Source: Lysobacter soyae (GTDB taxonomy: Bacteria; Pseudomonadota; Gammaproteobacteria; Xanthomonadales; Xanthomonadaceae). From it: a stretch of 64,000 nt of DNA. A program made the position numbers and the translations under genes. This document shows, piece by piece, positions 1 through 64,000 of the stretch (position 1 is its first letter; each line of letters opens with the position of its first letter). The stretch spans positions 372,001-436,000 of the forward strand of contig NZ_CP080544.1 in the NCBI RefSeq assembly GCF_019551435.1. The letters run 5' to 3'. The notes beneath the pieces are model-generated. The model made no database searches. It was given only the letters and a program-made list of their open reading frames with translations, and was not told the DNA's origin.

Positions 1-441
1 CGGATAGAACGGGGTCAAATCGAAGCCGCCGCCGAACCACCAGGCCACCGTCTCGCCGTCTTTCTCGGCGCGGAAGTGGCGCACGTTGGCATGGGTGGTC
101 GGCACATAAGGGTTGCCGGGGTGGAAGACCAGCGACACGCCGCAGGCACGCCAATTCGCGCCGGTCAGCTCAGGACGGGCCGCGGTGGCACTGGGTGGCA
201 GTTGGCTGCCGGACACATCGGAAAAACCGATGCCGGCCTGCTCAAACACGGCGCCATTGCGCAGAATACGGGTACGACCGCCGCCACCGAGCAGCGCGCC
301 GCTACCCTCACGCGTCCACGCGTCTTCTTTGAATGTCGCTTGGCCGTCGGTGCCTTCGATGGCACTGCAAATGCGGTCTTGCAAAACCATCAACCAAGTG
401 CGGACTTCATCCATATCACCGGTTTGGTCGATCGTGTTCAT
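1..441 (-). CDS. hemF: Oxygen-dependent coproporphyrinogen III oxidase, partial (3' end outside window)
   Basis: HemF oxidatively decarboxylates coproporphyrinogen III to protoporphyrinogen IX in aerobic haem synthesis, in the cytoplasm. The visible N-terminal 147 codons carry the family's landmarks: a Gly-rich GGGGRTRI stretch, GAVFEQAG, the segment [16 protein letters not shown] and [15 protein letters not shown], where the window stops. The usual protein is about 300 residues, so roughly half is present. The ATG at 441 is chosen because it gives the normal short lead-in before the conserved core. The gene diverges from the YcgL gene, with about 80 bp between them for both promoters. Identification is firm; the C-terminal half is not visible. 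Confidence 0.93.
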
Positions 442-520
442 CAATTCTCCGTGTCAGGCATCACTTTGAATGAATGCCTTCCTTACAATTACAAGTTTGG
501 ATGAGGCTATTCTGCTACGC

Positions 521-793
521 ATGCAGGCATATATCTATCGAAGCAGGAAGAAAGAAGACACCTACGTGTTCCTCGCCAAGGAAGACGGGTTCGATGTCTT
601 GCCTGCCGGGCTGGACGCCCAACTCGCGCCTTGGGACTCGGTGATGACGCTCGAGCTGCACCCTGAGCGCAAACTTGCGCGCGGCAATGCAGCCGCCGTC
701 ATGGAAAATCTGAGCCAGCGCGGCTTTCATCTGCAATTTCCGCCGGCTTCCACCATCGATCCGATGAGCAGCGATTGGGGCACGGATGCTTGA
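521..793 (+). CDS. YcgL domain protein
   Basis: A 90-residue protein of the YcgL family: it opens MQAYIYRSRKKEDTYVF, has a central DVLP...L segment and ends near GFHLQFPP, matching the E. coli YcgL core (IYRSSK...TYLYV...GYYLQLPPP). The biochemical role of the family is unsettled. An in-frame ATG lies 51 nt upstream, but the 521 ATG starts directly at the conserved strand and is preferred. The stop overlaps the start of the ankyrin gene by 8 nt, so the two are probably co-transcribed and translationally coupled. Confidence 0.8.
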   Translation: MQAYIYRSRKKEDTYVFLAKEDGFDVLPAGLDAQLAPWDSVMTLELHPERKLARGNAAAVMENLSQRGFHLQFPPASTIDPMSSDWGTDA

Positions 794-3700
794 GGCGCTT
801 CCCTCGCGTCTGCGACTTGCGCTGATCGCTGTTGCCGTACTGACGGCGTTGGCAATGGGCGTCAGCGGATGGCAAGCATTGGTGCTCGGCGCGCTGTCGA
901 ATTTGACCGCAGGTCTGGCGTTTTCCGGGCGCGAATTGCTCGCGCAATGGAAGGCTGTCGCGTCGTGGGCACTCGCGTGGTTGCTTGCATTGGCGGGCAT
1001 CGGGTTGGTGGTCGCTTGGCCGATGCGCAGCTTGCTCGAAACCGGAGGGCTGCATGCCGCACTCGCATTGAGCGCCACGCTTGGCTTGGCACTGGTGGGC
1101 GTCTGGCGTTTTTCCGAGGCATGGCGCATGCCGCAGGTGTCCGCGACCAGTGCCTTCAAGGCATCCTCTGACGACTTAACACCGGCGCAGGCATGGTCAT
1201 GGCAGGGCTTGGCGTTTGCCGTCGCGACGCTCACTGCGCTGATTTGCGTGCTGGTATTTGCGTGGCCCGGCTTGTTGGAAGGTCGCAGCCGTTGGATTGC
1301 CGCAGCGCTTGCCGGTGCCTGGATTCCGGCCATGCACTTTTTCAAACGGCCCACCGGTTTGGTCCGCACGGAAGTGACCAAGACGCCGAAAGCGGAGAAA
1401 GCATCGATTCCCGCCAAGCGCGGCTTCGCCAACAATGCCGAGATGGTGCCGCTCGATCAATGGCCCACCGAGGTGTTGTCGCCGGTGGAAGATGTCGCCT
1501 CGATCCTGCCGCCGGCGAAAGTGCCCGTTCCCCGGCAAGCGGCAATCGATTCGGCGCCGGGCGAAGTCCTCACTCCGGATATCTCCGTGGTCGTCCCCGC
1601 ATCGACTGAAACGGAAACGGCAGCATTGGCATCGGTCGAAACGACTGAGCACGCGCCGGCACCATCCCGCACTGACGCCGAGCAAGTGGCGCTCGACCAA
1701 CAGTTGTACGCGGCCGCGCGTGCCGGCAAGGTGGATCTCGCATTGCAGTTGTTGAAGCAAGGGGCGTGCGCCACAGCGGTTCCGGATGGACAGGACAAAG
1801 ACCAACGTCGACTGGTCGTATTGGCAGCGGTGTTACCCGATCTGCGCTTGTTGCGCGTGCTGATCGAACAGGGTGCAGAATTGAATCCGGAAAATGCGGC
1901 GCAAGCACCGCTGGCGGTGGCAACGCGCGACAGCTGGCATGGCCGCCCTGAAGCGGTCGCGACGTTGCTTGCCAATGGCGCGGATGCGCGGCGCACCGAC
2001 GTTCATGGCAACACGGCCCTGCATCACGCCGCACATAGCACCGACCCGGCGGTGGCGGCGCTGTTGTTGGACGCCTCGTCGGACATCAACGCGATCAATC
2101 AAGAAGGCATCACCCCGCTGTTGGTGGCGGCGAAATCGGGCAACTGGCGCGTGGCCAAATTCCTGATCGAGCGCGGTGCAAAATTGAACATCGACGGCGC
2201 GCAACCGGCCTTGAACGCCGCGGCAAGTTGCGATGACGATGATGGCGCAGGCGTCGAACTGTTCATCAAGCACAAAGCCAAATTGGATGCGACCGATGCC
2301 GAAGGGCGCAGTCCTTTGCATATGGCGGCTCGCTTGGGTCATATCGGGATCTTCCAAACCTTGTTGGATCACGGCATCAATCTGGCGGCGCGGGATGGCA
2401 ATGGCCGCGGCGTCGTGCATCACGCCGTGGAAGGCGAAACCAGCGCGGACTTCCTGCAAGAACTCTTGCACATGGGGGCGCGTGCCGATTTCGAAGACAT
2501 CGAAGGCTTTACGCCGTTGAAGCGCGCGCATGCCAATGCGCGTTGGGCGTTGGTCTCGGTCTTGGACCCGACCTTCAAACCGTCGTCTGTTGCCGAAACC
2601 ATGCCGGTGCAGCGTGCACCCTATGCACAGGTGTCAGACGCGCTCGCCGCGGGAGACCGCAGTCGCGCGCTTGCCGCCGCCGAAGACTTAAATACCGAAG
2701 AGCGCATCCGTCTGTTTGAAGAACACGGCATGAAGGATGCCGACTTGGCGGCGTGGTTGCTGTCGAACGGCGTCGATCCGCAAGCGGTGAACCGAGAAGG
2801 CAAATCGCTGGCGGGGATGTCCTTGCAGGCATCCGCGCAGGACACCGAATTTCTTGCGGTGGCGCAATTGCTTTTGGCGCGCGGTGCACAGCCGAACGGA
2901 CGTGGCGTATTTGCCGACTATCTGGCGACAGTTGCGTCGAACCCGCAAGCACGGGCGCGTGCGAATGGCGAAGAACTGGCGCGCGTTTTGTTGGCGCGGG
3001 GTGCAGATGCTTTCGGCGAAACCGAAGCGGGCGAAACGCCGTTGCATTTGGCGATCCGTTTGCGCTGGTCAAACCTTGCCGATGCGCTGCTGGAACGCGG
3101 CGCCTGCCCTGATGCGCAGGATGCACAAGGCATGACGCCCTTGCATTTGGCGATCGCGCAGGGCGACCGTCGTTTGGTCAAGTCTTTGATCGCGGCCGGC
3201 GCATCGCCGCGCCTGCGCGCGAATGATGGTCAAACGGCGCATGGTTTGGCACTGGCCAGCGGCCGGAAGGATTTGATCGAGTGGGTCGATTGGCGTCTTT
3301 GGCCGGCGCCGGCGCGACGCTTGCGCGCGCAAGACTTGCCTGCCGCGGCGATTTCCGGTGACTTGCATGCGGTGAGCCGCTTGCTTGAGCTGGGCTTCGA
3401 GGTGAACGTCCGTGATGGCCAAGGCTGTACGGCCTTGTTGCGCGCCGCAGGCGGCGGCCACGTCGACGTCATCGATGCCTTGCTCGACCAAGGTGCGGAT
3501 CCGGGTTTGGCGGCCGATTCCGGCGCCACGCCGTTGTCTGCCGCGGTGTCGATGCGCAATCTCGCTGTGGCCGAACGGTTGATTGTGGCCGGCGCTGATG
3601 TCGAGCAACGCTTGCCGGGCGACGTAACCGTGTTGATGCTTTCCTGCGCGCTCGGGCTCCCCACGATGGCGGCATTGCTGATGCGCCATGGCGCCCGTGT

Positions 3701-4211
3701 GGATGCCATGGACGCACAAGGCTTGACGGCATTGCACTGTGCTTGCCTGTTCGCCTTCGGCGCGCGTGACCGCACTGCCGCGGTGACGTTGATGGACAAC
3801 TTGTTGTTGGCCGGCGCCACCCCTGATCCGGAAAATTCGCAGGCTATCGCGCCGTTGCTGATGTTGTTGGGCGCACGTGCGGAACCCGGCACCGGCACCG
3901 ACGAAACCGTCATCTTGTCGGTGCTCGATCAGTTTCTGGCCGAAGGTGTTTCGCTGCAATCGAAGGACGCACGCGGCTTCGGGCCGTTGCATGTGGCGGC
4001 GCTTCATGGCTTGATGCGCGTCATCAAAATGTTGCTGCGTGCCGGCGCGAATCCGGACGCGCGCGACAGTCTCAACAGGACGCCGCGTGAAGTGGCGCTG
4101 ATGCGCGGCTTCGTAGACGTTGCGACGGAACTCGGCAGCGGAGAGAGCAAAGGGCCGGCCTCCATGGCCAGCTATTTGCGGACTCCCGATGCGCGCGGAC
4201 GTACCGAATAG
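786..4211 (+). CDS. Membrane-anchored multi-ankyrin-repeat protein
   Basis: A 1141-residue protein. Residues about 10-185 contain five or six hydrophobic segments (for example around 10-27, 56-80, 88-107, 139-161 and 166-184), followed by an acidic, Pro-rich linker to about 300. The rest is a long ankyrin array: TALHHAA, TPLLVAAKSG, SPLHMAARLGHI, TPLHLAIRL, TPLHLAIAQGDRR and PLHVAALHGL recur at about 33-residue spacing, each followed by a LLxxGAxxxxxD turn. Several repeats are worn or separated by insertions. Ankyrin arrays bind proteins; no catalytic domain is visible, so a scaffold or inhibitor facing the cytoplasm or periplasm is an inference. It overlaps the YcgL gene by 8 nt and converges on the antiporter gene 6 bp away. 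Confidence 0.85.
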   Translation: MLEALPSRLRLALIAVAVLTALAMGVSGWQALVLGALSNLTAGLAFSGRELLAQWKAVASWALAWLLALAGIGLVVAWPMRSLLETGGLHAALALSATLGLALVGVWRFSEAWRMPQVSATSAFKASSDDLTPAQAWSWQGLAFAVATLTALICVLVFAWPGLLEGRSRWIAAALAGAWIPAMHFFKRPTGLVRTEVTKTPKAEKASIPAKRGFANNAEMVPLDQWPTEVLSPVEDVASILPPAKVPVPRQAAIDSAPGEVLTPDISVVVPASTETETAALASVETTEHAPAPSRTDAEQVALDQQLYAAARAGKVDLALQLLKQGACATAVPDGQDKDQRRLVVLAAVLPDLRLLRVLIEQGAELNPENAAQAPLAVATRDSWHGRPEAVATLLANGADARRTDVHGNTALHHAAHSTDPAVAALLLDASSDINAINQEGITPLLVAAKSGNWRVAKFLIERGAKLNIDGAQPALNAAASCDDDDGAGVELFIKHKAKLDATDAEGRSPLHMAARLGHIGIFQTLLDHGINLAARDGNGRGVVHHAVEGETSADFLQELLHMGARADFEDIEGFTPLKRAHANARWALVSVLDPTFKPSSVAETMPVQRAPYAQVSDALAAGDRSRALAAAEDLNTEERIRLFEEHGMKDADLAAWLLSNGVDPQAVNREGKSLAGMSLQASAQDTEFLAVAQLLLARGAQPNGRGVFADYLATVASNPQARARANGEELARVLLARGADAFGETEAGETPLHLAIRLRWSNLADALLERGACPDAQDAQGMTPLHLAIAQGDRRLVKSLIAAGASPRLRANDGQTAHGLALASGRKDLIEWVDWRLWPAPARRLRAQDLPAAAISGDLHAVSRLLELGFEVNVRDGQGCTALLRAAGGGHVDVIDALLDQGADPGLAADSGATPLSAAVSMRNLAVAERLIVAGADVEQRLPGDVTVLMLSCALGLPTMAALLMRHGARVDAMDAQGLTALHCACLFAFGARDRTAAVTLMDNLLLAGATPDPENSQAIAPLLMLLGARAEPGTGTDETVILSVLDQFLAEGVSLQSKDARGFGPLHVAALHGLMRVIKMLLRAGANPDARDSLNRTPREVALMRGFVDVATELGSGESKGPASMASYLRTPDARGRTE

Positions 4212-4217
4212 GCGCCG

Positions 4218-6029
4218 TCAAACGGGCTTCGCGCCTTCCGTTTCCGAAAGTTGCTTGCGTTGCGCGTCGGCATTGAACAATTGCTCGAGTTCCAACCGCG
4301 CTTCTTGCGCGGTTTGCTTGAGCGCAGCTTCGTCGTCTTTGACCAGGCGTTGCGTCTCAAGCAGCGCTTCATCGTGCGCTCGAAACTTGATGATGTGGGA
4401 CTTGGCTTCCGTTTCCGGAACGCCGAGCATTTGCATCACTTGCATGGCGGTTTCCAATGACGCCGCAAATAACTCACGAACAGGAATGCCGCCGCGGTCG
4501 CGGATGTACCACGCATTGCGGCGGTCATTGGCGCGCGCGATGATCTTCGCATCGGGAAATTGGCGGCGCAGCATTTCCACCTGCAGCAAGGTTGTTTCCG
4601 GATCATCGAGGGTCAATACGAACACGCGCACACCTGCGGCACCCGCGGCGCGCAAGGTATCCATGTTCATGATGTCGCCGTAATACACCTTGTTACCGAA
4701 ACGGCGCACGAAATCCACTTGCTCGACATCGTGCTCGAAGGCGACGAAAGGGATATTGCGTGACAGAAGCACGCGTCCCACGATCTGACCGAAGCGTCCG
4801 AAGCCGATCACCATCACCTTCGGATGTTGATCCTCAACCTTGTCGTGCGGACGATCATCGACGGGTTTGGGTTTGCCGTCCGCGACGCGTTCCATCGCCA
4901 AGACCAGCAGGGGCGTCACCGCCATCGACACGCCAACGACGGCGATCAATGTCTCTTGCATGGCCGCATCCAGCAGGCGCACCTTCGACAATTCGTTGAA
5001 CATCACGAAGGCGAATTCACCCCCGAGCGCGAGGGTGGCCGCGAGCTTGCCGGAAGAGAGATGGCTCAAGCGGCCGACTGTCCGGCCCACCACGTACAGC
5101 ACAAGTCCCTTGGCGAGGATCAGCGCAATCACACCCGCAATGATCTGCAACGGATGGGCGAGAATTTGCGCGACGTTGATGCTCATGCCCACGGCAATGA
5201 AGAACAGGCCCAGCAACAAACCTTCAAACGGTTTGATCTGGCCTTCAAGTTCGTGGCGGTATTCGGATTCGGCCAACAGCACGCCGGCCAAGAAGGCGCC
5301 AAGGCCTGCCGAGAGGCCGACCGCCTGCATCAACCAAGCACTGCCCAGGACGACGAAGAGCGCGGCCGCCGCAAACACCTCGGGCATGCGGGTGCGCGCG
5401 ACGGCGCGAAAGATCGGACGAAGCAATGCACGGCCACCGAGGACCAACAAGGCAATCGCCCCGACCACCTTGAGCACCGCCACCCACCACGGCAGATGCG
5501 CTTGTGTCGACACGGCATGGCCCATCAAAGGAATGACAGCGAGCATGGGGATGGCCGCGATGTCTTGGAACAACAAGATCGCGAACGCCAAACGACCATG
5601 CTCTGAAGACAGTTCTTTGCGCTCTGCCAACAATTGCAACCCGACCGCGGTGGAAGACAGGGCCAACGCGCCGGCAATGAAGACAGCCGTCAACCATGGC
5701 ACATGTTGGAAATAAACGAATGCGGCAAGCAGTGCGACGCTGAGACCCACCTGCAAACCGCCCGCACCGAAAACCGGTTTGCGCATCACCTTGAGACGCG
5801 GCAATGACAGTTCGAGTCCGATGACAAACAACATCATCACCACGCCGACTTCGGCAGCAGCTAACACGCGGTCCGGATCATTGACCACGCGCAGGGCGTG
5901 CGGTCCGAGCAAGATACCGGTGACGAGGTAACCCAAAACACCGCCCAATCCGAAGCGTTTGAACAAGGGCACGACGAGAACTGCCGCCAAGAGGAAGATC
6001 AGGACGATATTGAGTGTGGCGCCGTGCAT
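4218..6029 (-). CDS. KefB/KefC-type cation:proton antiporter with RCK domain
   Basis: A 603-residue CPA2-family transporter. An N-terminal antiporter domain of about 12 membrane helices (starting FLLAAVLVVPLFKRFGLGG, with GLELSLPRL, AFLAGVLLAESEYRHELE and LGGEFAFV) is followed by a cytoplasmic TrkA-N/RCK nucleotide-binding domain with the Rossmann turn VMVIGFGRFGQIVG near residue 410 and a charged tail. This matches KefC (about 620 residues), which expels K+ in exchange for H+ under glutathione control during electrophile stress. No KefF/G-type ancillary gene lies next to it, so glutathione gating is not assured. The ATG at 6029 is used; longer starts would run into the divergent thrB promoter region. 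Confidence 0.9.
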   Translation of the reverse strand: MHGATLNIVLIFLLAAVLVVPLFKRFGLGGVLGYLVTGILLGPHALRVVNDPDRVLAAAEVGVVMMLFVIGLELSLPRLKVMRKPVFGAGGLQVGLSVALLAAFVYFQHVPWLTAVFIAGALALSSTAVGLQLLAERKELSSEHGRLAFAILLFQDIAAIPMLAVIPLMGHAVSTQAHLPWWVAVLKVVGAIALLVLGGRALLRPIFRAVARTRMPEVFAAAALFVVLGSAWLMQAVGLSAGLGAFLAGVLLAESEYRHELEGQIKPFEGLLLGLFFIAVGMSINVAQILAHPLQIIAGVIALILAKGLVLYVVGRTVGRLSHLSSGKLAATLALGGEFAFVMFNELSKVRLLDAAMQETLIAVVGVSMAVTPLLVLAMERVADGKPKPVDDRPHDKVEDQHPKVMVIGFGRFGQIVGRVLLSRNIPFVAFEHDVEQVDFVRRFGNKVYYGDIMNMDTLRAAGAAGVRVFVLTLDDPETTLLQVEMLRRQFPDAKIIARANDRRNAWYIRDRGGIPVRELFAASLETAMQVMQMLGVPETEAKSHIIKFRAHDEALLETQRLVKDDEAALKQTAQEARLELEQLFNADAQRKQLSETEGAKPV

Positions 6030-6071
6030 GGAAATTCCGATCGCGCAATTGCGTCTATCATTCAGCTCATG

Positions 6072-7091
6072 ATGATACGAGGTGACCGCGATGACGGACA
6101 CGGCGATGCGGTCGCCTGTGCCATCGCGCCTGCGTGCGTAGGCAATATCGGTGTCGGTTTCGATCTGCTCGGGCATACCTTTTTCGGCCCCGCTGACCTT
6201 GCCTGCGTTCGTCGGCAGGAGGCCGGCGTCACCATCACCGCCATCCATGGCGATTTATCCGGCGTGGCAGACATTCCGCGCGAATCTGCTTTGAACACGG
6301 CGGGTCGGGCGCTGCAGGCCATGGTGGATGACTTGTCGCTGCCGTTCGGGTTCTCGCTCGAGTTGCACAAGGGCATCCCCTTGGGCTCAGGCATGGGCGG
6401 CTCCGCGGCCTCAGCCGTGGCCGCGGTTGTGGCGGCGAATGCATTGCTGGATACGCCGTTGGCGCCGGCAGAGTTGTATCCGTTCGCCTTGCGGGGCGAG
6501 AGCGCCTCTACTGACGCCGCGCCCGGCGACAACGTCGGCCCGATGTTGCTTGGGGGATTGGCCCTGGCGCCAACGCAAGTGTTGCGGAAACTCGCCGTGC
6601 CGGCGGGCTTGCATTGTGTTGTCCTCAAGCCCGACATGTCGATCGAAACCCGACGCGCGCGTGAAGTGTTGGCGGCGCCGTTCCCGCTTGATGTGTGCAT
6701 CCAGCAAACCACGCACTTGGCCTTGGTGTTGACAGGATTGGCGAGTGGCGACTTCGACTTGATACGTTTGGGGTTGGAAGACGCCATGGTCGAACCGCGA
6801 CGCGCACACTTGATTCCCGGGTTTTACGACATCAAAGCTGCGGCGTTGGCAAACGGCGCGCTGGGCGCAAGCATTTCAGGGTCAGGGCCGACCGTGTTTG
6901 CTTGGTTTGACACACAGGAAAGCGCGGCGCTGGCGGTCGAGTCGCTGCTTGCCGTTGCGCGACAACACCATGTCGGCGTGGCCGCGTGGGTGTCTCCCGT
7001 GGAAGGTCCGTCGGCGCGCATTGTCGATCGGCAGACCGCGCTGGCCATGGTGACGAGTGGTAGCTTGAAGCAGAACCCGTTTAAGCTCTAG
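6072..7091 (+). CDS. thrB: Homoserine kinase
   Basis: A GHMP-family kinase that phosphorylates homoserine for threonine synthesis. Visible motifs are the N-terminal APACVGNIGVGFDLLG, the ATP-binding GSGMGGSAASAVAAV near residue 115, PGDNVGPMLLGG and the C-terminal GASISGSGPTVFAW. These match ThrB of about 310 residues; this form is about 339. Two adjacent ATGs (6069 and 6072) are the only in-frame starts near the conserved core, and neither has a clear Shine-Dalgarno sequence, so the exact start is uncertain. No thrA or thrC lies in the window. Only about 40 bp separates it from the divergent antiporter gene. Confidence 0.92.
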   Translation: MIRGDRDDGHGDAVACAIAPACVGNIGVGFDLLGHTFFGPADLACVRRQEAGVTITAIHGDLSGVADIPRESALNTAGRALQAMVDDLSLPFGFSLELHKGIPLGSGMGGSAASAVAAVVAANALLDTPLAPAELYPFALRGESASTDAAPGDNVGPMLLGGLALAPTQVLRKLAVPAGLHCVVLKPDMSIETRRAREVLAAPFPLDVCIQQTTHLALVLTGLASGDFDLIRLGLEDAMVEPRRAHLIPGFYDIKAAALANGALGASISGSGPTVFAWFDTQESAALAVESLLAVARQHHVGVAAWVSPVEGPSARIVDRQTALAMVTSGSLKQNPFKL

Positions 7092-7114
7092 GCATTCGAT
7101 TCTGGGGAGCATGC

Positions 7115-8011
7115 ATGAAGATTCCATCGGCCGTGTTGGCGGCATTGTTGTTCGTCGCGACGCTCGGCTTCGCAGAGATTGGAAGCGCGGCAGTCGATGA
7201 TGCGCAGGTCGGCGAAGCCGAGTCGGTGATGACCATGCGTGTCCAGGGAGAAATCGGTTTCGATACCTCCGGGAAGGTGGTTCGTCATCAGATCACCACA
7301 CCCATTGATGCGCCGATTCGCGCGATTGTTGAAACGGTTGTCAAGAAATGGCGCTTCCACCCGTATCTGAAAGACGGAGTGGCGGTCAATGTCAAAACAC
7401 CGTTTGAACTCACTCTGGTGGGGCGGGCACAGGCCGACGGCAACTATGCGATTACGGCCGAGACCGCGCGTTTCGGCGTTTCGCGTTATGACTGCAAAGA
7501 CGAAAACAGTGACAGCTGCAAGCAAGCAAACCCGATCGTGCACACGCCACGCAAACCGGCGTATCCACCGGCGCTGGCACGTGCTGGTGTGGGCGGCCAA
7601 GTCATGGTGTATCTGTACATCAACCCGGATGGCACGATTGCCGATGCCAAGGTCGCGCAAACTGCGCTATTCGGCGTGAAAGGCAATCCGCAGGAACTCG
7701 AGAAGGCTAGGCGAAGTCTTGAAGTCGAGTGTTTGGCCTATGCAAAGCGCATCCAAGTGACACCCGGCTCCGGTGATTTGGTCGGCGGTGGCGATACGCA
7801 TCGCGTTGCCGGCCTGCCGTTCCGATTCAACGCGAACGGCGCGTTCAATGACAATCTCGGCGAATGGCGGTTGGAAGCACGCGGACGCAAACGTGTCGCC
7901 GATTGGATGAAAGACTTTGAAAACGTACCGGGGGCGTCGGATGCGGCAGGCGGTGGTTTGCTGTCCATGCGCAGCGAATACCGCCTGATGACGCCGCCAC
8001 CGCAAGGTTGA
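7115..8011 (+). CDS. Secreted TonB C-terminal-like protein
   Basis: A 298-residue protein with a signal peptide (MKIPSAVLAALLFVATLGF, cleavage expected near AAVDDA). Two segments resemble the TonB C-terminal fold: about residues 40-100 (VVKKWRFHPYLKDGVAV), and about 145-185, where RKPAYPPALARAGVGGQV is followed by VYLYINPDGTIADAKV. The second is the typical P-x-YP-x-A-x-x-x-G-x-x-G-x-V signature. There is no N-terminal TonB membrane anchor with a proline-rich spacer, so it is more likely a periplasmic TonB-domain protein than a true energy transducer. It sits 23 nt after thrB and ends just before a strong terminator. Confidence 0.7.
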   Translation: MKIPSAVLAALLFVATLGFAEIGSAAVDDAQVGEAESVMTMRVQGEIGFDTSGKVVRHQITTPIDAPIRAIVETVVKKWRFHPYLKDGVAVNVKTPFELTLVGRAQADGNYAITAETARFGVSRYDCKDENSDSCKQANPIVHTPRKPAYPPALARAGVGGQVMVYLYINPDGTIADAKVAQTALFGVKGNPQELEKARRSLEVECLAYAKRIQVTPGSGDLVGGGDTHRVAGLPFRFNANGAFNDNLGEWRLEARGRKRVADWMKDFENVPGASDAAGGGLLSMRSEYRLMTPPPQG

Positions 8012-8030
8012 ACAGACCGGCATCACTATG

Positions 8031-8063
8031 AAAAACGCCCCGATAACGGGGCGTTTGTTTTTC
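8031..8063. terminator. Bidirectional Rho-independent terminator
   Basis: A 7-bp GC stem (ACGCCCC / GGGGCGT, 8035-8055) with an A-run before it and TTTGTTTTT after it. It lies between the convergent TonB-like gene (plus) and rho (minus), and the flanking A and T runs allow it to work in both directions. Confidence 0.85.
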
Positions 8064-8080
8064 AACAGTTGCGCAACAAA

Positions 8081-9814
8081 TCAGCGCTTCATCGAACTGA
8101 AGAACTCGTCGTTGGACTTCGTGTTCTTCATCTTATCGAGCAGGAATTCCATCGCGGCGATTTCGTCCATCGGATGCAACAACTTGCGCAAGATCCAGAT
8201 CTTTTGCAGCAAGTCCGGATCGATGAGCAAATCTTCGCGACGCGTACCCGACAAGTTGACGCCGATGGCAGGGTAGACACGCTTTTCGGTGATGCGGCGA
8301 TCCAAGTGGATTTCGGAGTTGCCGGTGCCCTTGAATTCTTCGTAGATCACCTTGTCCATCGCCGAGCCGGTGTCGACAAGCGCGGTCGCGATGATGGTGA
8401 GCGAGCCGCCTTCTTCAACGTTACGTGCGGCACCGAAGAAACGCTTCGGACGGTGCATGGCGTTCGAATCGACACCACCGGTCAACACTTTGCCGGAGCT
8501 CGGCAAGACGTTGTTGTAAGCGCGAGCCAAACGGGTGATCGAGTCGAGCAGGATCACCACGTCCTTTTTATGTTCAACCAAGCGCTTGGCGCGTTCGATC
8601 ACCATTTCCGCGACTTGCACGTGGCGTGCGGCAGGCTCGTCGAACGTCGAGGAAATGACTTCGCCGCGCACGGTGCGCTGCATTTCGGTCACTTCTTCAG
8701 GACGTTCGTCAATCAGCAACACAATCAAGTGCACGTCGGGATGGTTGGTCGTGATCGCGGTGGCGATCTGCTGCATCATCATCGTCTTACCGGCTTTTGG
8801 CGGTGACACGATCAATGCGCGCTGACCCTTGCCTTGCGGCGCCATCAGATCCAGGATGCGGCCGGTGATGTCCTCGCTGGAGCCGTCGCCGCGCTCGAGG
8901 CGGAAACGTTTGCGAGGGAACAGCGGGGTCAGGTTTTCGAACAGGGTCTTGTTCTTGCTGGCTTCGATCGGCTCGCCGTTGATGGTGTCGACCACGGCCA
9001 AGGCGAAGTAGCGCTCGCCATCTTTCGGCCAACGGATACGACCGCCGAGATGGTCACCGGTGCGCAAGTTGAAGCGACGTATTTGGCTCGGCGAGATGTA
9101 CACGTCATCCGGGCCGGCAAGGTAGCTCGCTTCGGCAGCGCGCAGGAAGCCGTAGCCGTCCGGCAGGATTTCCAGCACGCCATCAGCGGCGACACCGTCA
9201 CCATGACGGGTCAAAACCTTCAGCACCGCGAAGATGACATCTTGCTTGCGTGCGCGCGCCACGCCTTCGTGAATCTGCAATTGTTCGGCAATGTCCAGCA
9301 ACTTTGCGGCCGGCATGCGTTTCAAATCGCTTAGCGAATACTGCGGAAAACCTTCCGGGATGGTCGGCATCGGCCGGTTGTAGCCCGGTTGCGCATTCGG
9401 ATCACCGTTGTCGTCTTGTGGCAATCCTTGTTCGCGATAGCGGTCACGCTGGCGGTCACGGCGATTGCGGAAGCGCTCGCGGCGGTTGTTGTTGCGCGGG
9501 CCGCCGTAAGCGTTGTCGTTGCCACCGTCGTCTTGACCCTGGCTCTCGCCGGCATCGTCGCGGCGGCTTTCTGCCGGGGCGTCGGCGCGCGCGCCTTCTG
9601 CGGCTGCCGTCGGTGCGTGTGTGTCAGCGGAGGCGTCGGTGTTGTCGCGCGGCGGACGCGGTTTGCGCGAGGCGATTTCGGCGCCTTCGGGCGCTGCTTC
9701 GCGGTGCTCTGCGCCGGTGTTTTCAGGGGTGGTGGCCGCGGATTTGCTCACGCGCGGCTTGCGAACACGCTTGGTGGTAGCGGTTTCGCCAGTGCTTTCG
9801 ATTTCGTCGGACAA
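8081..9814 (-). CDS. rho: Transcription termination factor Rho
   Basis: The hexameric RNA-dependent ATPase that ends transcription. After an N-terminal extension come the Rho N-terminal helical domain ([20 protein letters not shown]), the cold-shock RNA-binding domain (DGYGFLRA...[19 protein letters not shown]), a Walker [13 protein letters not shown] and a Walker [16 protein letters not shown]. At about 577 residues it is some 160 longer than E. coli Rho; the extra sequence is an Arg/Asp/Asn-rich region before the helical domain. The start is a TTG at 9814 with a GAGGA 7 nt upstream, giving [10 protein letters not shown], in keeping with Xanthomonas Rho; no ATG fits. It lies downstream of trxA on the same strand. 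Confidence 0.95.
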
Positions 9815-9926
9815 GTGGATTCCTCGCAAAGGGCGAGCGCCTGAGAATCAGGCGGATGGGTGGGTGTCAAGGGAATTGGGCGGCGGGGACGCACGCCAGA
9901 TGGGTGAAACTTAGCACTGAAGCCGC

Positions 9927-9946
9927 GCCGCGGCAAGCACCGCGGC
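9927..9946 (-). other. GC hairpin in trxA-rho spacer
   Basis: A 7-bp perfect inverted repeat (GCCGCGG / CCGCGGC) with a 6-nt loop lies just after trxA in the 147-nt leader of rho. It has no following U-run, so it is not a canonical terminator. It may protect the trxA 3' end or attenuate read-through into rho; this role is inferred. Confidence 0.4.
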
Positions 9947-9961
9947 GGGCAGGGTTCATTC

Positions 9962-10300
9962 TCAGGCGATGGCTTTATCGATCATGCCGCCGAGGACGCC
10001 GGCCACATTCGGCGGGGCGCCGACTTGGGTGGCGGCCGGCTGGCCGTCTTTGAACATCACCAGCATCGGAATGCTGCGCACGTTGTAGCGCATGCCGATT
10101 TGCGGGTGGGCCTCGATATCCACCTTCACGACCTTGGCCTTACCGGAATATTGGTCGGCCAGCTGGTCGAGCACCGGGGCAATCGAACGGCAGGGGCCGC
10201 ACCACGGGGCCCAGAAATCCACCAACACCGGCTCTTTCGAGGACAGGACGATCTGGTCGAAGTCGGTGGTGGTGGCGTGAATTACTTTAGGGCTGGACAT
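9962..10300 (-). CDS. trxA: Thioredoxin
   Basis: A 112-residue classical thioredoxin, the cytoplasmic disulfide reductant. The redox site is FWAPWCGPCRSIAP at about residues 29-42, with the cis-proline strand RSIPMLVMFKDGQ and KVDIEAHP as in TrxA. The start ATG at 10300 follows a GGAGTAAAG ribosome-binding site. It lies upstream of rho on the minus strand and diverges from rhlB, the conserved rhlB/trxA/rho arrangement of gammaproteobacteria. Confidence 0.97.
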   Translation of the reverse strand: MSSPKVIHATTTDFDQIVLSSKEPVLVDFWAPWCGPCRSIAPVLDQLADQYSGKAKVVKVDIEAHPQIGMRYNVRSIPMLVMFKDGQPAATQVGAPPNVAGVLGGMIDKAIA

Positions 10301-10472
10301 TCTTTACTCCAAAAAACGGGGGGTTCAAGCCAAGCGCGCCGGCGCGTGCCGGACGTCATTGGTAACATGGGGCTCTCATTTGACAACAACAAGCGCGTCA
10401 CCGCGCACCCTGCTTCCAGTCTGAACAGACATGCGGCCGTGTGCAAGGGTGGTCTGCACAACCGAGCCATTC

Positions 10473-12089
10473 ATGTCCGATAAACCGCTGACCGATATCA
10501 CCTTCGATGCTTTGCCGATCGAGCCCGCCCTGCTCGAAGGACTGGAATCGGCGGGTTTTGTCCGCTGCACACCAATCCAAGCCCTTACGCTGCCGGTCGC
10601 CCTGGCTGGGCGTGATGTGGCCGGCCAAGCGCAAACCGGTACTGGCAAGACCTTGGCCTTCTTGGTGGCGGTGATGAATCGCTTACTCAGCAAGCCGGCC
10701 TTGGCAGAGCGCAAACCTGAAGATCCGCGCGCACTGATTCTCGCGCCGACGCGCGAGCTCGCCATCCAAATTCACAAGGACGCCGTCAAGTTCGGCAGCG
10801 ATCTCGGCCTGCGCTTCGCGCTCATCTATGGCGGCGTTGATTACGACAAGCAGCGCGCGCAGCTTCAAGAAGGGGCCGATGTCATCATCGCGACGCCGGG
10901 CCGTTTGATCGATTACGTCCGCCAACACAAGGTCGTCTCGCTGCATGCCTGCGAAATGTGCGTGTTGGACGAAGCCGATCGCATGTTCGATCTCGGCTTC
11001 ATCAAAGACATCCGCTTCCTGTTGCGACGCATGCCGCCGCGCACCGTGCGCCAAACGATGTTGTTCTCGGCAACTTTGTCGCACCGAGTTCTCGAGCTTG
11101 CCTACGAACATATGAACGAGCCGGAAAAGCTCGTTGTCGAAAGTGAATCGATCACCGCGGCGCGCGTGCGCCAAGTGCTGTATTTCCCGTCCGACGACGA
11201 AAAACTCAAATTGTTGATCGGTTTGATGTCGCGTGTTCCCGATGCGCGCAGCATGGTGTTCGTGAACACCAAGATGTTTGTTGAACGCGTTGCCCGTGGC
11301 TTGGAGAAGGCCGGTTATGCGGTCGGTGTGCTGAGTGGCGATGTCCCGCAGAAAAAGCGCGAATCCTTGCTACGCAAATTCCAGGCCGGCCAGCTCGAAG
11401 TCTTGGTGGCTACCGACGTGGCCGCGCGCGGTTTGCATATCGCCGGTGTCAGTCACGTGTACAACTACGACCTGCCGTTTGATGCCGAAGACTACGTGCA
11501 CCGTATCGGACGCACAGCGCGTTTGGGTGAAGAGGGTGATGCGATCAGTTTTGCCTGCGAACGCTACGCGATGGCCTTGCCGGATATCGAAGCCTATATC
11601 GAACAATCCATTCCGCGCGGGACCGTCACCGAGGAACTCATGACGGCCTTGCCGCGCGCGCCGCGGGTCATTGCCGACGAAGACAAGGAAGACCTCGGTG
11701 AGGTGTTCAAAGAAGCGCGCGAGTTCCGTAAAGCGCAAGCCGACAAGCAAAAGCCACGCAGCGGACGAGCGGGCGAACGCGACCGCAAACCGCGCGGGCT
11801 GCGACCGGAGGGCGATCGTGCGACGCGCAAACGAGAGGATGCAACGACGACTGCGACGGTCAACACGGCACCGGAAGGCGCCGAACGTAAGCGTCGTCGT
11901 CGCCGTCGTGGCAAACGTGTCGAAGGCGGCGATACGGCATCGGCGCCGCGCATGAATGGCGCAGCGACAGCAGCGCCGCCGAGTAAGGCTAGTGCGCCGG
12001 TGCAAGCACAGGAAGCGCCGGGGTTGCTGCGCAAGATCGGCAGCGGCTTGCGCAAATTGCTGAAACGCAGTCCGCAAAAACAACACTGA
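10473..12089 (+). CDS. rhlB: ATP-dependent RNA helicase RhlB
   Basis: A DEAD-box helicase of the RNA degradosome. The Q-motif ([13 protein letters not shown]), motif [13 protein letters not shown] ([13 protein letters not shown]), SAT (LFSATLSHR) and the HRIGRTAR motif are all present. The core ends near residue 400; the remaining 140 residues are a low-complexity basic tail ([10 protein letters not shown]) as in Xanthomonas RhlB, longer than the 421-residue E. coli enzyme. The ATG at 10473 gives [11 protein letters not shown], the expected N terminus; an upstream in-frame start would only add non-conserved residues. It diverges from trxA. Confidence 0.93.
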
Positions 12090-12138
12090 GTGTTTGTATA
12101 CGGTAGGCGATGCCATCCACGCTGGGCATAATGGGCGC

Positions 12139-12828
12139 ATGAGTATTCTTCGCTTCGACGGTGTCGGTAAAACCTATGCAGGTGGGCGCGAGGCCTTGCG
12201 CAACGTGACCTTCTCCGTTGCGCCGGGCGAGATGTTGTTCATCACCGGCCACTCGGGGGCTGGCAAGAGCACACTGCTCAAACTGATCCAACTCACCGAT
12301 CGCCCGAGTTTGGGTTCGGTGTTGTTCGACGAACGCAACCTCAGCAACGTGACGGGGCGGCGTATCGCCTTCCATCGTCGCGAAGTCGGCGTGGTGTATC
12401 AGAACCATCAATTGCTCGCGGAACGCTCGGTCGCTGAAAACATCGGTCTGCCCTTGGTGTTGCGCGGCATGCCGCGCGCCGAAATCCAAAAGCGCGTCAG
12501 CAGCATTCTTGAACGCATGGGCTTGGGTGCGCGTGGCAAAGCCTTGCCGTCACAGCTCTCCGCCGGCGAACAGCAGCGCGTCGGCATTGCGCGCGCCATG
12601 ATCGGTGAGCCGCGCATGTTGATTGCCGATGAGCCCACCGGCAACCTTGATCCGACACTCAGCGCGGAAATCATGGAGATCTTCGCCGCACTCCCGGGTC
12701 GCGGTACCAGTGTCATGGTCGCGAGCCATGATCTTGCACTGGTGAAACGCATGAAGAAGCGCGTTCTGGTGCTATCAGACGGCGAGTTGGTGGATGACAT
12801 CGCACCGGAGGACCTCGCCGATGAGTGA
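12139..12828 (+). CDS. ftsE: Cell division ATP-binding protein FtsE
   Basis: A 229-residue ABC ATPase that, with FtsX, drives peptidoglycan hydrolase activation at the septum. It shows Walker A GHSGAGKST, the Q-loop VVYQNHQLLAERSVAENI, the ABC signature LSAGEQQRVGIARA and Walker B LIADEPTGNLDP. The ATG at 12139 gives MSILRFDGVGKTYAGG. Its stop overlaps the ftsX start by 8 nt, as is usual for this pair. Confidence 0.95.
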   Translation: MSILRFDGVGKTYAGGREALRNVTFSVAPGEMLFITGHSGAGKSTLLKLIQLTDRPSLGSVLFDERNLSNVTGRRIAFHRREVGVVYQNHQLLAERSVAENIGLPLVLRGMPRAEIQKRVSSILERMGLGARGKALPSQLSAGEQQRVGIARAMIGEPRMLIADEPTGNLDPTLSAEIMEIFAALPGRGTSVMVASHDLALVKRMKKRVLVLSDGELVDDIAPEDLADE

Positions 12829-13759
12829 TGCGACACGTGTGAGCGCGCCGTCGGCGTTCTCGATTTGGATGGATCACCATTGGCGCAGCTTGCTGGCGAG
12901 CTTGCGGGCACTGTTGCGCAAGCCGTTCGCCTCTCTGTTGACGATCGCGGTGTTGGCGCTGGCCTTGGCACTGCCGCTGGGCTTGCTTGCGAGCCTGCAA
13001 AACATTGAACGTTTTGCCGGCAATGTGCAGCAGTCGCGCGAGATCAGCGTGTTCTTGAAACAAGAAGCGAGCACCGACGACGCACGTGCCTTTGCCGAGA
13101 ATTTGCGCGCGCGCGATGACGTCGCCAATGTCATTTGGAAAACGCCTGATGAAGGCCTGAGCGATTTGCGCAAAACCTCCTCCCTTGGCGAAGCCTTGGA
13201 CAGTCTTGATTCGAATCCGTTGCCGCACTTGATGATCGTTACGCCGAAGGCCGACGATGCGGCGTTGTTAACGGCACTGCAAACAAACTCGAGCGTGGAC
13301 ATCGTGCAGCACGATGCGGTCTGGCGGAAACGACTGGATCAATGGTTGGGCTTCGGTGCGCAACTGGCCTGGATTCTGGCCATCGTGCTCGGCGCCGCCG
13401 CGGTGTTGGTGATCGGCAACACCGTTCGCCTCGACATTCAGGCGCGTCGTGAGGAGTTGGGCGTGTTGCAGTTGCTCGGTGCGACCGATGGCTTCATCCG
13501 CCGTCCGTTTCTCTATCTCGGCGCTTGGTACGGCATCGCCGCCGGTGCCTTGGCACTCGTGTTGCTGGCGGGCGTCAATCGCGCGCTGCAGCCCTCCTTG
13601 TCGGCATTGGCCGGTAGTTACGGCAGCCAATTCGCATTGCAGGGTTTCAATGTCGTGCAAGCAGCTGTTGCGATCGCCGTCGCCGGATTTCTGGGTTGGA
13701 TCGGTGCGGGTTTCGTCACCGGTCATTTCCTCCGTCAAACCCGACCGATGGGGCGCTGA
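12821..13759 (+). CDS. ftsX: Cell division protein FtsX
   Basis: A 312-residue inner-membrane partner of FtsE. A cytoplasmic N terminus is followed by TM1 (SLLTIAVLALALALPLGLL, about residues 43-62), a periplasmic domain of about 120 residues with the family's SREISVFLKQEAS segment, and three further helices (LAWILAIVLGAAAVLVIGN; LGAWYGIAAGALALVLLAG; VVQAAVAIAVAGFLGW). The R-R-E-E-L-G-V-L-Q-L-L-G-A motif between TM2 and TM3 is typical. It is translationally coupled to ftsE. Confidence 0.94.
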   Translation: MSDATRVSAPSAFSIWMDHHWRSLLASLRALLRKPFASLLTIAVLALALALPLGLLASLQNIERFAGNVQQSREISVFLKQEASTDDARAFAENLRARDDVANVIWKTPDEGLSDLRKTSSLGEALDSLDSNPLPHLMIVTPKADDAALLTALQTNSSVDIVQHDAVWRKRLDQWLGFGAQLAWILAIVLGAAAVLVIGNTVRLDIQARREELGVLQLLGATDGFIRRPFLYLGAWYGIAAGALALVLLAGVNRALQPSLSALAGSYGSQFALQGFNVVQAAVAIAVAGFLGWIGAGFVTGHFLRQTRPMGR

Positions 13760-13762
13760 TTC

Positions 13763-14596
13763 ATGGCAATGCCTCCCCGCGATTTGCGTCACGTCGTTGC
13801 CGACAATCCACGCGTGCTGATTGTTGAAAGCTCGCGCATTGTGCGCAAGCTCATCAGTGATTTGTTCAAGAAAGAATTGCCGAACGTCACCATTGTTGAA
13901 AGCAAGGGACTCCGAGATGCCCGTGCCTGCCTTGCACTGGGTGCCGTCGATCTGGTCACAACGTCATTGAGTTTGGATGACGGGGATGGTCTGCAAGTGG
14001 CCAAGGCGGTGCGCGACGCGGCCGGTCAAGCCTATGTGCCGGTCATCGTGGTGTCGTCCGAGGTGAACAATCGTTTGGCCTCGCGCACTCTGGGTGATGA
14101 TGTCACCGACTACTTCGACAAGAGCGCGGGATTCCCGGCATTGGCTGCATTCGTGCGCGGCTATATCCAACCGCAGCCCATCGATGGTGCGCGAATTTTG
14201 TATGTCGAAGACAGTCGCGTTGTCGCACTCGCCACCAAACGCATGCTGGCAGCGCAAGGGCTGACCGTCATCCACGTCGACAGTGCCGAAGCAGCGATCG
14301 AATATCTCGACTTGCATCACGGCGCTGTGGATGAAGTTGGCGCCGATCTGGTCCTGACCGATGTGTATTTGAACGGCCCTCTGGGGGGCTTGGATGTGCT
14401 CAAACACGTGCGCCAGACCTTGGGATACAGCAAACGGTTGCTGCCGGCCTTGGTAATGACCGGTGATGAAAATCCCGACAAGCAACGGGAACTGTTTCAA
14501 GTCGGTGCGAACGATCTGGTTTTGAAGCCGGTCGAAGAACGCATGGTGGTGACCAAGATCCTGTTTCAGTTGCGCGCGGCCAGACTCGGCACGTGA
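13763..14596 (+). CDS. Double-receiver response regulator (REC-like + REC)
   Basis: A 277-residue stand-alone regulator with no output domain. The N-terminal receiver (about 17-135) keeps the start [16 protein letters not shown], but the residue where the phospho-accepting Asp should stand is Ser ([14 protein letters not shown]), so it is probably a pseudo-receiver. The second receiver (about 150-270) has the acidic pair (YVEDSR), Asp in [13 protein letters not shown], Thr in VMTGDE and the conserved KP (VLKPVEER). It lies 3 nt after ftsX and overlaps ung by 4 nt. What it regulates is not shown; the second domain could receive phosphate from a kinase or phosphotransferase elsewhere. Confidence 0.82.
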
Positions 14597-15330
14597 GCGC
14601 AGCGGCCGCGCTCAAACTCGAGGCGTCGTGGAAACAACGCGTCGGCGACTGGTTCGAACGCGAAGACATGCAAGCCCTGTCGCGCTTCTTGCGCGAGCGC
14701 ATCGCAAGCGGTCACACCGTCTATCCCGCGCCCGGCAATATTTTTGCCGCCTTCGACGCCACACCGTTCGATCAAGTCAAAGTGGTGATCCTCGGACAAG
14801 ACCCGTATCACGGTGAGGGTCAGGCGCATGGCCTGTGTTTCTCGGTATTGCCGGGAACACCGGTGCCGCCGTCGTTGCAAAACATCTACAAAGAATTGAA
14901 GACCGACGTCGGCTTTGTTCCGCCTGCGCACGGGTACTTGATGCCGTGGGCAAATCAAGGCGTGTTGCTGTTGAATTCGGTGTTGACGGTGGAAGCGGGC
15001 AAGGCAGGCAGCCACCAGAACCGGGGTTGGGAAGGGTTCACCGACCATGTCGTTGAGACGCTCAATCGCGAGCGCGAGGGGCTGGTGTTCATGCTGTGGG
15101 GTAGTTACGCCCAGACCAAGGGCCGCGTCATCGACGATCGCCGCCATCGGGTGCTGCGCGCGCCGCATCCGTCGCCGCTCTCGGCACATCGCGGCTTTTT
15201 TGGCTCCGGACATTTTTCTAAGGCAAATCAATGGCTTGCGAAACGGGGCGAGCGTCACATTTCTTGGCAACTGCCTGAGAAAGTCCAACTGCCCCCTTTT
15301 GATCGGCAAAACGCGCCCCCAGCTGAATAA
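14593..15330 (+). CDS. ung: Uracil-DNA glycosylase
   Basis: Removes uracil from DNA to start base-excision repair. The 245-residue protein has the water-activating loop [22 protein letters not shown] (read here as GQDPYHG), the LLLNSVLTV strand and the DNA-intercalation loop [13 protein letters not shown]. The start is GTG at 14593, overlapping the regulator's stop by 4 nt (GTGA); no ATG fits the conserved N terminus. Confidence 0.95.
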
Positions 15331-15353
15331 AAGGATTCGAGGAGTGCGCCCAA

Positions 15354-15380
15354 TTAGCACTCCCGGGGGACGACTGCTAA
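15354..15380 (+). promoter_or_regulatory. CIRCE-type inverted repeat (HrcA operator) at rpoH
   Basis: TTAGCACTC at 15354-15362, a 9-nt spacer, then GACTGCTAA at 15372-15380. This is the CIRCE consensus TTAGCACTC-N9-GAGTGCTAA with one mismatch. It ends 1 nt before the rpoH ATG, and its spacer carries a GGGGGA that could be the ribosome-binding site. HrcA binding here would repress rpoH; the RNA hairpin could also hide the ribosome-binding site. The match is seen directly; the regulation is inferred. Confidence 0.75.
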
Positions 15381-15381
15381 A

Positions 15382-16269
15382 ATGACTGCCATGACTACTT
15401 TGACCCCCTCGCGGGCGCTTGTCACAAACAATCTGCCCGTACCCAACGCGATCGGCTCGCTCGAGGCGTACATCTCCGCGGTGCATCAAATTCCCGTTCT
15501 GTCCGTCGAAGAAGAACAGGCACTCGCCACGCGCTTGCGCGAAGACAACGATTTGGCGGCCGCACAAGAACTCGTGCTTTCGCATCTGCGCTTCGTCGTC
15601 CATGTCGCGCGAGGCTATGCCGGATACGGCTTGCAAGTCGGCGATCTCATTCAAGAAGGCAATATCGGCTTGATGAAAGCCGTGAAGCGTTTCGACCCGG
15701 ACGTCGGTGTTCGCTTGGTGAGCTTCGCGGTGCATTGGATCCGAGCCGAAATGCACGAGTTCATTATCAAGAATTGGCGCATCGTCAAGGTGGCCACCAC
15801 CAAGGCGCAGCGCAAATTGTTCTTCAATCTGCGCAAGAACAAAAAGCGTTTGGGTTGGATGAACGCTGAGGAGGTGCGTGCCGTGGCGCGTGACCTCAAC
15901 GTCTCTGAACGCGAAGTCATGGAAATGGAATCGCGTCTGTCGGGCCGTGACATCGGTTTCGATGCGCCGGCAAATGAAGACGAAGAACGTGCACCGCCGT
16001 CTCCGGCCGCTTACTTGGTCGACGATAGCGAAGACCCGTCACAGGTGTACGAGCGCGCAAATGGCGAAGATCATCAATTGGCTTTGTTGCGCAACGGATT
16101 GGCGAGCCTCGATACGCGTTCGCGCGACATCATCAAGCGCCGCTGGCTTGATGCCGACAACAAAGTGACTTTGCAGGATCTGGCTGCGGAATACGGTGTT
16201 TCCGCAGAGCGCATCCGTCAGCTCGAAGCCAATGCCTTGAAGAAAATGAAGGCATTGTTCGCCGCTTGA
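15382..16269 (+). CDS. rpoH: Heat-shock sigma factor RpoH (sigma-32)
   Basis: A 295-residue sigma factor for heat-shock genes. It shows region 1.2 ([15 protein letters not shown]), region 2 ([35 protein letters not shown]), the RpoH box QRKLFFNLR at about 143-151, and region 4 ([19 protein letters not shown]). The ATG at 15382 lies 1 nt behind a CIRCE-type operator and is 11 nt from a GGGGGA; a second ATG at 15391 would remove three residues. It follows ung by 51 nt and ends at a strong terminator. Confidence 0.96.
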
Positions 16270-16290
16270 TCTGCACAGACTATGAAACGC

Positions 16291-16317
16291 AAAAGGGCAC
16301 CTTCCGGTGCCCTTTTT
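16291..16317. terminator. Bidirectional terminator rpoH/priA
   Basis: A stem AAAGGGCACC / GGTGCCCTTT with a TTCC loop, preceded by A residues and followed by TTTTTG. It lies between the convergent rpoH and priA genes and can serve both. Confidence 0.88.
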
Positions 16318-16331
16318 GTTTGCATGGCGGT

Positions 16332-18524
16332 TCAATACAAATCGATCGGGTCGATATCCAACGACCATCGCACCTTACGTGCCTGTGGTGATGCATAGAG
16401 TTGCGGAACGATGGCGTCCAAGGCCGCGTGCAGCGCCTTGCGGTCTTTTGACGAAATGAACAACTGCATGCGCTCGAATCCGGCACGCTTTTGCATCGGT
16501 GCGGGCACCGGACCCGACACTTCAACGCGGGGATCATCAAACAGGCGACGCGCGGCCTGAAGAAACGCGCGCGGCGGTTCCGCTTGTTTGGCTTCCGCAC
16601 GCAGCAAGGCCATATGGGCGAATGGCGGAAAACCGGCAGCTTCGCGCAAGCCTAATTCCGCGTCGGCAAAGGCGTGATAGCCGCCATCGACCAAGGTGTT
16701 CAACAGCGGGTGGTCGGGATGGTGCGTTTGCAAAATAACTTCGCCCGGAATCTCGGCGCGACCGGCGCGACCCGCGACTTGGATCAAGAGCTGCGCCACA
16801 CGTTCGCTGGCGCGAAAATCGGTCGAGAACAAGGCCTCGTCAATCCCCAATACCGCCACCAATGCGAGCTTCGGCAAGTCATGGCCCTTGGCCAACATTT
16901 GCGTGCCGACCAAAATGCCGGGTGCGTCACCCAAGGTCTCGAAGTGACGCGCCATCGCGTCTTTGCGTTGCGTGCTGCCGCGATCGATGCGAATCACCGG
17001 CACGTCATCGAAGTGATCGGCCAGAAACGTTTCAATGCGTTCGGTGCCTTGTCCCTGCGGCTCCAACGCCAGGTTGTTGCAGTTCGGGCACGCCGTGGGC
17101 GCTGCACGACTTGCGCCGCAGTGATGGCATTGCAGACGCCGTCCATGGCCATGCACGGTCATGGCGGCATCGCAGCGCTGGCACTGCGCCGACCAGCCGC
17201 AATCACGGCACATCAACACAGGGGCATAGCCGCGCCGGTTGCGGAATACCAAGACTTGGCCGCCCGCATCCAAGGCGCCGCGTATGCGGCCGATCAGATC
17301 GCGCGACAGGCCGGCTTCGAGCGCTTGCTTGCGGACATCCATGATGCGCACCCGCGGCGGTTTGGCGACGCCGGCGCGTTTGGACAAACGCAAATAGGTG
17401 AAGCGCCCCTGCGAAGCAGCGTGCAAGTCTTCCATCCCCGGCGTGGCAGAGCCCATCACGATCGGCACGTTCAATCCGCGCGCACGGACCAGCGCAAAAT
17501 CATGCGCGTTGTAGCGAATGCCGTCCAACTGTTTGTAACTGCTGTCGTGTGCTTCATCGATGACAATCAGGCCCGGACGCGCTAACGGCATGAACACGGC
17601 CGAACGCGTGCCGAGCACCACATGGGTGTTGCCACTGTTCGCTGCCTGCCAGGTCTGTAAGCGCGCCAAGTCGGTCATACCCGAATGAAACGCATGCACC
17701 GGAATGCCGAGATGTTTTTCGAACCGCCGCACGGTCTGCGGGGTGAGGCCGATTTCAGGCACCAATACCAGGGCTTGCTTGCCTGACAAGATGCAGTCGC
17801 GAATCGCCGCCAGATATACCTCGGTCTTGCCGCTGCCGGTCACACCGTCCAATAAGAAGGCTTGAAACCCTTCGGCGGCTTTGATCGCGTCCGCCGCCGC
17901 GGCTTGTTCGTCATTGAGTGCGAAGGCGCCTTCGGCCAAGTCCGGTAAAGCCGGTGCCGTCAGCGGTCGTTCCACGCGGGCGATCCAACCCTTCCCGAGC
18001 AAGCTGCGCAGTGTGGCGGTCGAATCTTCCAGCGCGGGATCACGGCTGGCAAGTTCACCCGCGGCCAAAAGCTCAAGCACCTGCTTTTGTTTCGCGCCAC
18101 GCACATTGCCCCGGGCCGTCGCCCCGCTTTCGGAAAGTTGCCAAAACGTCTCGGTCTGCGGCGGGATCTCGCCGCCATTACGCAGCACCGTGGGCAGGGC
18201 GGTTGCCAGCACTTCGCCCAAGGGCATGTGCAAATAGCGCGCCAGCCATCCGAGATTGGCCCAAAGTTCGGGGGTGAAGACAGGCTCGGCATCCAAGCGC
18301 GCATCAATGGGCTTGAGCATCGCGTCCGCGGCGGTCTCTTCGGGCTCGGAGATGGCCACGCCGACCAGCTGGGTGTTGCCGAAGGGCACCCGAACCCGAC
18401 AGCCCGCCCACGGGCCGTTTCCGAACGATGCATCGATCGAATAATCAAAGGCTTGAAGCATCGGCCGGGGGACAACGACCTGAATCTTCAGCCGTCTCTG
18501 GCCCGGATCGCGGGGGGTGCTCAC
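16332..18524 (-). CDS. priA: Primosomal protein N' (PriA helicase)
   Basis: A 730-residue replication-restart helicase that reloads the replisome at stalled forks. It has an N-terminal DNA-binding domain (VVVPRPMLQAFDYS), Walker A DGVTGSGKTEVYL, DEAH in VIDEAHDSSYK, the motif GSATPGMEDLH, and a zinc-binding segment with CRDCGWSAQCQRC, CHHCG and CPNC. The proposed start is GTG at 18524, about 10 residues before the first conserved strand. A GTG at 18542 would lie inside the upstream DnaA-box palindrome and is less likely. Confidence 0.93.
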   Translation of the reverse strand: MSTPRDPGQRRLKIQVVVPRPMLQAFDYSIDASFGNGPWAGCRVRVPFGNTQLVGVAISEPEETAADAMLKPIDARLDAEPVFTPELWANLGWLARYLHMPLGEVLATALPTVLRNGGEIPPQTETFWQLSESGATARGNVRGAKQKQVLELLAAGELASRDPALEDSTATLRSLLGKGWIARVERPLTAPALPDLAEGAFALNDEQAAAADAIKAAEGFQAFLLDGVTGSGKTEVYLAAIRDCILSGKQALVLVPEIGLTPQTVRRFEKHLGIPVHAFHSGMTDLARLQTWQAANSGNTHVVLGTRSAVFMPLARPGLIVIDEAHDSSYKQLDGIRYNAHDFALVRARGLNVPIVMGSATPGMEDLHAASQGRFTYLRLSKRAGVAKPPRVRIMDVRKQALEAGLSRDLIGRIRGALDAGGQVLVFRNRRGYAPVLMCRDCGWSAQCQRCDAAMTVHGHGRRLQCHHCGASRAAPTACPNCNNLALEPQGQGTERIETFLADHFDDVPVIRIDRGSTQRKDAMARHFETLGDAPGILVGTQMLAKGHDLPKLALVAVLGIDEALFSTDFRASERVAQLLIQVAGRAGRAEIPGEVILQTHHPDHPLLNTLVDGGYHAFADAELGLREAAGFPPFAHMALLRAEAKQAEPPRAFLQAARRLFDDPRVEVSGPVPAPMQKRAGFERMQLFISSKDRKALHAALDAIVPQLYASPQARKVRWSLDIDPIDLY

Positions 18525-18836
18525 GCGTGAAAGGTTATCCACACAAGATGTGGATAAGTCTGTGCAATGAACGGCGAAAATCCATGTGCCGTGGGACTTT
18601 CCCTATACCTTGCACCAATGGACAAAAAAGTGCCATTTGCGCAAATGCGTTTAAAATCAAATACTTGCATGTTAATTTTCATTCATTTTGCAGTCATGTC
18701 ATTACAAGTGAGCTTTAAATGACCAAACGATGACCGCTGTGCACAATTTTTCGCGGGCGGCATATTCGAAGCGCAATTGCAAGCTTTTTTTGCAGCTTGA
18801 AGTGCCGGAGTCGGACGTTATCATCCTAGCTGATGA
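18525..18836. other. AT-rich gene-free region between priA and the sigma-like gene
   Basis: The longest stretch without a gene, about 310 bp, and the divergent control region of priA (minus) and the 18837 gene (plus). It contains the DnaA-box palindrome at 18535-18557, a run markedly poorer in GC than the rest of the window (about 18640-18720, rich in TTTAAAATC and TTAATTTTC), another DnaA-like nonamer at 18738-18746 (TGTGCACAA, one change from consensus on the reverse strand) and a T-run hairpin around 18780-18802. No ORF or RNA gene was recognised. Confidence 0.6.
18535..18557. promoter_or_regulatory. Palindromic pair of consensus DnaA boxes
   Basis: TTATCCACA at 18535-18543 and its exact reverse complement TGTGGATAA at 18549-18557, separated by CAAGA. 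Both match the high-affinity DnaA box TTATNCACA, here the E. coli R1 form. It lies 11 bp upstream of the priA GTG, where DnaA could repress or time priA. As a 9-bp perfect palindrome it could alternatively be a site for another dimeric repressor. Confidence 0.6.
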
Positions 18837-19757
18837 ATGCACCGGCAGAGCGCTGATTTGACGACTGGATTGACGCCTGCGGGACTGCTGGATGCCCGAC
18901 TCCGCGGCGATGAGAAAAAAGCATTGGCCTTCTGCGACTGGGTGCTCGGCACGCCGGAACGCGGGTCTGCGGTCGCGATGGCGTGGTTGGCGCAATGGCA
19001 CACTCTGGGTGCCCTGAATACGGCGGCCTCGCCGCCGACCCGCGGCATGCTGTGGCGCCCGTTGCTGACCCGGTTGCCCGCGCAGACCCCGGCACTGGAA
19101 GAGGCGAAGCCCGAATTCGAAGACTTGGCCAGCTTGCCAACGGCTGCGCGCGTTGCGGTATTGCTGGCCCTCCTGGGTCTGACACCGGAAGACAGTGCCG
19201 AGGCGATGCGCCTTTCCATGCACGCCCATGCCGAGCGCTTGGCCGCCGGTTTGCCGCGCGCCGCCGACGGCTCGGTGGACGGCGCACGCTGGCAGGCTTG
19301 GGCACGCGCACTCCATGCCTACGTCGAACACTTGCCGCTCGATCGGACCGCGCCGTTGATTCAAGCGCGGCTCCATGGTCAGTCTGCCGCACTGGAGACC
19401 TTCGACGACGTATCGCCCGAACAGCGTCGCAGGGTCACACGGCGCAACTTGATGCTGGTCGGTGTCGGCTGCGCCACGTTGATGGCACTGACCTTTGTGC
19501 CCAGCGTGCGTGAACGCATCGCCGAAGTCGGTGAGGTGCGTGTTGAGACGCGCACGCTTGAAGGTGTCGCCGACGTGCCTGCAAAGGCCGCGCACGCGTC
19601 AACACCGGAAACGCCGTCGCTTGATCCGGTGACGGCAGATTTGGCCTTTTACGCTTGGTACGCCCGTCAGCGATTGGATGAGCGTCCGAGCATCGTGCTC
19701 GAGCCCTTGATCGCCGATCCCACCCCGAACGTGCCGGAGTCCGACGATGCGCCTTGA
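18837..19757 (+). CDS. Membrane protein with degenerate ECF-sigma-like N terminus
   Basis: A 306-residue protein. Residues about 14-55 (ARLRGDEKKALAFCDWVLG, then MAWLAQWHTLG) resemble a worn sigma region 2. Residues about 90-140 (LASLPTAARVAVLLALLGL, then TPEDSAEAMRLSMHAHAERL) resemble a sigma region 4 helix-turn-helix. A single TM segment follows (LMLVGVGCATLMALTFVP, about 203-220), then a short outer tail ending LAFYAWYARQRL, reminiscent of the anti-sigma (DUF3619-like) protein found beside DUF3106 genes in other proteobacteria. This may be a fused or decayed sigma/anti-sigma unit; the family assignment is an inference. It overlaps the next gene by 11 nt. Confidence 0.6.
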   Translation: MHRQSADLTTGLTPAGLLDARLRGDEKKALAFCDWVLGTPERGSAVAMAWLAQWHTLGALNTAASPPTRGMLWRPLLTRLPAQTPALEEAKPEFEDLASLPTAARVAVLLALLGLTPEDSAEAMRLSMHAHAERLAAGLPRAADGSVDGARWQAWARALHAYVEHLPLDRTAPLIQARLHGQSAALETFDDVSPEQRRRVTRRNLMLVGVGCATLMALTFVPSVRERIAEVGEVRVETRTLEGVADVPAKAAHASTPETPSLDPVTADLAFYAWYARQRLDERPSIVLEPLIADPTPNVPESDDAP

Positions 19758-20292
19758 TGTGCGTTTGCTGCCACTGATGCTAAGCATCGTTCTGCTCGGC
19801 GCATGTACCGACACCTCGGGCAAGCGGGTCGACAGTGCTGCAGCGCCGGACGCCGACCAGGCTGCGGCCTTCGAATCGGCTGAAAAGTCGCGCATTGCCA
19901 AACAGCAGCAAGCATTGTGGTCGGCCTTGTCGGACGAGGAGAAATCGCGCGTTCGTGCCGCGGCGCAGGCTTTCAGCAACCTGCCGCGTGACAAGCAGGA
20001 GCAATTGCGCTCACAGTACGACGCGCTCGACGACGTCACCCGTCGCGGTTACTTGCTCGGTCCGCAACTGGGAGAGGCGTGGCCGCATTTGCAGCCGGTG
20101 TTCGGCTACGTGCCGGAAACCGAGCGCGCCGCGACACTGACCATGTTGCGCGGCTTGGATCGCGAGCACCTTTACGCGTTGGAGCGTGTCGCTTGGCGGA
20201 CGCCGGTGGAATATCGCGATGCACTACGTGCGAAGTTGTTTGCGATGTCCCCCGCGCAACGGAATGCGTGGTTGTTTGATCAAAACCAGTAG
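19747..20292 (+). CDS. DUF3106-type lipoprotein
   Basis: A 181-residue protein with a lipoprotein signal peptide (LPLMLSIVLLGACTD, acylated Cys near residue 19). The mature part carries two DUF3106-like segments: WSALSDEEKSRVRAAAQAFSNLP and the repeated MSPAQRNAW form at the C terminus. Members usually sit beside ECF sigma/anti-sigma genes; here it overlaps the sigma-like membrane protein by 11 nt. Function unknown; it is probably an envelope protein. Confidence 0.75.
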   Translation: MRLDVRLLPLMLSIVLLGACTDTSGKRVDSAAAPDADQAAAFESAEKSRIAKQQQALWSALSDEEKSRVRAAAQAFSNLPRDKQEQLRSQYDALDDVTRRGYLLGPQLGEAWPHLQPVFGYVPETERAATLTMLRGLDREHLYALERVAWRTPVEYRDALRAKLFAMSPAQRNAWLFDQNQ

Positions 20293-20303
20293 CGCGCAAC
20301 GTC

Positions 20304-21404
20304 CTACTTCAGAAACATCATGATGCCGGCCGCGGTGGCCACAAAGACCAGCAACATGAAGTGCATACTCCCGAGCAACAGGTACTTCAGTGTCGTCATC
20401 AAAGTGGATTGCCGGTAGATGCGTTTTTGCGACAAGTACAGGTATACCATCGCCCAGATCACCACCGGTACCACAGCAAATCCGACGAATTTCTGCAGGA
20501 CGGCACTTTCCGTCAAATGCACCAAGCACGCGCCAAGTAACAGAAGGGCGCTCAGCATCAGCAAATGCGCATGGCTATACAGCGCGACCACCAACTGTTC
20601 GAGATACGTGAACGAGCTGCGCCAGTAGACGATGCGTAGCAAGAGCGCAAACACCGGCACCATGAAGAACAGTGCGGTCGGCACCGAGCTCAGCCACAAC
20701 GGGCCGAGTCCGTCCTGGCCCTTGGCGAGCTTCCCAATGTTCGACAACATGCGCAATTTCAATTTCTGTATCAACGCGTCATACCAATCTGGCATATGCG
20801 CTGAGCGATACGGATTGGCGCGTGCCTTCGCGATTTCCTTCTCGATGTTCGTCTGCATGGAGACATTGAAAGAATTGGACGCTTGCTGAGGCGTTTTCCC
20901 GGTCAATTGCGCGATGCGTGCATCCGCCGCTTCGCCGATCTTGTCGATCGAGATTGATTTTGCAGGTTCGGGCACTTCGGCCATGGCAGCCAACGTGTCC
21001 GCACGCATCTTTTCGACTTCGGCCACCGTCTTCGCTTCGTTGAAGGAGCTGTCGTCGCGCACTTTGAAGGCGGTGTCTTCGGGCATTGCGAGATGCGCGA
21101 GGAAGAACGTGAAAATGGATAGGATCAGGAAAATGCGCAGCGGTGGCAGATAGCGCGCACGCTTGCCCGACAAATAGTTGATGGCGGCGCGTCCGGGGAT
21201 GCAAATGTCACGCAAGGTGCGGAAGATCCGTCCGTCTACGTGCCAAAACGACTCGAAAACTTCTTCCAGTGCGTGCTTCACGCTTTGCAAAGGATTGTGT
21301 GCGTGCTGTCCGCAGCTGTGGCAGTACTCGCCCAGCAAGCTTGCGCCGCAGTTTTCGCACGCGCTTGCGTGCGGGTGTTCCATGGGAAGCGGTTCGGTGC
21401 CCAT
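20304..21404 (-). CDS. DUF3667 family membrane protein with zinc ribbon
   Basis: A 366-residue protein. The N terminus has a CxxC-x10-CxxC zinc ribbon (CENCGASLLGEYCHSCGQ at about residues 13-30). It is followed by the DUF3667 block (LEEVFESFWHVDGRIFRTLRD, read across FESFWHVDGRIFRT) and about five hydrophobic segments (LRIFLILSIFTFFLA near 105; three or four more at the C terminus). Members are uncharacterised. The ATG at 21404 is used; another at 21383 is possible. It diverges from the MATE gene by about 70 bp and converges on the DUF3106 gene. Confidence 0.78.
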   Translation of the reverse strand: MGTEPLPMEHPHASACENCGASLLGEYCHSCGQHAHNPLQSVKHALEEVFESFWHVDGRIFRTLRDICIPGRAAINYLSGKRARYLPPLRIFLILSIFTFFLAHLAMPEDTAFKVRDDSSFNEAKTVAEVEKMRADTLAAMAEVPEPAKSISIDKIGEAADARIAQLTGKTPQQASNSFNVSMQTNIEKEIAKARANPYRSAHMPDWYDALIQKLKLRMLSNIGKLAKGQDGLGPLWLSSVPTALFFMVPVFALLLRIVYWRSSFTYLEQLVVALYSHAHLLMLSALLLLGACLVHLTESAVLQKFVGFAVVPVVIWAMVYLYLSQKRIYRQSTLMTTLKYLLLGSMHFMLLVFVATAAGIMMFLK

Positions 21405-21476
21405 CGACGTATCCGTGAAGTCCGGTTGATAAGATACCTGCTCGCCGCCGATTCGCGGCGTTTCTTCTGGAAACAC

Positions 21477-22844
21477 GTGACTTCGAAGAGCGGAAAACGC
21501 GCATTGATGCGCCACGAAATGCGAACGACGGCGGTCCTCGCTGCGCCTTTGGTGTTGGGTCACGTCTCTTCGGGTTTGATCGGCTTCGTCGACTCGGCAT
21601 TGGCCGGACATCACGGCACCGATACTTTGGCCGGCGTTTCCGTGGGCAATGCGCTGTACTGGCTGCCGATGATGGTGCCCATGGGCGTGTTGATGTCATT
21701 GCCGCCATTTGTCTCGGAGTTGGATGGCGCCGGTCGGCGTGAAGAAGTGCCGGCGTTGTTCCGCCAGGCCCTGTGGCTGGCAGCGGGATTGGGAATCGCG
21801 CTTTTTCTGGTCTTGAGCGTTTGGCGTTATTTGCTCGGACCGATGGGCATCGATCCACAGGTCATTCCGCATGCGGTCGCCTTCGTGGAAGGTATTCGGT
21901 GGGGCATTCCAGCTTTCACCTTCTACTTGTGTATGCGGTATCTGAGTGACGGTCTGCATTGGACGCTGCCGACCATGGTGCTGGGATTCGGCGGGCTGCT
22001 GGTGTTGGTGCCTTTGGGCTATGCCATGGCCTTCGGCGTCGGTGGGTTGCCTGAGATGGGGGCATCCGGTCTCGGCTTTGCCTCCGCCATCATGTTGTGG
22101 GCACAAGCGATTTGTTTTGCTTTGTACTTGTGGAAATCGAAACGCTTTGCCGATCTGGCGTTGTTCAGTCGCTTCGAAGCACCGAACAAAGCCATCCTCA
22201 CCAATTTGCTGAAAACCGGACTGCCGATCGGCGGCATGGTGGCCATGGAGGGCGGGCTGTTCATCGCGACTTCCTTGCTGATGGGGCGGCTGGGCGCCAC
22301 ACCGGCTGCCGCGCATCAAATCGCGATCAATGTGTCGAGTCTGTGTTTCATGATTCCGATGGGGATTGCCGAGGCGACCACTGTGCGTGTCGGGCACGCC
22401 TTGGGCCAAACCAACACGGGCAAACTCCGGCGCGCGGTCGTTGCCGGCTATACGTTGTTGCTCATCACGCAAACCACGTCGGCGCTGCTGTTGATTGCCG
22501 GGAACCAGTGGGTCGCGGGCATCTACACCAACGACATGGTAGTGGCGACGATGGCGAGCCAGCTGCTGATCCTGGCGGCGGTGTTCCAGCTGCCCGATGG
22601 CGTTCAGGTGATCTCCGCCGGCGCCCTGCGCGGGCTCAAGGACACGCGCGTGCCCATGCTGCTGGCGGCGTTTGCTTACTGGGGCATCGGCATGCCGGTC
22701 GGGGCGGGCCTCGGCCTTGCTGCCGGATACGGTCCGGCCGGGATGTGGGTCGGTTTGATTGCCGGTCTGACGGTCGCCGCCCTGTGCTTGAGCTGGCGGG
22801 CCATGCGCACCATCAGGAAGCTTGAAATGCAGGCGCTTGGATGA
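21477..22844 (+). CDS. MATE family multidrug/Na+ antiporter
   Basis: A 455-residue, 12-helix exporter of the NorM-like MATE family that uses a Na+ or H+ gradient to expel cationic drugs. Landmarks are LAAPLVLGHVSSGLIGFVDSALAG in helix 1, the repeated MatE half starting GLPIGGMVAMEGGLF near residue 250, and PAAAHQIAINVSS. The GTG at 21477 gives the short leader MTSKSGKRALMRHE and has a TCTGGA upstream; an ATG at 21507 is the alternative. Confidence 0.88.
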   Translation: MTSKSGKRALMRHEMRTTAVLAAPLVLGHVSSGLIGFVDSALAGHHGTDTLAGVSVGNALYWLPMMVPMGVLMSLPPFVSELDGAGRREEVPALFRQALWLAAGLGIALFLVLSVWRYLLGPMGIDPQVIPHAVAFVEGIRWGIPAFTFYLCMRYLSDGLHWTLPTMVLGFGGLLVLVPLGYAMAFGVGGLPEMGASGLGFASAIMLWAQAICFALYLWKSKRFADLALFSRFEAPNKAILTNLLKTGLPIGGMVAMEGGLFIATSLLMGRLGATPAAAHQIAINVSSLCFMIPMGIAEATTVRVGHALGQTNTGKLRRAVVAGYTLLLITQTTSALLLIAGNQWVAGIYTNDMVVATMASQLLILAAVFQLPDGVQVISAGALRGLKDTRVPMLLAAFAYWGIGMPVGAGLGLAAGYGPAGMWVGLIAGLTVAALCLSWRAMRTIRKLEMQALG

Positions 22845-22917
22845 CCTCTGGCGCATCCGCCTTCAGGGTCCGACTGCTACGCTATTCCCTATCTTTTCAG
22901 GCTAGAGCCTCCTCCCG

Positions 22918-24813
22918 ATGAATGAAGTTGTCGTCCGCCGCCGTGGTCCTATTGCACGGTTCTTTTTGGGCCTGTGGAATGCGGTGAATTTCACCCGCCG
23001 CTTGATCCTGAACATCGTCTTCTTCGCGGTGGTGCTTTTCATCGTCGGCCTGTTGATGCGGGAAGAACAACCGGTGACCATGTCCGCCAACTCGGTGCTC
23101 TTGCTTGAGCCGCGCGGACGCTTGGTGGAACAAGATGACCGCGATCCGTTGACGCGCTTGTTGACTGATGCCAACAGCGACAGCCAACAAAATCGCGTCG
23201 TGCAATTGCGTGACCTGGTCGGGGCCATCGATGCGGCCACGAAGGACAGCCACATCAAACACATCTTGTTGGATGTGGATGAATTCAGTCCGTCAGGATT
23301 CGCCTCGTTGCACGAAGTGATGGCGGCACTGCAGCGCTTCCGCGCCAGTGGCAAAAAAATCACCGCGTTCTCGCAAGGGCTTTCGCAAGGCCAATACTTG
23401 CTGGCTTCGCAAGCCAATGAAATCTTCCTCGATCCGCAAGGCTACGGCGTCATGCTGGAAGGCTTGGCGAACTATCGCCCGTATATGCGTGAAGGTTTGC
23501 AAGACAAGCTGGGTGTGGACTTCCGCTTGTTCAAAGTCGGTGAATACAAATCTGCCGCGGAACCCTATGTGCGTGACAACGCTTCACCTGAAGCCAAGAC
23601 CGCCGATCTGTTCTGGATGAATGATCTGTGGACGCGTTACATCGGCGACGTGGCCAAAGCGCGCAATCTGAGCCCCGAGGTGATGCGTGCCGGCATAGAC
23701 AACATGGCCAGCGGTGTCGCCGCAGCCCAAGGGGACTTGGCCGCTTATGCCTTGCAACAAAAATGGGTCGACGGTCTTAAGACGCGTGAGCAAGTTGAAG
23801 ACTATCTCGCCAAGCAAGGGTTCGCCGATGACAATTCCGACGACGGACTGCGTTCGATCGGCGCCAATGAATTCATCGCCAGCAATCGCTTGAAAGTGCC
23901 GACGATCTCCGCGTCCTCCGTGGGTGTGGTGGTGGCTGAAGGCGAAATCGTGCCGGGCAAACAAGACCCCGGCACCATCGGCGGCGATTCCACAGCAGAG
24001 CTGTTGCGCTCTGCGCGCGAAGACGACAGCATCAAGGCAGTGGTCTTGCGTGTGAATTCACCGGGTGGCGAAGTGTTCGCGTCGGAGCAAATCCGTCGCG
24101 AAGTCGAAGCCTTGAAAAAGGCGGCCAAACCCGTGGTGGTCTCGATGGGTGATGTCGCGGCATCGGGCGGCTACTGGATCAGCATGAACGCCGATCGCAT
24201 TTATGCCGATCCGTCCACCATTACCGGATCGATCGGCATCTTCGGATTGGTGCCCAATGTCAGCCGTGCGCTCGGCAAGATCGGCGTGCACACCGATGGC
24301 GTCGGCACCTCGCCGCTCGCCGGTGCCACCGATCCGACCCGCCCCTTGGATGAAGGTCTGGCCACCTTGATTCAAAGCGTGATCGAGAAGGGATACCGGG
24401 ATTTCACCGGCAAAGTGGCTGCGGCCCGCGGCAAGCCGGTGGCCGATATTGATGCGGTCGCGCGCGGACGCGTGTGGAGCGGTGCCCAAGCCAAAGAACG
24501 CGGCTTGGTGGATGCATTCGGTGGTTTGTCTGATGCGGTGGGCGATGCCGCGCAACGGGCCAAGCTCGGCAAGTCCGGTAACTACAACGTGCGTTACATC
24601 GAAAACTCGGTCAAGCCCTTTGGTGGCCTCTTCGGTAGCCGGCTGGAGTCGCGCATCGCCGTCGCCATGTTGAAGCACTCCGGTACCTTGCAGGGCGCTG
24701 TCGCCGGATGGGTGCCGAATGCCGACAAACAGCTGCAGGCGGTGCAAGCACAGTTGATTCGTCGCGATGCCTCGCCGGTGAAAGCCATGGCACATTGCTT
24801 CTGCGCGTTTTAA
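22918..24813 (+). CDS. sppA: Signal peptide peptidase SppA, 67-kDa type
   Basis: A 631-residue inner-membrane protease that degrades cleaved signal peptides. It has one N-terminal TM segment (LILNIVFFAVVLFIVGLLM, about 28-46) and two tandem S49 domains. The catalytic Lys is in VGEYKSAAEPYVRDNAS (about residue 210) in the first domain, and the catalytic Ser is in MGDVAASGGYWIS (about 416) in the second, as in E. coli SppA. The length matches the 618-residue family standard. Confidence 0.94.
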   Translation: MNEVVVRRRGPIARFFLGLWNAVNFTRRLILNIVFFAVVLFIVGLLMREEQPVTMSANSVLLLEPRGRLVEQDDRDPLTRLLTDANSDSQQNRVVQLRDLVGAIDAATKDSHIKHILLDVDEFSPSGFASLHEVMAALQRFRASGKKITAFSQGLSQGQYLLASQANEIFLDPQGYGVMLEGLANYRPYMREGLQDKLGVDFRLFKVGEYKSAAEPYVRDNASPEAKTADLFWMNDLWTRYIGDVAKARNLSPEVMRAGIDNMASGVAAAQGDLAAYALQQKWVDGLKTREQVEDYLAKQGFADDNSDDGLRSIGANEFIASNRLKVPTISASSVGVVVAEGEIVPGKQDPGTIGGDSTAELLRSAREDDSIKAVVLRVNSPGGEVFASEQIRREVEALKKAAKPVVVSMGDVAASGGYWISMNADRIYADPSTITGSIGIFGLVPNVSRALGKIGVHTDGVGTSPLAGATDPTRPLDEGLATLIQSVIEKGYRDFTGKVAAARGKPVADIDAVARGRVWSGAQAKERGLVDAFGGLSDAVGDAAQRAKLGKSGNYNVRYIENSVKPFGGLFGSRLESRIAVAMLKHSGTLQGAVAGWVPNADKQLQAVQAQLIRRDASPVKAMAHCFCAF

Positions 24814-24831
24814 AGGATTTGGAAAGTCAGG

Positions 24832-25284
24832 ATGTTTGTTGTGAAATACCGTTTGCCCTTGTTGTCTGTGTTGCTGTGGATGGGCGTGTGTGTTGGCGCG
24901 CCCAAGGCCGATGCGAAAGAGGCCGCTGATGCACCGTTTGTGGTCGAGCATACCTACTGGGTGAAGCCCGGCCGCTCGCTCCAGTTCGTGACGCTGTACA
25001 AGCGCAGTGAGGTGCCGAAGTTGGATGCTTGGGTGGCGTCTGGAAAGCTACGTGGCTACCGCATCAGCCAGCCGGTGCTGACATCCAGCAACGGGCAATG
25101 GGATTACCGGGTGACCTTGTTTTGGCGCGACGCCGCCACCGCGATCGACACCGCGACATCGCAGTCGGAACAACGCAAAGCGGACGCAAATGATCGCTAT
25201 GAAGATCAGCTCATGCTCGAGCTAGTGGTGGATCACAACGAAGAAATTGTGCGCGAAATGGTGAAAGGCGCCACACCGGGCTGA
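24832..25284 (+). CDS. Small exported protein of unknown function
   Basis: A 150-residue protein with a signal peptide (LPLLSVLLWMGVCVGAPKADA, cleavage expected after about residue 28). The mature part (HTYWVKPGRSLQFVTLYKRSEVP) has the look of a small dimeric alpha/beta-barrel fold such as NIPSNAP-like proteins, but no residue signature settles it. It follows sppA by 18 nt and may be co-transcribed. No function is assigned. Confidence 0.65.
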   Translation: MFVVKYRLPLLSVLLWMGVCVGAPKADAKEAADAPFVVEHTYWVKPGRSLQFVTLYKRSEVPKLDAWVASGKLRGYRISQPVLTSSNGQWDYRVTLFWRDAATAIDTATSQSEQRKADANDRYEDQLMLELVVDHNEEIVREMVKGATPG

Positions 25285-25297
25285 TCACCGCGCCACG

Positions 25298-25501
25298 TTA
25301 TTCGCCCGTGGCGTCCTTTAATGCCTGTTCGTTTTGCGCCGCTTGCGCTTTGGCGGCGGCCTCGGCTTCATGTGCACGATTCAACGGGCGTTCGATCTCG
25401 CGCTTGAGCGCTTGTTGATCTTGTTTTTGTTGCGGTGTCTCGCGCGCGGTGCATGCCGCCAATGCGCCGAGCAATAGCATCAAACTGATGCGACGAATCA
25501 T
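25298..25501 (-). CDS. Small lipoprotein with Gln/Ala-rich helix
   Basis: A 67-residue protein. The lipobox LLLGALAAC places the acylated Cys at about residue 17. The rest is charged and helical ([19 protein letters not shown]), resembling small entericidin- or YfhG-like envelope lipoproteins without a recognisable family. It lies between two plus-strand genes and diverges from the SDR gene. Confidence 0.6.
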
Positions 25502-25576
25502 GTTGCGGCTCCTTGGCCGGGGTGCTTCCCGCACTCTATCGCGATAATCTTGAGAAAACCAAGTTTCGGGTGGCAG

Positions 25577-26350
25577 ATGGACAATGCGCGTTGGCGGCTG
25601 GACGGCAGTGCCGCACTGGTGACCGGAGGAACGGCCGGGATTGGTCTTGCGACCGTTCGCATGCTGCTCTCGCTGGGGGCGGACGTGCGTATCGTGGCGC
25701 GAGAGGATGCCGCGCTGACCGCGTTGCAAGATGAACTCGCCGATGAATTTCCGGCGCGGGATATTGCCGTGTTCGCCGCCGATGTCGCCGATGAAGTGTC
25801 ACGCCGCGACCTCTTGGATTGGGTGGAAGACCAAGGCGATCTGCACATTCTGGTCAACAACGCCGGCACCAACATCAGCAAGTCAGCGGTCGAATACAGC
25901 GAAGACGAATGGCGCGGCATTTTCGAAGTGAATCTCTTCAGTGCCTTCGAGCTGTCGCGCTATTTGCATCCGTTGCTGTCGCAACATCCGAGTTCCAGCA
26001 TCGTCAATGTCGGCAGCGTTTCCGGACTGCTGCACGTGCGTACCGGCGCGCCCTACGGCATGAGCAAAGCCGCCATGCATCAAATGACCCAAAACCTGGC
26101 CGTGGAATGGGCGGAGGACGGCGTGCGGGTGAACTGCGTGGCGCCTTGGTACATCCGTACGCGGCGCACGTCGCCGAAGCTGTCGGATCCGGATTATTTG
26201 GATGATGTATTGCTGCGCACACCGATGGGTCGCATCGGTGAACCGGATGAAGTCGCGTCCGCGATTTGTTGGCTGTGCATGCCGGCGGCGAGTTACATCA
26301 CCGGGCAATGCATTGCGGTGGACGGGGGTTTCAGCCGTTACGGATTCTGA
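25577..26350 (+). CDS. Short-chain dehydrogenase/reductase (tropinone-reductase-like)
   Basis: A 257-residue NAD(P)-dependent oxidoreductase. The cofactor motif is VTGGTAGIG (TGxxxGxG), followed by NNAGTN, the catalytic Ser in VNVGSVSG, the Y-x3-K pair in [11 protein letters not shown], and a C terminus ending [12 protein letters not shown]. The order KWRLDG-VTGGT at the N terminus and the SRY.GF end fit the tropinone-reductase-like subgroup; the substrate cannot be read from sequence. The ATG at 25577 gives [14 protein letters not shown]. It converges with the next gene and overlaps it by 13 nt. Confidence 0.88.
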
Positions 26351-27024
26351 GACGGCGGCGCCGCACAACTGCTCTGTGCCATCACCTTGCCGGTGCGTGC
26401 TGACAACGCAACCGCCTCATTGATGAATTCGGGATTGCCCATTTCCACCAAGGCTTTGGCCTCGCGATCGTATTGCGCCCACGAGGCGCAGGCGTCCTGA
26501 TCCGGGATCCGTTCGCAGGTGTCCTGCTGCATGTCGCACATTTTCGGTGTGTTCGGATCGTTGGGATCCGCATTGCTCGGCATCAACGGCACACATCGCG
26601 GCTTCGGTGCGCCGTTGTCGCTCAGATAGCTTTTTTGTTGCGGTGTGTAGCAGCGGTAGAGCGGTGGCGGCGGCAGGTTGCTCGGTGTCATGGCTGATTG
26701 CAACGTGACCGGAGCAGCCGGCGTCGGTGGTGCAACGGGCGGACTTGCCACAGGTGCCTGATAGGGCAACGGAGCGGGGGTGTAAGCCGGTGCGGCGGGC
26801 TTTTGCATGACTTGTCGGGTCTGTTGTTGTCCCTTTGCGCAAGGCACATCGTTCTGCAAGCTGACATTGCCGGCTTTGTCGACGCAGCGATAAAACACCA
26901 CCGTGTTCGGGTCGTGTTTGGCGGTCTTGGCGCGTGCGGCGGATTTTTGCGCAACGCCCGGGATCGACAGCAACAGCATTGCACCGGCAATCAGGGAAAC
27001 ACAGCTGAGCTTGGCGAAGGTCAT
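26338..27024 (-). CDS. DUF4124-containing exported protein
   Basis: A 228-residue protein with a signal peptide ([16 protein letters not shown]). It carries a DUF4124-type segment ([19 protein letters not shown], about 44-62), a Pro-rich linker and a C-terminal part with paired Cys residues ([18 protein letters not shown]), suggesting disulfides in the periplasm. It overlaps the upstream DUF4124 gene by 4 nt (ATGA), so the two form an operon and are likely paralogues. Function unknown. Confidence 0.7.
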
Positions 27025-27722
27025 GGACTGCAGTCTGCACGCAAGCGCGCATCAATGCCAGCGGCCTCCGCCTCCAATGCCGCGCGATCGCTGGGTTGCA
27101 GCGCGACATTCTTCCTTCTGATCTCGGCGCGGCGATCGGACAGCAACGCACAGGTTTGTGCTTGGGGCAACGGCGTGCAAGCATCGCGGACCCACATGCC
27201 GCCGGCCAATGCGACCGGGGGATACATCAGCGGCGGTCGCGTTGTGGTGCCGCCAATGTCCACACGCGTATGACGGTCGCTGTAGCGCAGCCAGGCACCG
27301 CCGGACGAATAGCCGGGCTGGACGGGCACGGTTTGAATGCCGTAGGTCACGCCGTAAGCGGGCACCCAGCGCGCGATGCCTTCAGGCGATTCGCTGGTAT
27401 AGCGCTCACCCTCGGGTGAGGTGCACTGATAGACGGGCCGCGCGTCGCGCGCCGGGCTCTGCACGATGTAGGTGATATTGCGGCTCGCTGTGGCAGCGTC
27501 CCGTGATGCCGGCCTGCGCACGGGGGCGACCGGGTCGCGCGGACGCGTCATGTTTTGCCGCGACACTTCCTTCCCCGGTTTGCAGGGTTTGTCTTGGGTC
27601 ACCACGCGTGTGCCGATCTTGCAGCGGAAAATTTCGACATCGTCGTTCGCCTGAGCCGATTCAACCCGCAGCGCGGCAGATGCTGCCAGAGCGATCAGTA
27701 CGCCTGTCAAAAAAAGTTTCAT
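27021..27722 (-). CDS. DUF4124-like exported protein
   Basis: A 233-residue protein with a signal peptide (LFLTGVLIALAASAALRVES). The N-terminal mature segment IFRCKIGTRVVTQDKPCKPGKE matches the DUF4124 pattern (Y/F-R-C...G...Y/T-D-x-P-C). The later YQCTSPEGERYTSESPEG is a second, similar unit. The C terminus (RDACTPLPQAQTCALLSDRR) has paired Cys. The ATG at 27722 follows an A-rich run. It is coupled to the gene at 26338. Function unknown. Confidence 0.68.
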   Translation of the reverse strand: MKLFLTGVLIALAASAALRVESAQANDDVEIFRCKIGTRVVTQDKPCKPGKEVSRQNMTRPRDPVAPVRRPASRDAATASRNITYIVQSPARDARPVYQCTSPEGERYTSESPEGIARWVPAYGVTYGIQTVPVQPGYSSGGAWLRYSDRHTRVDIGGTTTRPPLMYPPVALAGGMWVRDACTPLPQAQTCALLSDRRAEIRRKNVALQPSDRAALEAEAAGIDARLRADCSP

Positions 27723-27786
27723 GTCGCCATGTTGCACACGGACAGGCGAGGACTGCGCGAAACCGCGTCCAATCGTTCGCGATGAT

Positions 27787-28347
27787 TCAGGCGCGAAGCG
27801 TGGCGCCTGTGAGGGCGTCACGGATCGGCGTTGCCGAGGCCAGTCCGCCGGTTTCGCCGGCGACCACGCCTTCAATCATGGCCAGCAATCGCGGATCCAG
27901 GGCGTCAGCAGTCGACACAGCCGGCTCGCCGGTCAAATTCGCACTGGTGGAGACCAGTGCGCCACCGAAGGCGGCGCACAGCGCCACCACGTCCGGATGT
28001 GCCGACACGCGCACCGCAATGCCGGTGTGCGCGCCGGTAATCCATGCGGGCGCCCACACCGACGCCGGGACGATCCAGGTGTTGGGGCCTGGCCAACTGT
28101 CGCGAACGCGCGCTTTGGCATCGCCACTCAAGGCCGACATGTCGATAAAGGGCGCGAGCTGGATTTCGTCGCCCGCGATCAAAATGAGCCCGCGCGCGAC
28201 TTCACGGCGCTTGATCGACAAGACATGCATGACCGCCGCCTCATTGCGCGGATCGCAGCCCAGCCCCCAGACGCCTTCGGTCGGGTAGGCCACCACGCCG
28301 CCCGATTTCAGGCAACGTGCGGCATGCTGGCTGTCGAGTCGGTCCAT
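27787..28347 (-). CDS. tsaC: Threonylcarbamoyl-AMP synthase (TsaC/Sua5/YrdC family)
   Basis: A 186-residue enzyme that makes threonylcarbamoyl-AMP for the t6A37 modification of ANN-decoding tRNAs. It has the YrdC signature GGVVAYPTEGVWGLGCDP, KRREVARGLILI, the WPGPNTWIVPAS strand and STSANLTGEPA. The length matches E. coli TsaC (190). It follows topA by 6 nt in the conserved dprA-smg-topA-tsaC order, mirroring smf-smg-yrdD-tsaC in E. coli. Confidence 0.92.
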   Translation of the reverse strand: MDRLDSQHAARCLKSGGVVAYPTEGVWGLGCDPRNEAAVMHVLSIKRREVARGLILIAGDEIQLAPFIDMSALSGDAKARVRDSWPGPNTWIVPASVWAPAWITGAHTGIAVRVSAHPDVVALCAAFGGALVSTSANLTGEPAVSTADALDPRLLAMIEGVVAGETGGLASATPIRDALTGATLRA

Positions 28348-28353
28348 GCGTGT

Positions 28354-30879
28354 TTAGAACGGTGGTGCGTCGTCGTTGCTCGCCGTCTTGCTCACCCGTT
28401 TGGTGACTTTCTTGGTGGCGGTTTTTTTCGTCGCGGTTTTTGTTGTGGCTTTCTTGGCGGTCTTCTTGGTGGCCTTTTTCGCCGTCTTTTTTGTCGCTTT
28501 CTTGGTCGCGGCCTTCTTGGCCGGCGCCTTCTTTGTTGCCGTCTTCTTTGCGGTCGCTTTCTTTGCGACCTTCTTACCCCAACCCTTGCGCACCGGTTTG
28601 CCGGTTTCGGCCAGCAGTTGGGTGACTTCGTCCAAGGTCAGTGAGGCGGGCTCGCGATCTTTCGGTATCTTGCCGTTCATCGCGCCATCGCTGATGTACG
28701 GGCCGAAGCGCCCGTTCAACACTTGGATTTCGCTGCCTTCGAACGACTTGATGATGCGATTGCGCGCGATCTCTTCCTTTTCCTCAATCAAGAACACGGC
28801 GCGATCGAAATCGATCTTGTACGGATCATCTTCCTTTTTCAAAGACGCATAGGTACTGCCGCGCTTGGCGAAGGGTCCGAAGCGACCGATGCCGACCGTG
28901 ACCACTTCACCGTTGGATTCACCCAGCGTGCGCGGCATGTCGAACAGCTTGAGCGCCGCGTCGAGCGTGATCGAATAAATACTCTGGCCCGGTTGCAGCG
29001 AGGCGAACTTCGGTTTTTCCTCATCTTCGACCGTACCGATTTGTACCATCGGGCCGAATCGGCCAATGCGCGCACTGACCGGTTTGCCGCTGACCGGATC
29101 GGTACCGAGCACCACCGCGCTGCCCGCGTCGGTGCGATCAACGCTTTCGGTTTTGACGTCCACCAATTCCTTGAACGGTCCCCAGAATTTCTCGAGCAAA
29201 GGCACCCATTGCTCTTCGCCGCGGCTGACCGCGTCGAGCTCGTCTTCCATTTTTGCGGTGAAGTCGTAGTCGACGTAGCGGGTGAAGTGCGCACTCAAGA
29301 AGTTCGAAACGGCACGACCGACATCGGTGGGTCGGAACGCGCGGCCTTCCATTTCCGCGTACTTGCGGAACAGCAGTGTTTGAATGATGGAGGCATAGGT
29401 GGAAGGACGGCCGATGCCGAACTCTTCCAAGGCTTTCACCAACGACGCTTCGGTATATCGCGGCGGCGGCTGCGTGAAATGTTGATCCGTGTGCACGCTG
29501 CCGAGCGGCACGTTGTCACCCGGCTTCATCGCCGGCAACTTGCGCCCTTCGTCATCGTCGTCGGCGGCTTTGGCATCTTTGCCTTCTTCGTACACCGACA
29601 AGAACCCCGGCACGACCACAGTGGTGCCGGAGGCGCGGAACACATGTTCGGAACCGGCAGACAATTCCACCGACACGGTGTTGAGTGTGGCCGGAATCAT
29701 TTGCGATGCAACGGCACGCTTCCAAATCAAGTCGTACAACTTGCGTTCGTCATCGGTCAGGAACCTCGCCAATTGCGCCGGCGTGCGCAATGCCGAGGTC
29801 GGGCGGACCGCTTCGTGCGCCTCTTGGGCGTTCTTGGATTTGGTTTGATAGAAGTTCGGCTTGTCGGGGAGCGACTGCGTGCCGAAATCGCGCGCGATCA
29901 CATCGCGGATGTCGGCGAGCGCTTCTTGCGAAAGGCTGACCGAGTCGGTACGCATATAAGAGATCAGGCCGACCGTGCCTTCTTCGCCGATGGCCACACC
30001 TTCATACAGTTTCTGCGCGACCTGCATGGTACGGCGCGTGGTGAAACCGAGCTTTCGCGACGCTTCCTGTTGCAGGGTGGAAGTTGTGAACGGCGGCGAC
30101 GGGCGGCGTTTGCGCTCTTTGCTGGCGACGTCGGTGACATGCAGGCGTCCGCCCGCTGCCTTGACGATGCGCTCGCGCGCCGCTTCCGCGGTGTCGCCGT
30201 CGGTAATGGTGAACTGTTCGAACTTGGCGCCATCGAGCTTCACCAATTTCGCGGTGAAGTTCTGCGACGGATGCGCACACTCCGCTTCAATCGACCAATA
30301 TTCGCGCGCGATGAAGGCTTCGATTTCTTCTTCGCGCTCGACAATCATCCGAAGCGCAGGTGACTGCACGCGCCCCGCCGACAAACCGCGTTGCACTTTG
30401 CGCCACAGCACCGGCGACAAATTGAAACCGACGAGATAGTCGAGCGCGCGGCGCGCCTGTTGCGCATCCACCAACGGCGCGGCAATTTGACGCGGTTGGG
30501 CTATGGCTTCCTTGATCGCACGTGGCGTGATTTCCGTAAAGATCACCCGATGCAAAGGTTTGTCTTTCAGCAGTTTGCGTTCGGCCAAGATCTCGGCAAT
30601 GTGCCAACTGATGGCTTCACCTTCGCGATCCGGGTCAGTCGCCAGAAAAATGTCGTCGGCGGTCTTTGCGGCGCGGGCGATGGCATCGACATGTTTTTCG
30701 TTCTTCTCGATCAAGTCGTAGCGCATCTTGAAGCCATGCGCGGGATCGACCGCCCCTTCCTTCGGTACCAGGTCGCGCACGTGCCCGTAGCTGGCAAGAA
30801 CGGTGAAGTCCTTCCCCAGGTACTTGTTGATGGTCTTCGCTTTCGCGGGAGACTCGACGATGAGCAGGTGTTTCGACAT
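28354..30879 (-). CDS. topA: DNA topoisomerase I
   Basis: An 841-residue type IA topoisomerase that removes negative supercoils. It has the Toprim start HLLIVESPAKAKTINKYLG, LATDPDREGEAISWH, and the active-site Tyr in GLISYMRTDSVSLS (about residue 310). The C-terminal part has three topoisomerase repeats (ARIGRFGPMVQIG, VGIGRFGPFAKRG, NGRFGPYISDG), then a tail of about 60 residues dominated by Lys, Ala and Thr. E. coli TopA has Cys4 zinc fingers there; none is seen here. Confidence 0.96.
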   Translation of the reverse strand: MSKHLLIVESPAKAKTINKYLGKDFTVLASYGHVRDLVPKEGAVDPAHGFKMRYDLIEKNEKHVDAIARAAKTADDIFLATDPDREGEAISWHIAEILAERKLLKDKPLHRVIFTEITPRAIKEAIAQPRQIAAPLVDAQQARRALDYLVGFNLSPVLWRKVQRGLSAGRVQSPALRMIVEREEEIEAFIAREYWSIEAECAHPSQNFTAKLVKLDGAKFEQFTITDGDTAEAARERIVKAAGGRLHVTDVASKERKRRPSPPFTTSTLQQEASRKLGFTTRRTMQVAQKLYEGVAIGEEGTVGLISYMRTDSVSLSQEALADIRDVIARDFGTQSLPDKPNFYQTKSKNAQEAHEAVRPTSALRTPAQLARFLTDDERKLYDLIWKRAVASQMIPATLNTVSVELSAGSEHVFRASGTTVVVPGFLSVYEEGKDAKAADDDDEGRKLPAMKPGDNVPLGSVHTDQHFTQPPPRYTEASLVKALEEFGIGRPSTYASIIQTLLFRKYAEMEGRAFRPTDVGRAVSNFLSAHFTRYVDYDFTAKMEDELDAVSRGEEQWVPLLEKFWGPFKELVDVKTESVDRTDAGSAVVLGTDPVSGKPVSARIGRFGPMVQIGTVEDEEKPKFASLQPGQSIYSITLDAALKLFDMPRTLGESNGEVVTVGIGRFGPFAKRGSTYASLKKEDDPYKIDFDRAVFLIEEKEEIARNRIIKSFEGSEIQVLNGRFGPYISDGAMNGKIPKDREPASLTLDEVTQLLAETGKPVRKGWGKKVAKKATAKKTATKKAPAKKAATKKATKKTAKKATKKTAKKATTKTATKKTATKKVTKRVSKTASNDDAPPF

Positions 30880-30967
30880 GTGTTCGGTTCCAGGTGCCGC
30901 GCAGGTGGGCGCAGGCAGACAATGATGCGGGAACGCCCGGATGGGTCCGGGCGCTCTCGACTTCCTA

Positions 30968-30973
30968 TTTATA
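30968..30973 (-). promoter_or_regulatory. Possible topA -10 element
   Basis: On the minus strand a TATAAA lies about 90 bp upstream of the topA ATG in the 147-bp smg-topA spacer. A TTGACA is also present (30998-31003), but its 24-nt spacing is too long for a sigma-70 pair. The call therefore rests on the -10 alone. Confidence 0.35.
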
Positions 30974-31026
30974 GTGGAATCACGTTGGAGGGCGGTCTGT
31001 CAAGCGGGAAAACCCGCAAGCCGCAC

Positions 31027-31503
31027 TCAATGCACCGATTCGGGGTCTTCCTCGCACATCTGGGTTTCCATCCAGGCGTAGGCGGCTTCCGAGCCGGGCT
31101 GGTTGAAAAGCACCATCAAAACGACCCATTTCATGTCGTCGAGGTCAATTTCGTCCTGGTCCAAGGCCATGGCCCGGTCCACCACGCGTTCACGCTGGGA
31201 CGGCGAGAGCACGCCTTGTTGTTCCAAATAGGTTAGGAAACCGCGGCTTTCGACGTCGAACTTCGTCAATTCGGGGCCGAAAAACACGCGAGTGGGGCCG
31301 ATATTGCCGGTGTGGGTGGCGGTCATGGGCCGCTCTTCGGCCAATCCTTCCAGCCATTCGAATGCACGGTGGATCTCGGCGGGGCTGAAACCGGCACCGA
31401 TCAAAGTGCTTTGGAGCGAGTCGCGATCGCGGCCGAGATCGGTGTCCGCGGTGAAGTAATGCTCAAAAAGGTATAGCAGTACGTCCAGAATGCTTTCCTT
31501 CAT
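31027..31503 (-). CDS. smg: Smg/DUF494 family protein
   Basis: A 158-residue Smg protein, conserved next to dprA; its role is not firmly established. Landmarks are [16 protein letters not shown] at the start, [16 protein letters not shown], and the C-terminal [19 protein letters not shown]. The ATG at 31503 is preceded by AGGAGGGGTC, a strong ribosome-binding site. It follows dprA by 40 nt. Confidence 0.92.
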
Positions 31504-31543
31504 GACCCCTCCTGTCGCCGAGCCGGCGTGATGATTCCGCGTT

Positions 31544-32701
31544 CTACACCCTTGCTGGAAGCTTCCGGCGGTAGCGGCCGAAGTACTGTTCGACCCGTCC
31601 ATCCAATTCCATTCCAAGCAGAATGGGGCCAATTTCCGGATACGTCAATCCGCTTCGAAGAATCAGCTCATCCATAGGGGTGGGGTCATCGCCCAGCGAT
31701 GACCACAGCAGCTTGTGGTCGGTGGGCCAGTCGGCGGGTGCCGCCGAGAGGTTGGCGGCGACCCCGGTTGGGATCGCTTCCGGCGTCGCGACCGCTGACA
31801 GTTGGGCGCGCAATTCGGCCGACAGACCGGCCATGACATCGGCCGGGGACGTCGCAAGCCCGGCCCCTTCGCGGATCAAGCGATGGCAGCCTGCCGCAGC
31901 CAAATTCCGTACTGAGCCGGGCACGGCGAACACATCGCGTCCGGCCTCGGCTGCCAGCCTCGCGCTGATCAGGGCACCCGAGCGTTCGCGTGCCTCGACG
32001 ACGACGGTGGCCAGGGCCAGCGACGCCACGATGCGGTTGCGGTCGGGGAAGTGCGTGCGCTGTGGGTGGGTGCCGGGCGGATATTCGGACAGCAAAAGGC
32101 CCTCCTCGGCAACACTGCGCATCAGCCGGGCGTTACCGGTCGGGAAAGCGATATCGGGGCCGCAGCCGAGAACCGCGATGGTTTTCCCAAGGAGCGGCAG
32201 CGCCGCCGCATGGGCAGCAGCATCAATGCCGGCTGCAAGGCCGCTGATTACGCAAAGGCCGGCCTGCGCAAAGCCTTGGGCGAATTCCGCGGCGATGTCG
32301 ATGCCCATTGGCGTGGGCGTACGGCTTCCCACCACGGCAATGCCAGGGGCGCTGAGCAAGGCGGCTTCTCCCTCGCCGAATAACAGCATCGGCGGCGAGG
32401 GCGATTCCGCCAGCCGAGCCGGGTAGGCCTGCGCCCCGAACGGCAGGACAAACCGCCGCGCGTTTCCACTGAGCCAAACGGTGACAGATTCGACCAATGC
32501 CGGCAGTGCGCAAGTGGAAAGGGCGACCTCGAGCTCGCGGGGCAGCGGTGTTCTGCCAAGCAGGGCACGGCGCCCGCTGCGCCAAGGCTGCCAGCCGCCG
32601 GCAGCGGTGATGGCGTCACGCAATGGCGCGCGGCGACCGCGCAGATGCAAGAACCGCAAAGCGGCTTCGATGTCTTCAGTGGGATGGCGTGCAGTCAGCA
32701 T
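31544..32701 (-). CDS. dprA: DNA processing protein DprA (Smf)
   Basis: A 385-residue protein that binds incoming single-stranded DNA and loads RecA during transformation. It has an N-terminal SAM-like region, the Rossmann-fold core with [49 protein letters not shown] and [13 protein letters not shown], and a C-terminal winged-helix part ([28 protein letters not shown], read across its two ends). The arginine usual in GxARGID is Ala here. Confidence 0.93.
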
Positions 32702-32727
32702 GCCCCCATGATTTCGCCTAAATGCAA

Positions 32728-32747
32728 ACGGCGCCCTAAGGCGCCGT
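32728..32747 (-). terminator. Terminator of the LysM gene
   Basis: An 8-bp perfect stem (ACGGCGCC / GGCGCCGT) with a CTAA loop. On the minus strand it is followed by TTTGCATTT. It lies between the LysM gene end and the dprA start. Confidence 0.65.
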
Positions 32748-32775
32748 CTGTTTCAGCTGTCGGTGGAGTCCGAAC

Positions 32776-33957
32776 TCAGTAGGCTGCGTCCGGGTGTTTC
32801 AGCTCATAGCCCACGCGTGCGGGTTTGATGCTGTCCATGATCAATGCGTAAGCCATTTTGTCGAAGGTGCGGAACACCATCGCATGTCCGGCGAACTCGT
32901 CCGGCAAACGGACCTTGGCACCGTCCGACACGGATTCTTCTGTGCGGAAGCCGCGGTGATAGCGATCCGCCACGCGGTCCACCTTGTTGGCGCCGACGCG
33001 CCACAACGAGAACACGGTGCCGTTATCGATACCGTCTTGCGCACCGAGCGAAATGGCGATCACGTCACGCGGGCCACCAGTGGAGAACATGTCTGCCACG
33101 GCCACGATGCGGCCACGGCCGTATTCGGTGGTTTGCTTCGGCGGATGGGGCATGAAGTACAAGTCGTACGGCTGTGCGTCGACCGGAACGATGCGATCGC
33201 CTTCGCGGATTTCCTTGATCGGATCATCCACACGGAGGGTCGAGGCTTCAATACCGCCAACTTCGCCACGGGTCATCGTGGCCACACCGACCTTTTGCAT
33301 TTCATAGCCGAGCAGTTCGTGACCCTTGTCCGGCGTGATCGCGTTGGTCCAGAAGGTTTTGCCATCCGGAATCACGTTGCCTTGGAAGTCGAGGTCTTTG
33401 CGCCAATGGATATCGCAGCACATGGTGCGGTCCAGACGCGAGAACTTATAGGTGGGACGCAGAATCTGGAAGCGGCGACCGACATCGCTTGATGCGAGGC
33501 CACGCGCATACACCACTTGGCCGGACACGCCGCGCAATTGGTCTTCTTCGATACCGACCACATAGGGTAGGGTGCGATAGCTTTCGTCCATCACCCGCAG
33601 GTCTTTCAAGAACGGCTCGATTTCCGATAACGGAATGGCGCCGATGGCATTACCCGTGCGCGGACCGGCTTGGACGCCGACGCGATTCAGGTAGGCCAGG
33701 CTCAAGACGTCGCCCGGATAAATCAAATGCGGGTTCTTGACTTGCGGATTGGCTTGCCAGATTTCAGGCCACAGCCACGGCCGCTTCAGGAAGCGTCCGG
33801 CAATATCCCAGAGGGTATCGCCCTTTTTCACCACGTAGGTGTCCGGATGGTCGCCACGCAGTTCAACTGCGGCGAGCCCGGCGGTGGCAAGCGATACGGC
33901 CAAAACCGCCGCGCACACGCGCACCGGTGTCTTCAAACGCGTGAGAATGCCGTGCAT
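32776..33957 (-). CDS. LysM-domain exported protein
   Basis: A 393-residue protein with a signal peptide (TPVRVCAAVLAVSLATAGLAA). A LysM peptidoglycan-binding domain follows at about residues 38-90 (TYVVKKGDTLWDIAGRFLK, WPEIWQANPQVKNP, LIYPGDVLSL). The rest, about 300 residues, is a uniform domain common to the LysM proteins found upstream of dprA in gammaproteobacteria and has no assigned activity. The ATG at 33957 follows a GGGGAG. It diverges from def with a 149-bp control region between them, where no clear promoter pair was recognised. Confidence 0.85.
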   Translation of the reverse strand: MHGILTRLKTPVRVCAAVLAVSLATAGLAAVELRGDHPDTYVVKKGDTLWDIAGRFLKRPWLWPEIWQANPQVKNPHLIYPGDVLSLAYLNRVGVQAGPRTGNAIGAIPLSEIEPFLKDLRVMDESYRTLPYVVGIEEDQLRGVSGQVVYARGLASSDVGRRFQILRPTYKFSRLDRTMCCDIHWRKDLDFQGNVIPDGKTFWTNAITPDKGHELLGYEMQKVGVATMTRGEVGGIEASTLRVDDPIKEIREGDRIVPVDAQPYDLYFMPHPPKQTTEYGRGRIVAVADMFSTGGPRDVIAISLGAQDGIDNGTVFSLWRVGANKVDRVADRYHRGFRTEESVSDGAKVRLPDEFAGHAMVFRTFDKMAYALIMDSIKPARVGYELKHPDAAY

Positions 33958-34106
33958 GGGCACACTCCCCTTTTCTAATTTCCCCAATCAGGACTTACAT
34001 TTACATCACATTCTTCACGTTTAGACAAGCCTCTGACCACAATTTCGATACACTTGGATCAATTCCGCGACGCACGGTCGCGTATTGAGCACCTCCGGAG
34101 ACACCC

Positions 34107-34619
34107 ATGGCCTTGCTGCCAATCCTTGAATTCCCTGACGCGCGCCTGCGCACCAAGGCCGTCGCGGTCGCGGTTGACGCCATCACCACCCCCGAATTCC
34201 AAACCCGCCTCGATGACATGTTCGAAACCATGTACGACGCGCCGGGTATCGGTCTTGCCGCCAGCCAGGTCGATGTGCACGAGCGTTTCATGGTGATTGA
34301 CGTCTCCGAAGAGAACGATGCGCCGCTGGTCTTCATCAATCCGGAAATTCTCGCCAAAGACGGCGAGCAGGTGTATCAAGAAGGCTGCTTGTCGGTGCCG
34401 GGTATTTTTGCCGATGTCACCCGCGCTAACGAAATCGTGGTGCGTGCGCATGGTCGCGACGGTCAGGCATTTGAAATGAAGGCCGACGGTTTGCTCGCGG
34501 TGTGCATCCAGCATGAAATGGATCATCTCGATGGCAAGTTGTTCGTCGACTATCTTTCGCCGCTCAAACGCGAAATGGTGAAACGCAAGCTCGCCAAGCG
34601 CGCCAAAGACGCGGCCTGA
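34107..34619 (+). CDS. def: Peptide deformylase
   Basis: Removes the formyl group from nascent N-terminal methionine. The 170-residue enzyme has all three metal-site motifs: GIGLAASQ (about residue 50), EGCLSVPG (about 95) and QHEMDHLDG (about 137), with the Cys and two His ligands intact. It is the first gene of def-fmt-rsmB and is followed by fmt after 1 nt. Confidence 0.97.
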
Positions 34620-34620
34620 T

Positions 34621-35556
34621 ATGGCGCTGCGTGTTGTGTTTGCCGGCACCCCGGACTTCGCGGTGCCGAGTTTGCGTGCAGCCGCCACGCGTGCCGAAGT
34701 GATCGCCGTTTACACCCAACCGGACCGACCCGCGGGCCGCGGTCGCGCGCTGATGCCGTCGCCGGTCAAGAAAGAAGCTTTGCTGCGCGGCATTCCGGTG
34801 TTCCAACCGGAAAATCTGAAATCGCAAATTACCAAGGATGCATTACGCGCCTTGAAGCCGGATTTGATGATCGTCGTGGCTTACGGGCTGATCTTGCCGA
34901 AATCGGTGTTGGAGATACCGGGTGGCGGTTGTTGGAATGTGCACGCCTCGATGCTGCCGCGCTGGCGCGGCGCCGCACCGATTCAACGTGCGATTGAAGC
35001 AGGCGATACGCGCACCGGTGTGTGCCTGATGCAAATGGAAGCGGGTCTCGACACCGGTCCGGTGTTGTTGTCGAACGAGACCGAGATCGGCGCGAATGAA
35101 ACCGGTGGCGAGCTACATGACCGCTTGGCGGAGCTGGGCGCGCGCACCTTGTCCGATGCTTTGGCATTGACCTCGATGGGCATGCGTCTGCAGCCGGTGG
35201 TGCAAGCCGAAGAAGGCGTGACCTACGCGCACAAGTTGGACAAAGCCGAAGCGCGTTTGGATTGGCAATCCAGCGCGACGACATTGGCGAACAAGGTGCG
35301 TGCATTCAATCCTTGGCCGATGGCGGACGCCATGCTCGCGGGCGAGCGCGTACGCATCCACTCTGCCATTGCGGTGCCGCTAGCGCGCGCCGTTGCGCCG
35401 GGAGAGATTGTGCAAGCAGACCGTCACGGCATTGATATCGCCTGCGCCGACGGCGCGTTGCGCATCCGAACCTTGCAGCGTGAAGGAGGCCGGATGATTA
35501 CTGCGGCCGATTTCGTCAACGCGCGCCGCGATTTGCAATTGCCCAGTCCGCAATGA
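34621..35556 (+). CDS. fmt: Methionyl-tRNA formyltransferase
   Basis: Formylates initiator Met-tRNA with 10-formyltetrahydrofolate. The 311-residue protein begins [16 protein letters not shown] and contains [18 protein letters not shown], with the catalytic Asn/His region, and [13 protein letters not shown]; the C-terminal OB-like domain is complete. It overlaps rsmB by 4 nt (ATGA). Confidence 0.97.
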
Positions 35557-36854
35557 ATCACGACCGTCAGCCGGGTGTCGCCAGCCGCGTCGCCGCAGCG
35601 CAGGTCGCAGATCAAATTTTGCATCGCGGCGCATCGCTGAAAGCGGCAATGAACACCGTATTGCCGAAGTTCAAAGATGTACGCGATCGTGCTTTGGTCG
35701 AGGCGATGGTGTTTGCCGTCGTGCGGCAGCATGCGCGCTATGCGGACGCGTTGGAACAATGGATGTCGCGACCCCTCGCGGAGCGCGATGGGGTTTTGCG
35801 CAGTTTGTTGTATGTCGGCTTTGCGCAATTGGATGCGATGAAGTTGCCCGCGCACGCAGCACTGGATGCGACCGTCGAAGCGGTGCGACACATTCAGCGA
35901 CCGAAACATGCCGGCATGGTGAATGCCTTGCTGAGGCGCGCGCAACGCGACGGTATTCCCGGCGCCCCGTCACTGGCTTGGCCTGCGTGGTTGCGCGAGC
36001 GCGTAGCAACGGCATGGCCGGCACAGGCCGAATCGATTTTCGAACAGAGCGCGCTGCCGGCACCGCTTTGGCTACGCGTCAACGCCGACACGATGTCGGT
36101 TGAATCGCTGGTGGATGATTTGCGCGTGGAAGGCATCGACGCGCAGACGGATGCCGAGCTGCCGCAAGCAGTGCGCGTTGCCGAAAGTATTCCGGTGGCA
36201 CGCATTCCCGGTTTCGAGAACGGCGCTGTGACCGTTCAAGACGGCAGTGCGCAACATGTTGCACTGGCACTGACGCCCGCGTCCGGCTTGCGCATTTTGG
36301 ACGCTTGCGCGGCGCCGGGTGGCAAAGCGGCGCATCTTCACACGTTGATGCCCGACGCCAAGCTTCTTGCTTTGGATGTTGATCCACGGCGCGTACGGCG
36401 CATGCAGGACAGTTTCGAACGGATGCATCTCAACATCGAGACGCGCGCGGCCAATGCCTTGGACGTCGAAAGTTGGTGGGACGGCGCGTTGTTCGATGTC
36501 ATCGTGATTGATGCGCCGTGCTCAGCCACCGGCATCGTTCGCCGGCAACCGGATGTGCTGTTGCATCGTCGTGAACACGACCTTGCTGAGCTCACCGTTC
36601 TGCAGGCGAACTTGATGGACAACTTGTGGCGCGTGCTCAAGCCGGGCGGGGTGATGATCTACGCCACCTGCTCGATTTTGCCGGAAGAAAACGAAGATCA
36701 AGTCAGCGCTTTTTTATCCGGCACGCCGGATGCGCAGCTTCGCCCCTTGGATCATCGGTTCGGGCACGACACAGGCGCCGGCTCGCAGCGATTGACGGGC
36801 GAACGCGGCATGGATGGCTTTTTCATCGCACGTATAGAAAAATCCTGCCGATGA
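35553..36854 (+). CDS. rsmB: 16S rRNA (cytosine-967-C5) methyltransferase
   Basis: A 433-residue methyltransferase of the small ribosomal subunit. It has an N-terminal NusB-like domain ([18 protein letters not shown] to about residue 140), then the catalytic domain with the SAM loop [14 protein letters not shown], the Pro-Cys motif [16 protein letters not shown] and the second catalytic Cys in [16 protein letters not shown]. It overlaps the next gene by 4 nt. Confidence 0.95.
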
Positions 36855-38533
36855 ACACACTCGCCAATTCCCGAAACACAGACCTCCGCACACGCGAGAC
36901 CTGGATTTTTTGGGGCATGGCGATCTTGATGATCGGTGTCGGCTTGGGGCTGCGTGACCCATGGCCGGCCGACGAACCGCGCTTCGCCTTGGTGGCGAAG
37001 CAGATGGTGGAAAGCGGCGACTGGTTGTTTCCGCATCGCGGTCACGAACTCTACGCCGACAAACCGCCGATGTTGATGTGGCTGCAGGCGATCCTGCTCA
37101 AGCTCACCGGCGAAATGCGCATTGCCTTCTTGCTGCCGTCATTGCTCGCGGCCTTGGGCACGCTCGCTTTGGTACGCGATCTCGCAACACGACTGTGGGA
37201 TCGCAGAGCAGGCATCTGGGCGGGCTGGCTGTTGCTGGTGGCGATGCAGTTCACCTATCAAGCCAAAAAGGCACAGATTGATCCGCTGGTGACTTTCCTC
37301 ATCACCTTGGCGAACTACGGCTTGTTGCGGCATCTTTTGCTGGGGCCGAATTGGCGCTGGTGGTGGATCGGCTGGGCTGCCGCCGGTCTCGGCACGATTA
37401 CCAAAGGCGTCGGCGCGGTGGCGTTGTTGATGTTGCTGCCGGCGATCGTGTTGTCTTTGCGCGGCGGGCATGTGCGTCTGCATGCACGTCGATGGCAATT
37501 TTGGTTGGGACCAATCATGTTTCTGGCTGCGATTGCGCTGTGGTTGGTGCCGATGGTGTGGGCGGTGCAGGCACGCAACACGCCCGAATACACCGCTTAC
37601 ATGAACAATATTTTGTTCAAGCAAACAGCGAAGCGCTACGCCGCGTCATGGCATCACGTGCAGCCGTGGTGGTACTTCATCGAAGTGGTGCTGACCCAGT
37701 GGTTGCCGCTGAGCTTGGCGTTGCCCTGGGCTCTACCGAAATGGTGGGAGCGCATCAAAGCATGCGATGCGCGTTTCATTCTGCCGCTGGCATGGATCGT
37801 GTTGATGATCGTGTTCTTCAGCATCCCGGCCGGCAAACGCGATGTCTACATCTTGCCGGCGCTGCCGATGTTTGCGCTCGCGCTTGCACCGTTGGCCGAT
37901 GACTTGCTGCAAAAAACCTGGCTGCAACGGTTGCTCGCGTTGTTCGCGGTATTGCTCACTGCGGGGCTGATTGTCGCCGGCGCTTTGCTGGCGTTTTCGA
38001 CGCAAAAATTCGAACTGAAACTGATGGCCGATCGCGGCTTGTCGTCCGGCGATGGTCTGGGCTGGATGTTGTTGGCGATGGGCGCGGCAGGCGTGCTCGC
38101 GTGCGCGTTGCATCTTCGCCGCCGTCCGGCGTTGGCGGTCTTCGGGGTGTTCGCCGGGATTTGGATGTTGTTCGGCGCGATCGGCTATCCGATTCTCAAC
38201 GACTCGTCTTCATCACGCGGTTTGATGCAGGAAGTCTCCCGCCGCATCGGGCCGCAGGCTGAGCTCGGATTGGTCGGCTGGAAAGAGCAAAACTTGTTGA
38301 TGGCAACGCGGCCCGCGGAAACTTTCGGATTTACACCGGACGCGGAAAAAGCGTTGGATCAAGCGGCCAAAGGGATTGCATGGGCAAAGCAAAAGCCGGC
38401 GCAACGTTGGCTGTTGATGCAAGACATCTCCACCCCCGACTGCATCCCGGCATCGTCACGCATGGCGCTGCAAAACGCCAACCGCCGGGGATGGTGGCTG
38501 GTGCGCGGTGACGCCGTCCAATCCTGCCCCTGA
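36851..38533 (+). CDS. ArnT-like glycosyltransferase family 39 membrane protein
   Basis: A 560-residue protein with about 12 membrane helices. The first outer loop contains the D/E pair typical of PMT/ArnT enzymes (DPWPADEPRFALVAKQM), then GHELYADKPPMLMWLQA. Such enzymes transfer a sugar from an undecaprenyl- or polyprenyl-phosphate donor to lipid A or protein on the periplasmic side. The donor is unknown, and no arnBCAD genes lie here. The ATG at 36851 overlaps the rsmB stop by 4 nt, suggesting co-transcription with def-fmt-rsmB. Confidence 0.85.
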   Translation: MNTLANSRNTDLRTRETWIFWGMAILMIGVGLGLRDPWPADEPRFALVAKQMVESGDWLFPHRGHELYADKPPMLMWLQAILLKLTGEMRIAFLLPSLLAALGTLALVRDLATRLWDRRAGIWAGWLLLVAMQFTYQAKKAQIDPLVTFLITLANYGLLRHLLLGPNWRWWWIGWAAAGLGTITKGVGAVALLMLLPAIVLSLRGGHVRLHARRWQFWLGPIMFLAAIALWLVPMVWAVQARNTPEYTAYMNNILFKQTAKRYAASWHHVQPWWYFIEVVLTQWLPLSLALPWALPKWWERIKACDARFILPLAWIVLMIVFFSIPAGKRDVYILPALPMFALALAPLADDLLQKTWLQRLLALFAVLLTAGLIVAGALLAFSTQKFELKLMADRGLSSGDGLGWMLLAMGAAGVLACALHLRRRPALAVFGVFAGIWMLFGAIGYPILNDSSSSRGLMQEVSRRIGPQAELGLVGWKEQNLLMATRPAETFGFTPDAEKALDQAAKGIAWAKQKPAQRWLLMQDISTPDCIPASSRMALQNANRRGWWLVRGDAVQSCP

Positions 38534-38537
38534 CAAT

Positions 38538-38613
38538 CTCCCTTCTCCACTGCGTGGAGAAGGGAGAGCTTCCCCTCTCCATCTCCGATGGAGAGGGTGC
38601 CCCCGAAGGGGGC
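38538..38613. repeat. Three tandem hairpins, REP-like intergenic repeat
   Basis: Three perfect hairpins in 76 bp: a 13-bp stem (38538-38566, CTCCCTTCTCCAC), an 11-bp stem (38573-38597, CCCTCTCCATC) and a 6-bp stem (38599-38613, GCCCCC), followed by GGGTGAGG. The CCCTCTCC...GGAGAGGG plus GGGTGAGG composition is like the short palindromic repeats scattered through Xanthomonadaceae genomes. It lies between convergent genes and may also end transcription. Confidence 0.7.
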
Positions 38614-38637
38614 GGGTGAGGCCCTCTTCGCCCCAAC

Positions 38638-39390
38638 TCACATCCCAGCCAACAACACATACTTCCCATAGACATATCTCGTATGCAGCCAGTGATACCG
38701 ATGCGCCCGGCCGCCATCCAAGAAACCGCCGCGCAACACATAATTCTTCAACCAATAAGCAAATGCATGCAGCGGTCCAGACAGCGCATTGGCCGAACGC
38801 CCGGCCGCATGCTTCTGCTTCGCCCACAGCACCGCATAGCGATCCAACTTCTGCGCATACTCCGCATCGCTGCGCGCCGTGTCATGTTCGATGCGTGCAT
38901 CCAACGCCTTGACGCGCTTGCCTCTTGTGTCCAGCGCTTCATGTACATCCGCTTGCTTGTAGCGCAAGTCGCGCCTGAAAAGACGTTCGACTTTTTCCTT
39001 GCCCCATCCGCCGTGATTCAACGCTGTGCCGAGATAGTGCGTGCGTCGCAGCAAGGTCCAAACATCCGCCGATTCCATTTCGCCGCCGGCCAACAACTGC
39101 GCGATTTTTCCACCGGCCGCGTCATCCAGCCATTCGTCCGAATCCAGTAACAACACCCACTCGTTGCGTGCGGCACTGATCACTGCATTCTTCTGCGCAG
39201 AAAAACCCAGCCATGCCTGTTGCACCACCCGTGCACCGTTATCGGTGGCGATGCGGGCGGTGTCGTCGGTACTGCCGGAATCCATCACGATCACTTCGTC
39301 ACACAGCGGCGCCAGACTCGCAACGCAACGCGCAATACGGTCCGCTTCGTTGAAGGCGATCACCACGCCGCTGATCGGCAGCTTTTGCAT
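38638..39390 (-). CDS. Family 2 glycosyltransferase, WaaE/KdtX-like
   Basis: A 250-residue GT2 enzyme: ISGVVIAFNEADRIARC, the nucleotide-binding DEVIVMDSGSTDDT, and the acidic motif LLLDSDEWLDD. Later come GGWGKEKVERLFRRD and HEALD, which are typical of the WaaE/KdtX lipopolysaccharide-core glucosyltransferases. Substrate inferred, not shown. The ATG at 39390 overlaps the upstream acyltransferase stop by 1 nt (TGATG), so the two are coupled and both plausibly serve the outer-membrane lipopolysaccharide. Confidence 0.83.
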   Translation of the reverse strand: MQKLPISGVVIAFNEADRIARCVASLAPLCDEVIVMDSGSTDDTARIATDNGARVVQQAWLGFSAQKNAVISAARNEWVLLLDSDEWLDDAAGGKIAQLLAGGEMESADVWTLLRRTHYLGTALNHGGWGKEKVERLFRRDLRYKQADVHEALDTRGKRVKALDARIEHDTARSDAEYAQKLDRYAVLWAKQKHAAGRSANALSGPLHAFAYWLKNYVLRGGFLDGGRAHRYHWLHTRYVYGKYVLLAGM

Positions 39391-40316
39391 CAATGCGTTT
39401 CCAGATCGCGATAGGGATTGGGTGGCACGGTGCCGGGCGGCGTCATCGTGAAGCGCTTATACGTCCACTGATATTGCGCCGGGTCGCGTGACGCGATACG
39501 TTCGATATCGGCATTCAACGCCGTGGCAGCAATCAACGCATCGGCATCGGCCACGGCGTCATTCGCGGGCTCGATATGTAGCGTGAAATGACGGCCATCC
39601 GCCGCGCGTTCGCACCATGCATGCAGCACCATCGCACCGGTCTTGTTGGCCAAACGATTCAACAAGGTCATGGTCAACGCCGGTCTGCCGAAGAACGGTG
39701 CAAACACACCATCGCGCACATCGCCGGGTTGCTGGTCGGGCAAAATCCCGACCACGCCACCGCTTTGCAAGGTGCGAATGAGCGTTCGCAGCCCGGCACC
39801 CCCCGCGCGCACCTGACTTACCTCGTGCCGTGTGCTGTGCCGAACCAAGCGCAAGTACGCCTCGCCAACCGCCGACTCCGGTGGACGATACAGAATGGCG
39901 AGATCTGTGGTGTCGGCCAACCATTGGTTCAGCAGTTCCCAATTGCCGTAATGCGGCGCAGACACAATCACGCCGCGACCTTGGGCGATCGCGTCGGTAA
40001 ATGTTTGCCGGGCGGCGTCATCGACTTTCAACATCCGCAAGTTTTGCTCGGGCGGATGCGTCCAAAAGCGCAGGGTTTCCAAGAATTGACGCCCGGTGGT
40101 CCGTAGGATGGCGCGGGTCTGCGCTTCGCGAGCGACCTCTGACTCTCCGGGCCGGATGAGTGCCAAATTCCGGCGCGCAATTCGTGCCTCACGGGCATCC
40201 ATCTGCCGCCACAGCCAGCCCATCGCATCGCCCAGAGCCTGTGCCAGCCGGACAGGCAGTCGACCCAGAATCCAGGACAGGGCATAGAGGGCGCGGGCGG
40301 CAAGCGGCGTATTCAC
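39390..40316 (-). CDS. LpxL/HtrB-like lipid A acyltransferase
   Basis: A 308-residue inner-membrane acyltransferase of late lipid A synthesis. The catalytic H-x4-E is in VSAPHYGNWELLNQW (about residue 128), followed by YRPP and GGVVGILPDQQPG. It matches LpxL/LpxM in length (about 306), though the acyl chain and position cannot be told. The start is GTG at 40316; no in-frame ATG fits, and longer forms would overlap dtd. It diverges from dtd by 48 bp. Confidence 0.87.
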   Translation of the reverse strand: MNTPLAARALYALSWILGRLPVRLAQALGDAMGWLWRQMDAREARIARRNLALIRPGESEVAREAQTRAILRTTGRQFLETLRFWTHPPEQNLRMLKVDDAARQTFTDAIAQGRGVIVSAPHYGNWELLNQWLADTTDLAILYRPPESAVGEAYLRLVRHSTRHEVSQVRAGGAGLRTLIRTLQSGGVVGILPDQQPGDVRDGVFAPFFGRPALTMTLLNRLANKTGAMVLHAWCERAADGRHFTLHIEPANDAVADADALIAATALNADIERIASRDPAQYQWTYKRFTMTPPGTVPPNPYRDLETH

Positions 40317-40364
40317 AGTCGTCAGTCTAAAGGGCAGGCCAGCGTGCTGCCTTATGATTTGGCC

Positions 40365-40802
40365 ATGATCGTGCTCATTCAACGCGTGACCGAAGCCGAG
40401 GTCACTGTCCACGGCGAGACCACCGGCAAGATCGGTTCGGGCATCTTGGCACTGGTTGCCGCGCAGCCCGACGATAGCCCGCAAAAGCTCGAGAAGATGG
40501 CGGAAAAGCTACTTAATTACCGCATCTTCGGCGATAAAGACGGCAAAATGAACCTATCGCTGCGCGATGTGGGCGGCGGTCTGCTGCTCGTAAGTCAGTT
40601 CACCTTGGCGGCCGACACCGGCAGTGGTCTGCGGCCGAGCTTCTCCAGCGCCGCTTCCCCGGCTATCGCTGAACCGTTGTTCGAGCAGTTCGTGGAAATG
40701 TGCAGAAATCGGCACGCAGGGGTGGAAACTGGGCGCTTTCGTGCCCATATGGAAGTCAGGCTGGTGAATGACGGCCCCGTCACCTTCCTGCTACAGACCT
40801 AG
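40365..40802 (+). CDS. dtd: D-aminoacyl-tRNA deacylase
   Basis: Hydrolyses D-amino acids (and glycine on tRNA-Ala) from mischarged tRNAs. The 145-residue protein has the two family motifs, LVSQFTLAAD (about residue 75) and NDGPVTFLLQT (the Gly-Pro loop at the C terminus). The ATG at 40365 gives MIVLIQRVTEAEV, the expected start. Confidence 0.95.
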   Translation: MIVLIQRVTEAEVTVHGETTGKIGSGILALVAAQPDDSPQKLEKMAEKLLNYRIFGDKDGKMNLSLRDVGGGLLLVSQFTLAADTGSGLRPSFSSAASPAIAEPLFEQFVEMCRNRHAGVETGRFRAHMEVRLVNDGPVTFLLQT

Positions 40803-40823
40803 GAAAACAGGCCTCCAGCGCAG

Positions 40824-40829
40824 TATAAT
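40824..40829 (+). promoter_or_regulatory. rpoD promoter -10 element
   Basis: A perfect TATAAT 37 bp before the rpoD ATG. The hexamer 17 bp upstream is AGGAAA, a poor -35, so the promoter assignment rests mainly on the -10 and its position. Confidence 0.55.
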
Positions 40830-40865
40830 TAGGGGTTCACTCTCTGTATCTGGTGTGTGCCGCAC

Positions 40866-42725
<1,860 letters not shown>

Positions 42726-42752
42726 GACGCTCGTCGGATTCCAAGAACACAG

Positions 42753-42785
42753 GCGCGGGCACCGAAAGGGCCCGCGCTTTTTGTT
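42753..42785 (+). terminator. rpoD terminator
   Basis: A stem GCGCGGGC / GCCCGCGC around a 9-nt loop, followed by TTTTTGTTT, 27 bp after the rpoD stop. Confidence 0.88.
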
Positions 42786-42823
42786 TGGGGTGGGTTGGCC
42801 GGAACTTGCCCGTTCGCTGCTGA

Positions 42824-42829
42824 TAGAAT
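42824..42829 (+). promoter_or_regulatory. Likely tRNA gene -10 element
   Basis: TAGAAT lies 9 bp before the first base of the tRNA and is followed by a GC-rich discriminator (GACCGCTCG), as in stringently controlled stable-RNA promoters. No convincing -35 was found at 16-18 bp. Confidence 0.45.
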
Positions 42830-42837
42830 GACCGCTC

Positions 42838-43155
42838 GGGCCTATAGCTCAATGGTTAGAGCAGAGGACTCATCGAAAGGTGCCGCCACGTGGAAACACG
42901 TGGACGGGAACGGGATGAATTCAAGGAACCCTCAGCGGCGCGCAAGCGGCCGGTGGGAACCCTGAGCCAAGCCGGTGGTACACCACCGGAAGGTGCAGAG
43001 ACTACCTGAGGGCTGAAGTGCCCTTCATAACAGGCTAGAGCGTCCCGCACCCTACCTGCCCGAGGCAGCGGGTGAAGAGATAGTCCGTCCCTGCGGGAAA
43101 TCGTGGGAATAGGCGAATCCTTTGGTTCCAGGTTCGAGTCCTGGTGGGCCCACCA
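42838..43155 (+). tRNA. tRNA-Ile (anticodon CAT, lysidine type) split by a group I intron
   Basis: The exons 42838-42873 (36 nt) and 43116-43155 (40 nt) join to a normal 76-nt cloverleaf: acceptor GGGCCTA/TGGGCCC, D stem GCTC/GAGC, anticodon stem GAGGA/TCCTT with loop CTCATAA, T stem CCAGG/CCTGG with loop TTCGAGT, discriminator A and encoded CCA. The break falls directly after the anticodon CAT. C4-G69 and C5-G68, the 8-nt D loop and TTGGT variable loop are like E. coli tRNA-Ile2, whose C34 becomes lysidine, rather than elongator tRNA-Met. Elongator Met cannot be fully excluded. Confidence 0.9.
42874..43115 (+). ncRNA. Group I self-splicing intron in the tRNA anticodon loop
   Basis: This 242-nt insert folds as a group I ribozyme. 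P1: exon CAU with guide GUG (42880-42882), giving U-G at the 5' splice site. P2: 42886-42892/42897-42903, GAAA loop. P3: 42911-42917/43041-43047. P4/P5-like: 42931-42935/42962-42966 around a hairpin with a GCAA loop. P6: 42972-42978/42983-42989. P7: GACTA 43000-43004 with TAGTC 43081-43085. Also present are a P7.1-like arm (43005-43034), P8 (43056-43068), P9 (43088-43098) and a terminal omega-G at 43115. It encodes no protein. Same host tRNA anticodon, and same CAU/GUG P1, as the Azoarcus intron. Confidence 0.9.
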
Positions 43156-43190
43156 AACTCTAAATAGCGATTGGCTCGGCCCTAGAACCC

Positions 43191-43217
43191 AAGGCCGGCA
43201 CACGCCGTGCCGGCCTT
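43191..43217. terminator. Hairpin between tRNA and katE
   Basis: An 11-bp perfect stem (AAGGCCGGCAC / GTGCCGGCCTT) with a 5-nt loop lies 8 bp after the katE stop and 35 bp after the tRNA. It is a likely shared terminator, though the following T-runs are short on both strands. Confidence 0.6.
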
Positions 43218-43224
43218 GCATTAC

Positions 43225-45327
43225 TCACGCCAACGTGCGCAGCGTCGGTTCGCGATCCCACTGTCGCGTCTTCGCCTGCTTCAGAAACGCGTCCACTTCG
43301 GCAATATCCATCACGCCTGCATCCGGCTCGATCCCGGCCACCGGCAGGATGTGCTTGCGCGTCCCACCGCATGCGGCAATGGCCTTCAGGTGGCCGAATG
43401 CATCACGGAACCAGTCGATGCATGCGGCCTCATTGGCCAAGCGTGCGGCGTCTTCCGGCGTCAGCACACAGGCCACTGCGTCGAACAACACGGAAGGGGT
43501 GCCGGCCAATTGGCCGTCTGCTTTCTGCGGCTTGCGGCCCTTGAGTGTCACTAGGCGTTTCGGTGCCACCAACTTCACCGTGGCGCCGGCGTCCTCGACG
43601 GCCTTGCGAACCGCGTCGACCGCTTTTGCGTCGCTGCCGTCCGACACCAGAATCCCGACGCAGCGCCCGGCCAACGTCGGCTTCATGCGCGGAATCAGCG
43701 TCGTCGCCGGTGAGAGCGGCAGGTCCTGCACCGGGGCTGCCTTCGGTGCCGCGTCCGGAAGTGCTGTCATGCCAAGCCCATCGGCCACGCGCTGGGCCAG
43801 CGATTCATCGATGTTTCGCAACTGTGAGACGGTGCGCTCCCGCACGACGTCGTCGTCGACCTTGGACAGCTCAAACACGAACGCCGAGGCGATGTGGGCT
43901 TGCTCCAGCGGCGATTGGCTGCGGAAGAACATGCGCGGTTGACTGTAATGATCCGCAAAGGTTTCCGCACGAACCCGGCCCTTGCCTTCGCCTTTGGGTG
44001 CTGTCTCGGAAAAACTGCGGAAGCCGTTTGAGGTTTCGCGGCCATTCGGTGTTGAACCGTCGCGATCCAGCGAGGCCGGTTCATAAGCGACGCGCCCTTT
44101 GGGCACCTGCATCTGCATGTGCGCGTCGCGTTGATGGTTGGCGAAAGGGCACTTGGGCGCATTGATGGGAATCTGCGTGAAGTTTGTGCCGCCCAGGCGT
44201 GAGAGTTGCGTGTCCAGATACGAGAACAACCGGCCTTGCAACAAAGGGTCGTTGGAAAAATCGATACCCGGGATCATGTTCGCCGGGCAGAACGCGACTT
44301 GGTCATTCTCGGCGAAATGATTGTCGGGGTTGCGGTCCAGCACCATCCGACCGATCACCGTCAGCGGCACCAATTCTTCCGGAATCAATTTGGTCGCATC
44401 CAAGTGGTCAAACGGGAAGGCCTCGGCTTCCGCTTCAGTGAACAACTGCACGGCAAATTCCCATTCCGGGAAGTCCCCTTTGTCGATCGCCTCAAACAAG
44501 TCGCGGCGGTGGAAATCGTTGTCCGCGGCTTGCAGCTTCACGGCTTCGTCCCACACGGTGGACTGCAGACCCAACTTGGGACGCCAGTGGAACCGGGCGA
44601 AAGTCGATTCACCCTTCGCATTGATCAGGCGAAAGCTGTGGATGCCGAAGCCTTCTATCATGCGCAAGCTGCGCGGAATGCCGCGGTCGCTCATCGCCCA
44701 AGTCACCATGTGCAGCGTTTCCGGCGAAAGCGACACGAAATCCCAGAAGGTATCGTGCGCACTGGCCGCCTGCGGGAACCCGCGGTCAGGCTCCATCTTC
44801 ACCGCGTGGATGAAGTCGGGAAATTTCATGGCGTCTTGGATGGCGAAAACCGGCAGATTGTTGCCCACCAGATCGTAGTTGCCTTCCTGCGTATAAAACT
44901 TCACTGCGAATCCGCGCACGTCACGCGGTGTATCAACGCTGCCGGCCCCGCCGGCCACGGTAGAGAAGCGCGCAAACACCGGGGTGCGTGCCTTCGTGTC
45001 GGTGAACAATTTCGCGGTCGTGTATTTCGACAGCGAACGCGTCAATTCGAAATAGCCGTGCGCGGCAGAACCGCGCGCATGCACCACGCGATCGGGAATG
45101 CGTTCATGGTCGAAATGGGTGATCTTTTCGCGAAGAATGAAATCTTCCAGCAAGGTCGGGCCGCGCGAATGTGCGCGCAGTGAATTCTGGTTGTCGCTGA
45201 CCGGTATGCCTTGCGCGGTGGTCATCACGCCGGTATCTGCGGTGGCGGATTGATGGGTTTCGCCGCCGGACCCGGACTGCATTTTACGCTTGGAGGGAGC
45301 GGAAGCTTTCTTTTTTTTGACGGCCAT
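43225..45327 (-). CDS. katE: Catalase HPII (large-subunit monofunctional catalase)
   Basis: A 700-residue haem catalase. The distal His is in [11 protein letters not shown] (about residue 83), the Asn in [13 protein letters not shown], and the proximal Tyr in [15 protein letters not shown] (about 370). The C-terminal 150 residues form the extra flavodoxin/DJ-1-like domain found only in large-subunit catalases ([19 protein letters not shown]). It is preceded by a Lys-rich N terminus. The start ATG at 45327 has a GGAG ribosome-binding site. It stands alone downstream of the repair operon, with about 150 bp between them in which no clear promoter was identified. Confidence 0.95.
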
Positions 45328-45478
45328 GTCTTTCTCCAGCTTGTGGGGGATCAGACAAGCAGGCTAGAGCAATCAATGTGACGATTTCGACGTTATCGCC
45401 GATGAATGCGCAGGTGCGAGATAGCGTCCGGAGCAGCGAGTTTGATGGAATCCGCGATGGTTTCGCGTTGAAGTTTGG

Positions 45479-46126
45479 TCAAAATCTTCTCTTCAACGAC
45501 ACAAGCGAGCTGCCGTTACATGCCACGCAAAACCCGGTTTCGCGCAATGGCATCACGTAGCCGCCGGTGAAGGCGGAAAACGCAGGCAACACCGTGCGCT
45601 GCGCGCGCAACCAGAACACCGGCGTAAGACCCACGCCGGGCAGGCGAACGACGGGGTGAATATGCCCGGCCAGCTCGTGTGCGTTGTCGGTCTGAGCGGG
45701 TTGCGGCGCATGCCTGAAGATAAAGGGTCCGTCTCGCGTGCCATCGTGAAGCTGCTTTATACCCAGTTTTCCGGCATCCAAGTGCCTGTCGTGGTTGCCC
45801 GGCAGCACGGCGAAATCGACCGACGCATGTTGGGAACGGAATCGGGCCCATTGCGCATCCACCGCGTCGTGGTGATTCGCATGAAGCATGTCACCCAAGA
45901 TCCAAAGGGACTTCGCTTGCGTGTGGGCAAGCAGCGCCGTCAATCGATTGAGATCATGCGCGGTGCCGCCGGTGGGAATGCCGATGCCCCATTCGCGAAA
46001 CGTGTTGCCTTTGCCCAAATGCAAATCGGCGATCAGCAGCCGGTTTTGCGCGGGCCAAAACAATGCGCGATCTGACAACAGTTGCATCGACTCGCCTGCG
46101 ATATCGACGGCCATCGATTCAGTCAT
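45479..46126 (-). CDS. pdeM: Ligase-associated DNA damage response endonuclease PdeM
   Basis: A 215-residue calcineurin-like metallophosphoesterase. The metal-site motifs are IADLHLGKG, ILGDMLHA, LPGNHDRH and AGHIHPVVR. PdeM is the fourth partner of the ligase-associated repair cassette. The ATG at 46126 overlaps the helicase stop by 8 nt. Longer reading frames upstream would run into the helicase and are not needed. Confidence 0.92.
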   Translation of the reverse strand: MTESMAVDIAGESMQLLSDRALFWPAQNRLLIADLHLGKGNTFREWGIGIPTGGTAHDLNRLTALLAHTQAKSLWILGDMLHANHHDAVDAQWARFRSQHASVDFAVLPGNHDRHLDAGKLGIKQLHDGTRDGPFIFRHAPQPAQTDNAHELAGHIHPVVRLPGVGLTPVFWLRAQRTVLPAFSAFTGGYVMPLRETGFCVACNGSSLVSLKRRF

Positions 46127-48578
46127 GGCGGAGCTCAAGCTTGGCGGCGGCACGTTCCACGCGGGTTTTCCAATCCTCGGTACTGAGTCTGCCGCGCGCG
46201 AACTCGGCCCAGAGTGGAAATGCGAACGGCGTCAGTGACGGCGGTTCATGCAACCGGATCTGACGCGCAGCGCAGTCAGCGAGACAAGTGCGCAATGCGC
46301 GAAACTCCAACTGCTGCTCCAAAACTTCGCGCTCGGCCAAAGCCAACAACATATGCCCCGGGTCATACTGCTTGAGCACGTCGAAAATCAAACCGGCCGA
46401 CGCTTGCAGTTGGCGCATGCTGCGTGCGGATTTCCCCGGCACATTGGGCGGCAGCAGGCCCGCCACCCGAGCGATTTCCCTGAACTGGCGGCGGGCCATT
46501 TCTGCGAGGTTCAAGCTTTCGCGCAAATCCTGCAACAAATGGTCTTCCCGCAAGATTTCCCGCAACAACTCGGCATCTGCCGTTATCGGTTTGTCGCTGC
46601 TCAACATCAATCCGTAGTCGTTGACCGCGAATTCGAACGAGTTGGGCGTGTGCCGGCCCAAGCGCAGTGCCAACAATGCGGCCAAGCCTTCGTGCACGGC
46701 TCGCCCGGCGAACGGAAACAACACAAAGTGGAACCCTTGCCGGGTCTTGTGGCGTTCGACTAACAACAGATCGGGTGCCGGCACGTCGGAAAGCCGGGCT
46801 TGCGTGGCAATCAGGCGACGCGAGGCACGCATTTCCGCAGATGCAGGTGCCTTTGCCAAAATCACCTCCATTGCATGGGCGAGTTCTGATGACATTGGCA
46901 TTTTGCTGCCCATCCAACGCGGGACCGCATCGGTTTGCTTCTTCGCTGGCCGGACATAGGCGGTCATGCCCTCTATGCGCACGAATTCCAAACTGCGCCC
47001 GGCGAATTGAAAAATTTGTCGGGGCCGCAAACGCCCCGCGAAGCTTTCCTCCATTGTGCCCAGATGTCCGCCACGCATCATTTTGATGCTCACCTGTGCA
47101 TCGCTTGCGATAGTGCCAATCGACAAGCGCTGCCTCAGGGCGATTTTTCTATCCCTTACCGTGTAGCGGCCGTCCACCACTTCCACCCGACGAAATTCCG
47201 GATAGTGTTCCAACGCTTCACCACCGCGGACAATGAAATTCAACACGGCGTGCCACTGCGCATCGCTCAAGTCTGCGAACGCGTGGGTCGTACGCACTTC
47301 CGCCAACAACTCATCGGCGTCGAAGCCACCGCCCAAGGCGACAGTGACGGCGTGTTGGGCAAGCACATCCAACGAGAGCACTGGCGGTTCCCGTGATTCC
47401 ACCCGGCCGGTTTTCAACGCCTCTCGCGCAGCGGCGTATTCGGTGATTTCAAGCGCATGCGATGGCACGCAAATCACGTGGCCCGCTTCGCCCGGTCGAT
47501 GCTTCGAGCGCCCTGCCCGCTGCAGCAAACGGGCTAAACCTTTCGGGCTGCCAATCTGAAAGACCTGGTCGACCGCCGGAAAGTCGACGCCCAAATCCAG
47601 GCTCGATGTGGCGACCACGCAACGTAATGTCCCCTTGCTCAATCGGTGCTCAACGTCAAGACGTAGCGCGGCGTCCAACGAACCGTGGTGCAAGGCGATC
47701 GCTTCGGGCGCGCCCAACCAACTCGCTTGCAGCGCCTTGTGCCATAGCTCTGCTTGCGAACGCGTGTTGGTAAAAATGATGGATGTGCCGACCGCGGAAA
47801 TTTTCTCGTGCACCCGTGCCAATTGCGATAGACCGAGATGGCCGGCCCAAGGGAACCGCTCGGCTTCTGCGGGCAGCAAGGTTTCCAGCGTAACCGTGCG
47901 AGGCCGCGCCGCAGTGATGATGGCACTGTCCGGGCGATGTGGCAGCAACACCTGCGCCGCTTCTTCCAGATTGCCAAGCGTGGCCGACAGGCCCCACGTG
48001 CGCACCTGTGGGTTCCATTTGCGCAAGCGCGCCAAGCACAGTTGCAACAGTACGCCGCGTTTATTGCCCAGAAGCTCGTGCCACTCATCGACGATGATCG
48101 CTTCCAGTTTGGCCAGCGTCTGATCTGCGTCCGGGTAAGACAGGTGCAAGGCCAGCGATTCTGGCGTTATCACTACGACCTCCGCCTGCCCTGTTCGCAC
48201 CAAGCGTTTGTCGCGCGACTTGGCATCGCCCGTGCGTTTTGCCACCGCCCAATCCAACCGCAAGGCCTCAATCGGTGCAGACAAAGCGCGCACCGTGTCG
48301 TTGGCCAGGGCGCGCAACGGCGTCACCCAAAGCACACGTGTCCGCGCCGGCTTCGCCGAGCCGCGTGATATGGGTTTCGCAGGGGGCGTCGGGTTTCTCA
48401 ATGCGTCAAGCAGCGGCCCGCCGAATGCCGCGAGGGTTTTTCCGCTGCCCGTGGGGGTCACCAGTAAACCGGATTCGCCGGCGAGATACCGGCGCCAAAC
48501 GTCCCGCTGGAACGGTGCAGGGCGCCAACCTTGCGATTCGAACCATTGGGCCAGCGCGTGCCGCTGCGAGGCGGTCAT
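46119..48578 (-). CDS. Ligase-associated Lhr-type DEXH-box helicase
   Basis: An 819-residue superfamily 2 helicase of the Lhr-Core type. It has Walker A TPTGSGKTLAAF, motif Ia TPLRALANDT, the DEWH box (IVDEWHELLGNKRG), motif III LSATLGN and motif VI LQRAGRSKHRPG, followed by the winged-helix and Lhr C-terminal parts. Family members translocate on single-stranded DNA 3' to 5' and unwind forks. The ATG at 48578 overlaps the ligase stop by 4 nt; the PdeM gene follows. Confidence 0.93.
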   Translation of the reverse strand: MTASQRHALAQWFESQGWRPAPFQRDVWRRYLAGESGLLVTPTGSGKTLAAFGGPLLDALRNPTPPAKPISRGSAKPARTRVLWVTPLRALANDTVRALSAPIEALRLDWAVAKRTGDAKSRDKRLVRTGQAEVVVITPESLALHLSYPDADQTLAKLEAIIVDEWHELLGNKRGVLLQLCLARLRKWNPQVRTWGLSATLGNLEEAAQVLLPHRPDSAIITAARPRTVTLETLLPAEAERFPWAGHLGLSQLARVHEKISAVGTSIIFTNTRSQAELWHKALQASWLGAPEAIALHHGSLDAALRLDVEHRLSKGTLRCVVATSSLDLGVDFPAVDQVFQIGSPKGLARLLQRAGRSKHRPGEAGHVICVPSHALEITEYAAAREALKTGRVESREPPVLSLDVLAQHAVTVALGGGFDADELLAEVRTTHAFADLSDAQWHAVLNFIVRGGEALEHYPEFRRVEVVDGRYTVRDRKIALRQRLSIGTIASDAQVSIKMMRGGHLGTMEESFAGRLRPRQIFQFAGRSLEFVRIEGMTAYVRPAKKQTDAVPRWMGSKMPMSSELAHAMEVILAKAPASAEMRASRRLIATQARLSDVPAPDLLLVERHKTRQGFHFVLFPFAGRAVHEGLAALLALRLGRHTPNSFEFAVNDYGLMLSSDKPITADAELLREILREDHLLQDLRESLNLAEMARRQFREIARVAGLLPPNVPGKSARSMRQLQASAGLIFDVLKQYDPGHMLLALAEREVLEQQLEFRALRTCLADCAARQIRLHEPPSLTPFAFPLWAEFARGRLSTEDWKTRVERAAAKLELRHD

Positions 48579-50179
48579 CGCGCCAGCGCCTTCAAGGATT
48601 CGAGCCGGTCGGCGTCTTGCGCGCGCTTGTCTTCGCGCCAACGCAAAATGCGCGGGAATCGCACCGCGATGCCGGACTTGTGACGCGAAGACATGTTGAC
48701 GCCTTCGAAACCGAGCTCGAAGACTTGGAAGGGTTTGACGGCGCGCACGGGTCCGAAACGTTCCGTGGTGTTCGCACGAATCCATTTGTCCAGCCGGAGG
48801 ATCTCCGCATCCGTGAGTCCGGAGTAAGCCTTGGCCACCGGTAACAAGGCGTCGCCTTCCCATAATGCAAAGGTGTAATCGGTGTACAGACTGCTGCGGC
48901 GTCCATGCCCGGCCTGCGCATAGATCAACACCGCGTCAATGGTCAGCGGGTCGACTTTCCATTTCCACCAATCGCCCCGCTTGCGACCGAACTTGTAACT
49001 GGCATCCAGCCGCTTCAGCATGAAGCCTTCGACGCCGCGCGCTCTGGATTCTTCTCGCAAACGGGCGGCGTCCACCCAATTCGCCACTTCAATCCGTGGC
49101 GATACTTCAATGGCGTCGGAACCGAGCGCTTCAATAACCTGCTGCAAGCGCGCGCGTCGCGCCGACAGTGGCCATTCGCGCAGGTCTTCCCCCGCGTGTT
49201 CCAGCAAGTCGTAGGCCAACACGCGAACCGGTGCCTCCGCCAAACTCTTGGCGCCGGGTTTGCGCCGCTGGATTCTCTTTTGCAAAGCCGTGAACGGCAT
49301 GGGCGATGCGTCCGCCGAATTCCACGCCAGCAGTTCGCCATCCAGCACCGCGTCTTCCGGCAACGACCGAAGCGCTCGTTCCACTTCAGGGAAACGGCCG
49401 TCCATTCGCTCCTCTCCGCGCGACCAAATCGCAGCTTCCGTGCCACGCCGAATCAGCTGCGCACGAATTCCATCCCACTTCCACTCAAGCAGCCAATCAT
49501 CCACCGACCCCAGCGACTCGGGCGAAGACTCCAAAGGCGAAGCCAGATAGAACGGGTACGGTGAGGCCGCATCACCCGGCTGGGGGTCATGTGACAGTAA
49601 CGACAAATACGCCTGTGCCGACGGTCGCCACTCGCCCAGCATCCGCTGCGCGATGACGGAAATGTCCAAGCCGGATACTTCTGCCAATGCCTGCTGCACC
49701 AAACCTTGCGAAACACCGATGCGCAAAGCGCCGGTGAGCAGTTTGTTGAACACCAGGCGCTGCCAGTAGGGCAGTTCGCGCCACGCGCCCACCACCACAT
49801 CCCGTCGCACCGCCACTTCTGCGTTGGCGACTTGCGCCAGTACGTTCTCGATCCAGAACGAGAGCGCGACGTCCGACGTTCGCGTCGCCGGGTCGTCGAG
49901 TAGCAAAGCCAATGTTTCGGCCAAATCGCCCACCTGATTGTAAGACGCTTCGACCAGCCAAGCGGGCGTTGCGCTTTCTTCCGAAATCCACTCGCGCAAC
50001 TCCCCGCTGCTGGCAATCCGCGCGCGCGCACCGCCAATCTTGCCCCCGGAGAGTAGGTGGATTGCCCAAGCCGCGTCTTCCGGTGCGGCGTGTCGAAAGT
50101 AAGCCGACAGCGCTGCGCGTTTCTCGTTGGTGGCAGTGAGCCGGTCGAGTTGTTGGTAGAGTTCGGCGAAGAGGCGCAT
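48575..50179 (-). CDS. ATP-dependent DNA ligase (ligase-associated cassette)
   Basis: A 534-residue nucleotidyltransferase ligase. The N-terminal DNA-binding domain (about 1-195) precedes the adenylated Lys in LLEWKWDGIRAQL (about residue 212), motif III region DGELLAW, motif IV RGVEGFMLKR, motif V GDWWKWKVDP, and an OB-fold with RFPRILRWREDK. This is the LigB-like bacterial ATP-dependent type, which works beside the NAD-dependent housekeeping ligase. The start at 50179 overlaps the upstream exonuclease stop by 1 nt (TGATG). Confidence 0.94.
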   Translation of the reverse strand: MRLFAELYQQLDRLTATNEKRAALSAYFRHAAPEDAAWAIHLLSGGKIGGARARIASSGELREWISEESATPAWLVEASYNQVGDLAETLALLLDDPATRTSDVALSFWIENVLAQVANAEVAVRRDVVVGAWRELPYWQRLVFNKLLTGALRIGVSQGLVQQALAEVSGLDISVIAQRMLGEWRPSAQAYLSLLSHDPQPGDAASPYPFYLASPLESSPESLGSVDDWLLEWKWDGIRAQLIRRGTEAAIWSRGEERMDGRFPEVERALRSLPEDAVLDGELLAWNSADASPMPFTALQKRIQRRKPGAKSLAEAPVRVLAYDLLEHAGEDLREWPLSARRARLQQVIEALGSDAIEVSPRIEVANWVDAARLREESRARGVEGFMLKRLDASYKFGRKRGDWWKWKVDPLTIDAVLIYAQAGHGRRSSLYTDYTFALWEGDALLPVAKAYSGLTDAEILRLDKWIRANTTERFGPVRAVKPFQVFELGFEGVNMSSRHKSGIAVRFPRILRWREDKRAQDADRLESLKALAR

Positions 50180-51189
50180 CAGTCGTCTCCGCCGAAATCG
50201 GTGTCGAAAATCCGTGTGTGAATGCCGGATGCGTTCAGCACGCTGACCAAAGCATCGGTGTTGCCATGGGTCGCAATCACTTCGCGGGCACCGGTTTCTT
50301 TCACCGTCCGCAGCAGGTCGGGCCAATCCGCGTGGTCCGACAAGATGAAACCGCGATCGTAGTTCCCTCGACGGCGATTGCCGCGCACCCGCATCCAGCC
50401 CGATGCAAATCCGTGCTGTGCGCGTTTGAATCGTCGTAGCCAAGGACTGCCGGCGGCAGACGGGGGTGCAATGATGAGCTTGCCGGCGAAATCAAAATGT
50501 TTTTCCGCCTCAGCCACGGGATGCGTTTCAACCATGTCGATGCCCGCGCTGCGATATACCGCTACACCGGTGTCCACGGCGCCATGCAGCCAGACGGGTT
50601 CGTTGTCGACGCTCAACAGTTCCGCCAGTACGCGTTGCGCCTTGCCGAGCGCGTAGCAATACAGCACGGCCGCTTGGTCTTTCGCGGCGCAGTCTTTCCG
50701 CCAGGCGGAAATTTCCTGGACCACCGCTCGCGTTTCCGGCCAACGATAAATCGGTAGCCCGAACGTGGCTTCGGTAATGAAAGTGTCGCAGGCGATTACC
50801 TCGAATGGCACGCAGGTCGGGTCGGGCTGTCGTTTGTAGTCGCCGCTGGCCACCCAAACACGTTCGCCGACTTCAATGCGAACTTGGGCCGAACCCAACA
50901 CGTGCCCGGCCGGATGCAAGGACACGCGCGCATTTCCGAGCGTGAAGGGTTCGCCGTACTCGTTGACGGTGTAGTTTTGATCCGCCCCCAAACGCCAGTG
51001 CAAGATCGGCAACGACGCGCGTGTCGTGAAGTAACACCCCATTCCGCGGCGCGCGTGGTCGCCATGCCCGTGGGTGATGACGGCGCGTCGCACTGGTTTC
51101 CACGGGTCGATGTGGAAGTCGCCCGCGGGGCAATACAGCCCCTCGGGCCGCAACACCACCAGGTCTTCATTGTGTTTTTTGTCCGCCAC
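50179..51189 (-). CDS. Ligase-associated DNA damage response exonuclease (MBL fold)
   Basis: A 336-residue metallo-beta-lactamase/beta-CASP-type nuclease. Metal motifs are ITHGHGDHARRG (HxHxDH), HPAGHVLGSAQ and the C-terminal ILSDHADWPDLL, with ASGDYKRQPDPTC. It opens the four-gene repair operon. The proposed start is GTG at 51189, giving MADKKHNEDLVVLRPEGLYC after conversion; a longer frame from 51237 is less likely. About 160 bp separates it from the divergent kinase gene. Confidence 0.9.
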   Translation of the reverse strand: MADKKHNEDLVVLRPEGLYCPAGDFHIDPWKPVRRAVITHGHGDHARRGMGCYFTTRASLPILHWRLGADQNYTVNEYGEPFTLGNARVSLHPAGHVLGSAQVRIEVGERVWVASGDYKRQPDPTCVPFEVIACDTFITEATFGLPIYRWPETRAVVQEISAWRKDCAAKDQAAVLYCYALGKAQRVLAELLSVDNEPVWLHGAVDTGVAVYRSAGIDMVETHPVAEAEKHFDFAGKLIIAPPSAAGSPWLRRFKRAQHGFASGWMRVRGNRRRGNYDRGFILSDHADWPDLLRTVKETGAREVIATHGNTDALVSVLNASGIHTRIFDTDFGGDD

Positions 51190-51349
51190 CGGGTTGTTCG
51201 CCGTGCACGTCGTTCCGCGACAGCTTGCCGAGTGCAAAGTCGCAAATGCGTGACGCAGTTCGGATTGTGAAACACCGATTTAGCAAGTTCACGTCTGCCG
51301 CACAAAGCTTCAAGTAGCGTGTTAAGTCGACCCAAACTGTCTCTGAACA

Positions 51350-54300
51350 ATGCCCTCAAGTTCTGAAGCCTCGCTCTCCGATGCGCACCAACCCTCTCGT
51401 CTGGAGCAACTGCTGGAGGCGATGAACGCGGTCAAACGCGGTGACTTCACAGTCAGCTTGCCGGCGCACTGGGACGGTATTGAAGGCATGTTGGCCAACG
51501 CCTTCAATGAGATCGTGGCCTCGGATCAACAAGTGGCGAACGAATTGGAACGACTGGGCGACCTAGTCGGAAGGCAAGGCCGCTTGCGTGAGCGCATGAA
51601 CGCGGGAAACCGCCAGGGCTCCTGGTTGCAAATGGAACAATCGGTCAATCGGTTGATCGACGATCTGGTTCGCCCGATCGACATGATGACCGAAGTGGTC
51701 TCGGCGGTTTCCAAGGGCGATCTGGGTCGAAGCGCGCCGCTGGAATACGGCGGTTTGCCGTTGCAAGGCGAAGTCTTGAGCTCAGCCATCATCGTCAACC
51801 GCATGATCCAGCAAATGGGCGCCTTCAGTTCGGAAGTCACCCGGGTGGCATTGGAAGTGGGCACGGCTGGACGCTTGGGCGGTCAGGCGCAGGTCGAAAA
51901 CGTGTCCGGCGTGTGGCGAGATCTGACCGATTCTGTCAACCAGATGGCGAACAATTTGACCGCGCAGGTGCGAAACATTGCCGAAGTAACGATCGCCGTG
52001 GCCAACGGCGACTTGTCTCGCAAGATCACGGTGGACGTCCGCGGCGAAATTTTGGAATTGAAGGAAGCCATCAATCGGATGGTGGACCAGTTGCGCGGCT
52101 TCGCGGCAGAAGTAACGCGGGTGGCGCGGGAAGTCGGGACCGAAGGCAAGCTGGGCGGCCAGGCCATCGTGCCCGGTGTGGCCGGCACGTGGAAAGACTT
52201 GACCGACTCGGTCAATGCGATGGCGTCGAACCTGACGTCGCAGGTGCGGAACATCGCCGAAGTGACCACCGCGGTGGCCGAAGGCGATCTCTCCAGAAAA
52301 ATCACGGTCGACGTGCAGGGCGAAATTCTTGCGCTGAAAAACACCATCAACACCATGGTCGACCAGCTGCGCGGCTTTGCATCAGAAGTGACCCGGGTGG
52401 CGCGCGAAGTGGGTACTGAAGGCAAGTTGGGCGGTCAGGCACAGGTGCCTGATGTGGCCGGTACCTGGAAAGACTTGACCGACAACGTCAACTCGATGGC
52501 GTCGAATCTGACCGCGCAGGTGCGCAACATCGCCGAGGTGACCACCGCGGTGGCGCGCGGCGACCTTTCGCGGAAGATCACGGTAGACGTGCGCGGCGAA
52601 ATTCTTGAACTGAAAGACACGATCAACACGATGGTGGAGCAGCTGCGCGGCTTCGCGGCCGAAGTGACGCGGGTGGCGCGCGAAGTGGGTACAGAAGGCA
52701 AGTTGGGTGGTCAGGCTCAGGTGCCGGGGGTGGCGGGTACATGGGCTGATTTGACCGACTCGGTCAACGCAATGGCTTCAAATTTGACGGCGCAGGTGCG
52801 TAACATCGCAGAGGTGACCACCGCCGTCGCCACTGGCGACCTCTCGCGCAAGATCACGGTAGACGTGCGCGGCGAAATTCTGGAACTGAAGAACACCATC
52901 AACACGATGGTGGACCAGTTGAATGGCTTCGCCGCCGAAGTGACACGGGTGGCGCGGGAGGTGGGCACGGAAGGGAAGCTCGGCGGTCAGGCGCAAGTGC
53001 CAGGTGTTGCGGGCACGTGGAAGGACTTAACCGACAACGTGAATTCGATGGCCGGCAACCTAACCGCACAGGTGCGCAACATCGCTGAAGTGGCCACCGC
53101 GGTTGCCAACGGCGATTTGTCGTTGAAGATCGACGTGGATGTCCAGGGGGAAATCCTGGAGCTGAAAGACACGCTCAACACCATGGTGGACCAGCTGCGC
53201 GGCTTTGCGTCTGAAGTGACACGTGTGGCGCGCGAAGTGGGTACCGAAGGCAAGTTGGGCGGCCAGGCTCAGGTGCCGGATGTTGCCGGCACTTGGAAGG
53301 ATTTGACCGACCACGTGAACTTGATGGCCTCCAATTTGACGGGCCAAGTCCGCAACATCGCGGAAGTCACGACGGCGGTGGCCCAAGGCGATTTGTCGCG
53401 GAAGATCACGGTCGACGTACAAGGAGAGATCCTTGCGTTGAAGAACACCATCAACACCATGGTGGATCAGTTGCGCGGCTTTGCCGCTGAAGTCACGCGG
53501 GTGGCGCGCGAAGTGGGCTCGGAAGGCAAGCTCGGCGGTCAGGCCCAAGTTCCGGGTGTCGCGGGCACCTGGAAAGACCTGACCGATAACGTGAACTCCA
53601 TGGCCACTAACCTCACCGCGCAGGTGCGCGGTATAGCGCGCGTGGTGACGGCGGTTGCAAATGGCAACCTGCAACAGAAACTGACGGTGGAAGCGAAAGG
53701 CGAAATTGCCGAACTCGCCGACACCATCAACTCGATGACCGATACCCTGGGCATCTTCGCAGACCAGGTCACCACGGTGGCGCGCGAGGTGGGTGTCGAA
53801 GGACGCTTGGGTGGGCAAGCCAATGTGCCGGGCACCGCAGGCATTTGGAAAGACCTCACTGCAAACGTTAACCAATTGGCGGAAAACCTCACCACTCAGG
53901 TGCGAGCCATCGCCGACGTGGCCACCGCAGTGACCCAGGGCGATCTCACCCGGTCGATTCAGGTCGATGTGCGCGGTGAGCTGGCAGATTTGAAAGACAA
54001 CATGAACGCGATGATCGGCACCTTGCGCGCGACCACCGAATCCAATCGCGAGCAAGACTGGCTGAAAACCAACCTCGCGAACTTCGGCCGCATGATGCAA
54101 GGCCAACGCGACCTGAAAACTTTGGGCGGCATGCTGCTGTCTGAATTGGCGCAACTGGTCGGCGCCCATCAAGGTTTGATTTATGTTGTCGATCCGGAAA
54201 CCTCGTCCACCGAAGGTCGGCTGCATTTGCTCGCCGGGTATGCCGACAACGGCGAAAACAGCGAACGCATTCTCCAATTCGGCCAGGGCTTGATCGGCCA

Positions 54301-56764
54301 ATGCGCGGCGGAGCGACGCACCATTTTGTTGCGCGAAGCGCCCGCTGGTTCGGTGCGAATCACATCAGGCTTGGTCAGTGCAGAGCCGCACAACATAGTG
54401 GTGTTGCCTGTGTTGTTCGAAGGGCAAGCAAAGGCGGTGATCGAGTTGGCGTCGTTGTCCGCCTTTACGCCCAGCCAGTTGAGTTTCCTCGAGCAGTTGT
54501 CCGGCTCGATCGGTATCGTCTTGAACACCATCGAAGCCTCGATGCGGACCGAGCATTTGCTGGCGCAGTCACAACAACTCGCCACGGAGCTGCAAACCCA
54601 GCAGCGCGAACTGCAACAGACCAACGAGGACATTGCGCTCAAGGCACAGCTCTTGGCCGAGCAAAAGAATGAGGTGGAAGCGAAGAATCAGCAAATCGAA
54701 CAGTCGCGGGTGGCGTTGGAAGAAAAGGCCGCGGAGCTCGCCCTCACATCGCGCTACAAATCAGAATTCCTTGCCAACATGTCGCACGAGTTGCGCACGC
54801 CGTTGAACTCCATCCTGATCCTCGGCCAGCAACTGGCGGAGAACCCGGAAGACAACTTGAGCGACCGGCAGGTGGAATTCGCAAAAACCATTCACGCCGC
54901 AGGCACCGATCTCCTAAACCTGATCAGCGATATTCTAGATTTGTCGAAGATTGAATCCGGCACGGTCACGGTCGACAGCGAAGACCTGCGCTTCGCAGCA
55001 CTGCGTCAAAATCTGGAGCGCGGTTTCCGCCACGAAGCCGAACGTCGCAATCTGGACTTCATACTCGATTTCTCGCCCGATCTCGGCCGGTCGATGACCA
55101 CCGACCCCAAGCGCTTGCAACAAATTCTGAAAAACCTGTTGTCGAACGCGTTCAAGTTCACCGAGCAAGGTAGCGTCAAACTCAAAGTCGCGCCGGCGCG
55201 CAAGGGCTGGACCCCGGGCCACGAAGTGCTCGACCAAGCGCCCGCAGTGGTGGCCTTCGAAGTCACCGACACGGGTATCGGTATCTCCGCCGACAAACAG
55301 AAGATCGTGTTCGAAGCGTTCCAGCAGGCCGACGCGGGCACCTCGCGCAAATTCGGCGGCACCGGCCTCGGCCTCGCCATCAGTCGCGAAATTGCCGGTT
55401 TGTTGGGCGGTGAGTTGAAGTTGGAAAGCCAACCGGGCGTAGGCAGCACCTTCGTCTTGTATCTGCCGTTGGACTACGTGTCCACAGAATCAAGCATGCC
55501 GGCGCAGCGTGAGCCGGTGGAGCCCGCCGATGTCGATACCGTCGGGCGCGTGCTGGAAAGCATCGAAGATGATCGTACGCAACTGGGCGAAGGCGAGCCG
55601 TGCTTGCTCGTGATCGAAGACGATCCCAACTACGCCTCGGTATTGCGCGATCTGGGGCGCTCGCGCGGATTCAAGGTGCTGGTGGCCAACCGCGGGGCGG
55701 AAGGCTTGCGACTGGCGCGCGAGTTCAAGCCGGTGGCGATCACGCTTGATGTGTTCCTGCCGGACATGCTCGGCTGGACCGTGTTGTCGCGTTTGAAGCA
55801 AGACCAAGAAACCCGGCACATTCCGGTGCAGGTGGTGACGGTTGAAGATGAGCGTCAACAAAGCATGGAGCGCGGCGCGTTTTCTTATCTGGCCAAGCCC
55901 TCGGACACGGGCACGATTGATGCGGCCCTCGAGCGTATTCGCCAGTACTCGCTGCCTCGTGTCAAGCGATTGCTGGTGGTCGAGGACGACCCCGTCGAGC
56001 GCATGAGTATCGGCGAACTGATTCGCCACGATGACGTGGCGGTCGATATGGTCGGCACCGGTGAAGATGCGCTGGCAGCCCTTCACAGCGGGAAGTTCGA
56101 CTGCGTCGTGCTGGATTTGAAGCTGCCCGACATGAGCGGATTCGATTTGCTGGAGCGGATAGCCGATCAGCCTGAATGGTCTGATCTGCCAGTGGTGGTG
56201 CACACCGGGAAAGACCTGACGGCTGAAGAAGAGGTGCGATTGCGCAAGGCGGCGAAATCGGTGGTGATCAAAGGCGTCGAGTCACCCGAGCGCTTACTGG
56301 ATGAAACTGCATTGTTTCTGCACCGGGTGATCGACAACTTGCCCCCCGGGAAGCAAGCCATGGTGAAACGTTTGCACGACTCCAACGAAATCCTGGCAGG
56401 CAAACGCGTGCTGGTAGTGGATGATGACATCCGCAACATCTTCGCCTTGTCCACCTTGTTGGAACGGCAGGGTATCGAGGTGGTGTCCGCCAACAACGGA
56501 CAAGAGGCCATCACCCAAGTCGAAAAAGAACACTTCGACTTGATCCTGATGGACATCATGATGCCCGGAATGGATGGGTACGAAACCACCAAGACGATTC
56601 GTGAGAATCCCGCGTACCGCGCGTTGCCGATCATTGCGTTGACAGCTAAAGCGATGAAGGGCGACCGCGAGAAGTGCATGGAAGCCGGGGCGTCGGATTA
56701 CATGGCCAAACCGGTGGTCACCGACCAATTGCTTTCCATGCTGCGCAACTGGATGCACCGCTGA
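51350..56764 (+). CDS. Soluble poly-HAMP hybrid histidine kinase with three receivers
   Basis: An 1804-residue cytoplasmic protein with no membrane segment. From about residue 160 to 900 it carries eight near-identical 92-residue HAMP-type repeats (core [21 protein letters not shown], read in shorter parts). A GAF domain follows (about 925-1065), then a coiled coil, HisKA with His at about 1146 ([11 protein letters not shown]), HATPase_c (to about 1376, [15 protein letters not shown]) and three receivers near 1417-1527 (TLDVFLPDM), 1540-1647 (VLDLKLPDM) and 1684-1800 ([11 protein letters not shown]), all with Asp. No HPt domain is present. The repeats resemble those of fungal group III kinases (Nik1/Os-1). 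Confidence 0.93.
51836..54043 (+). repeat. Eight tandem 276-bp coding repeats (poly-HAMP array)
   Basis: The glycine-rich core codons recur at 51875, 52151, 52427, 52703, 52979, 53255, 53531 and 53807, an exact 276-bp step, in frame, with high nucleotide identity in the middle units. The first and last units are the most diverged. This is internal duplication of a 92-residue unit and a likely substrate for expansion or contraction by recombination. Confidence 0.9.
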
Positions 56765-58446
56765 TGCCCGTCAATGTTCTCCTGGTGGATGACCAAGCGA
56801 GTCGCCGTTTGACCTACCGGGCGATTCTCGAACCGCTCGGTGAAAGGTTGTTTGACGCAGTCTCGGGTGAAGATGCCTTGCGGCTTTTGATGCAGCACGA
56901 ATTCGCTGTCATTCTGCTCGATGTCAATATGCCTGGCATGGACGGGTTTGAGACCGCCACCATGATCCATCAACATCCGCGCTTTGAAAAAACGCCGATC
57001 ATTTTCGTCACTGCGGTGAACATCGACGACATGGACCGCCTGCGCGCGTACAAACTCGGTGCGGTCGACTATGTGTTGGTGCCTGTCATTCCGGAGATAT
57101 TGCGCAGCAAAGTGATGGTGCTGTGTGAATTGGCTCGAAAGGGTCGGGATTTGAAACGAGCGAATTTGGCTCTTGCGGAAGCCAATGAGGCGCTGAGGTT
57201 GGAAAAATCGCGTGAGCTCGCCATGCTCAACGCTTCGTTGAAAACAGCCAACGAGCGATTGGAAGAGCGCAACGATGCGCTCTTTCAAGAAGTCGAAGAG
57301 CGACGTCGTATTGAAACCAAGCTCCGCGATGTCGATCGTCGCAAAGACGAGTTCCTTGCAACGCTCGCGCACGAATTGAGGAATCCGCTGGCGCCACTGC
57401 AAAATACGTTGATGATTCATGCGCGGACAGGCGAAAGGTTACCGCCCGAATTGGTGGAGATGATGCAGCGGCAAGTGCATCAGTTAGTTCGCCTGATCGA
57501 CGACTTGCTGGATGTCGCTCGCATTTCCCAAGGCAAGATCAATCTGCAATTCAAAAATATCCCCCTGAAAGAAGTGGTTTTGCCTGCGATCGAGGCGGCC
57601 AAACCGCTGATTGATTCGCGCGGTCACACTTTCCACATTGCCATGCCGGAAGAATATATCCATCTGAAGGCAGATGCGGAGCGTCTCACCCAAGTGTTTT
57701 CCAACCTTCTGAACAATGCGGCGAAGTACACGGAGCCGGGCGGAGAAATACTTTTTGAATTGACCGTCGTTGACAACGAACTTCGTGCAGTCGTCAGCGA
57801 CTCGGGCTTGGGCATGGACGCCGATGAAATAGATCGCGTTTTTGATATGTTCTCCCAGCTGGAGCGCGGCTCTATCCACTCGCAAGGCGGCTTGGGGTTG
57901 GGTCTGACGTTGGTACGCGAGTTGGTCGGGATGCATGGGGGGGTGGTCAAAGCCAGTAGCGGCGGACGTGGCAAGGGCAGCGAGTTCAGCATCCGGCTCC
58001 CGGTGCTTGCCGCCACAAGCGAAGTGCAAGACGAACCGGAAGCACGCGCCCCTCTAAACACGCCGCCCGCGAGAAAAACCGTTCTGGTGGTCGACGACAA
58101 CCGGGATGCCGCCGACAGCTTGGCGATGATGATTCGCATGTTGGGCCACGACGCGCAAGCGCTGTACGACCCCACCACGGTCGAAGCCGCAGTCATTGCG
58201 CAGCGACCGGACATCATCTTTACCGATATCGGTATGCCGGAAATGGACGGGCGCACGCTTGCCGCACGCTTGAGGCAACTTCCCGGAGGAGAGGCGATAG
58301 TGCTGGTGGCCGTCAGTGGCTGGGGACAGGCGCAAGACAAACGCATGAGCATCGATGCCGGCTTCGATCAGCACTTGGTCAAACCGCCCCAGTTCGAGTC
58401 CATACAGGCTATTTGCAGTGTCGCTCGGGAAGAAGCAAAGTCATGA
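56764..58446 (+). CDS. REC-histidine kinase-REC hybrid protein
   Basis: A 560-residue soluble protein. The N-terminal receiver (1-125) has Asp in ILLDVNMPGMDG, but the usual Lys-Pro is Val-Pro (DYVLVPVIP). A coiled coil (about 125-195) links to HisKA with His in TLAHELRNPLAPL (about residue 208), then HATPase_c (NLLNNAAKYTEPGG, GGLGLGLTLVREL), and a C-terminal receiver (about 440-555, FTDIGMPEMDG, HLVKPP). Its ATG overlaps the upstream kinase's stop by 1 nt, so the two kinases form one signalling operon. The input is unknown; the first receiver may take phosphate from the poly-HAMP kinase. Confidence 0.9.
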   Translation: MPVNVLLVDDQASRRLTYRAILEPLGERLFDAVSGEDALRLLMQHEFAVILLDVNMPGMDGFETATMIHQHPRFEKTPIIFVTAVNIDDMDRLRAYKLGAVDYVLVPVIPEILRSKVMVLCELARKGRDLKRANLALAEANEALRLEKSRELAMLNASLKTANERLEERNDALFQEVEERRRIETKLRDVDRRKDEFLATLAHELRNPLAPLQNTLMIHARTGERLPPELVEMMQRQVHQLVRLIDDLLDVARISQGKINLQFKNIPLKEVVLPAIEAAKPLIDSRGHTFHIAMPEEYIHLKADAERLTQVFSNLLNNAAKYTEPGGEILFELTVVDNELRAVVSDSGLGMDADEIDRVFDMFSQLERGSIHSQGGLGLGLTLVRELVGMHGGVVKASSGGRGKGSEFSIRLPVLAATSEVQDEPEARAPLNTPPARKTVLVVDDNRDAADSLAMMIRMLGHDAQALYDPTTVEAAVIAQRPDIIFTDIGMPEMDGRTLAARLRQLPGGEAIVLVAVSGWGQAQDKRMSIDAGFDQHLVKPPQFESIQAICSVAREEAKS

Positions 58447-59093
58447 ACGGGAAACCCACTGTCACTTGGCTGGGACGTCTGGCGCACGATTTGCGCGGAC
58501 CCATGGGGCCATTGCAAATGGCGGCCAGCATGATTGCGCAACCAGGACTGGATGACGGACAGAAAGCCGAGCTGTGCAAGTTGGTCGAACGTCAGGTCTC
58601 CTTGCTGGCAGATATGGTAGATGAACTTGCGGATTGGGCCAGTTTGTCTGAGGGTAAATTGGTGGCAGGGCTTGAAGAAGCCGATCTGGAATGTTTGCTC
58701 ATCAATGCCATCGATTCATTGGATGCACCGTTGCGCCGCAGAGTCACCTTAACCGCGGGCGTCCCCACAACAATTCCAGCGGATGCGTCACGACTGATCC
58801 AAGCATTCAAGGCGTTGATCGAGGCGCGTGCAGCCTTGAAGCCGGAAGAAACCATCGCCATCGGCTTCACTGTGTTGCCGGACGGCATGATCGAGCTTGC
58901 CATCGGTGCGCCCACAGAGCGCAGCGAAATACTGGAGTCGGTGATGGACGTTCCTGCGCCGGAAGGGAAGAAACTCGGACTCGCCTTGCCCATCGCTAGT
59001 GCCATTGTTCGCGCGCACGCAGGCCGATTGACCTGGGTAGGTGAATGCGGTGAAAAAGTGCTTACCCTGAATTTCCCTCAATACGAAACCTGA
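58443..59093 (+). CDS. Histidine-kinase-like protein with degenerate ATPase (possible phosphotransferase)
   Basis: A 216-residue protein. The N-terminal dimerisation part keeps a phosphorylatable His (RLAHDLRGPMGPLQ, about residue 15). The C-terminal part still has a worn GLALPIASAIVRAHAG segment but lacks the Asn of the N-box (LIQAFKALIEARAALK) and the D-x-G-x-G box, so ATP binding is unlikely. This DHp-plus-dead-ATPase plan is that of ChpT-type histidine phosphotransferases. The upstream kinases have four accepting receivers between them but no HPt. Its ATG overlaps their stop by 4 nt. Role inferred. Confidence 0.72.
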   Translation: MNGKPTVTWLGRLAHDLRGPMGPLQMAASMIAQPGLDDGQKAELCKLVERQVSLLADMVDELADWASLSEGKLVAGLEEADLECLLINAIDSLDAPLRRRVTLTAGVPTTIPADASRLIQAFKALIEARAALKPEETIAIGFTVLPDGMIELAIGAPTERSEILESVMDVPAPEGKKLGLALPIASAIVRAHAGRLTWVGECGEKVLTLNFPQYET

Positions 59094-59175
59094 ACAACGC
59101 CGGTCTATTTCTCCCCGACTTCACGTCTGAATTTTCAAACTCCAGTTGAGATTTTCAGATAGATGGGATTGGCAA

Positions 59176-59658
59176 ATGTCAAAGAAAGAGCTGGACGCAC
59201 TTGAAGCCGCTGTTGAAATTCTATCCAAGGATCACGAGGAAGTAGATCGCCAATTCGGCGAGTACAAAAAGCTAATGGATTACGAAGCGCCGGCCGCTCA
59301 ACGAAAGGCGCTCGCCGACAAAATTTGTGATGCGCTCTCACAGCATGCCGAGATGGAAGAACAGATTTTCTATCCGGCTGCGCGCCGGTATTTGGAAAAA
59401 GACAGTGAAGAGATCATGGATCACGCCGACGTGGAACACGCCACGCTGAAAGTCTTGATCGCACGCATCACGTCTACAAAAGCAAGCGACCCGCACTTCG
59501 ATGCCTATGTCCACGTATTGGGGGAATACGTGAAACACCATGTGGAAGAGGAAGAAGACGAAATGTTTTCCGAACTGCGCAAACAAGGCGCGGACATGGA
59601 CGAGGCACTAGAAGCGATGAAGGCCTTCAAAGTAAAAAAGAAAGGAGCACGAAAATGA
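59176..59658 (+). CDS. Hemerythrin HHE-domain protein
   Basis: A 160-residue all-helical protein with the HHE metal-site pattern: KDHEEVDRQF (about residue 18), ALSQHAEMEEQIFYPA (about 57), DVEHATLKVLI (about 87) and YVKHHVEEEEDEMF (about 118). Such proteins bind a di-iron centre and respond to oxygen, nitric oxide or oxidative stress. The ATG at 59176 is used because it starts directly at the helix; a longer in-frame start at 59146 adds only unconserved residues. It overlaps the next gene by 4 nt. Confidence 0.87.
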   Translation: MSKKELDALEAAVEILSKDHEEVDRQFGEYKKLMDYEAPAAQRKALADKICDALSQHAEMEEQIFYPAARRYLEKDSEEIMDHADVEHATLKVLIARITSTKASDPHFDAYVHVLGEYVKHHVEEEEDEMFSELRKQGADMDEALEAMKAFKVKKKGARK

Positions 59659-60131
59659 CCGATGCAACAGTCCTTGTGGAAAAATTTTGGAAAGCGCTGG
59701 ACGCTGATCGCACGGTCATGTTATGCGCCGAGGGGGTCGCGCCGCGACCGATGACGGCATTGCGTGAAGATGGGCAGGGTCCGATATGGTTCTTCACAGC
59801 AATCGACACGGAAATGGGCCGTGCAACCGAAGGTGGAAAACCTTTGGGCGCCGTGCTGATGTTGACCTCTAAAGGACATGACTTGTTCGCAAGTGCCACC
59901 GGTCAGTTGGAACAACACAATGACCGTGAAGTAATCGATCGTCTTTGGAATCCGTTCATTGCCGCCTGGTATACGGGAAAAGATGACCCGAAGCTGCGTC
60001 TCATGCGCTTTCAACCGGACCAAGCGGAGGTGTGGGAAAACGGCAATAGTTTGCTCGCCGGAATCAAGATGCTAATCGGCATCGATCCGAAGCGAGACTT
60101 CAAAGACCAAGCAAAACAGGTCAAGCTGTAA
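59655..60131 (+). CDS. General-stress-protein-26-like flavin-binding protein
   Basis: A 158-residue split-barrel protein of the pyridoxamine-phosphate-oxidase-like superfamily, general stress protein 26 type: VMLCAEGVAPRPMTALRE, PIWFFTAIDTEMGR, ASATGQLEQHNDREVIDRLWNP, and a C-terminal RFQPDQAEVWE. Homologues bind FMN or FAD; no enzyme activity is implied. Translational coupling (ATGA) to the hemerythrin-like gene suggests a joint role in oxidative or envelope stress. Confidence 0.82.
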   Translation: MTDATVLVEKFWKALDADRTVMLCAEGVAPRPMTALREDGQGPIWFFTAIDTEMGRATEGGKPLGAVLMLTSKGHDLFASATGQLEQHNDREVIDRLWNPFIAAWYTGKDDPKLRLMRFQPDQAEVWENGNSLLAGIKMLIGIDPKRDFKDQAKQVKL

Positions 60132-60170
60132 CCGGATCTGTTTAGGAAAGCACTAGAGGCTCCGGTTCTT

Positions 60171-60209
60171 AACCGTCTGCGACATCATTTTCGCGTCGCA
60201 GGCGGTTTT
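60171..60209 (+). terminator. Terminator after the stress gene pair
   Basis: A 13-bp stem (AACCGTCTGCGAC / GTCGCAGGCGGTT, one G-U pair) with an 11-nt loop and a following TTTT. It overlaps the 3' end of the convergent ABC1 kinase gene. Confidence 0.75.
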
Positions 60210-61855
60210 GCTTTGCCGTCCCTCAACAGTGCGCTGACGACAATGCCCAAGCCGAGCACTGCGGCGATCACGAAAAGTACAAATGCCACCGCCGGATAGC
60301 CAAGAAGGCGTGGGCCGCCCTCGCTGCGCATCAACATCGCCGATGCCACTATCAGTGCGGCAACAATGATTCCGGTGCTGATCCGATTCGCGACCTTTTG
60401 AATATTTTCAATCAGGTAAGACTCTTCCAAGCCGGTCATTTTCACTTGAAGCCGGTTGTTTGCCAGTAGACCCAAGATCTCCGAGAGTTGCTGTGGTGCC
60501 TCTCGCACCAGAGCTTGCATTGCCATCGCTTCGCTGGCGATTTTGGCCGGTGAAAACGATTTGCGCATTCGTTGTTTCATCACGTGCTCAAGGTGATTCT
60601 CCACCACACGTTTGACGTCAAGCTCAGGATCCAACGCCGAGCTCACCGCTTCCAGATTTAGAAGCGTCTTTCCGAGCAGCGTGAGTTCAGGGGGCGTGCG
60701 CAATCCGCATTCCGGGCCGAGTAAGGTGATATCAAGGACCAACCGCCCTTCGCTTAACGAGCGTCGTCCGGACAACGCCGCATATCGCGCCACCATCTGA
60801 CCCACTTCGCGCACGTACTTTTCTTCGTCGAAGTCCTCCAGGCGGGTGCTCATGGCTATCGATTCCGCAGCCGCGTCTTCGCCACGTCCATCGATCGCCG
60901 CGAACAAAAGTTTCAGTAGCTGCTCGCGCCTTTTCGGCGGCACGTGCGCCACCATGCCGAGGTCGAGCAAGGCAATGCGGCCGTCCTCCGTGACCAACAA
61001 GTTGCCCGGGTGGGGGTCGGCGTGAATTTCGCCGTAGACGAACACTTGGTCCAGATACCCGCGCATGACCGCCGCGGCCAACGCACTCATGTCTTGTTCC
61101 GTTCTGCGTATGCCGGAAATGTCCGTGGCTTTGGTCCCCTCGACCAAGGTCATGGTCAAGACTCTTTCGCGCGTGTAATCCCAGATGGGTTGCGGAACGA
61201 ACAGCTCGGGGTAGTCGGCGAAATGCGCATCGAAACGTTGCAAATTCTCTGCCTCGACGCGGTAGTCGAGCTCTGCCAGCAAGGACTTGCTGAACTCATG
61301 AGCCCAGTCCGAAAATTGCACGCGTCGGCCGATGTCGGTCCAGCGATCGGCTTTGTCCGCCAGGGCGGTGAGGGCCGCCAAGTCAATGCGAATGCCTTCG
61401 ATGATGTTGGGGCGTTGCACTTTGACTGCAACAGGTCTTCCGTCGCGCAATCGTGCGCGATGCACTTGTGCCAGTGAAGCACTACCCAAGGGCGCGGGGT
61501 CGAATTCCGCAAACGCGGTACTGATTTTTACGCCGAGGTCTTGTTCCACCACTGCTTTTACCGCATCAAACGGTAGCGGTTCAACTTGGTCCTGAATCCG
61601 TTCCAACGCCTTCACGTAGTCAGGCGGAACCATATCCGGACGCGTCGAGAGTGCCTGACCGATCTTTACAAAGGTTGGCCCGAGTGCCTCAAGATCGGAA
61701 ACAAACCGTTCCGCCCGTCCCTCGGATGCTTCGGGGGGCGCGGGAATATTCGCCGCATCCGCTGAAAGTCCGCTAAAGATTCCGGCGGAGCGATATTTCA
61801 GGAAGAAACTCAAGATTTGCGCCGAGCGCGCGATGTTGGTGGTTTGTGCCGTCAT
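60185..61855 (-). CDS. ABC1/UbiB-family protein kinase-like
   Basis: A 556-residue ABC1 (AarF/UbiB) protein. The family's KxGQ motif is in FVKIGQALSTRPDMVP, followed by APLGSASLAQVHRA (Ala-rich loop), AVKVQRPNI (nucleotide Lys), and HADPHPGNLLV with the catalytic Asp and the metal-site DLGMVAH. Two TM helices end the protein (TGIIVAALIVASAML; VAFVLFVIAAVLGLG). UbiB helps ubiquinone synthesis, but no ubi genes lie here, so it may be a paralogue. The ATG at 61855 (MTAQTTNIAR) is preferred to one 39 nt upstream. Confidence 0.87.
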   Translation of the reverse strand: MTAQTTNIARSAQILSFFLKYRSAGIFSGLSADAANIPAPPEASEGRAERFVSDLEALGPTFVKIGQALSTRPDMVPPDYVKALERIQDQVEPLPFDAVKAVVEQDLGVKISTAFAEFDPAPLGSASLAQVHRARLRDGRPVAVKVQRPNIIEGIRIDLAALTALADKADRWTDIGRRVQFSDWAHEFSKSLLAELDYRVEAENLQRFDAHFADYPELFVPQPIWDYTRERVLTMTLVEGTKATDISGIRRTEQDMSALAAAVMRGYLDQVFVYGEIHADPHPGNLLVTEDGRIALLDLGMVAHVPPKRREQLLKLLFAAIDGRGEDAAAESIAMSTRLEDFDEEKYVREVGQMVARYAALSGRRSLSEGRLVLDITLLGPECGLRTPPELTLLGKTLLNLEAVSSALDPELDVKRVVENHLEHVMKQRMRKSFSPAKIASEAMAMQALVREAPQQLSEILGLLANNRLQVKMTGLEESYLIENIQKVANRISTGIIVAALIVASAMLMRSEGGPRLLGYPAVAFVLFVIAAVLGLGIVVSALLRDGKAKPPATRK

Positions 61856-61956
61856 AAAAATCCTCTCCGAGCACGAGAGGATGCCTCGGATCATGTGAGG
61901 ATCCCGCGCAAGCTACGGTCAGACGCCATGCCGGGGATCGCCTATGAGGCTCGGCT

Positions 61957-63357
61957 TCAGGGCTTCTTCCCTTCCACCCAAGCCGGCACGAAATCCGATC
62001 CGGCCAACCACCGCACGGGCTTGATCATCGAATCGATCGATCGTGTCATATGCGCGAAATCGATCTTGCCGTTTTCGTCAGAGGCGTGGTGGTAGTCCTT
62101 GTGCAAACCATAGCTGGAAACGGTGTGCGCAACGACCCCTTGTCGTGCAAAGGTGTAGTTGTCAGAACGTTGAAAGAAGTTTTCCTCCGGGTGCGGGTCG
62201 GCCACCAATCGCGCACCGCGTTTGGCAAGTTCCGCACCCAGATTTGAGCGGTCGTAGCCGGTCAGCCACAGCGTTTGCGCAGCGACCTTGTCATCCGGGC
62301 GGCCGATCATTTCAAACTGCAAATTGGCGACGAAGTTTTCTTTCGGGAAGGGCAGGGTTTGCAGGAAATGACGCGAGCCATAGCCGCCGGCCTCTTCGCT
62401 TCCGAAACAGACGAAATAGATCGTGCGCTTTGGCTTTTTGCCCGCGGCCAGTGCGCGGGCTAGTTCCATCACCGCCACCGACCCCGAGGCGTCATCGTCG
62501 GCGCCGTTGTTAATGCGATCCGTATCGGTCTCTTTGGTGCTCACGCCCAAGTGATCCAAGTGCGCACTCAACACAATCGTCTGTGCCGCCAGCTTGGGAT
62601 CGCTGCCGGTGATTTTGCCAATGGCGTTCCACGTCGATGTGTCCGCCTGTTTCTTGAACATGGTGTCGAAAGCTATTTCGCTGCCGTCCTTCAGGGAAGA
62701 CAGGTGCTGACCAAGCGCCTCATCCACGAACAACAAGTTGCCTTGCTCACCGGCTTCCACGTCCCGTTCGGCAAGCGTGGCCCAGTTGTCGCGAATCTGT
62801 TTGTTTGCCGGCACGATCACCGTGCGCGTGCCAGCTCGAGTCAGCTTGCGGAATTCCGCGAAAACATCGTTGAACTGCGCATCCTCAGCAACGGATAGCA
62901 ACACCACAGCATCCTTCTCTGCAGCCTCACCGGCCTTGAGCTTTTGCAGCTTGCCTTGCACATGGGTATCCGCCATGCGGAAAGCCACCACATTGCGCTT
63001 CCAATCCATTTGCTTGGCAAGCGCGCCTTGTGCCTCGAAGGAATCGACGACCTTCTTGCCAAGGACCGGCACCGTTTGCACGAAACTCGCACGGCCGACG
63101 GTATCCACATCGCCAGCCGGCTCAAGGCCAAACTGCATGAATTGCGAGCCGATATATTCGGCCGCAATGCGCTCGAACAAGGTGCCACTACCCCGACCTT
63201 GCATCGCATCGCCCGCCAGGAAATACATTTCCGCGCGCACGTCGCGCTCTTGCACGCCCGTTTGTGGGGACGCGGCCTGTGCGCTGGTGAGTGCGCTCGC
63301 AAGCAGGCAGGCGGCAACAAGGGCTTTCAGTCGAGCTTGAGGCTTGGCATTCATCAT
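61957..63357 (-). CDS. Secreted M28-family metallopeptidase
   Basis: A 466-residue exported zinc peptidase. The signal peptide (LKALVAACLLASALTSAQA) is followed by a variable domain with a PA-like insert, then the M28 site: LSAHLDHLG (zinc His and Asp), NNGADDDASGSVA (bridging Asp), FGSEEAGGYGSRHF (catalytic and zinc Glu) and FEMIGRPDD. The final zinc His is probably in HKDYHHASDE. It resembles aminopeptidases of the bacterial M28 group. Starts at 63369 (GTG), 63357 and 63354 are all possible. Confidence 0.87.
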   Translation of the reverse strand: MMNAKPQARLKALVAACLLASALTSAQAASPQTGVQERDVRAEMYFLAGDAMQGRGSGTLFERIAAEYIGSQFMQFGLEPAGDVDTVGRASFVQTVPVLGKKVVDSFEAQGALAKQMDWKRNVVAFRMADTHVQGKLQKLKAGEAAEKDAVVLLSVAEDAQFNDVFAEFRKLTRAGTRTVIVPANKQIRDNWATLAERDVEAGEQGNLLFVDEALGQHLSSLKDGSEIAFDTMFKKQADTSTWNAIGKITGSDPKLAAQTIVLSAHLDHLGVSTKETDTDRINNGADDDASGSVAVMELARALAAGKKPKRTIYFVCFGSEEAGGYGSRHFLQTLPFPKENFVANLQFEMIGRPDDKVAAQTLWLTGYDRSNLGAELAKRGARLVADPHPEENFFQRSDNYTFARQGVVAHTVSSYGLHKDYHHASDENGKIDFAHMTRSIDSMIKPVRWLAGSDFVPAWVEGKKP

Positions 63358-63407
63358 GGGCAAATTCACATCAGACGAGATGAATGCCAGTCTAGCCGCA
63401 GTCGTCG

Positions 63408-64000
63408 TCAGGCGGCTTGTGCCATCAGCTCATCTTGCAGTCCGAATCCGAACGAATCCATGGACAGCACACCATAGGTCATGCCGCCTTCGATCAAGCT
63501 GCGCGCATCATCCGGATGGCTAGCACCGACGGCCACCAACAAGGGCAAGTAGTGTTCTTCAGTCGGATGCGCGCGCGTCGCGTGCGGTGCACGAGCACGA
63601 TAGTCGATCAAGGCCGCCACATCGCCGCGCGCCACCGCATCGCCCACCCAATCGGCAAATGCTTTTGCGTAGTCGGGATCCGCTATCGGTGCACGAAACT
63701 CATACAGGTTATGGGTGAGGCTGCCCGACCCGATGACCAGCACACCGCGCTCGCGCAATGGGGCCAAGGCAGCACCGAGCGCGTAAGCACGTGCTGGTGT
63801 CACGTCATACGGCAACGACACTTGCAGCACCGGCAAGTCGGCTGAGGGTCGCAAATGGCGCAATGGCACCCACGCACCGTGGTCGAGTCCGCGGTGATGA
63901 TCCAAGCGCGCTTCAATGCCGGCGGTCGACAACATCGCAACGATGTCTTCCGCCAGTCCAGGCGCACCGGGCGGCGTGTATTGAAGGCTGTACAACGCGG
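63408..64000 (-). CDS. LigB/YgiD-type class III extradiol dioxygenase, partial (5' end outside window)
   Basis: The C-terminal 197 codons of a protein of the 4,5-DOPA-extradiol-dioxygenase family (YgiD/LigB fold, about 260 residues). Visible landmarks are LDHGAWVPLRHLRP, LPVLQVSLP, LVIGSGSLTHNLYEF and EEHYLPLLVAVGA, which include the His and Glu metal ligands. The frame stays open to the window edge, so the annotated TTG at 63995 is a codon inside the gene rather than a start. Confidence 0.88.
   Translation of the reverse strand, partial: ALYSLQYTPPGAPGLAEDIVAMLSTAGIEARLDHHRGLDHGAWVPLRHLRPSADLPVLQVSLPYDVTPARAYALGAALAPLRERGVLVIGSGSLTHNLYEFRAPIADPDYAKAFADWVGDAVARGDVAALIDYRARAPHATRAHPTEEHYLPLLVAVGASHPDDARSLIEGGMTYGVLSMDSFGFGLQDELMAQAA

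Follow-up and report, generated by a model that had tools for sequence, protein, structure and literature searches.

What separates the two halves of a tRNA gene in the genome of Lysobacter soyae, and from which lineage did it come? The window analysed here is a stretch of 64,000 nt, positions 372001–436000 of this single-contig genome of 2.135 Mb. On its plus strand, a 5′ exon that ends in the anticodon CAT (42838–42873, 36 nt) is followed by 242 nt with no ORF of its own (42874–43115), and then by a 3′ exon that encodes the CCA end (43116–43155, 40 nt). When the exons are joined, ARAGORN reads a 76-base tRNA with the anticodon cat, which it labels Met and whose printed stems contain only standard or wobble pairs; uninterrupted genes in congeners match the same two exons. 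The initial annotation, which rightly placed the DNA in a Xanthomonadaceae-like genome, had described an ORF-less group I intron of 242 nt between two exons of a 76-nt tRNA-Ile(CAT), and this description holds. It had also referred the insert to the intron type known from Azoarcus. We find instead, with a probability of about 0.86, that the tRNA-Ile2(CAU) gene is split by a group I intron of a P7.1-bearing lineage related to phage introns, and not by a member of subgroup IC3.

The Intron_gpI covariance model (RF00028), which the initial annotation had named as a check, matches positions 42862–43107 over its full length (model positions 1–253) with 48.3 bits, at an E-value of 3e-11 for a 601-base stretch and of 2.5e-11 when the whole genome is scanned. 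This score lies 1.7 bits below the curated gathering score of 50, and an Rfam scan of the 64 kb at the gathering score is empty for this reason. As had been predicted, tRNA annotation fares no better: ARAGORN run without introns reports zero tRNAs in the window, and with introns allowed it finds 42838–43155 with the intron displaced by two bases, miscalled as tRNA-Arg(ccg). Thus, two standard procedures overlook a tRNA that seems essential. The RF00028 match, the intact genes of congeners and the covariation described below rule out a chance insert or a pseudogene. A simple scan for promoters and terminators found neither.

To evaluate the fold, we drew a structure from the window sequence and then scored it on an alignment of 65 distinct tRNA(CAT) introns, 32 of them from the family and order, 32 found through a core search pattern and one viral. 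All core helices from P1 to P9 and the terminal G that the initial annotation had listed are present in the insert. Across the 65 homologues, 96.8% of the cells are paired, compared to 34–44% for controls in which the structure was slid, and 27 of 65 pairs have changed on both sides (354 cells). None of 500 shuffles matched any of five measures; the shuffles ignore relatedness, so these counts are not probabilities. Covariation is found in P2, P6a, P7.1a, P8, P9.0 and P9, while P1, P5, P6 and P7 are invariant and P3 and P4 almost so, such that these six are held up by conservation. The little variation in P4, P6 and P7 is due in part to the search pattern, which fixed some of their bases in 32 of the 65 rows.

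In P1 (42871–42882), the exon bases CAU (42871–42873) pair with the guide GUG (42880–42882) and place a U·G pair at the 5′ splice site, as had been noted; GGUG is present in 32/32 rows of the family and order, a set chosen without regard to it, and is invariant in 65/65. P2 (42883–42907) is a hairpin with a GAAA loop in which 7/9 pairs have changed on both sides and 84.7% of cells are paired; many homologues leave its basal pairs open, and one of these pairs fails to form in 45/65. P3 joins CGGGAUG (42911–42917) to CGUCCCG (43041–43047), with 98.7% of cells paired. The 5′ strand of P4, UCAAGG (42921–42926), faces 42960–42965 and includes an A·C mismatch (A42924 with C42962) seen in 2/65 introns, that of the window and that of one congener (G011), where the other 63 have G-C; judged from sequence, the window copy could splice less well for this. 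P5 and its extension span 42929–42957, with the CC/GG base of P5 paired in 65/65, and P6 with P6a spans 42966–42994, with 6/7 pairs of P6a changed on both sides. The strands of P7, GACUA (43000–43004) and UAGUC (43081–43085), which presumably form the guanosine-binding site, are invariant in 65/65, partly fixed by the pattern. Between P7 and P3′ lies the P7.1/P7.1a arm (43005–43034) that had been proposed as an extra element, with an outer helix CCUG/CAGG, a one-sided 3′ loop and an inner helix AGGGC/GCCCU in which 3/5 pairs have changed on both sides. P8 (43048–43074) has likewise changed on both sides in 3/5 pairs. The 3′ portion (43087–43114) holds P9.0 (43087–43088 with 43113–43114; 2/2 pairs changed on both sides) and P9 with a GAAA loop (43090–43107; 6/7). 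The intron ends in the omega-G at 43115, which is G in 32/32 family and order rows, whose exon pattern did not demand it; the other 33 aligned rows were selected with G. The core helices, the RF00028 match, the U·G pair at the 5′ splice site, the terminal G and the compensatory changes together confirm, at the level of sequence comparison, that 42874–43115 is a group I intron whose predicted fold is backed by covariation.

The genus provides empty sites for this intron. A search with the joined exons in 17 genomes, the window's own included, found 12 uninterrupted genes, and in five genomes (G002, G003, G004, G006 and G014) the 76-nt gene is 100% identical to the joined exons. The gene is split in three (the window's genome, G007 and G011), and two genomes (G008 and G015) fell in neither class. 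In 3/3 split and 11/12 intact genomes, the contig of the tRNA gene also carries rpoD, upstream and between 14 bp and 2.6 kb away; the distance in the window is 112 bp. In the remaining intact genome (G010), rpoD and the tRNA gene are on separate contigs. A relocation of the tRNA gene in G011 is ruled out, since rpoD is found ∼2.6 kb upstream there. In this nearest relative, the interval (locus L042, 1036445–1039084) from rpoD to the split gene contains two or more small ORFs.

An rpoD tree was built for 18 genomes, of which 17 have a known state; it omits G008 (no rpoD match) and G014 (rpoD in pieces). On it, the distribution of the intron needs at least three changes, and the intron-bearing G007 pairs with the intronless G002 with support of 98/99. 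This tree is compatible with either gain or loss of the intron. The tRNA and intron of G011 are 98.3% identical to those of the window over 346 bp, where rpoD is 90% identical; constraint on the RNA may be the reason that the intron exceeds rpoD.

The same insertion, which the initial annotation had suggested would be sought in the family, is indeed present there and beyond. Intron DNA is matched in 31 of 297 family genomes, and after exclusion of one match of only 25 nt (G067), 30 genomes in 14 of 54 genera remain, all with the intron at the same position of tRNA-Ile(CAT) and with a terminal G, as in two further members of the order outside the family. In a sample of the class, the core pattern is found in 22 of 369 genomes (18 of 272 genera); by their exons, 19 of these matches are in tRNA-Ile(CAT), the window's own included, and three in tRNA-His(GTG). 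A collection of named genomes holds at least 119 stretches with the core pattern. Among the 119 listed, 59 are strictly defined split tRNA(CAT) genes. The anticodon stem is Ile2-like in 56 of these, and eight have introns identical to family or order rows. Three more (L123, L147 and L156), rejected by the strict parser, look by eye like split tRNA(CAT) genes. The core pattern was derived from such introns, and thus these counts are lower limits and are silent on the share of IC3 introns. Other hosts among the 119 listed are tRNAs for Asn, Asp, His and Tyr, with arms, as judged by eye or by ARAGORN, and 23 of the 119 listed introns, many in tRNA-Leu of Bacteroidales, have a short J7/3; some arm lengths are too short, since the parser took a P3′ match within the arm. 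One match within a tRNA (Asn according to ARAGORN) is labelled Candidatus Pacearchaeota (L104), and is either a contaminant or a group I intron of an archaeal tRNA. The distribution is patchy, and the horizontal spread proposed in the initial annotation is plausible.

Introns related to that of the window are found in phages. A blastn search against phage records gave 11 partial matches covering 26–53% of the query, located at psbA of S-PM2 and its relatives and, in cr55_1 and cr1_1, under hypothetical or HNH endonuclease genes; a plasmid search gave no match to the intron. Cyanophages S-PM2 and S-SRM01 have psbA introns with the P7.1 arm CCUG/CAGG, an inner helix that is altered but still paired, and the same P7, so that the window intron has the P7.1/P7.1a arm of these P7.1-bearing phage-type introns. 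Their host is a protein gene of the phage instead of a tRNA gene, and only 26% of the window intron aligns to them. In both psbA records a homing endonuclease gene lies downstream, and a published account of F-CphI of S-PM2 describes an enzyme that cuts the intronless gene, an example of collaborative homing (PMC6083498).

Viral contigs also carry such introns within tRNA genes. Among 120 viral stretches with the core pattern, 80 were looked at, and in four of these the intron is within a tRNA (L232, L253, L267 and L278). In the first three, P7.1-type introns occupy other tRNA genes, and L267 has an apparent second interrupted tRNA immediately after the first. A pattern combining exon and intron found six viral contigs, five of which are split tRNA(CAT) genes (L278, L341, L343, L345 and L346) with a P7.1-type intron at the same position as in the window gene; the viral status of four of the five rests largely on the IMG/VR classification. 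The match in the sixth contig, L344, was judged to be chance, as were viral matches in L339, L340 and L342.

Of these five contigs, L346 encodes a terminase (106 bits) along with an SbcC-like gene. Genes resembling TilS (cut-off 93.6 bits) are found in L278 (111.7 bits) and L343 (103.0 bits), at 0.8 kb and 43 nt, respectively, from the split tRNA. HNH-like ORFs are found in L341 (65.3 bits, 0.8 kb from the split tRNA and cut by the end of the locus), in L345 (27.2 bits in PHROGs and 28.8 in Pfam, against 21, on the opposite strand and overlapping the 3′ end of the tRNA) and, weakly, in L278 (33.9 bits, overlapping the 5′ exon by 15 nt), and none was recognised among the subset of ORFs tested in L343 and L346. 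A PDB search with the 226-aa ORF of L278 returned nothing useful. From the 119, 11 bacterial contigs were selected, and six of them have an HNH-like frame that precedes the core and lies within the intron or next to it; the five ORFs tested, of L131, L160, L163, L196 and L211, match HNH families in PHROGs (74–102 bits), where Pfam reported no HNH family for the five. In L131, ARAGORN finds a tRNA-Asn with a 550-nt intron, whose arm is unlike that of the window intron. Four of the phage tRNA(CAT) introns are 71–82% identical to their best cellular matches over parts of their length, so no recent transfer between phage and host has been caught.

To place the intron among these relatives, we built a core tree from 68 hand-picked rows and 128 columns, with the arm removed (the core parser rejected 24 of 264 sequences). 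All phage rows and 48 P7.1 rows fall on one side of a branch with support of 99/88, which groups the core of the window intron with the phage introns. The tree has limits: of its 65 inner branches, 35 are open; the bootstrap is unsettled, and L083 and several phage rows have long branches. In AU tests of clades named after the tree had been seen, a clade of cellular P7.1 tRNA-Ile introns separate from the phages is not rejected (p 0.145), nor is the Xanthomonadaceae-side set grouped with other gammaproteobacteria (0.378) or alone (0.104). The AU tests are thus compatible with more than one direction and number of exchanges between phages and hosts.

We consider it unlikely, though still deserving of weight, that the intron was inherited purely vertically and lost many times with no role for phages, an account that is compatible with the core of our reading. 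The locus beside rpoD throughout the genus, the identity to the introns of G007 and G011, which ranks as that of rpoD does, the three changes on the rpoD tree, all of which can be losses, and the single cellular clade that the AU test does not reject speak for such inheritance. However, the intron is scattered over the family and the class, with three of the 22 class matches in tRNA-His, G007 is nested among intronless sisters, viral tRNA(CAT) genes carry the same intron type, and related introns carry HNH ORFs.

The comparison with Azoarcus bears on the assignment itself. The classical IC3 intron of Azoarcus occupies the same position of tRNA-Ile, and likewise has a CAU/GUG P1, no ORF and a similar size. 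As its representative we used L083, from the same class, which we take to be an Azoarcus-like intron. It is in tRNA-Ile(CAT), has a 3-nt J7/3 and lacks P7.1; it differs from the window intron in other core signatures and in its position on the tree. In a passage of a 2014 review, the intron of Azoarcus sp. BH72 is given as a tRNA-Ile intron of subgroup IC3 (PMC3984707). We scanned 60 relatives and 398 genomes of the phylum with RF00028, a model independent of the window intron. The scan of the phylum gave 36 matches, 30 of them with loci (the window's own included). Of the 20 phylum loci that were parsed, 18 have only 3 nt from P7 to P3′, as does L040, and the other two, a tRNA-Ile intron (L079) and a tRNA-Arg intron (L072, anticodon TCT by eye), have the arm, with 36–39 nt; in the window intron it is 36 nt, unlike the short J7/3 of IC3 introns. 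The P7.1/P7.1a arm is absent from 19/19 parsed IC3-type tRNA introns of these scans. Of nine unparsed phylum loci (L071, L077, L080, L086, L087, L088, L089, L092 and L093), six are short-armed by eye, and ARAGORN finds no tRNA at L071 and L087. One of these, L071 (G576, same class; RF00028 80.6 bits), lies by eye in a gene resembling a T7-type phage DNA polymerase and has two hairpins between P7 and P3′.

The differences extend beyond the arm to P4, J3/4 and J6/7. Bacterial IC3-type introns of tRNA-Leu and tRNA-Arg are likewise inserted in the anticodon loop and likewise match RF00028, but their parsed rows have a J7/3 of 3 nt, a P4 like UUCGGGG and the J6/7 GUGU. Introns in tRNA-Leu of Bacteroidales share the J6/7 GGUGC with the window type, yet have a short J7/3, and three of them sit between the two sides of the core tree. 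On the IC3 side, 15 IC3-type tRNA introns, L083 and L108 group together with support of 98/88. The last of these, a cyanobacterial tRNA-Arg intron, has a 35-nt insert at the place of the arm and still falls on the IC3 side; hence the core, rather than the arm alone, carries the argument about lineage. Inserts of 35–38 nt between P7 and P3′ are seen in tRNA-Arg introns of Okeania and Trichodesmium (L108, L141, L155 and L218).

It is therefore highly improbable that the window intron is an Azoarcus-type IC3 intron of tRNA-Ile that acquired a peripheral arm. The shared tRNA, site, P1 and size, an Azoarcus-like intron at this very site within the same class, and the insert of L108 would all fit such an origin. 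Against it, the unlike cores are not explained by gain of an arm, and the AU test rejects a clade that unites ten Xanthomonadaceae-side rows and L083 (p-AU 0.0005, with L083 on a long branch); a clade of all cellular tRNA-Ile introns including L083 is marginal (p 0.044). Moreover, blastn of the intron against 21 IC3-type loci gave no match at E-values up to 10, in contrast to the matches to phage introns. Thus the likeness to the Azoarcus intron drawn in the initial annotation stands for site and P1 and fails for lineage, and the comparison with IC3 that it had proposed places the core with the phage introns. The window intron belongs to a lineage other than the IC3 Azoarcus type, and the common site and P1 suggest that one spot was occupied on two separate occasions.

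Does the cell depend on this tRNA? The genome has 41 tRNA matches, of which 40 are above the cut-off and were read by ARAGORN. Among these 40, two have the anticodon CAT, an elongator and an initiator tRNA-Met by sequence, and none is a tRNA-Ile(TAT); the split gene is the only detected tRNA-Ile2 of the genome. We take the joined tRNA body to resemble tRNA-Ile2, judged against the E. coli tRNA. PF01171 has two matches in the genome, the stronger of which (184 bits, in an open frame of 439 aa) fits the PP-loop protein TilS, so the CAU anticodon, an Ile2-like body and a TilS-type gene are all present. The gene is thus single-copy as far as detected, as the initial annotation had surmised, and the tRNA-Ile2 is probably essential, as it had also surmised. 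AUA codons are rare, yet they do occur. A seeming lack of tRNA-Ile(GAT) and tRNA-Ala(TGC) was set aside, because a 16S gene goes undetected here too, as it does in 5 of 14 control genomes; with no rRNA operon visible in this genome sequence, the absence of tRNA-Ile(GAT) is uninformative. A further tRNA match of 19 bits (L355) resembles, by eye, the 3′ end of tmRNA. Least probable of all, a decayed relic that no longer splices, in a tRNA that the cell no longer needs, would account for the P4 mismatch found only in the window's genome and G011, but is opposed by the absence of any other detected tRNA-Ile2, by the AUA codons, 8 in total, that 4 of 6 counted genes contain, by exons identical to the intact genes of five congeners and by the close identity of the intron with that of G011, well above that of rpoD.

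If the phage-related group I intron is active, its splicing would most likely follow the ordinary two steps, because the core is complete. The precursor would fold, and an exogenous guanosine bound in P7 would attack the bond that follows the CAU held by GUG; the released 5′ exon would then attack after the omega-G, joining the exons, and the 76-nt tRNA would be modified by TilS and read AUA. We infer that splicing works in vivo.

The movement of the intron is a separate matter. No nuclease gene was found within the intron or among three neighbours tested in the window, which encode a sigma-70 factor (rpoD), a catalase and a D-Tyr-tRNA deacylase, and for this reason the intron is probably an inherited resident in this genome that is immobile by itself. 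Its spread would be better explained by homing or recombination of DNA than by reverse splicing guided by three pairs, since three tRNAs offer CAU and the intron is only in Ile2. The CAU site is not exclusive to Ile2 elsewhere, as there are fMet-like hosts in Clostridium: L110 and L126 have, by eye, a P7.1-type intron in an fMet-like tRNA that ARAGORN calls Pyl. Phage tRNA genes with nucleases nearby may have spread the intron by such homing or recombination. More specifically, and at somewhat less than even odds, phages with their own tRNA-Ile2(CAU), some with TilS and HNH genes as well, might be the reservoir and vehicle from which P7.1 introns home into the one conserved tRNA-Ile2 gene of each bacterial host, independently of IC3.

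Group I introns in tRNA-Ile2 are on record for Acidovorax and Burkholderia (PMC8450103, in an excerpt), and the accessible text of that report mentions no subgroup, phage link or Xanthomonadaceae; we find the P7.1 type at the same tRNA-Ile2 site in three Burkholderiales contigs (L103, L105 and L139). A passage in Hausner, Hafez and Edgell (2014) states that the phage introns then known were all in protein genes, despite the many tRNA genes of phages, and that evidence of intron movement between bacterial species was scant (PMC3984707). The same passage notes that the recA and nrd introns of Bacillus cereus resemble phage introns, and a phage vector is therefore not a new idea. Of two papers from 2025, one proposes that IA2 introns have passed between phages and their hosts (PMC11835236) and the other finds that the present subgroups fit phage introns poorly (PMC11878797). 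In a literature search over listings and the main text of open-access papers, we met neither a P7.1-type tRNA-Ile intron nor a phage tRNA gene split by a group I intron. What seems to be new is the assignment of a tRNA-Ile2 intron to a P7.1-bearing, phage-related lineage, together with the finding that phage tRNA(CAT) genes, with TilS-like and HNH-like neighbours, carry introns of this type.

The viral split tRNA(CAT) genes make both statements of 2014, on protein genes as the only phage hosts and on little movement between species, open to test. If the phage route is true, it would amount to collaborative homing at an anticodon. Our comparisons suggest that the anticodon of tRNA-Ile(CAU), among the best-studied of ribozyme sites, is used by two intron lineages, one of which is related to phage introns.
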